A program made the position numbers and the translations under genes. From a virus, in the IMG/VR virus record IMGVR_UViG_3300046096_000162, positions 1 to 23,569 of that record: a stretch of 23,569 nucleotides of DNA, one strand, 5' to 3'. Below are positions 1 through 23,569 of the stretch, in pieces (the stretch's first letter is position 1; each line of letters begins with the position of its first letter). The notes under the pieces were generated by a model, which saw only the letters and a list, made by a program, of their open reading frames with translations, had not been told where the DNA came from and did no database searches.

Positions 1-11
1 CCTTTATATGT

Positions 12-37
12 ATTCCCTACAATTACTTGCAGGGAAT
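12..37 (-). terminator. Stem-loop downstream of the 71-202 gene
   Basis: ATTCCCT (12-18) and AGGGAAT (31-37) pair over 7 bp, and CAA/TTG extends the stem past one mismatch. It lies 33 bases after the stop of the minus-strand gene ending at 71. There is no clear T-tract on the minus strand, so it could stabilise or help process the mRNA rather than terminate. The same TTCCC/GGGAA stem recurs at 1280-1306 and 2292-2320. Confidence 0.4.
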
Positions 38-70
38 CATAGTTAAAACAGGCTTTGGGTAGAGAACTCA

Positions 71-202
71 TTACTTAGAGAACTCTTTTTTACGTTTCTC
101 TTTTTCTAAATGAAAATGAATTACATCCTCAAATGCTTCAATAGCTCTTTTGTTTTCAACTCTGTTTTGAGCCATGTTTTGTTTTAATGATTGTTTTGAC
201 AT
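71..202 (-). CDS. Small charged hypothetical protein (43 aa)
   Basis: An ATG at 202 opens a 43-residue reading frame ending in TAA at 71-73. The protein begins MSKQSLKQNM and ends in a very basic/acidic helix (EKEKRKKEFSK). A second ATG at codon 10 could also serve as start. It looks helical and soluble, with no membrane segment or motif that I recognise. It follows the 214-633 gene by 11 bases on the same strand, so it is probably co-transcribed with it. Function unknown. The case for it being real is its tight packing in the operon and its good strand context. Confidence 0.5.
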   Translation of the reverse strand: MSKQSLKQNMAQNRVENKRAIEAFEDVIHFHLEKEKRKKEFSK

Positions 203-213
203 TGTATTAGGGG

Positions 214-633
214 TTAAATTGTTGGTAATAATTTTGTGTAAAGGTTTAGAAATTGTTTACCCGCGTAATCTGAGATATTATTATTTTTATAATAAGTAAC
301 CTGACCGTAAGAAGAATAGCAGTAGTAATGCGAGACAACGAAGACCCAAACAGAACTAGATATTTTAAACATAGGATACCATTTTGCAGTAATTGCATCT
401 TTGAAATCTGGTTCAAAATTTGTCAACTTATTAATAGCTTTTGCTATTACTTGTAATTGGTCAAACGGGTGAGTTTTAATTTCAGGATCTTCTAGATATT
501 CTCTAGCATCTTCATAAGATTTAATATCTTCGTAAGATTTAAACCTTTCTTTTGAGTCAATTTCTTTAATAGAAATTTGATTGTACAAATCAGTTATCTG
601 TTGATCTGTAAGTTGAATTTGAAATGTTCTCAT
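214..633 (-). CDS. Hypothetical phage protein with a 'WYPxF ... SDYAGKQF' C-terminus (139 aa)
   Basis: Reads MRTFQIQLTD... from ATG at 633. A TTG 18 bases upstream is in frame, but it falls inside a TAAATTTG promoter box (649-656), so I prefer the ATG. The C-terminal half contains AKWYPMFKI, an aromatic W-F-YY segment, and a YKN..ISDYAGKQFLNLY tail. I associate this last pattern with uncharacterised small proteins of Bacteroidota phages and mobile elements; the role is unknown. Residues about 31-42 contain a tandem duplication, FKSYED/IKSYED, encoded by an 18-bp direct repeat. No signal peptide or membrane segment is evident. It has its own promoter, separate from the 654-863 gene upstream of it on this strand. 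Confidence 0.8.
   Translation of the reverse strand: MRTFQIQLTDQQITDLYNQISIKEIDSKERFKSYEDIKSYEDAREYLEDPEIKTHPFDQLQVIAKAINKLTNFEPDFKDAITAKWYPMFKISSSVWVFVVSHYYCYSSYGQVTYYKNNNISDYAGKQFLNLYTKLLPTI
508..543 (-). repeat. 18-bp tandem duplication, in frame
   Basis: Two adjacent 18-base units (508-525 and 526-543) differ at two positions. They encode FKSYED then IKSYED in the 214-633 protein. The unit length is a multiple of three, so the frame is kept. Confidence 0.85.
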
Positions 634-648
634 GGTTTTAAGGAGGCA

Positions 649-656
649 CAAATTTA
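649..656 (-). promoter_or_regulatory. Bacteroidota-type -7 promoter box for 214-633
   Basis: The minus strand reads TAAATTTG, a perfect match to the TAnnTTTG -7 element of Bacteroidota sigma-ABfr promoters. It ends 15 bases before the ATG at 633. The same 15-base gap occurs at 2772/2756 and 3273/3257. No strong -33 TTTG was found at the usual distance. Confidence 0.55.
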
Positions 657-863
657 ATTATTACAAATAGATTCTCTACGTAACTTAAGATCTTTTAATA
701 GACTGGAGTAATAGGTTTCTTGAGGTTGAATTGCATTGATCTTAAGATCGAATCTATTTAAAGATTGATTGAGATCGTTGAATGAATTGATTTCATTGTT
801 TGTGATCTTAAAAGCTAACCTGTTTAAGATTAGCTTTTGTTCTGTTGTTGTGAGAGTTGTCAT
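654..863 (-). CDS. Hypothetical helical protein (69 aa)
   Basis: Starts at ATG 863, overlapping by one base the TAA stop of the 863-1246 gene, which suggests translational coupling. The sequence (MTTLTTTEQK...) is rich in Asn, Leu and Lys and reads as two or three amphipathic helices ending in a basic LKLRRES segment. No conserved motif, signal or membrane segment is visible. Its end overlaps the promoter box of the next gene. Function unknown. Confidence 0.65.
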   Translation of the reverse strand: MTTLTTTEQKLILNRLAFKITNNEINSFNDLNQSLNRFDLKINAIQPQETYYSSLLKDLKLRRESICNN

Positions 864-1246
864 TAGTCTAATGCTTTGATGACTTTACAATCTATGAAAT
901 GGTTACTGTCTTCACTAAACCTATTTAAATTAGTACTGCCTCTTAGTATGTATATAGAACCCTCTGTAACCTCTACAAGAAATCTTAACTTATCAGCTAT
1001 ATCGTTACCAACTAATACAACAGGTCTTTCAGGATATTTTCTAACCTCAAATCCTTGATTGTATTTGATTGGTTTGGTTAGTGTATAAAGTCTTTCATTA
1101 AGTTCATCAAGAGAATATACATACGTAGAATTGTCAACTAATCCTATAATAGCTTTATGGAATTTACCACACACTTCCAACGTAAAGGTGTCATTTTTCA
1201 AAATATCTCCTACTTGAAGATTGTCAAATTGTTCTTGAGTTATCAT
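863..1246 (-). CDS. Hypothetical beta-rich protein (127 aa)
   Basis: Reads MITQEQFDNLQVGDILKNDT from ATG at 1246. The N-terminal 'F..LQVGDIL' followed by short strand-like stretches (TFTLEVCGKF, GLVDNSTYVYSL) suggests a small beta-barrel or SH3-like fold. A second strand-rich part (PERPVVLVGNDIADKLRFLVEV) ends the protein. I do not recognise the family. It lies between the stem-loop at 1280-1306 and the gene at 654-863, to which it is coupled by a one-base stop/start overlap. No obvious TAnnTTTG box precedes it, so it may depend on read-through from upstream. Confidence 0.75.
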   Translation of the reverse strand: MITQEQFDNLQVGDILKNDTFTLEVCGKFHKAIIGLVDNSTYVYSLDELNERLYTLTKPIKYNQGFEVRKYPERPVVLVGNDIADKLRFLVEVTEGSIYILRGSTNLNRFSEDSNHFIDCKVIKALD

Positions 1247-1279
1247 GGTTATTTATTTAAAGGGTTTGAATTTAAAATT

Positions 1280-1306
1280 ATTCCCTAGACTATTAATCTA
1301 GGGAAT
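1280..1306 (-). terminator. 10-bp perfect stem-loop 3 bases after a stop codon
   Basis: ATTCCCTAGA and TCTAGGGAAT form a perfect 10-bp stem with a 7-base loop. It starts 3 bases beyond the stop of the 1310-1639 gene. The minus strand continues into AATTTTAAATTC, a weak T-rich tail. It is probably an attenuator or terminator, or an mRNA 3' stabiliser. Confidence 0.6.
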
Positions 1307-1309
1307 TTG

Positions 1310-1639
1310 TTATCTGTCTTCACATTTACCTTCTAGGTGAACATCAAGTTGATCTTGAACATGATTGTTCCATTTATACATGTCTACATGATTAGCAGCT
1401 TCAAGCATTTGAAGTTCATTAAGTTCTTCAATAGATTGGTTCTCAATAAGATCTTCATCATAATTCTCTGATATATCCCAAGAGTTTTGAACAGGATCTT
1501 CAAGTAATACATTTTCGTACATATCTCCATGTACAGTAGTATAGTTTACTCTTGTAGAATCTCCATTTACAAAAGAGATTGAACACATAGTACATCTGTG
1601 TTTAGTTTGTACTAATTCTAATGCTTTAGATAGTTGCAT
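1310..1639 (-). CDS. Hypothetical protein with CxxC motif (109 aa)
   Basis: Reads MQLSKALELVQTKHRCTMCS from ATG at 1639. An N-terminal helix is followed by CTMC (about residues 16-19) and strand-forming segments (SISFVNGDSTRVNYTTV). The C-terminal half is strongly acidic (ENYDEDLIENQSIEELNELQ). Only one CxxC pair plus a late Cys is seen, so metal binding is possible but not shown. It follows 1642-1860 by two bases and shares the leader TTTTAACTATG with it. Function unknown. Confidence 0.7.
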   Translation of the reverse strand: MQLSKALELVQTKHRCTMCSISFVNGDSTRVNYTTVHGDMYENVLLEDPVQNSWDISENYDEDLIENQSIEELNELQMLEAANHVDMYKWNNHVQDQLDVHLEGKCEDR

Positions 1640-1641
1640 AG

Positions 1642-1860
1642 TTAAAATTGTTTACGGTTTAATAATTGATTGAATTCTAATTCAGTGATAAATGTGTACC
1701 CAAATCCAAGTAATCTATTTATTGTAGATTCTTGGGTAAATTTTCTTGAATGATAAAGTGTAGTGTTTTTAGCTCTGTAGTTATGGTACACTCTATGTGC
1801 ACCATTAGTTTGAATAATAACTACACAGTTTTGATGTTTATTCTGCATGTATTTTTGCAT
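1642..1860 (-). CDS. Small basic hypothetical protein (72 aa)
   Basis: Starts at ATG 1860 (MQKYMQNKHQNCVVIIQTNG); Met5 is an alternative start. It is basic, with a short beta hairpin-like stretch (NCVVIIQTNGAHRVYHNYRA) and a helical C-terminus (ITELEFNQLLNRKQF). No motif is recognised. The gene abuts 1310-1639 (two-base gap), so they form a pair. The ATG follows TTTTAACT, the same leader as the next gene. Confidence 0.65.
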   Translation of the reverse strand: MQKYMQNKHQNCVVIIQTNGAHRVYHNYRAKNTTLYHSRKFTQESTINRLLGFGYTFITELEFNQLLNRKQF

Positions 1861-1923
1861 AGTTAAAAGGATTTGAGTTAAATGAGTCTGTCATCATCAG
1901 TATCAAGGGACTAATCTTGATAG

Positions 1924-1946
1924 ACTCTCCTTATTTAAGGGAGAGT
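1924..1946 (-). terminator. Stem-loop 5 bases after the stop of 1952-2119
   Basis: ACTCTCC (1924-1930) pairs with GGAGAGT (1940-1946), and the TT/AA flanks extend the stem past one bulged base. There is no T-tract on the minus strand. It fits the local pattern of stop-proximal stem-loops. Confidence 0.45.
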
Positions 1947-1951
1947 TTCGA

Positions 1952-2119
1952 CTAAATAAGTTTATCAAGGTGAAGTTGTACTGCACAGATAATAGTAGCT
2001 ATAAATCCTAATAACATTGGATAAAGAGCTATTGATTTAGATGGTCTGTGTAATAGATCTAAGCAAAGGATTGCTTCGAAAGTTATAAGACAGATAAAAT
2101 AGATTTTTAATGAGGTCAT
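1952..2119 (-). CDS. Two-helix membrane peptide (55 aa)
   Basis: A 55-residue frame reads from ATG 2119 (MTSLKIYFICLITFEAILCL) to TAG at 1952-1954. Two hydrophobic stretches, about residues 5-22 and 31-48, are separated by a short polar loop (DLLHRPSKS), giving a helical hairpin. It ends in a charged tail (HLDKLI). The size and topology resemble small phage membrane proteins such as holin-like or superinfection-exclusion peptides, but nothing here decides between them. It lies between the tRNA-like element and a stop-proximal stem-loop. Confidence 0.55.
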   Translation of the reverse strand: MTSLKIYFICLITFEAILCLDLLHRPSKSIALYPMLLGFIATIICAVQLHLDKLI

Positions 2120-2148
2120 GTGTATGTTGTTTAAAAGGTTGAGTGAAG

Positions 2149-2209
2149 TACCAATAATTAGAATCGAACTAATCCTGCTATTATTTTACAGTCTCACCTG
2201 AATATTGGT
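2149..2209 (-). tRNA. tRNA-like element, shortened (61 nt)
   Basis: On the minus strand, ACCAATA (2209-2203) pairs with TATTGGT (2156-2150) as a 7-bp acceptor-like stem, extendable to 8 bp, followed by a discriminator-like A. A perfect 5-bp T-arm, ATTAG-TTCGATT-CTAAT, carries a consensus T-loop (TTCRA). A D-like CAG/CTG stem with GG in its loop is present. Only 29 bases separate the acceptor and T-arm, against about 41 in a normal tRNA, and no proper 7-base anticodon loop with a 5-bp stem forms. CTGTAAA resembles a Tyr (GTA) loop, but its flanks do not pair. CCA is not encoded. It is either a degenerate tRNA or a tRNA mimic. Confidence 0.45.
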
Positions 2210-2235
2210 ATGTTGTGTATGCTGGGAATAAAAGG

Positions 2236-2275
2236 AAAGAGTCAATCTACATGGTTAGATGTAAACTGACTCTTT
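2236..2275 (-). terminator. Candidate intrinsic terminator after the 2325-2756 gene
   Basis: AAAGAGTCA (2236-2244) and TGACTCTTT (2267-2275) form a perfect 9-bp stem. An inner TACAT/ATGTA helix is possible. The minus strand then reads CCTTTTATT, a moderate T-tract. It is the second of two stem-loops following the 2325 stop and precedes the tRNA-like element. Confidence 0.6.
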
Positions 2276-2291
2276 TAGGAACAATTAATAG

Positions 2292-2320
2292 ATTGGAATT
2301 CCCGTTTTGGGAACTCCAAT
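2292..2320 (-). terminator. Strong stem-loop 4 bases after a stop codon
   Basis: ATTGGA-A-TTCCC pairs with GGGAA-C-TCCAAT (one mismatch) around a 5-base loop. It begins 4 bases after the stop of the 2325-2756 gene. There is no strong T-tract directly after it, so it may protect the mRNA 3' end while 2236-2275 terminates. Confidence 0.55.
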
Positions 2321-2324
2321 GATA

Positions 2325-2756
2325 TTAGAATTGACCTGGGATTCCTTCTGGTTGCAGACCCTTAACCATCTTATTATCAGACAGTTCCTCATCAAAATCA
2401 AATGATACTTTTCTTGATTTTGAAGCTTTCAACTCACTAAGAGCAACTACGAATAAACCCGTAATATCATTCTTAGTAGTGATCTCAGCTACCTGAATCT
2501 TAACAAACTCTCCTTTGGTAGGAATGTAGTCTGTTAACCTAAGATTCGCAGTTACACATTGGTTTACAGCTTCCTGAGTATCTCCGTTACGAAGATGTTC
2601 CTTGGCTAATTCAATGTGATAGTTGGTCATTGCCTTTAGGTTGACAATCATTTTATCTCCATAAGGAGAAACAGACGTTACTTGAACTTCATAAGCTCCT
2701 TCAGTAGATATGAAAGACCTTGACTTGATGATGTTGATTGCTGATGACTTTTCCAT
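2325..2756 (-). CDS. Candidate OB-fold / ssDNA-binding-like protein (143 aa)
   Basis: Reads MEKSSAINIIKSRSFISTEG from ATG at 2756. Strand-like segments at about residues 21-30 (AYEVQVTSVS), 35-43 (KMIVNLKAM), 83-94 (EFVKIQVAEITT) and 100-109 (GLFVVALSEL) enclose a helical insertion (HIELAKEHLRNGDTQEAV). This spacing fits an OB fold. The C-terminus is acidic then Gly/Pro-rich (FDFDEEL ... EGIPGQF), loosely like the acidic-aromatic tip of SSB proteins but without the classic DDDIPF. Crassvirales encode SSBs in their replication arm, and this gene lies beside the RepL-like initiator and a structured region. It has its own promoter box and operator-like palindrome. The SSB reading is inference; another beta-barrel protein is possible. 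Confidence 0.4.
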   Translation of the reverse strand: MEKSSAINIIKSRSFISTEGAYEVQVTSVSPYGDKMIVNLKAMTNYHIELAKEHLRNGDTQEAVNQCVTANLRLTDYIPTKGEFVKIQVAEITTKNDITGLFVVALSELKASKSRKVSFDFDEELSDNKMVKGLQPEGIPGQF

Positions 2757-2771
2757 GATGTTTTAAATTTT

Positions 2772-2779
2772 CAAGATTA
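2772..2779 (-). promoter_or_regulatory. -7 promoter box for 2325-2756
   Basis: The minus strand reads TAATCTTG, one mismatch from TAnnTTTG. It ends 15 bases before the ATG at 2756. Confidence 0.45.
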
Positions 2780-2783
2780 AATT

Positions 2784-2800
2784 ATCTATGTCCGATAGAT
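2784..2800. promoter_or_regulatory. Operator-like palindrome beside the 2772-2779 box
   Basis: ATCTAT-GTCCG-ATAGAT is a perfect 6-bp inverted repeat with a 5-base spacer. It sits 4 bases upstream of the -7 box, between -10 and -33, where a repressor would block the promoter. Confidence 0.4.
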
Positions 2801-2960
2801 TTACGGTACGAGGTACATCCTCGCTAAAATTGAGCCACGGTTATGGTAGGGGGTGGTTACTCAAACACAACACACCCATAAAAATGGTTAGGGTCACTTT
2901 ATGTACACATAGTTTTATAACCCCTATACTTTCTCAAATTATACACATACACAAAAATAT
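2801..2960. other. Structured, non-coding stretch with G-rich hairpins
   Basis: No convincing gene. CGAGG-TACAT-CCTCG (2809-2823) is a perfect GC-rich hairpin. TTGAG-CCAC ... GTGG-TTA-CTCAA (2830-2864) forms a second one. Its loop side carries clustered G-runs (GGTTATGGTAGGGGGTGG, 2839-2856) that could form a two-tier G-quadruplex. From 2865 on the sequence is AT-rich with CACA repeats. A plus-strand 62-codon frame (2788-2976) crosses all of this and looks like chance. It could be a regulatory leader or a single-strand initiation site; neither is shown. Confidence 0.4.
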
Positions 2961-2991
2961 ACCCCATCCTTTTTAAGTAACTAGGAGGGGT
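2961..2991 (-). terminator. Intrinsic terminator after the 3000-3257 gene
   Basis: On the minus strand ACCCC-TCCT (2991-2983) pairs with AGGA-T-GGGGT (2970-2961), 9 bp with one bulge. It is followed by ATATTTTTGTG, a good T-tract. It starts 8 bases after the stop at 3000. Confidence 0.65.
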
Positions 2992-2999
2992 GGGGGTCT

Positions 3000-3257
3000 T
3001 TAATCTAAAGTAGAGGTAGGGGCTTCAAATCCTCTAAATAGTTTCTTCATACCACATTTCTCAACTAGGTCTTTACCCATCTCAGGATAGTCTAGTTCCA
3101 TATCATGTATTTTACTTAACTGTACTTCTTGTTCAGGAGTAAGTACCTTCTTTGCATTGTATTGGTGTAGTAACTTATTAATCTTCTCATCTCTTTCTTT
3201 GAAGTAGGTTTCTTTGTCTACTTGTTTTACTTCTTCTACGTTTTTAAAATTGAGCAT
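3000..3257 (-). CDS. Charged hypothetical protein (85 aa)
   Basis: Reads MLNFKNVEEVKQVDKETYFK from ATG at 3257. It is highly charged and predicted mostly helical (YFKERDEKINKLLHQYNAKK, TPEQEVQLSKIHDMELDY). A late CGMKKLFRGF segment precedes a short tail. No DNA-binding motif is clear, but being the first gene of the left arm, opposite the RepL-like gene, suggests an early or regulatory role. It has its own promoter box at 3273-3280 and terminator at 2961-2991, so it is probably monocistronic. Confidence 0.7.
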   Translation of the reverse strand: MLNFKNVEEVKQVDKETYFKERDEKINKLLHQYNAKKVLTPEQEVQLSKIHDMELDYPEMGKDLVEKCGMKKLFRGFEAPTSTLD

Positions 3258-3272
3258 ATTCTAAGATTTATA

Positions 3273-3280
3273 TAAAGATA
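3273..3280 (-). promoter_or_regulatory. -7 promoter box for 3000-3257
   Basis: The minus strand reads TATCTTTA, one mismatch from TAnnTTTG. It ends 15 bases before the ATG at 3257. It is the leftward half of the divergent control region. Confidence 0.5.
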
Positions 3281-3299
3281 CTAAATTAACTCCTTCTAG

Positions 3300-3318
3300 G
3301 TGGGGCCCCAATCCCCAC
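3300..3318. repeat. G/C-rich inverted repeat in the divergent region
   Basis: GTGGGG (3300-3305) and CCCCAC (3313-3318) are a perfect 6-bp inverted repeat around CCCCAAT. It also contains GGGGCCCC. Such C/G runs are rare in this AT-rich DNA. The role is unknown. Confidence 0.5.
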
Positions 3319-3370
3319 ATTATTTTAATTCTTTCTATTACATATATGAGATCCAAAGTTTAAGTACTGA

Positions 3371-3379
3371 TTATCAACA
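3371..3379. promoter_or_regulatory. DnaA-box-like 9-mer
   Basis: TTATCAACA differs from the DnaA box TTATCCACA at one base. A single copy in AT-rich DNA can occur by chance. It counts only as part of the candidate origin with the repeats at 3401-3442 and the RepL-like gene. Confidence 0.3.
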
Positions 3380-3400
3380 CTTTAATACTTTCTCAAAATC

Positions 3401-3442
3401 AACTTATTTATAACGTGAGATAACTTATTGATAACGTGAGAT
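3401..3442 (+). repeat. Two 21-bp direct repeats (iteron-like) upstream of the RepL-like gene
   Basis: Units 3401-3421 and 3422-3442 are head-to-tail and differ at one base. Each carries the core ATAACGTGAGAT. The 21-bp period equals two helical turns, so bound proteins would line up on one face. The second unit also forms AACGT-GAGAT-ACGTT (3433-3447). They could be an iteron origin or an operator for autoregulation of the RepL-like gene. Confidence 0.75.
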
Positions 3443-3450
3443 ACGTTTTT

Positions 3451-3464
3451 ACATTTTAAAATGT
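3451..3464. promoter_or_regulatory. Perfect 14-bp palindrome
   Basis: ACATTTTAAAATGT is perfectly self-complementary. It is flanked by T-rich DNA and lies 47 bases before the RepL-like ATG. A near copy occurs in the promoter after the capsid gene (16504-16519), which suggests a shared regulator site. Confidence 0.5.
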
Positions 3465-3484
3465 AGAATATCCGGAAATCTGTG

Positions 3485-3501
3485 TATATTTACATTGTAA
3501 A
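3485..3501 (+). promoter_or_regulatory. -7-like box overlapping a palindrome before the RepL-like gene
   Basis: TATATTTA (3485-3492) is one mismatch from TAnnTTTG and lies 19 bases before the ATG at 3512. It overlaps TTTACA-T-TGTAAA (3489-3501), a perfect odd palindrome. This arrangement suits repression at the start of the rightward transcript. Confidence 0.4.
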
Positions 3502-3511
3502 AGAGAGTAAA

Positions 3512-3997
3512 ATGTCTGTTAAAAAGTTTAATCACATTAAAAAGGTATTTGATCCTAACACTGGGGAAACTATTGTAGTAGAGAAACAATTTACTGTTGG
3601 TACTAAAGACACTGAACATTTCTATTGTACTTATATAAACTCAATAGGAAGGCTTTATGGACTTAAGAGTCTTTCCGACTTTAAGGTTATTATTGAGTTT
3701 TGTGTTAGAGCTGAGTTTAACACAGGGATTATAGATATATCTATAAAAAAAAGAAAAGAACTCTGTGATAAACTTGAAATAAGTTCTCAGAGTCTGTCTA
3801 ATTCTATAGCAAGACTTAAGGAGTTAAGACTTTTAGCTGGGGAGAAAGGAACTTATCAAATTAACCCTGAGATATTTTGGAAAGGGGATGCTAATGAAAG
3901 ACTTCGTTTACTTAAGACCAATGATTTTAAAATAACATTTTCAATTATACCAAAAAAAGATATGGTTGATGTAACAGAAGAAGAACATGATGTATAA
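3512..3997 (+). CDS. repL: RepL-like winged-helix replication initiator (161 aa)
   Basis: Reads MSVKKFNHIKKVFDPNTGET from ATG 3512. An in-frame GTG at 3482 is rejected because it lies inside the promoter and palindrome. The middle and C-terminal parts look like the winged helix of the RepL plasmid initiator family: a helical segment (KKRKELCDKL), a recognition-helix pair (EISSQSLSNSIARLKELRLL), then the wing and end YQINPEIFWKGD. Members of this family start plasmid replication by binding origin DNA, and crAss-like phages are known to carry repL genes. Two 21-bp repeats directly upstream fit a binding site. It overlaps the next gene by 11 bases. A purely regulatory role cannot be excluded. 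Confidence 0.65.
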   Translation: MSVKKFNHIKKVFDPNTGETIVVEKQFTVGTKDTEHFYCTYINSIGRLYGLKSLSDFKVIIEFCVRAEFNTGIIDISIKKRKELCDKLEISSQSLSNSIARLKELRLLAGEKGTYQINPEIFWKGDANERLRLLKTNDFKITFSIIPKKDMVDVTEEEHDV

Positions 3998-4418
3998 TTA
4001 CTTAAAAGGGTGTACTTCGGTCCATGATGTGAACACACGTACTCTTCAAACCAAAGAGAAGTTGTTTAAACTAGAACAGGAACCTTATTCAGAAGAGTAT
4101 CAAAATTTACTTAAAGAACATTGGTATGCTGTTGTACACGAGTTTAATTTTCCTTTAGGAGGAGAACTTTATAAAATTACATACCCTAGTAATATTGTAG
4201 TAAATGCAGGTGCTACAAGAGTTAACCTAATTAACATGTTATTCTCTAAAATAAAAGAGAGTAAGTCTAAGGAAAGTGCTTTATATTTTAAATATTTAGA
4301 GTCTATTAAAGAGGTTAGTCTTAAGCCTAAAAAAGAAGATCTTGAGTTAATTGCAAAATTATGTGGGTACAGTAAGGGTTGGGTGCATTACAAAGAGTTA
4401 GAATTAAAACTTAAATAA
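3987..4418 (+). CDS. Hypothetical protein with a 'GYSKGWVHYKE' C-terminal helical motif (143 aa)
   Basis: Starts MMYNYLKGCTSVHDVNTRTL, overlapping the RepL-like gene by 11 bases, so translation is probably coupled. The middle contains NFPLGGELYKITYPSNIVVN. The C-terminus, LIAKLCGYSKGWVHYKELEL, resembles the 'GYKPGWA.yK' helical tail seen in some helicase and endonuclease-associated proteins. Here it stands on a small protein with no helicase motifs. Its place directly after the RepL-like gene suggests a replication or early function; this is only context. Confidence 0.7.
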   Translation: MMYNYLKGCTSVHDVNTRTLQTKEKLFKLEQEPYSEEYQNLLKEHWYAVVHEFNFPLGGELYKITYPSNIVVNAGATRVNLINMLFSKIKESKSKESALYFKYLESIKEVSLKPKKEDLELIAKLCGYSKGWVHYKELELKLK

Positions 4419-4419
4419 C

Positions 4420-4566
4420 ATGATGCTTACAGAAGAAGAGAAAGAGGTAATAACGAAGATTGTACAAACTGCTGGTAAAAGGAAGGGGTGTAAGTACACA
4501 AAGTATAGACTTGAAATTCACTGTGCGGAATCTAAAGAAGATTTGAAACTACTTAAATACAAATAA
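4420..4566 (+). CDS. Small basic protein (48 aa)
   Basis: ATG 4420 (or the adjacent ATG 4423) to TAA 4564-4566. The protein starts MMLTEEEKEVITKIVQTAGK, has a Lys/Arg/Tyr-rich middle (RKGCKYTKYRLEIHC), and ends LKLLKYK. It starts one base after the upstream stop and ends one base before the next ATG, both through the string TAACATG. No family recognised. Confidence 0.55.
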   Translation: MMLTEEEKEVITKIVQTAGKRKGCKYTKYRLEIHCAESKEDLKLLKYK

Positions 4567-4567
4567 C

Positions 4568-4933
4568 ATGTTATCTAAAACCACAAAGAAAACTAAAGAA
4601 GAGATTATTGAGCTTCTAAATGAAAAGGAACTTCAGTTTCAACAATTACTAGCAAGTGTATCTAGTTTTAATCAGTCTAGGTCTACTGTAGCTAAAGAAG
4701 AAGATTACGTTAATCTTGATTTTGCTAAACGTAAAGTCTTTTTTGATATTGAGAAGGAAGCTAACAGGATTAAGTTATTTGGAGATTATGTGGAGAATAT
4801 CCGGATGGTATTAGATCCTACTTCAGAGACTAATGCTCATCATCCTTTTAACCAAGAAGTTGAAGAGTTAGCTAACCAACTTATGACACAGATACTTACT
4901 AAACAGTTGATTTACTTAAGAGATAATAAATAA
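4568..4933 (+). CDS. Helical hypothetical protein (121 aa)
   Basis: Reads MLSKTTKKTKEEIIELLNEK. Residues 8-35 look like a coiled coil, and most of the rest is helical (RKVFFDIEKEANRIKLFGDY, EVEELANQLMTQILTKQLIY). No Cys cluster or catalytic motif is present. It is packed one base from its upstream neighbour and one base from the next small gene. Possibly an oligomeric accessory protein; function unknown. Confidence 0.7.
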   Translation: MLSKTTKKTKEEIIELLNEKELQFQQLLASVSSFNQSRSTVAKEEDYVNLDFAKRKVFFDIEKEANRIKLFGDYVENIRMVLDPTSETNAHHPFNQEVEELANQLMTQILTKQLIYLRDNK

Positions 4934-4934
4934 T

Positions 4935-5027
4935 ATGAAAAAGGGTAAAAAACTTACTTTAGAAGAACAGGTACAAATAGTTCAGTACGTGCAAGCTAAT
5001 CCTAAATCATTTAGAATATACAAATAA
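4935..5027 (+). CDS. Very small protein (30 aa)
   Basis: Reads MKKGKKLTLEEQVQIVQYVQ and ends FRIYK. It has a basic N-terminus and one amphipathic helix. It is supported mainly by tight packing (one base after the previous stop, four bases before the next ATG) and by an ending, TACAAATAA, shared with the 4420-4566 gene. It could be a helix-turn-helix fragment, but that is not demonstrable. Confidence 0.4.
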   Translation: MKKGKKLTLEEQVQIVQYVQANPKSFRIYK

Positions 5028-5031
5028 AATT

Positions 5032-5469
5032 ATGGTTTACAAAGAGTATCCTGGAATTAATAAAACCTATGTTGTCGTACACCAGACAGGTACTGGTCCA
5101 ATGGAAGATCCTTATATCGAAAAAGGACCTATATTCTTTACAAACAGTCTTGCAGTAGCTAATAAAGTAGTTTCTAAAAATAGAAAATACCACAACTCTC
5201 CAGCAGAATTACGCAGTTCTTGGGTACCTAATACGTATGTTATTCATGTAAACACGCTTACTAAAAAAGGTGCGTTTCTGTTAAAGAAGTTTCATGAACT
5301 TATAGAACTCAAACACAAACATGTTGAAGAGAATCCTGATCTATACGATACTTATGAGTTAGATGGTAAAACTCTTTATCTAAAGAAAGATTCTCTTTTT
5401 TCAGAAAGTCTTTTGCACCCAAGACCCTTAGAGTCTTATGAAATGAAGTTTATAAACATGAATGAATAA
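5032..5469 (+). CDS. Hypothetical protein (145 aa)
   Basis: Reads MVYKEYPGINKTYVVVHQTG from ATG 5032. A mixed alpha/beta N-terminal half (TYVVVHQTGTGPMEDPYIEK, GPIFFTNSLAVANKVV) is followed by a helix (LLKKFHELIELKHKHVEENP) and a strand-rich tail (YELDGKTLYLKKDSL). No known active-site motif is seen. It follows a 30-aa gene by four bases and is part of the same rightward operon. Family unknown. Confidence 0.7.
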   Translation: MVYKEYPGINKTYVVVHQTGTGPMEDPYIEKGPIFFTNSLAVANKVVSKNRKYHNSPAELRSSWVPNTYVIHVNTLTKKGAFLLKKFHELIELKHKHVEENPDLYDTYELDGKTLYLKKDSLFSESLLHPRPLESYEMKFINMNE

Positions 5470-5483
5470 TAAATAACACGAAA

Positions 5484-5933
5484 ATGGAAAAATATTACAC
5501 CCCTGAAATAGAAGAATTCTGTGTAGGATTTGAATACGAGTATAAGAACTCTAGTTCAGATACTTTATTTGAATTTGAAAAAGCAATTATAAACTCTAGT
5601 AGTTCTTTTTTGCTAGGTGAACTAGAAAATGAGTCTGAACACTTGTTATCTAATATAGAGTTTGAAATATCACAAGGTTATATAAGAGTTAAGTATTTAG
5701 ACAAAGAAGATATTGAGGAACAGGGGTTCATTTTTAGCTGGGAAGATTATGATAAAGGTGACTTTACACTTACCTACATAAGAACAGAGATTAATAGTCT
5801 ATTAATATTAAAGGATAGTCGAATGTCTAATGGAAAGATATTTGTAGGACAGATTAAAAATAAGTCTGAATTAAAGAAACTTCTAAAACAATTATTTCCA
5901 AATGAGACACATAAAAACACAGAACTGGAATAA
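5484..5933 (+). CDS. Uncharacterised 'YYTPxIEEFxxGFEYE' family protein, intact copy (149 aa)
   Basis: The N-terminus MEKYYTPEIEEFCVGFEYEY and the block RVKYLDKEDIEEQGF (about residues 70-84) match a pattern I recall from many uncharacterised Bacteroidota phage proteins. The C-terminus ends in KNKSELKKLLKQL. A second copy lies 244 bases on (6177-6693) with the same three blocks: KYY, KYLDKEDIE, KNKAELRKLLKQL. The paralogy is therefore direct sequence evidence. The first half has a Ser-rich stretch (NSSSSF). Function unknown; no membrane or catalytic signature. Confidence 0.8.
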   Translation: MEKYYTPEIEEFCVGFEYEYKNSSSDTLFEFEKAIINSSSSFLLGELENESEHLLSNIEFEISQGYIRVKYLDKEDIEEQGFIFSWEDYDKGDFTLTYIRTEINSLLILKDSRMSNGKIFVGQIKNKSELKKLLKQLFPNETHKNTELE

Positions 5934-6042
5934 TCAACAACCTCATCAGAATATCATTATTGGGAAGATGGTTGATACTACTCCTAAATACATTACTAAA
6001 GATGGTTTGTTCTTTTTAAATACTCAAAATAATGGAAAATAA
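5902..6042 (+). CDS. Small hypothetical protein overlapping its neighbours (46 aa)
   Basis: The frame opens at ATG 5902 inside the 3' end of the previous gene and ends with TAA 6040-6042 (MRHIKTQNWNNQQPHQNIII ... NTQNNGK). A later ATG at 5968 would avoid the 32-base overlap and leave 24 residues. The end overlaps the next ATG (6032) by 11 bases. A polar N-terminus is followed by PKYITKDGLFFLN. Function unknown. Confidence 0.45.
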   Translation: MRHIKTQNWNNQQPHQNIIIGKMVDTTPKYITKDGLFFLNTQNNGK

Positions 6043-6187
6043 TAAAGAAGAAAGTCCTAAATGGATTGTTGTAGAAACAAATGGGGTTAAGGTTTATTGG
6101 GACCCTGAAAAGTACAAAGAGTATAAGAAGATTTGTGAAGGGATGGATAAGTTACAAGATAAACTTTGGTATAATAATGGAAAATAA
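6032..6187 (+). CDS. Small hypothetical protein (51 aa)
   Basis: Reads MENNKEESPKWIVVETNGVK, then VYWDPEKYKEYKK and a helical end DKLQDKLWYNNGK. It overlaps both neighbours by 11 bases. The string AATAATGGAAAATAA marks its start (6028-6042) and recurs at its end (6173-6187), so it and the upstream gene both end in NNGK while it and the downstream gene both begin MEN. Function unknown. Confidence 0.55.
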   Translation: MENNKEESPKWIVVETNGVKVYWDPEKYKEYKKICEGMDKLQDKLWYNNGK

Positions 6188-6693
6188 ATATTACCCTGCA
6201 ACACTTGATGATATTATAGATGGTCTGGAGTATGAAGTAAAACATTGGTTTTGTAAAGGTACTAATGGAGAAGAACTTCCTGGATGGAAAAGTGATAACG
6301 AGAAAGAGAAGTATTTTAAATGGATCCCTTTTTCTTTAGATTTGAAGAAGTACAATAGTTTTGTAGATGACAGGACTAGTTATAATCGTTTTTGTTTCCA
6401 AGCTGATTATAGTACAGGATCAAATGCAAGAATTAAGTATTTAGATAAGGAAGACATTGAAAGTTTAGGTTACTCTCTAAGTAAGTAAGGAAGATGGTGA
6501 CTACAAATGGTTTTTAAAAGTTGGAGAGTTCTACAAATATCATATAGTGATATGTCCTATATCTAGTAGAAATCTTGGAGTATACATAAATATGTTTACT
6601 AACCAAGACACAGACCAGACAATTAGGTTCTCAGGATTTGTTAAAAACAAAGCTGAATTACGTAAACTTTTAAAACAATTAAATATATCATGA
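6177..6693 (+). pseudogene. Second 'YYTPxIEEF' family copy, broken by a 4-bp repeat expansion
   Basis: The first part reads MENKYYPATLDDIIDGLEYE and reaches KYLDKEDIESLGYSLSK before a stop at 6486-6488 (103 aa). Downstream, a shifted frame continues EDGDYKWFLKVGEFYKYHIV and ends VKNKAELRKLLKQLNIS with TGA at 6691-6693. That is the C-terminal block of the 5484-5933 paralogue. The break falls in TAAGTAAGTAAG (6478-6489). Removing one TAAG gives an uninterrupted 170-residue protein. It may be a decayed copy, a phase-variable gene, or an assembly or sequencing slip. Its last bases overlap the ATG of the next gene (ATGA). Confidence 0.8.
6478..6489 (+). repeat. Tetranucleotide repeat (TAAG)x3
   Basis: Three perfect TAAG units; the third supplies the TAA stop. 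Loss of one unit restores the frame of 6177-6693. Confidence 0.85.
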
Positions 6694-6872
6694 CACCACA
6701 AGAAGAATTAGATTTCCTAGATAACTTATATGTTGCAAGGAATCCAGCAGAAACACACAGAAATGTAGCTAATAGAATAGCTGAGTTACAATTAACTATT
6801 ATACCACAGGAAACTAAGTACAATGAACAACTCTCAGAAAAAGAAGGATTCTTCTACGATAAACCAGAATGA
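6690..6872 (+). CDS. Small helical protein (60 aa)
   Basis: Reads MTPQEELDFLDNLYVARNPA from ATG 6690, overlapping the preceding frame's TGA (ATGA). It is acidic and predicted helical, with a second helix ETHRNVANRIAELQLTII and a polar tail. No motif recognised. The overlap with the shifted C-terminal part of the preceding gene is a normal stop/start junction. This suggests the preceding gene was recently intact. Confidence 0.6.
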   Translation: MTPQEELDFLDNLYVARNPAETHRNVANRIAELQLTIIPQETKYNEQLSEKEGFFYDKPE

Positions 6873-6975
6873 TAAATCACACATTACAATATTTCAACAT
6901 TGTAATTGTGAAAAGAAGTTAACTAAACATACCTTTGTAGATAATAAACTAATTTGTAACCAGTGTAAAAAATGA
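6823..6975 (+). CDS. Small zinc-ribbon-like protein (50 aa)
   Basis: The frame opens at ATG 6823 inside the previous gene and runs to TGA 6973-6975 (MNNSQKKKDSSTINQNDKSH). The C-terminal half has HCNC (about residues 26-29) and CNQC (45-48) separated by 15 residues. This is the CxC...CxxC spacing of a short zinc ribbon with a beta hairpin (FVDNKLICNQC) before the second pair. The Lys/Ser-rich N-terminus looks disordered. Its stop overlaps the next ATG. It was missed by a size cutoff but is well supported by the Cys pattern. Confidence 0.55.
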   Translation: MNNSQKKKDSSTINQNDKSHITIFQHCNCEKKLTKHTFVDNKLICNQCKK

Positions 6976-7118
6976 AAGGACTCATAGATCAAATAGAGGA
7001 ATCTAAAAATAAAAAAGAATTTCCTCCACATTTAAAGCTTACAGTAGAAAAACTTAGAAAAATAGTAGCTGATAAATTTCAAAACCCAAATAATCATGAA
7101 ACCGGAAACAAAGTATAA
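6972..7118 (+). CDS. Small charged protein (48 aa)
   Basis: Reads MKGLIDQIEESKNKKEFPPH from ATG 6972 (ATGA overlap with the upstream stop). A central helix, LKLTVEKLRKIVADKF, precedes an Asn-rich end that overlaps the next gene by 23 bases. No motif recognised. Confidence 0.5.
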   Translation: MKGLIDQIEESKNKKEFPPHLKLTVEKLRKIVADKFQNPNNHETGNKV

Positions 7119-7290
7119 AATGATAATGACACTACCGTTCCTAATAATGTTATGGTTATTTGTAATAGCTTGTATAGCTGGAGAGTATTTCTATCAACAT
7201 GAATCTGTTAAAGGACAGATTGTGGTGTGGGGTACATTTGTAAGTATTGTAGTTGGGTTTTTGGTTTACATTAGAGTTAAAAACAAATGA
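7096..7290 (+). CDS. Two-transmembrane-helix protein (64 aa), holin-like in shape
   Basis: Two hydrophobic helices at about residues 9-29 and 41-59 are joined by a polar turn (YFYQHESVKG). The N-terminus is charged (MKPETKYK) and the C-terminus basic (RVKNK). The topology and size match small phage membrane proteins, including class II holins. No endolysin is visible next to it, and the following gene is a larger membrane protein. A holin role is therefore only a possibility. Confidence 0.65.
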   Translation: MKPETKYKMIMTLPFLIMLWLFVIACIAGEYFYQHESVKGQIVVWGTFVSIVVGFLVYIRVKNK

Positions 7291-7757
7291 TAAACTTCCT
7301 TCTATATACAATGTTAGTGTTAGCTACCGCAGTAGCTAATGCTTTCATAGATAATTATTTAATAAAGAAGAAATGGGGTAAGGTTAAAAATCTTAATCAT
7401 ACTTCACGTACAGTTATTAGATTCTGCATATTTACTTTAGGTGGTTACTTCTTATATGGAGAGGAGGTACATGTACAAGAATATATGTGGCAAATGTTGC
7501 TAGAGTTTTTTAAACCTTTTCTCATAGTTCTTTATAGTTTCTTCTTGTTTAATATTGTATTTGATTTATTGTTAAATAAACTTAGAAGTCTTCCTTGGTA
7601 CTATGATGGTAAAGATGCTTACTTTGACCAGTTATCAAGTCATTACAACAGGACTTTATCTAAGGAATCTCATACTACTGAACTTGTAGCATACATTGAA
7701 TTAGGTGCCAAATTAATCATTACTTTAATTCTAGCAGTATGGATATTGTCAATATAG
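7287..7757 (+). CDS. Polytopic membrane protein (156 aa)
   Basis: Starts MINFLLYTMLVLATAVANAF, overlapping the upstream stop by four bases. Likely membrane segments lie at about residues 2-20, 43-58, 70-95 and 137-156. A basic loop (IKKKWGKVKN) and a soluble loop around YYDGKDAYFDQLSSHYNRTL fall between them. It is not a family I recognise. Pairing with the two-helix protein directly upstream suggests a joint role at the inner membrane (lysis, exclusion or host takeover); this is inference from context. Confidence 0.7.
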   Translation: MINFLLYTMLVLATAVANAFIDNYLIKKKWGKVKNLNHTSRTVIRFCIFTLGGYFLYGEEVHVQEYMWQMLLEFFKPFLIVLYSFFLFNIVFDLLLNKLRSLPWYYDGKDAYFDQLSSHYNRTLSKESHTTELVAYIELGAKLIITLILAVWILSI

Positions 7758-7969
7758 CTAGAGGGATTTTAAATGCTACTAGAGCTGAGTTCGGTGTAGC
7801 AGATCCTAAAGTAGAAGAAAAAGCTTTTGGGAGATATTGTACTTGTGTACAATGTCCTACTATATCAGAAGATCAGAATTGGTGTGATAAAGATAAAGGT
7901 GGATGTGGGTGTAAATTGGGGTGGCTTCTTAGAAGTAATAAGAAATGTGTTAAAGGACATTGGTCATGA
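7739..7969 (+). CDS. Cys-rich zinc-binding-like protein (76 aa)
   Basis: Starts at ATG 7739 within the end of the membrane protein gene (19-base overlap). Seven cysteines occur at about residues 34, 36, 39, 49, 56, 58 and 70, in the order CxCxxCP ... C ... CGCKL ... KCVKGHW. The pattern 'CP ... C ... CGC.l ... C..G.W' recurs in small proteins of Bacteroidota phages and probably binds zinc. The N-terminal 30 residues form a helix. The role is not known; protein or nucleic-acid contact is the usual use of such ribbons. Confidence 0.65.
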   Translation: MDIVNIARGILNATRAEFGVADPKVEEKAFGRYCTCVQCPTISEDQNWCDKDKGGCGCKLGWLLRSNKKCVKGHWS

Positions 7970-8106
7970 AAAAGAAGATAAAAAAAGAAGACTTTAACGT
8001 AACTATAAAATACCATCCTTTAGTGGATGTACCTTCACCGCCTAATACTGTAAGTTTTAAATGGATTTATGTAGACTTTAGTAATGGAAAAGAGAGAGTA
8101 TTGTAA
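7966..8106 (+). CDS. Small hypothetical protein (46 aa)
   Basis: ATG 7966 overlaps the preceding TGA (ATGA); stop TAA 8104-8106. The basic start MKKKIKKEDFNVTIKY leads to a Pro-rich turn (VDVPSPPN) and a strand (TVSFKWIYVDF). Its end overlaps the next gene by 23 bases. No family recognised. Confidence 0.5.
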   Translation: MKKKIKKEDFNVTIKYHPLVDVPSPPNTVSFKWIYVDFSNGKERVL

Positions 8107-8311
8107 CGAAAAATGTATTAAGGAAACATCTGATGAGTTGATGATTCCCAGCATGTTAGTAAAGAAGATTGAAAAACATTGGCAATTGTTCACTAAAAAG
8201 AAAATAGAAAGTGGTACATTTGAAAATATTAGAATCCCTTATCTTGTTAAGTTTGAATTTGTAGAAGCTAAAGCAAGGTGGATGGAGATTAATAAATCAT
8301 TAAAACAATAA
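8084..8311 (+). CDS. Hypothetical protein with an HU-like 'SGTFENIRIPYLVKF' hairpin (75 aa)
   Basis: An N-terminal Cys pair (CNEKC) and helices (MLVKKIEKHWQLFTKKKIES) lead into GTFENIRIPYLVKFEFVEAK. The order of helix, Gly, strand IRIP, turn, strand F resembles the base of HU/IHF proteins (G..VRLPGFGTF). The long DNA-grasping arm and its Pro are not seen, so it may be a shortened relative or a look-alike. It is the last gene before the GroES-like gene. Moderately sure it is a gene, unsure of the fold. Confidence 0.6.
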   Translation: MEKREYCNEKCIKETSDELMIPSMLVKKIEKHWQLFTKKKIESGTFENIRIPYLVKFEFVEAKARWMEINKSLKQ

Positions 8312-8332
8312 TCACACTTAAATAAATCAACA

Positions 8333-8611
8333 ATGAAACCTACACAAAATTACGTGGTACTAGAAATGCCAAGATTTGAAGAGAAGACTAAATCTGGTGT
8401 ACTAAAAGGAGAAGAAGCTATTAAAGAGGAGATGAAGATCCTTGATAAACTAAAACTTAAAGTATTAGCTGTAGGTCCTAGTTGTGTTTCAGTTTCAGTA
8501 GGAGATAAGATAGCTATTGAGAGACATGCTTTTACAATGTGTACCGATGTAGATTTTGAAGGTCTACCTTCTATGTGTCTTAGAGAGACTTCTATAATCG
8601 GTGTTTATTAA
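8333..8611 (+). CDS. GroES-like co-chaperonin (92 aa)
   Basis: Reads MKPTQNYVVLEMPRFEEKTK, followed by SGVLKGEEAIKEE (the mobile-loop position), VLAVGPSCVSVSVGDKIAI and a C-terminal ETSIIGVY. This matches the cpn10 order: KP..drVlv, TksGGI.l loop, kVlAVG, VkvGDkv, esdIlav. At 92 residues it is close to the usual 95-100. Such phage proteins cap host GroEL and help fold capsid protein, as gp31 does for T4. It lies just before the terminase genes, which fits a role in head assembly. The leader carries AATAATCACACT, a string also found before the scaffold-like gene and the 16548 gene. Confidence 0.75.
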   Translation: MKPTQNYVVLEMPRFEEKTKSGVLKGEEAIKEEMKILDKLKLKVLAVGPSCVSVSVGDKIAIERHAFTMCTDVDFEGLPSMCLRETSIIGVY

Positions 8612-8616
8612 TACTT

Positions 8617-9168
8617 ATGGAGTTATTCAAGTTAAATGAAGATTTCTTAGTAGATATAAATAAAGAATGGATTCAGTTACATGAAGCATTCAAAAAGATC
8701 TACTTAAGAGATAAAGGTAATAACTCCAATCACTATAAAGGTAGGTTTAAGTTTCAAGCTCAAAAGGAGTTTACTTACATCTACCTTTTATGTGATTATA
8801 GATCTAATTTGGCACAGTATTCTGAAGAAGAGAGAGAAGAACAATCTCGTAAAGATGCTGGGTTAGATGTTGGGTGGAAACCTGATAAGGAGATTAAAGA
8901 TGCTATTGAGAGGTATCGAGAACTTCAACAAACTAGACCCCTTAAACTTCTCCAAGCTGCTCATAAAAAGATAGACAACATGATCCGTTTATTAAATGAA
9001 GAACAGGATGAAATGGCTATTGAGGATATTACTAATAACATCAAAGCTATGAAAGATATAGCAGGTCTTCTCAAAACTATTGGAGAACTTGAGAATATGA
9101 CTAAGAAGGAGCTGAGTGAGACAGGTAATGGTAGAGGGAATGTTGAATTAGGAGAGAATGAATTATGA
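8617..9168 (+). CDS. Candidate terminase small subunit (183 aa)
   Basis: It lies directly before the large terminase, overlapping its ATG by four bases (ATGA). The protein is helical and charged (MELFKLNEDFLVDINKEWIQ), with a basic patch around YKGRFKFQAQKEF and an acidic, likely coiled C-terminal half. The position and charge fit the packaging recognition subunit that binds phage DNA and feeds the large terminase. There is no clear helix-turn-helix sequence motif, so the assignment rests on context. Confidence 0.45.
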   Translation: MELFKLNEDFLVDINKEWIQLHEAFKKIYLRDKGNNSNHYKGRFKFQAQKEFTYIYLLCDYRSNLAQYSEEEREEQSRKDAGLDVGWKPDKEIKDAIERYRELQQTRPLKLLQAAHKKIDNMIRLLNEEQDEMAIEDITNNIKAMKDIAGLLKTIGELENMTKKELSETGNGRGNVELGENEL

Positions 9169-11270
9169 TCTCAATAAATATAAAGGAGTTTTCTAAAACT
9201 GCTGACTTCTTCTTAAAACATGGGAGGTATACCAAAGCTCCCATTAAGTCTAAGGATTGGTATGAATTCTGGAGAGAGGAAACTAAAAGATGTGAGGAAG
9301 GTTATCAAGTAGGAGATGTTAAGGTTACTGGGGAACATTACTTCTTTATGAACTTCACTCCTATGAAAGTTACTCCCCCTGGAGTAGATCACACTAAAAA
9401 AGGAGTTAATAAAGTACTTCAGTTTCCTAGATTTAACCTACTTGATTATAACTGGTTCTGGTCTAAGAATATAGCTAGATGGGGAACTACCGAAGAACAT
9501 CTTAAATCACTTGATTTATTCTGGAGACCTAATCTTTTAGATGCTATAGCTGGGGGAAAACATCTTATCTGTGCTAAAACTCGTGGATGTGGGTTTTCTT
9601 ATAAAGCTGCTGCACATGGTGTCTATAACTACAACTTTATTAGGAAGAGTAAGTCATTCTACTTTGCATCCAAAGATCCTTATTTATGGGGAGCTGATGG
9701 AATTATGCTTAAGTGTTGGGATGATCTTGAATGGTTAAATGGTAATACAGATAACTGGTGGAGGAAGAACCGGATGGAGATTGATAACTCCAGTGAAAAG
9801 AAAGCCTCTGTCAAAATAAAGACTCCTCAAGGTGTAGAAGTAAAGGGTTACCAATCTATGATTGGTGGGGTTATTGTAGATGACCCACAAAAGGTTAGGG
9901 GTGCTAGGGGAGAGCTTCTAATCTTTGAAGAAGGTGGCTCTTTTAGAAATCTTAGTAAAGCTATAGCTGCTGCAAAACCCTTAGTTGAAGACGATACTGT
10001 AGTAACTGGTCAAATTATTGTCTTCGGTACGGGAGGACAAGCTGGCGAGGACATTCAGGGACTTGAAGATCTCTTCTATTCTCCTGAGTCTAACAACTTT
10101 ATGAGGTTTGATAATATCTGGGACCCGGATGATATTGAAGAGTTTGGATTCTTTGTCCCTTGTACTGCTTACTCTCCTAAGTTTACAGATGAGTTTGGTA
10201 GCCCTATGTGGACTGAAAGTAAAAAAGAATGGGAGGAAAAAAGAGAACTTACTAAAAAATCAAAAGGTGCCAATGCACTTAGGGACTATGACCTCTTAAT
10301 TGCGGAACGTCCTTTTAATCCTTCTGAATCTTTTAAGCGTGTACACAATAATATCTTTAAGAACGCTCTCTACTTTATAAATGAACAGATAAAGAATATC
10401 CAGCATAATAAAGAAGTACAAAGGAATATCCAGAATGGTTCTTTAATGAAAACTAATGATGGGTATGAGTTTTTACTTAGGACTGACGTAGTACCTATAG
10501 ATCATTATCCGCATAAAAACAACGAGGATCTTGATGGATGCTTTACTATTTACGAAATTCCTCAAAAGAATCATCTTGGTGAGATACCACAGTTTTTATA
10601 TTACACTGTAGTGGACCCTTTTGCTATTGACGATGCTATTGACAGGACATCACTTGGAGTATGTTATGTAATTAAACAACCTTCTTTTGATTATGGAGAT
10701 GGTAATAAGATTGTAGCTAAGTATGTAGGTAGACCTAACTTTGTACAGAAGTTTTATGAGAAGGTACTTTATCTTACTGAATATTATAGAGCTACATGTC
10801 AGTCTGAGATAGCCGGTGGTGGACAAGGACTCTTAGACTATTTCAAATCCAGAAATAAGTTACATCTGTGTGAATATGAACCTGACCATATTCTACATGG
10901 TAAGGAGATGGATAAGAATACTAGGAACAGATCTTTCTTTATGCGTATGCCTGAAGAGATTAAGAAGATAGGTTTATTGTATTTAGCTGAGTGGTTATGT
11001 CAGGAAAGAGGTACTACAGGAGATGGGAGAGCTATTCTTAATGTACATAAGATTTATGATTTAGGTTTATTGCAAGAGTTAGCTAAGTTTAATCCTGATC
11101 CTAAGAAAAATTATGATCGAATATCCTCGATGTTACTTGCCATGTATATGTTTAAGGAGAAAGAACACCTAACACTTAAGGAAACGAAGAAGTCTAAATC
11201 TGATTTCTTTTCTCGAAATCTCTTTTCTAATAATCCAGGGAGACACTCTGCTCACACATTACTAATTTAA
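9165..11270 (+). CDS. terL: Terminase large subunit (701 aa)
   Basis: ATPase part: ICAKTRGCGFSYKAAA at about residues 135-150 is the modified Walker A of large terminases, LLIFEEGGSF (251-260) the Walker B with catalytic Glu, and IIVFGTGGQ (284-292) the coupling motif. Nuclease part: TVVDPFAIDD (481-490) supplies the first catalytic Asp pair of the RNase H-like fold, with EIAGGGQGLLDYF next. It pumps DNA into the prohead and cuts it. The length of about 700 residues suits crAss-like phages. It overlaps the candidate small subunit by four bases and is followed by a promoter and the portal gene. Confidence 0.92.
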   Translation: MISINIKEFSKTADFFLKHGRYTKAPIKSKDWYEFWREETKRCEEGYQVGDVKVTGEHYFFMNFTPMKVTPPGVDHTKKGVNKVLQFPRFNLLDYNWFWSKNIARWGTTEEHLKSLDLFWRPNLLDAIAGGKHLICAKTRGCGFSYKAAAHGVYNYNFIRKSKSFYFASKDPYLWGADGIMLKCWDDLEWLNGNTDNWWRKNRMEIDNSSEKKASVKIKTPQGVEVKGYQSMIGGVIVDDPQKVRGARGELLIFEEGGSFRNLSKAIAAAKPLVEDDTVVTGQIIVFGTGGQAGEDIQGLEDLFYSPESNNFMRFDNIWDPDDIEEFGFFVPCTAYSPKFTDEFGSPMWTESKKEWEEKRELTKKSKGANALRDYDLLIAERPFNPSESFKRVHNNIFKNALYFINEQIKNIQHNKEVQRNIQNGSLMKTNDGYEFLLRTDVVPIDHYPHKNNEDLDGCFTIYEIPQKNHLGEIPQFLYYTVVDPFAIDDAIDRTSLGVCYVIKQPSFDYGDGNKIVAKYVGRPNFVQKFYEKVLYLTEYYRATCQSEIAGGGQGLLDYFKSRNKLHLCEYEPDHILHGKEMDKNTRNRSFFMRMPEEIKKIGLLYLAEWLCQERGTTGDGRAILNVHKIYDLGLLQELAKFNPDPKKNYDRISSMLLAMYMFKEKEHLTLKETKKSKSDFFSRNLFSNNPGRHSAHTLLI

Positions 11271-11275
11271 TTTCT

Positions 11276-11283
11276 TACTTTTG
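11276..11283 (+). promoter_or_regulatory. -7 promoter box before the portal gene
   Basis: TACTTTTG is a perfect TAnnTTTG match, 5 bases after the terminase stop and 16 bases before the portal ATG at 11300. It would give the head genes a transcript separate from packaging genes. Confidence 0.6.
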
Positions 11284-11299
11284 TCTAAAATAAACAGTA

Positions 11300-13705
11300 A
11301 TGAAAGAAAATTCTGGAGCCAAACCTGTACAACGAATTTCTTACTCTGAGAAGGTTAAGAATAAGAATGAATGGGGTAAGCTAAATATAGATCATTATCT
11401 TAAAGGTGCTAATTTTCACTCTGGTAATTCAACTAGTGATAACAAGGCCTTTATATACGAACTTCACAATAACATATTTCCTGAGAATTGGTCAAGATAT
11501 GTAACCAACCCTTTCAACTCAGCTAATCCGATATATGAAAATCAACCTGCACCTATTCGTAGGGTGAATATAGGGAGACCTGTAATTGAAAAGTTACTTG
11601 GAGAATATATCAAAAGACCCTTTAGTTGGTTTGTAGACAAGATAGGTGAAGGTGGTTATAACAACTATACAGAGAAATTAGGGCAAACTCTTACACAAAA
11701 CCTACAACAACATTTCATTAACTCTTTAGATCCTGAAGTATTTAAGCAGATACAAGCAGAAAAGAAGGAAGTTCCTTATCCGGATAAATTAAAACAGGAG
11801 TTTGACGCTTCTTATCAGGATGCAGAAGCAATTGAAGCACAGAAAATGCTTACACTACTTATGTCCGACCTTAGTTTCTTTGAGAAGTCAAGAGCTTTGT
11901 GGAAAGACTTTGTATTTGCAGGAGAAGAATATTCTTTTAAGTATATTCAGGATGATGAAATTGTTTACCAGAAGATCTCTCCCCTTGATTTATACACAAT
12001 CCCTTCTTATAACTCTCCTTACATAGAGGATGCAGATTTTGCAGTTATTAGAATGATAATGTCTCATAGTGAGATACTTGATAAGTTCTATTATGAAATA
12101 ACTGAGAAGGAACTTGATTCCCTAGAGTCTCATAGTAATGCCTTCCAATTATCTAATTTCTTCAACCGACTTAACAATAGTCCTAACTCTCTATCTACAG
12201 ATAAATTAGACATCTATTATGTTTGTTGGAAATCTCAAAAGAGAGTAGGGTTCCTAAAATGGACAGATGAAACTGGACAAGAGTTTGAAGATTTAGTAGC
12301 AGAAGGTTACTCCCCTAATAAAGAACTAGGTGAATCTGTTACTTGGAAATGGGTATCTGAAGTATGGGAAGGGTATAAACTATCTAATGATGTATACTTA
12401 GGTATCAGACCAGTACCTTATCAGAGGAACGAACTTCACAATATCTCTAAATGCAAGTTACCTGTAAATGGTAGACGTTATTCAGATACACATGCTCAGA
12501 ATATTTCTATTTATGAGGTAATGGTAGAGTGGATTAAACTCTATGTTATCTGTACTTATAGACTAGAGAGAATGATAATGAAGTCTAAGGATAAAATACT
12601 TCTTTTAGACAAAGCTGTTATACCTGATGAAGCTGAATGGGATGAAGATAAATTCTTTTACTATGCTGACACACTTGGATTTGCTCTTATTGATAGATCT
12701 AAGATTGGTGTAGATAGAAGTTTTAACCAATACACAGTGTTAGACATGTCTTTGTACCAACACATCAAAGAGATGATTGGTGTATTAGAATGGATTAAGA
12801 AGGAATGTTATGATACTATTGGTTTTTCTGAACAACGCCTTGGTGAAATATCTACCTCTGCTACAGTTACAAATACAAATAATGCTATATATGCTTCTTC
12901 AGTTATTACAGAAGATTTGTTTGTGAAGCATGAGGAGTTTATCCAAAGAGAACTTCAAGGATTATTAGATCTATCAAGACTATGTTATGTAGATGGTAAG
13001 AAGTCTATTTATTACACAGATGATAGAAGAGTAGAACTTCTTAATATTAATCCGGAAGTATCCTCATACGAAGATCTTTTAATTAAGGTTACAAATTCTT
13101 CTAAACAAATAGAAAAGTTAAACCAAATCAAACAGTCTCTACAAGCTATGGCTCAGAATGGAGCTAAAGGATCTACATTAATTGAGATTATAGATTCCGA
13201 GAATGTTTCTAAGATGAAACAAGTTCTTAAGAATATAGAACGTATGGAACAGGAGCAGCTTGAAGCTCAACAACTAGGTGAACAAGAACATCAGACTCAG
13301 TTACAACAAATGCAAGCTGAGAATACACGTCTTCTACAAGAGTTTGAACTTCTTAAATTAAATACTAAGTATGATAGAGAAGAACAATTAGAGTATATTC
13401 AAGGGGACCTAGCTATGAATCTTGAACAAATCAAGATGTCTGGCCAAGTAAATCCTGATTCAAATGGAAATGGTATCTTAGATATTAATGAGGTACAGAA
13501 AAGAGCTATTGATAGAGAAAAGATCTTTGAGGACAGAAGAGATAGAACTAGTAAGGATACTATCAAACAAAAAGAACTTTCTCTTAAAGAACAAGAACTT
13601 AAAATGAAAGATAATCACGCTAAACTGAAAGCGGATACAGATAAATACAAAGCTGATGTCAGTCTGAAAATAGCTAAAGAAAACAAAAACAAATCAGATA
13701 AATAA
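11300..13705 (+). CDS. Portal protein (801 aa)
   Basis: Second in the packaging/head order after TerL, and about 800 residues long as in crAss-like phages. The N-terminal region has RVNIGRPVIEKLLGEYIKRP, the clip/stem part is Trp- and Tyr-rich, and STSATVTNTNNAIYASSVIT (about 510-540) precedes a long helix. The last 160 residues are a Gln/Glu/Lys coiled coil (MEQEQLEAQQLGEQEHQTQL onward). Portals form the 12-subunit ring through which DNA enters and leaves the head and on which TerL docks. It stops 9 bases before the next ATG. Confidence 0.85.
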   Translation: MKENSGAKPVQRISYSEKVKNKNEWGKLNIDHYLKGANFHSGNSTSDNKAFIYELHNNIFPENWSRYVTNPFNSANPIYENQPAPIRRVNIGRPVIEKLLGEYIKRPFSWFVDKIGEGGYNNYTEKLGQTLTQNLQQHFINSLDPEVFKQIQAEKKEVPYPDKLKQEFDASYQDAEAIEAQKMLTLLMSDLSFFEKSRALWKDFVFAGEEYSFKYIQDDEIVYQKISPLDLYTIPSYNSPYIEDADFAVIRMIMSHSEILDKFYYEITEKELDSLESHSNAFQLSNFFNRLNNSPNSLSTDKLDIYYVCWKSQKRVGFLKWTDETGQEFEDLVAEGYSPNKELGESVTWKWVSEVWEGYKLSNDVYLGIRPVPYQRNELHNISKCKLPVNGRRYSDTHAQNISIYEVMVEWIKLYVICTYRLERMIMKSKDKILLLDKAVIPDEAEWDEDKFFYYADTLGFALIDRSKIGVDRSFNQYTVLDMSLYQHIKEMIGVLEWIKKECYDTIGFSEQRLGEISTSATVTNTNNAIYASSVITEDLFVKHEEFIQRELQGLLDLSRLCYVDGKKSIYYTDDRRVELLNINPEVSSYEDLLIKVTNSSKQIEKLNQIKQSLQAMAQNGAKGSTLIEIIDSENVSKMKQVLKNIERMEQEQLEAQQLGEQEHQTQLQQMQAENTRLLQEFELLKLNTKYDREEQLEYIQGDLAMNLEQIKMSGQVNPDSNGNGILDINEVQKRAIDREKIFEDRRDRTSKDTIKQKELSLKEQELKMKDNHAKLKADTDKYKADVSLKIAKENKNKSDK

Positions 13706-13711
13706 TCACAC
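13696..13711 (+). repeat. 16-nt leader repeat before the scaffold-like gene
   Basis: AGATAAATAATCACAC is identical to 16530-16545, 2-3 bases before the ATG in both places. Part of it also recurs at 8307-8318 before the GroES-like gene. Here it overlaps the last codons and stop of the portal gene. Confidence 0.75.
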
Positions 13712-13714
13712 ACT

Positions 13715-14785
13715 ATGGAAACGACATTACCAGATTGGTTAGCACCAGATGAGCAGGAACAACTTACAGATCCTGCTCTAACACCTTCTACACCTGAACC
13801 AGTTGTACAAGCAGAACCTATTGTAGAGGAACCTAAGAAAAGAGGTAGACCTGCTAAAGCAATAGAACCTACTCCCACACAAGAGTCTACTGAGGAACCA
13901 GGTATGAATCTTGAGCAAGCTCTTACTGAAAAAGCTAAAGAGGTTGAATCAGAAGATAATTTCTGGGAAGATGTATGGGCACTTACAGGAGATGAACTTC
14001 CTGTAGAATTTAATGGGATAGATCCTAAGTTAGTACTTGAAACTTATTCTGAGAAAAAGGTTAGTGATTTTGAGGAACAGTTAAAATCTAATTACCCTAA
14101 AGAATATCAAGCTCTAATCATGAGATCAGAAGGACTTGATCCTTCTAGTTTGTATAAACAAGAATCTCTTGATTATAGTACTATTAAGATTGTAGATAAT
14201 GAAGAGAATGAAGGTGTACAGAAACAAGTGATTCGAGCAGATCTTGAAGCTCAAGGACTTAGTACTAAACGTATCGAAGCACTTATCAAAAACATCTATG
14301 ATTCAGGTGATTTATATGAGGAGTCTAAAGAATCTCTTACTAGGTTGAAGGATATTCAAAAAGAAGAATTAGTAAAGTACGAACAAGAGATTGCTCAAAA
14401 AGAACAAGTCAAGAAGGAAACCTTAGATAGTTTTAGTAAAGTAATCACTGAGAATATATCAAAGGGACAACTTGGTAACTTTGTAATCTCTGATAAAGAC
14501 AAACAGCCTTTTTATAATTACTTAGCTAAACATGTACAGTACTCTAATGGAGAGTTTGTAATGGCAGTACCTCTTACTAAGGAACCAGAAGAGTTGATGA
14601 AACAACTTCAGACTGAGTTCTTTAGATATAAGCAAGGAAACCTTAGGGATATTATTGTAAAACAAGCTGTTACAGAGAATACCAAACGTCTTAAAAAGTC
14701 AATTAAAGAAAGTTCTGGTATAGAAAGAGGTTCCCAAACTAAAGCTTCAGATGTGTCTTGGAAAGAGATAATGGGAATGGGTTAA
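13715..14785 (+). CDS. Acidic scaffold-like head protein with AT-hook-like segment (356 aa)
   Basis: The N-terminal 70 residues are acidic and Pro-rich, with KKRGRPAK (about residues 41-48), the core of an AT-hook. The rest is helical and charged (FWEDVWALTGDELPVEFNGI, YEQEIAQKEQVKKETLDSF), ending in basic NTKRLKKSIKES. Its place between portal and major capsid genes, high charge and helicity fit a scaffolding or capsid-assembly protein, and such proteins often carry a C-terminal capsid-binding helix. The AT-hook hints at DNA contact and is unusual for a scaffold. The assignment is by context. Confidence 0.5.
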   Translation: METTLPDWLAPDEQEQLTDPALTPSTPEPVVQAEPIVEEPKKRGRPAKAIEPTPTQESTEEPGMNLEQALTEKAKEVESEDNFWEDVWALTGDELPVEFNGIDPKLVLETYSEKKVSDFEEQLKSNYPKEYQALIMRSEGLDPSSLYKQESLDYSTIKIVDNEENEGVQKQVIRADLEAQGLSTKRIEALIKNIYDSGDLYEESKESLTRLKDIQKEELVKYEQEIAQKEQVKKETLDSFSKVITENISKGQLGNFVISDKDKQPFYNYLAKHVQYSNGEFVMAVPLTKEPEELMKQLQTEFFRYKQGNLRDIIVKQAVTENTKRLKKSIKESSGIERGSQTKASDVSWKEIMGMG

Positions 14786-14814
14786 TTTAACAATTGATAG
14801 TTTTTAGGAAAATG

Positions 14815-14846
14815 AAAAGAAACACCTCACAAGTGTTTCTTTTTTA
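14815..14846 (+). terminator. Intrinsic terminator before the capsid gene
   Basis: AAAAGAAACAC and GTGTTTCTTTT form an 11-bp stem with a 7-base loop, followed by more T. It ends the portal/scaffold transcript 29 bases after the stop. Confidence 0.85.
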
Positions 14847-14852
14847 CTTTTA
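14845..14852 (+). promoter_or_regulatory. -7-like box for the capsid gene
   Basis: TACTTTTA is one mismatch from TAnnTTTG. It directly follows the terminator T-tract and lies 31 bases before the capsid ATG. The leader of about 25 bases has no Shine-Dalgarno sequence. Confidence 0.5.
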
Positions 14853-14883
14853 GGCTGAAATTAAATTTAAACTTCAGCACAAT

Positions 14884-16425
14884 ATGCAAGGATTTCCAGT
14901 ACAATTAGGTCTACAAGAAATGTTGTATGACCCAAAAACAGTTTTAGATGAGCAAAACTGGTACAACCAAAGACATGGTACTCCAGATGAGTTGACCTCT
15001 AGGGTTGTTTATATGTTAGGAGATTACGGTAAAAACTACCCTATCTCAATGATGACATTCTCAGATATTATGGGAAAATCATCTCAACGTTCTGTAGAAC
15101 TAGCGGATGTACAGTATGAGTACCCTATTATGGGACGTGATACTAAAGCTTCTGTAATTTCTTCAGATTGTACAAGCGCAGGTTCTGTAAACACCGCTAA
15201 TGCAGGTATTGGATTTGGTAAATTCAAACTAAGATTTGCAGACAATTGGTTGAAACGTAGATATTTGATTACTTCAGGTCTAGGTACACAAGCGGTTATT
15301 GAAGGAGATCCAGTTCAAATTGGTACAGGTGAGTATGAATACACTTGTCAACTAGCTCAAGGTTCAGAAGTTTCTTTCTGTCCTGATATTGATCTTACTG
15401 CTGATTCTGCATGGATTGCATTGTTTGCTCCAGTTCCTGAATCACAATCTCGTTCTACTGAGTCTACTATGGTAGCACCAGGTAAAGTGAAAAACCAAAT
15501 GACTCATATCCGTAAAGGTATGTCATGGGCTGGTAACTCAGGTAATAAGATCATGAAAATGACTATCAAAACCGACAAAGGTGAGACTAGTCGTTGGATG
15601 GACTTGTTCATGTATCAATTTGAGAAAAACTGGTTGAATGAGTGTGAACACCTTTACTGGTACTCTCGTTACAACAGACAGTCTAATGGTACAATCGAAC
15701 TTAAGGATGCGATAACTGGAAAAGGTATTGCTACTGGTGCAGGTTTACTTGAGCAAATTGGTAACTACTCTACATACACTCGTCTATCATTTGATGGTAT
15801 GCAGAAGAAAATTGGTAATGCATTATTTGGTCAATCAGATACTGCTAATATGTCAATCACTCTTCATACAGGAACTGGTGGATTCAGAGAATTGCAACGT
15901 ATGTTGAAAGAAGCTGGTATCCAATTACTAGGTTCACTTGGGGGAGGTTCTGCTCCATCAGATCTATTTATCAATGGTTCTTCTTTAGGATATGATCTTA
16001 AGTTTGGAGGTTACTTTGATGGTTTCTATCACGTAGATGGTTATACTATCAAAATCAAAAAGAATCCAATCTTTGATATGGGACAAATTGCTATGGCTCA
16101 AATAGCTGGTAAAGTGGTTCACCCAGAATCAGGTCTTCCTCTTGAGTCTTATAGAATGGTGTTCATTGACGATTCTACTTATGATGGTCAACCTAACCTT
16201 CAACACGTTACACTTAAAGGTCGTAGCTACCAAGAAGGTATTGTAACTGGTATGACTCCTACTCCAATTGGACTTGCTAAACTTACTGGTGTAAGTAATA
16301 GCTCAGGTATCCAAGTGTTGAGTTCAGATGTAGATGAGTCTAGCTACCATCGTTTAAAGGTAGGTGGTGTACAATTGTTACGCTCAAACAAGTGCTTTCA
16401 CATGGAGAACATCGCAGGTCTCTAA
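14884..16425 (+). CDS. Major capsid protein (513 aa)
   Basis: Reads MQGFPVQLGLQEMLYDPKTV. About 510 residues, position after portal and scaffold-like gene, and Gly/Ala-rich strands (NTANAGIGFGKFKLRFADNW, GTGGFRELQRMLKEAGIQLL) match the HK97-fold capsid proteins of crAss-like phages. The C-terminal part (QIAMAQIAGKVVHPESGLPL ... EGIVTGMTPTPIGLAK) would form the axial domain. Codon choice leans to C-ending AAC, TTC and ATC more than in the neighbouring genes, as expected for the most abundant virion protein. It is bounded by terminators on both sides and has its own promoter, so it is probably monocistronic. Confidence 0.88.
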   Translation: MQGFPVQLGLQEMLYDPKTVLDEQNWYNQRHGTPDELTSRVVYMLGDYGKNYPISMMTFSDIMGKSSQRSVELADVQYEYPIMGRDTKASVISSDCTSAGSVNTANAGIGFGKFKLRFADNWLKRRYLITSGLGTQAVIEGDPVQIGTGEYEYTCQLAQGSEVSFCPDIDLTADSAWIALFAPVPESQSRSTESTMVAPGKVKNQMTHIRKGMSWAGNSGNKIMKMTIKTDKGETSRWMDLFMYQFEKNWLNECEHLYWYSRYNRQSNGTIELKDAITGKGIATGAGLLEQIGNYSTYTRLSFDGMQKKIGNALFGQSDTANMSITLHTGTGGFRELQRMLKEAGIQLLGSLGGGSAPSDLFINGSSLGYDLKFGGYFDGFYHVDGYTIKIKKNPIFDMGQIAMAQIAGKVVHPESGLPLESYRMVFIDDSTYDGQPNLQHVTLKGRSYQEGIVTGMTPTPIGLAKLTGVSNSSGIQVLSSDVDESSYHRLKVGGVQLLRSNKCFHMENIAGL

Positions 16426-16475
16426 GAGTAAACACTTAAAGGTAATTTTCATAGTGTGATTATTTATCTTCAAAG

Positions 16476-16499
16476 AAGGGGGCATCTGCTCCCTTTTTT
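16476..16499 (+). terminator. Intrinsic terminator after the capsid gene
   Basis: AAGGGGGC and GCTCCCTT pair over 8 bp (one G-T) around the tetraloop ATCT, followed by TTTT. It lies 50 bases after the capsid stop, inside the 17-bp inverted repeat. Confidence 0.8.
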
Positions 16500-16500
16500 G

Positions 16501-16527
16501 TTTTACATTTAAAAAATGTGAACTTTG
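16501..16527 (+). promoter_or_regulatory. Promoter and palindrome before the 16548 gene
   Basis: GAACTTTG (16520-16527) is one mismatch from TAnnTTTG, 20 bases before the ATG. Upstream, TTTTACATTTAAAAAATGTG (16501-16520) contains a near-palindrome closely matching the 14-bp palindrome at 3451-3464. Confidence 0.45.
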
Positions 16528-16547
16528 CGAGATAAATAATCACACTC

Positions 16548-17402
16548 ATGAGTAATTCAAAGATCATTAAAATTAAAAGGAGCTTCTCCTCTTATGGAGA
16601 ACAGGAGAAAGTAATCGAAGAACTCCAAGGTAATTCATACAAATGTGTTACACCTGTCTATATGAAAGACAGTCCTAAGTTAGCAGTAGATCTAACTTAT
16701 GAAGAAGAAGACCTCTTATTACCTTACATAATTGATTGTGATGCAGAGGACAGGGATTTTAGAAAAAAAGTAACAGCTTACTACCACGATATTTCAGTTA
16801 CTGTTCCTAAAGAAGGTGCTAATTTAGAAATAGGTCTTAAGTCATCTAATCTGGAACCAGTATCAAAACAAAACCTTCCTATTAATATTGTAGACTATGT
16901 GAATTACAAAGCTGTCTATAAAAACCCTAGACTTGCTAAATCTAAAGCACTATCTACAGGAAATCCTCACGTTAAGTTTTATATTGAGGATTCAGAAAGT
17001 TCTCTAGCCCAAGAGAAAGAAATTGCTGAAAGTAAAGACCAAGCATTACAAATCTATTTTGCAAATAAGAGTAATCAGAAGTTTATTTCTATGGCACTTG
17101 ATCTTATGGTGGTTAATCATAAAGATAAAAATGCTACTGAGAAAGAACTCTTATTCCGTAAACTTGCAGAGACTAAACCTGTTGAGTTTGTACGTATTAC
17201 CACAGACAAAGATGCCCATCTTAAACACCTTATCTCATTAGCTATCTCAGCTAATATCCTTAAGCGTGTTGGACAAGCTGTTGTTTGGGTAGAATCTGGT
17301 GAAACCCTTGGACATACTATTGATGAAACAGTTCAATATATGAAGGATAAGAACAATGCACCTAAAGTAAATGTTATTAAAACACAATTAAGAGCTGAAT
17401 AA
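16548..17402 (+). CDS. Conserved-type virion-region protein, function unknown (284 aa)
   Basis: Reads MSNSKIIKIKRSFSSYGEQE from ATG 16548. The N-terminal half is strand-rich (YKCVTPVYMKDSPKLAVDL, AYYHDISVTVPKEGANLEIG) and the C-terminal half helical (QALQIYFANKSNQKFISMAL, LLFRKLAETKPVEFVRITT). It sits right after the capsid gene and overlaps the next gene by one base. In crAss-like gene orders this slot holds a conserved uncharacterised protein, possibly involved in head completion. No catalytic motif is visible. Confidence 0.75.
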   Translation: MSNSKIIKIKRSFSSYGEQEKVIEELQGNSYKCVTPVYMKDSPKLAVDLTYEEEDLLLPYIIDCDAEDRDFRKKVTAYYHDISVTVPKEGANLEIGLKSSNLEPVSKQNLPINIVDYVNYKAVYKNPRLAKSKALSTGNPHVKFYIEDSESSLAQEKEIAESKDQALQIYFANKSNQKFISMALDLMVVNHKDKNATEKELLFRKLAETKPVEFVRITTDKDAHLKHLISLAISANILKRVGQAVVWVESGETLGHTIDETVQYMKDKNNAPKVNVIKTQLRAE

Positions 17403-18439
17403 TGAAAACGGTCCTAGAAATACATATCGGAATTAGACAAGCTCTTCAAAAGATTTCTTCTAATCAAAAAAGAAACTTCTTACCTGAAGAGATTGATCTT
17501 GCATTTAACATTAATCAAGAACGATATGTAAAATCTAAAGTGCAGAGAACTAATCAAGCAGTAGGTTTTGCACCGGACCAAAAATCATTAGATGATATTT
17601 CAGAACTTATTGTGTCTAATTATAGGGGAAGGGTGGTTAAACAAGACTCTAAAACAGGTTACACCCCTCTTCCCCCTAATTATCTTTATCTTTTAGAAGA
17701 TAAGAGCGAGATAATTACAAACTGTCATACTTCTTTCTCTTCTAACACAGAATCTATAACTGAGTATATAGCATCTGTACAGTTTCCTTTATCTGGAAAG
17801 ACGTCTGCATTTTATGACACTCTCAAGCTTACTCTAAACTCTCAGGTTATATTTGATAATTCTCTTTTCTCTAAGACTTATAAATCTAAAGAGGAAAGGT
17901 TCTTTATCGTTGAGTTAATGAGGGAAGAGATAAATAGAACTAGTACTTACAAAGTTTATTGGGAGGCATATAAAAACATTTACAGTCCACTTTCCTTTAT
18001 TATTGTATCTTCTACTTCTTTCACAGGTTCCTTTGTAATAGATTCTTCACAAACTATTTCTGTTACTTCAACTCCTTCTGTTGTTACTTTAGTAAAAGAC
18101 ATTTATGATCTTGAAGCTCCAAATATGTTAAGTAATAATGGAGCTACATTCGTTATGCAGAAAGATCCTTTTGCTAAATCTAACCTAGATTTTGTCACAA
18201 GTTATCTTTCAGGTAACAATTTATACGTAGTTTATGATTCAACATTTATAGTAAGTAACGTAATTTCTAATTATGTTAGAAAGCCTAGACAAATTAACCT
18301 AGATTTGAACAGAATGTGTGAGCTAAAAGAACAGACACATCAGGAGCTTGTAGACCTTACTGCACAGTACTTGATGTTAGTTTCAGAAAACCCTGCATAC
18401 TCAACAAAACAATCAGATAATAAAATAAACGCAAATTAA
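17402..18439 (+). CDS. Structural/head-completion candidate (345 aa)
   Basis: Starts by overlap with the preceding stop (TAATG). The N-terminal segment KRNFLPEEIDLAFNINQERY, an 'E-I-D-L-A-x-N-x-x-Q-x-R-Y' pattern, is one I associate with phage structural or adaptor proteins of Bacteroidota phages. It is followed by YTPLPPNYLYLLEDKSEI and many Ser/Thr-rich strands. The C-terminus is a helix (HQELVDLTAQYLMLVSENPA). It ends three bases before the next ATG. Its position suggests a role at the head-tail junction or in the capsid; this is inferred. Confidence 0.65.
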   Translation: MKTVLEIHIGIRQALQKISSNQKRNFLPEEIDLAFNINQERYVKSKVQRTNQAVGFAPDQKSLDDISELIVSNYRGRVVKQDSKTGYTPLPPNYLYLLEDKSEIITNCHTSFSSNTESITEYIASVQFPLSGKTSAFYDTLKLTLNSQVIFDNSLFSKTYKSKEERFFIVELMREEINRTSTYKVYWEAYKNIYSPLSFIIVSSTSFTGSFVIDSSQTISVTSTPSVVTLVKDIYDLEAPNMLSNNGATFVMQKDPFAKSNLDFVTSYLSGNNLYVVYDSTFIVSNVISNYVRKPRQINLDLNRMCELKEQTHQELVDLTAQYLMLVSENPAYSTKQSDNKINAN

Positions 18440-18442
18440 AAC

Positions 18443-19738
18443 ATGGCACAAAACCGTTATTCAAAAACCCTCATTGGTCGTAACACTACAGTCATTGTAG
18501 CTGGTCAATGTGCAATTACAGCAGCAGCAACCTCATATGCTACTTTTGTAAACAACGCAATATCAGGATCACTTCCTGATGGTACTATTGGTGTATTCCT
18601 AGAAGCAACTAACCTTGCAACTACTTCTGTTTTAACAGCAGGTGCTAAGTTTTACATTGCACAAGCTATTTCAAACTCTAAAGGTGGATGGAATGTGAAG
18701 AAAACTCCTACGTACACTTACAGTGCTGCTGAGACTTCAATTGCACAACAAGTGTATGTAGCTCCAGTTAAGCCGGTTGCTTACATTGGTTGGAATGGTA
18801 CTTCAGGATCACTTAACTTAGGAACTATTACTCCTACGTATAGCTACCTTGCTACTATCAATGATACTTCTCCAGCTAACCAACCTATTCCATCTTATGT
18901 TTATGATGAAGTAGCTAAAACTGGTTCAGATGCTTACTCGTTACTTGTTAACAGTTCAGGTGGTATTGTAAACAAAATCAATGATTACGGAACAGGTAAA
19001 ACTTCTTGGGCTAATCTTCAAAAGAATCCTAAGATTTATGTAGCTGATGTAGTATCAAATGGTACTTATGTTGCTGCAACCCCTCCATCTCCTACATTTG
19101 CTAATGGTTCTACTGCTGTAACAGCAACAGGTAATAACTTTGCTGTAGGAGACTTTGTTCGTATTGGGACAAACGTTGCCACAACTGAGGTTTATAGAGT
19201 AGCATCACAATCTACAAATGCTATTGTACTTGATCGTCCTTATAATGGAACTTCTGGTGCAACTACAGCATTTAAAATTTCTACTGTACCTACTGAATTT
19301 GGTATCAAAGTTACTACTACTGATTTTGACTCTACTTTCAGACTAAGTGTTTCTCAATATCTTGAGAATGCAACTATCACTTATGCTACTGGTTGGAAAG
19401 TTGGTTCAGGTAGAGCTATTCAAGTTAAAGAACTTGAGGATGCAGGTACTATCTTCCAAGGTGTTACTACTGGAAATACTACATTTACTGATGATTGGGG
19501 TAAACCAACTTCTTTGGTAGGTTTCAATAGAGGTTACAAGTCATTCAATGTTACAGCTACTAAAACTGAACTTTCTGTTGCTAAACCAGTTTCAGATTGG
19601 ACACATAGAAGCTACTGTGTTATTCTTGCTGCTCATGATGCTGGAGCCGAAGTAGGTGCAATTACAGGTGTACCTGGTATCTCTGCTGCTTCTGCTAGTC
19701 CAATTGTACAATTGACTACTATCTTAGCTGCTATTTAA
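18443..19738 (+). CDS. Abundant virion protein candidate: capsid auxiliary or similar (431 aa)
   Basis: Reads MAQNRYSKTLIGRNTTVIVA. It is very rich in Ala, Thr, Ser, Gly and Val with repeated short strands and almost no charge clusters, as in decoration, tube or fibre proteins. Segments such as ATPPSPTFANGSTAVTATGN and NATITYATGWKVGSGRAIQV suggest stacked beta domains. Codon use resembles the capsid gene, and a strong terminator follows, both hinting at high expression. crAss-like virions carry an auxiliary capsid protein encoded downstream of the capsid gene; a tail component cannot be excluded. Confidence 0.6.
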   Translation: MAQNRYSKTLIGRNTTVIVAGQCAITAAATSYATFVNNAISGSLPDGTIGVFLEATNLATTSVLTAGAKFYIAQAISNSKGGWNVKKTPTYTYSAAETSIAQQVYVAPVKPVAYIGWNGTSGSLNLGTITPTYSYLATINDTSPANQPIPSYVYDEVAKTGSDAYSLLVNSSGGIVNKINDYGTGKTSWANLQKNPKIYVADVVSNGTYVAATPPSPTFANGSTAVTATGNNFAVGDFVRIGTNVATTEVYRVASQSTNAIVLDRPYNGTSGATTAFKISTVPTEFGIKVTTTDFDSTFRLSVSQYLENATITYATGWKVGSGRAIQVKELEDAGTIFQGVTTGNTTFTDDWGKPTSLVGFNRGYKSFNVTATKTELSVAKPVSDWTHRSYCVILAAHDAGAEVGAITGVPGISAASASPIVQLTTILAAI

Positions 19739-19758
19739 TCAAGACGTGATTAAGTAAG

Positions 19759-19797
19759 AAAAGGGAAGGGTTTAATTACTCTTCCCTTTTTTATTTT
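19759..19797 (+). terminator. Intrinsic terminator after the 18443 gene
   Basis: AAAAGGGAAG and CTTCCCTTTT form a 10-bp stem with a 12-base loop, followed by TTATTTT. It lies 20 bases after the stop. Confidence 0.85.
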
Positions 19798-19814
19798 AAA
19801 GTTAGGAGAATAAC

Positions 19815-19822
19815 TATCTTTG
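19815..19822 (+). promoter_or_regulatory. -7 promoter box with almost no leader
   Basis: TATCTTTG is a perfect TAnnTTTG match, but only 4 bases separate it from the ATG at 19827. With the usual start about 7 bases beyond the box centre, the RNA would begin at or next to the A of the start codon. Confidence 0.6.
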
Positions 19823-19826
19823 TATT

Positions 19827-20495
19827 ATGGCAACTCTAAATCAAATAGTAACAATATTAGCAGAGAGATCTGGTAGACAATATGACCTTGTTTTTAAGAG
19901 AGAACTTAAAACAATTGTTCATTATTGGAGAGTCCAAATTCTTAAGCAGACTATCCAAAAGAAAGCAAGTCAAGTGTCTTACTTTCTAAATCCTATTGTA
20001 ATTGAAATTGAACAAGTACCTGAGATTGAATGTCCTATTAAAGATGGATGTGTTCTTAGATCTAAAGAAAGATTACCTAAAACACTTAGAACTTCTACAG
20101 CACCTTTCTTTTATGTAGGGGACCCTAAGTTTAAAGGTTTAGGATTCAGTTTTTCACAATCATTTAATCTTGATTTTCTAAAGTACTCTAGGAATCAACC
20201 AGCAGATGTAGTCAGGTATACATTCATTGATGGGTATCTCTACTTTTACAATTTACCTAAATCTCAAAGGTATGTTGGGGTACAAGATGTATTTGAAAGT
20301 CCTGAGACACTAAAGACAGTTAACTGTGATACAGGAGAGACTAAAAGTTGTTACTCGGATGATTCTGAATATCCTATGACAGAAGATTTAGTACAACAGC
20401 TTATTCAGGCAATATTAAGTACGGAGTTACGTATACAAGTCCAATCAGATACCAAAGAAGTTCCTTTAAATGTAGAGGTAAATGGAAGAAGTTAG
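19827..20495 (+). CDS. Tail ring / neck protein candidate (222 aa)
   Basis: Reads MATLNQIVTILAERSGRQYD. The N-terminal helix block, with RSGRQYD..FKRELK..V.YWR, is followed by a segment with IECPIKDGCVLRSKERLP and PFFYVGDPKFKGLG. I recall this layout for conserved ring or connector proteins in the crAss-like tail module. The C-terminal helix (TEDLVQQLIQAILSTELRI) could pack against the ring. It is the first gene of the tail operon and overlaps the next by 14 bases. The exact ring position is unknown. Confidence 0.6.
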   Translation: MATLNQIVTILAERSGRQYDLVFKRELKTIVHYWRVQILKQTIQKKASQVSYFLNPIVIEIEQVPEIECPIKDGCVLRSKERLPKTLRTSTAPFFYVGDPKFKGLGFSFSQSFNLDFLKYSRNQPADVVRYTFIDGYLYFYNLPKSQRYVGVQDVFESPETLKTVNCDTGETKSCYSDDSEYPMTEDLVQQLIQAILSTELRIQVQSDTKEVPLNVEVNGRS

Positions 20496-21264
20496 AACAA
20501 AAAGAAAATACGTAATAAAGAACAAAAGGTATACTTATAAGGAAGTGGAAATCTATGAGGATTTTGTGACTTCTTTGTTAAAGGATAATGATAATTACTT
20601 TGCAGAATACTCTCATTGGGCAGATGTAACTAGATCTGTATACTGTATTTCTCCTAAAGACTTGCAGGAACTAAGAAGAACTCAAGAAGATTTGTTTTTT
20701 GAGCTTACTTCAAGAACTCCGTGGAGAAAAGGTAATATTCAAACTCCACATGTTATTAAAGGAGAAAGGATTAAATACCAACGAAGTTTAGTAGATAAAT
20801 TAGATGATATAAATACCTTGATTCATGATTATAAGGAAGGTAAAAAGATAACTGAAAAGGTTATTGATTTTAAGACTTGGAAACTTATAATGAAGACTCT
20901 TAATAAGAAGATTCAAGATTCAATTATTACTCAGGGAAGTGCTTATAAAATAACTGGGTTAGGTAGTCTTAGAATATTTATCATTGAAAGAACATTTAAC
21001 GCAAAGAATAACTATAAGTATAAGTTCTTTCCAGAGTATGATGACTACATTTTATTAAAGTGGGTAAAACCTAACTCTCGTAGGAACACACAGGTCAAAA
21101 ACATTCAGACATACAAAATGAGACCTGTTAAAGGTGCTCATAATGACAATTCATTTAATGAGAACATACATAACACCATAAAACAAAGACCTGAGTTGAG
21201 AGGGTTATATCCTTATGTAAGTAAGGAGAGTTATAAAGAACTTCAAAAATATAAAGTAAACTGA
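20482..21264 (+). CDS. Tail-module protein with HU/IHF-like segment (260 aa)
   Basis: Starts MEEVRTKRKYVIKNKRYTYK, inside the end of the preceding gene. The basic N-terminus precedes a helical part (KDLQELRRTQEDLFFELTSR). Residues about 135-175 read DFKTWKLIMKTLNKKIQDSI, then TQGSAYKITGLGSLRIFIIER. A helix pair followed by 'G..y.i.GLGsl.i' is the HU/IHF base signature. crAss-like phages carry an IHF-like gene between capsid and tail-tube genes, which fits this slot. The C-terminus is basic (SRRNTQVKNIQTYKMRPVKG). The IHF assignment is moderate; it could instead be a structural protein with a similar hairpin. Confidence 0.5.
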   Translation: MEEVRTKRKYVIKNKRYTYKEVEIYEDFVTSLLKDNDNYFAEYSHWADVTRSVYCISPKDLQELRRTQEDLFFELTSRTPWRKGNIQTPHVIKGERIKYQRSLVDKLDDINTLIHDYKEGKKITEKVIDFKTWKLIMKTLNKKIQDSIITQGSAYKITGLGSLRIFIIERTFNAKNNYKYKFFPEYDDYILLKWVKPNSRRNTQVKNIQTYKMRPVKGAHNDNSFNENIHNTIKQRPELRGLYPYVSKESYKELQKYKVN

Positions 21265-21265
21265 C

Positions 21266-22042
21266 ATGTTCTATAAAACAGTATCTATAAAAGAGATTAT
21301 AGGGAGGATTGTAAGAAATACAGGACTTAATGATTCTACATGGGTTCCTGATATTTATGAGTGGATCTTTGAGCAGATGGAGACTTGTCGAGTTAGAACT
21401 GTGCTGCAACCTAAATCAGAAAAGATTATGGTTAAAAACCATTTAGTAACATTTCCTTGTGATCTTGTTACTTTAGATGCTGTAGCACTTGACTCATATA
21501 GACTTAAGAAGTCAAAAACTATTCTGGATGTACCTAAGATAGAGTCTCAAATAAAAACCAAGGATGCTTTTGTTATCACTGAGACTTCTTCTACAGTAAC
21601 TACTACTAATACAGTTACAAACACAACTACTAAAGAGACAGAGTTTAAATACAACGTAGATACACAAACTCTACCTTACTCTAATTCTGACTTTTATAAA
21701 TTAGTTAACAATGGTATTCAATTGTCATTTACTGACAAAGAAGTGGTTCTCTACTACTTAGCTTATGAAACAGATGCTGAAGGTATAATCACTATCCCTG
21801 ATAATGAAGCTCTTAAGAAAGCTATCTATTGGTATGTACTCACTATGATGATTGGTGCAGGTTACACACATCCTGTATTTAAGTACGAATATTGTAACGC
21901 AGAGTATCAGACATGGACTAGGAGAGCTATTAACGAACTTAGAGATTGGACTCCGGAGAGTTGTGCTAACTTTGAGAAGATGTGGGTGACTATGTTACCA
22001 GCAGATTCAGTTTATCATTCCACATTTGCTTTAAATAATTAA
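21266..22042 (+). CDS. Tail tubular / head-tail adaptor protein, P22 gp4-like (258 aa)
   Basis: The N-terminus SIKEIIGRIVRNTGLNDSTW..DIYEWIFEQME resembles the helical start of P22 gp4-like and T7 gp11-like adaptor proteins that ring the portal. A Thr-rich linker (TSSTVTTTNTVTNTTTKETE, about residues 108-127) splits the protein. The second half, with VVLYYLAYETDAEGIITIPDN and helices LKKAIYWYVLTMMIGAGY, matches the core 'YlaiptDeeG.P.IPd.e....ai..Y' of this group. It starts one base after the upstream stop. It would extend the DNA channel below the portal. Confidence 0.72.
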   Translation: MFYKTVSIKEIIGRIVRNTGLNDSTWVPDIYEWIFEQMETCRVRTVLQPKSEKIMVKNHLVTFPCDLVTLDAVALDSYRLKKSKTILDVPKIESQIKTKDAFVITETSSTVTTTNTVTNTTTKETEFKYNVDTQTLPYSNSDFYKLVNNGIQLSFTDKEVVLYYLAYETDAEGIITIPDNEALKKAIYWYVLTMMIGAGYTHPVFKYEYCNAEYQTWTRRAINELRDWTPESCANFEKMWVTMLPADSVYHSTFALNN

Positions 22043-22045
22043 GAT

Positions 22046-23569
22046 ATGCAACCTTCTAAAGGTATAAACCAAGATATACATCCTAATGATTTACCTGAAG
22101 GATTCTATAGTTATGCAAGGAACATACTTTGTTCCCCAATAACAAATAATACAGAAAACGAACCTGGTTTTGATGAGTCTTTAATTAACTCAAATCCTAC
22201 ATACGTTGCTTTATTAGCAGAAGGAATGCGTATAATAGGTACACTTTCTACTACAAAATTTGTAATCTTGTGGTTAACAAACAATACAAAATCTATAGTA
22301 GGTACATTTAATTCAGATACAGATACATTTAGTATTGTATATGACGATACTACAAAACCTAAGTTAAAACTTAACTTAGATTATCCAATCAAAGCTGTTT
22401 GGAGGGAAAACTTTTTAGGTGAAATTTATACTGCTTGGACAGACAGATTTAATAAACCTAAGATATTAAATATTCAAAAAGCAAGTACCGTAAATAATGA
22501 AAAAGATTTACTTTTATTTACTGAGTTTTTACCCCCTGTAATTGATTTTGAAATTTTAACAAATGGAGGTTTAAAGACAGGTACATATTATGGATATATA
22601 CAGTATGAAACTACAGACGGTAAAGTAACAGATTATTCTTCTGCTTCCTTTCCTATTTATATAGGTCCTGATTCTCAAGAAGCTGGTCCTTATAACTTTT
22701 TTGGTAGTGGTTCAGCAACTGTTTCAAAAAAAATATTATTTAAAATTTCAAATATTGACCTTTCGTATGACAAAATAAATTTTGCAGTACAAAGAATTAA
22801 TAGTGGAAATAATACAAAATCTTTTGTTAAAGTATCTACAGTAGCAATCTCAGGTAGAAGTTCTATTGAATTTTCTTACACTGGATCAGAAAAAACAGAC
22901 ACACTTACATCAGAAGATGTTTTGGTTAAGGCCCCCTCTTACAGTAAAGTACAAGCAATAACTACTTTAGATTCTCAACTTTTTTTTGGGAACCTAACTA
23001 CAGGACCTAGTGTAAATATCCAAAAGTTTATAAATAACTGGAAAGTAAAGTGGGTTAGTGATTTGGTAGAATACCCTTCGACTACTTCAAAACTTCCTAA
23101 ATACTCTAGCCCTAAATCGTTTGCACATGATGAGGTATATGCTCTTTACGCTGTATTAGAATATAAATCAGGAAAAAGATCCCAGGCTTTTATGATACCT
23201 GGTAGGGAGATGTCTACCATAACTGTAGATGGTAAAACCTTTAATGAGAATGCTGTAATTAAAGCTACTGATAATTTACCTACTCAAGTTGGTTATACAG
23301 CAGGTACGAGTTATTTGACAGAAGACTTTGAATTAAGTACGGGCAACGTAAAATACTTTCAAACAAGGGATACATGTACATGGGAAACTACAAGTGGGAA
23401 ATTAGGTTACTGGGAAAATGCAAATGAAGAATACCCTCCTACAAGTGATTGGGAAGTATGGAATGCTACTGGTAAAATAGGAACCTTAGAAAATAAAAAA
23501 GTAAGACATCATAAATTTCCGTCTAACTCTTTTGTAAAAAAAACAATCTTTAATGAAGATTCTCAATAT
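22046..23569 (+). CDS. Tail stabilization-type protein, partial (508+ codons, open at the window end)
   Basis: The frame opens at ATG 22046 (MQPSKGINQDIHPNDLPEGF) and stays open for 508 codons to the last base, so its 3' end is missing. The start 'KGINQDI.PNDLPEGFYSYARN' is the entry seen in crAss-like stabilization proteins. These relate to P22 gp10-type tail factors whose N-termini bind the adaptor ring. Next come strand-rich repeats (GTYYGYIQYETTDGKVTDYS, KINFAVQRINSGNNTKSFVK), consistent with beta-propeller or beta-sandwich folds. It follows the adaptor gene by three bases. Confidence 0.7.
   Translation, partial: MQPSKGINQDIHPNDLPEGFYSYARNILCSPITNNTENEPGFDESLINSNPTYVALLAEGMRIIGTLSTTKFVILWLTNNTKSIVGTFNSDTDTFSIVYDDTTKPKLKLNLDYPIKAVWRENFLGEIYTAWTDRFNKPKILNIQKASTVNNEKDLLLFTEFLPPVIDFEILTNGGLKTGTYYGYIQYETTDGKVTDYSSASFPIYIGPDSQEAGPYNFFGSGSATVSKKILFKISNIDLSYDKINFAVQRINSGNNTKSFVKVSTVAISGRSSIEFSYTGSEKTDTLTSEDVLVKAPSYSKVQAITTLDSQLFFGNLTTGPSVNIQKFINNWKVKWVSDLVEYPSTTSKLPKYSSPKSFAHDEVYALYAVLEYKSGKRSQAFMIPGREMSTITVDGKTFNENAVIKATDNLPTQVGYTAGTSYLTEDFELSTGNVKYFQTRDTCTWETTSGKLGYWENANEEYPPTSDWEVWNATGKIGTLENKKVRHHKFPSNSFVKKTIFNEDSQY

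Follow-up and report, generated by a model that had tools for sequence, protein, structure and literature searches.

The stretch between positions 6177 and 6693 of a viral genome fragment reads as two short pieces in different frames, which raises the question whether it holds two genes, one gene that was recently broken, or one gene in which a change of frame is put to use. The fragment, hereafter the window, is the whole stretch of DNA that was analysed and comprises 23,569 bases from an uncultured virus. Judged from its genes, the window is a Crassvirales fragment, since the capsid, portal and terminase matches are all crAss-type. The capsid gene matches the Crassvirus major capsid protein in Pfam (PF23898 Crass_capsid, E 1.4e-54), the portal shares 28-30% identity over its length with those of many crAss-like phages, and the terminase large subunit (TerL; 9165-11270, plus strand) matches phrog_6681 (E 3e-101). 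At the DNA level, no match to the window was present in the INPHARED phage collection or among the plasmids searched. When IMG/VR was scanned with the terminase, neighbouring genes and the family, only distant members or contigs ending short of the 6177-6693 locus were obtained, and a close relative spanning this locus was found neither in IMG/VR nor in INPHARED. The related sequences L014 and L015, which start at about window position 7524 and at position 10207, respectively, both miss it. An Rfam scan of window positions 5400-8000 gave no match, and promoter and terminator scans gave no more matches than in shuffles.

The first piece of the locus (6177-6488, plus strand) starts at ATG 6177, where it is overlapped by a preceding small gene (6032-6187, plus strand), and encodes 103 aa with the last residues ...ESLGYSLSK before a TAA at 6486-6488. 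This in-frame stop lies within the third unit of a (TAAG)x3 tract at 6478-6489, as the original prediction had stated; the tract sequence TAAGTAAGTAAG occurs once in the window. The second piece (6490-6693, plus strand) is one base out of frame with the first and is open from 6490 until a TGA at 6691-6693, with the 67-aa translation EDGDYKWF...FSGFVKNKAELRKLLKQLNIS and GTG 6547 as its first common start codon. Its stop overlaps the ATG of the next small gene (6690-6872, plus strand) as ATGA at 6690-6693, which agrees with the stop/start overlap proposed earlier. The accompanying arithmetic, that a single unit separates the broken from the joined frame, is also right because the offset between the two frames is one base and 4 bases equal 1 modulo 3. 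The exact TAAG tract has a mean occurrence of 0.02 in shuffled windows (a post hoc test), and perfect tetranucleotide tracts of at least 12 bases are expected 0.57 times per dinucleotide-shuffled window, with at least one such tract in 88 of 200 shuffles. Since tetranucleotide tracts of this length are expected by chance, the TAAG tract alone is unremarkable, and the observation that counts is the split gene.

Both pieces belong to one protein family, of which an intact member of 149 aa lies upstream (5484-5933, plus strand; 130 bits to the family profile). The family, named here by the sequences YYTPEIEEF/KYLDKEDIE, is small and uncharacterised and has the layout YYTPEIEEFHVGFEYE ... RVKYLDKEDIESLGF ... 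IKNKSELKKLLKQLNI, in which the blocks YYTPEIEEFHVGFEYE, RVKYLDKEDIESLGF and FxGxIKNKSELKKLLKQLNI are conserved and the middle is variable. The intact paralogue contains the N-terminal block YYxP...GFEYE, the middle block KYLDKEDIESLGF and the C-terminal block FxGxIKNKSELKKLLKQLNI in one frame, whereas in 6177-6693 these family blocks are spread across two frames. A family profile built from relatives, with the broken gene left out, is matched by both pieces in order and without overlap, the N-terminal piece (P0001) covering positions 1-73 (40.7 bits) and the C-terminal piece (P0002) positions 86-136 (34.1 bits). The likeness of the C-terminus to the intact neighbour, noted at the outset, was confirmed with 72% identity over 18 residues, and a further 67% over 18 residues is found around KYLDKEDIE. 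At the junction, a manual reading of the aligned paralogues sets FSWEDYDKGDF opposite LSK|EDGDY. For annotation, this means that 6177-6693 is to be entered as a single broken gene, not as two.

The break appears to be young. A codon-usage score trained on the other genes of the window, which is of modest strength, follows the ATG frame before the tract, the +1 frame after it and then the frame of the next gene, and P0002 retains the complete motif FxGxxKNKxELxKLLKQLNI. Because codon usage switches frame at the tract and the C-terminal motif is kept whole, the downstream piece still looks like coding sequence, which argues against long decay and for a recent break, the age that had been proposed from the stop/start overlap.

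Relatives of the family were found in IMG/VR, on four genome-collection contigs and in Cellulophaga phage phi14:2. In 63 of the 67 loci with TerL in reach, TerL lies downstream of the family gene, with both on the same strand and a median distance of 3.0 kb between them, and the two copies in the window are likewise placed 3.7 and 3.0 kb upstream of TerL on the same strand. In this region of the window, a 92-aa gene at 8333-8611 resembles GroES (PF00166 Cpn10, E 5e-4, slightly short of the curated cut-off), and phage GroEL genes are present in 20 of the fetched loci. Two or three family copies are found at 15 of 94 loci, the window not counted, and redundancy is therefore common in the family. 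No Pfam or PHROG model matches the family above chance; L002 has a weak PHROG match (E 1.9e-4) to a virion structural profile of 701 positions, and this match covers only the middle of the protein and was not taken as an indication of function. For the intact paralogue, AlphaFold predicts (mean pLDDT 78, pTM 0.63) a beta-rich C-terminal part with a helix at its end, and in this predicted fold the beta strands and the C-terminal helix come after the equivalent of the break. When the fold was compared with known structures, no PDB entry reached an E below 0.001 and VIA-align Z values did not exceed 5.2; two uncharacterised viral proteins showed a weak likeness. In L041, the gene at 6410-6733, which stands in tandem with a family member, has the middle and C-terminal blocks without the YYTPEI N-terminus, and the N-terminal block therefore seems to be detachable.

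How often copies of this family are split was determined by a six-frame survey of the fetched loci, in which copies with both ends found were counted (n=113). Intact copies numbered 111, one further copy (L065) is open with TGA read as tryptophan, and the one frameshifted copy is that of the window; the survey favours intact copies as loci were ranked by match length, a bias that is smaller for additional copies on the same loci. The intact copies represent 93 distinct DNA sequences and 90 clusters at 90% amino acid identity. The copy in L065 (1445-1909) was considered as a second frameshift and rejected, both interruptions being TGA codons at sites where tryptophan is plausible. It adjoins a GroEL gene and is open only with TGA as tryptophan, which suggests that L065 may be a phage with a TGA-recoded genetic code. 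Tetranucleotide tracts of at least 12 bases occur in 3 of the 93 distinct family copies, all with units other than TAAG. Outside the window, the family comes closest to a tetranucleotide repeat in L027 6001-6411 and L033 1119-1526, two intact copies that have a AAGAAAGAAAGAA tract in common near the 3' end.

Most probably, slippage recently turned 6177-6693, a redundant accessory gene of a Crassvirales family, into a null allele. The ancestor would have been an intact family gene with two TAAG units, to which polymerase slippage during replication would have added one. This ancestral state is judged from family members that are only distantly related (about 30-40% identity), since no close relative was found over the locus. 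The added unit would shift the frame and place TAA in frame, leaving a product of 103 aa without the domain's conserved C-terminal portion. Manual alignment puts the end of this product level with approximately residue 87 of the intact paralogue, so that most strands and the final helix would be missing. As the conserved C-terminus is lost, the product has presumably lost its function, and the loss is probably tolerable because the paralogue 240 bases upstream is intact. Gain of one unit is the simplest account because the two frames are one base apart, the junction falls at the tract and a threefold 4-mer is a known hot spot. In lacI, three tandem copies of CTGG form a hot spot for spontaneous insertions and deletions through gain or loss of one unit (PMC3485313). 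The original prediction that a tetramer in three copies can slip thus corresponds to a documented kind of mutation, and slippage would be a sufficient cause of the split, as (TAAG)x3 has the same make-up as the lacI hot spot.

The prediction had gone further and proposed a phase-variable or programmed-shift gene, which the chance length of the tract, the 111 intact copies and the ordinary RNA structure downstream do not bear out. With phase variation, the TAAG unit number would be a reversible on/off switch of one paralogue, and a population would mix expressed and silent copies. The capacity of three-copy, 4-base tracts to gain or lose units, for which lacI is the precedent, and the lack of decay in the downstream part are consistent with such a switch, but a contingency locus would have a tract longer or denser than chance, and this one has just three copies in 12 bases, a length expected by chance at the rate given above. 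Furthermore, only a narrow range of tract lengths could be open, given that TAA comes into frame with the third unit itself; the survey found no frameshift in any other family member, and the few long tetranucleotide tracts in the family have other units. An exact scan for GGTTACTCTCTAAGTAAG gave zero matches and thus returned neither an allele with another unit number nor any copy of the locus at all. We consider phase variation improbable, although reads showing both tract lengths in one population would make the locus a simple-repeat switch in a crAss-like phage. Even less credible, and the least so of all the readings, is a programmed +1 ribosomal frameshift at the tract that would yield a fused protein from the three-unit sequence. 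The frames do differ by +1, and a +1 move at AAG TAA G enters the downstream frame, but CTA AGT AAG TAA G appears to contain no identifiable slippery site at which re-pairing could occur. Programmed shifts have a conserved slippery codon and a stimulator, whereas here the RNA structure downstream of the stop is nothing unusual (z -0.48), and the relatives, none of which has the split, are read in one frame.

The two pieces might also act as two proteins, the 103-aa product and a short C-terminal product started at GTG 6547 or later. The coding character of the C-terminal piece and the existence of a relative without the N-terminal block (L041) speak for such a gene fission, but the domain interrupted by the break is intact in the L041 variant. 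Fission is very unlikely because GTG 6547, the only common start upstream of the conserved strands, already omits part of the domain. Another source of the split would be an assembly or sequencing error, with the third TAAG unit absent from the virus. The window is a metagenome-derived virus record, and its assembly does differ by an indel from that of a near-identical sequence: L015, which comes from another record, equals window 10207-14677 (4.5 kb, no substitutions) save for 18 bases that are missing from the window. These in-frame bases (NSPEGA; L015 3823-3840) are gone from the window gene at 13715-14785, at positions 14024-14033. They are present in L014, whose identity to the window is about 89% across the structural region, and the loss therefore took place in the lineage of the window or in its assembly. 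The missing piece keeps the frame and is flanked by two short CTAA repeats, as a real deletion would be, which supports the view that it may be a genuine small-indel change in the window's population. Errors of a 4-base tandem unit are rare in short-read assemblies, and the large window genes show no uncompensated frame-breaking gap against L014. An error at the tract is thus an unlikely source of the third unit, and a recent slippage null allele remains the preferred reading.

The frameshift is most likely an ordinary kind of mutation, with no evidence for a regulated switch, and as an allele it has little importance beyond annotation. The more durable by-product is a widespread, often duplicated and uncharacterised family whose genes precede the terminase in many crAss-like phages.

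Compared with known systems, the locus resembles contingency loci in having a coding tetranucleotide repeat. In contingency loci, the number of such units sets the reading frame, the tracts are long and length variation has been observed, whereas the window tract has only three units. A named counterpart of the intact paralogue is Phi14:2_gp116 (AGO48994.1, hypothetical protein) of Cellulophaga phage phi14:2 (Crassvirales, Steigviridae), which belongs to the same family with 38.8% identity over 91% of the paralogue. Its gene immediately follows GroEL within a run of small genes and, unlike 6177-6693, is intact and without a split. The (CTGG)x3 tract of lacI in E. coli and P. putida differs from the TAAG tract in unit sequence, organism and polymerase, but shares with it three tandem 4-base units in a coding sequence, where one unit gained or lost breaks the frame (PMC3485313).
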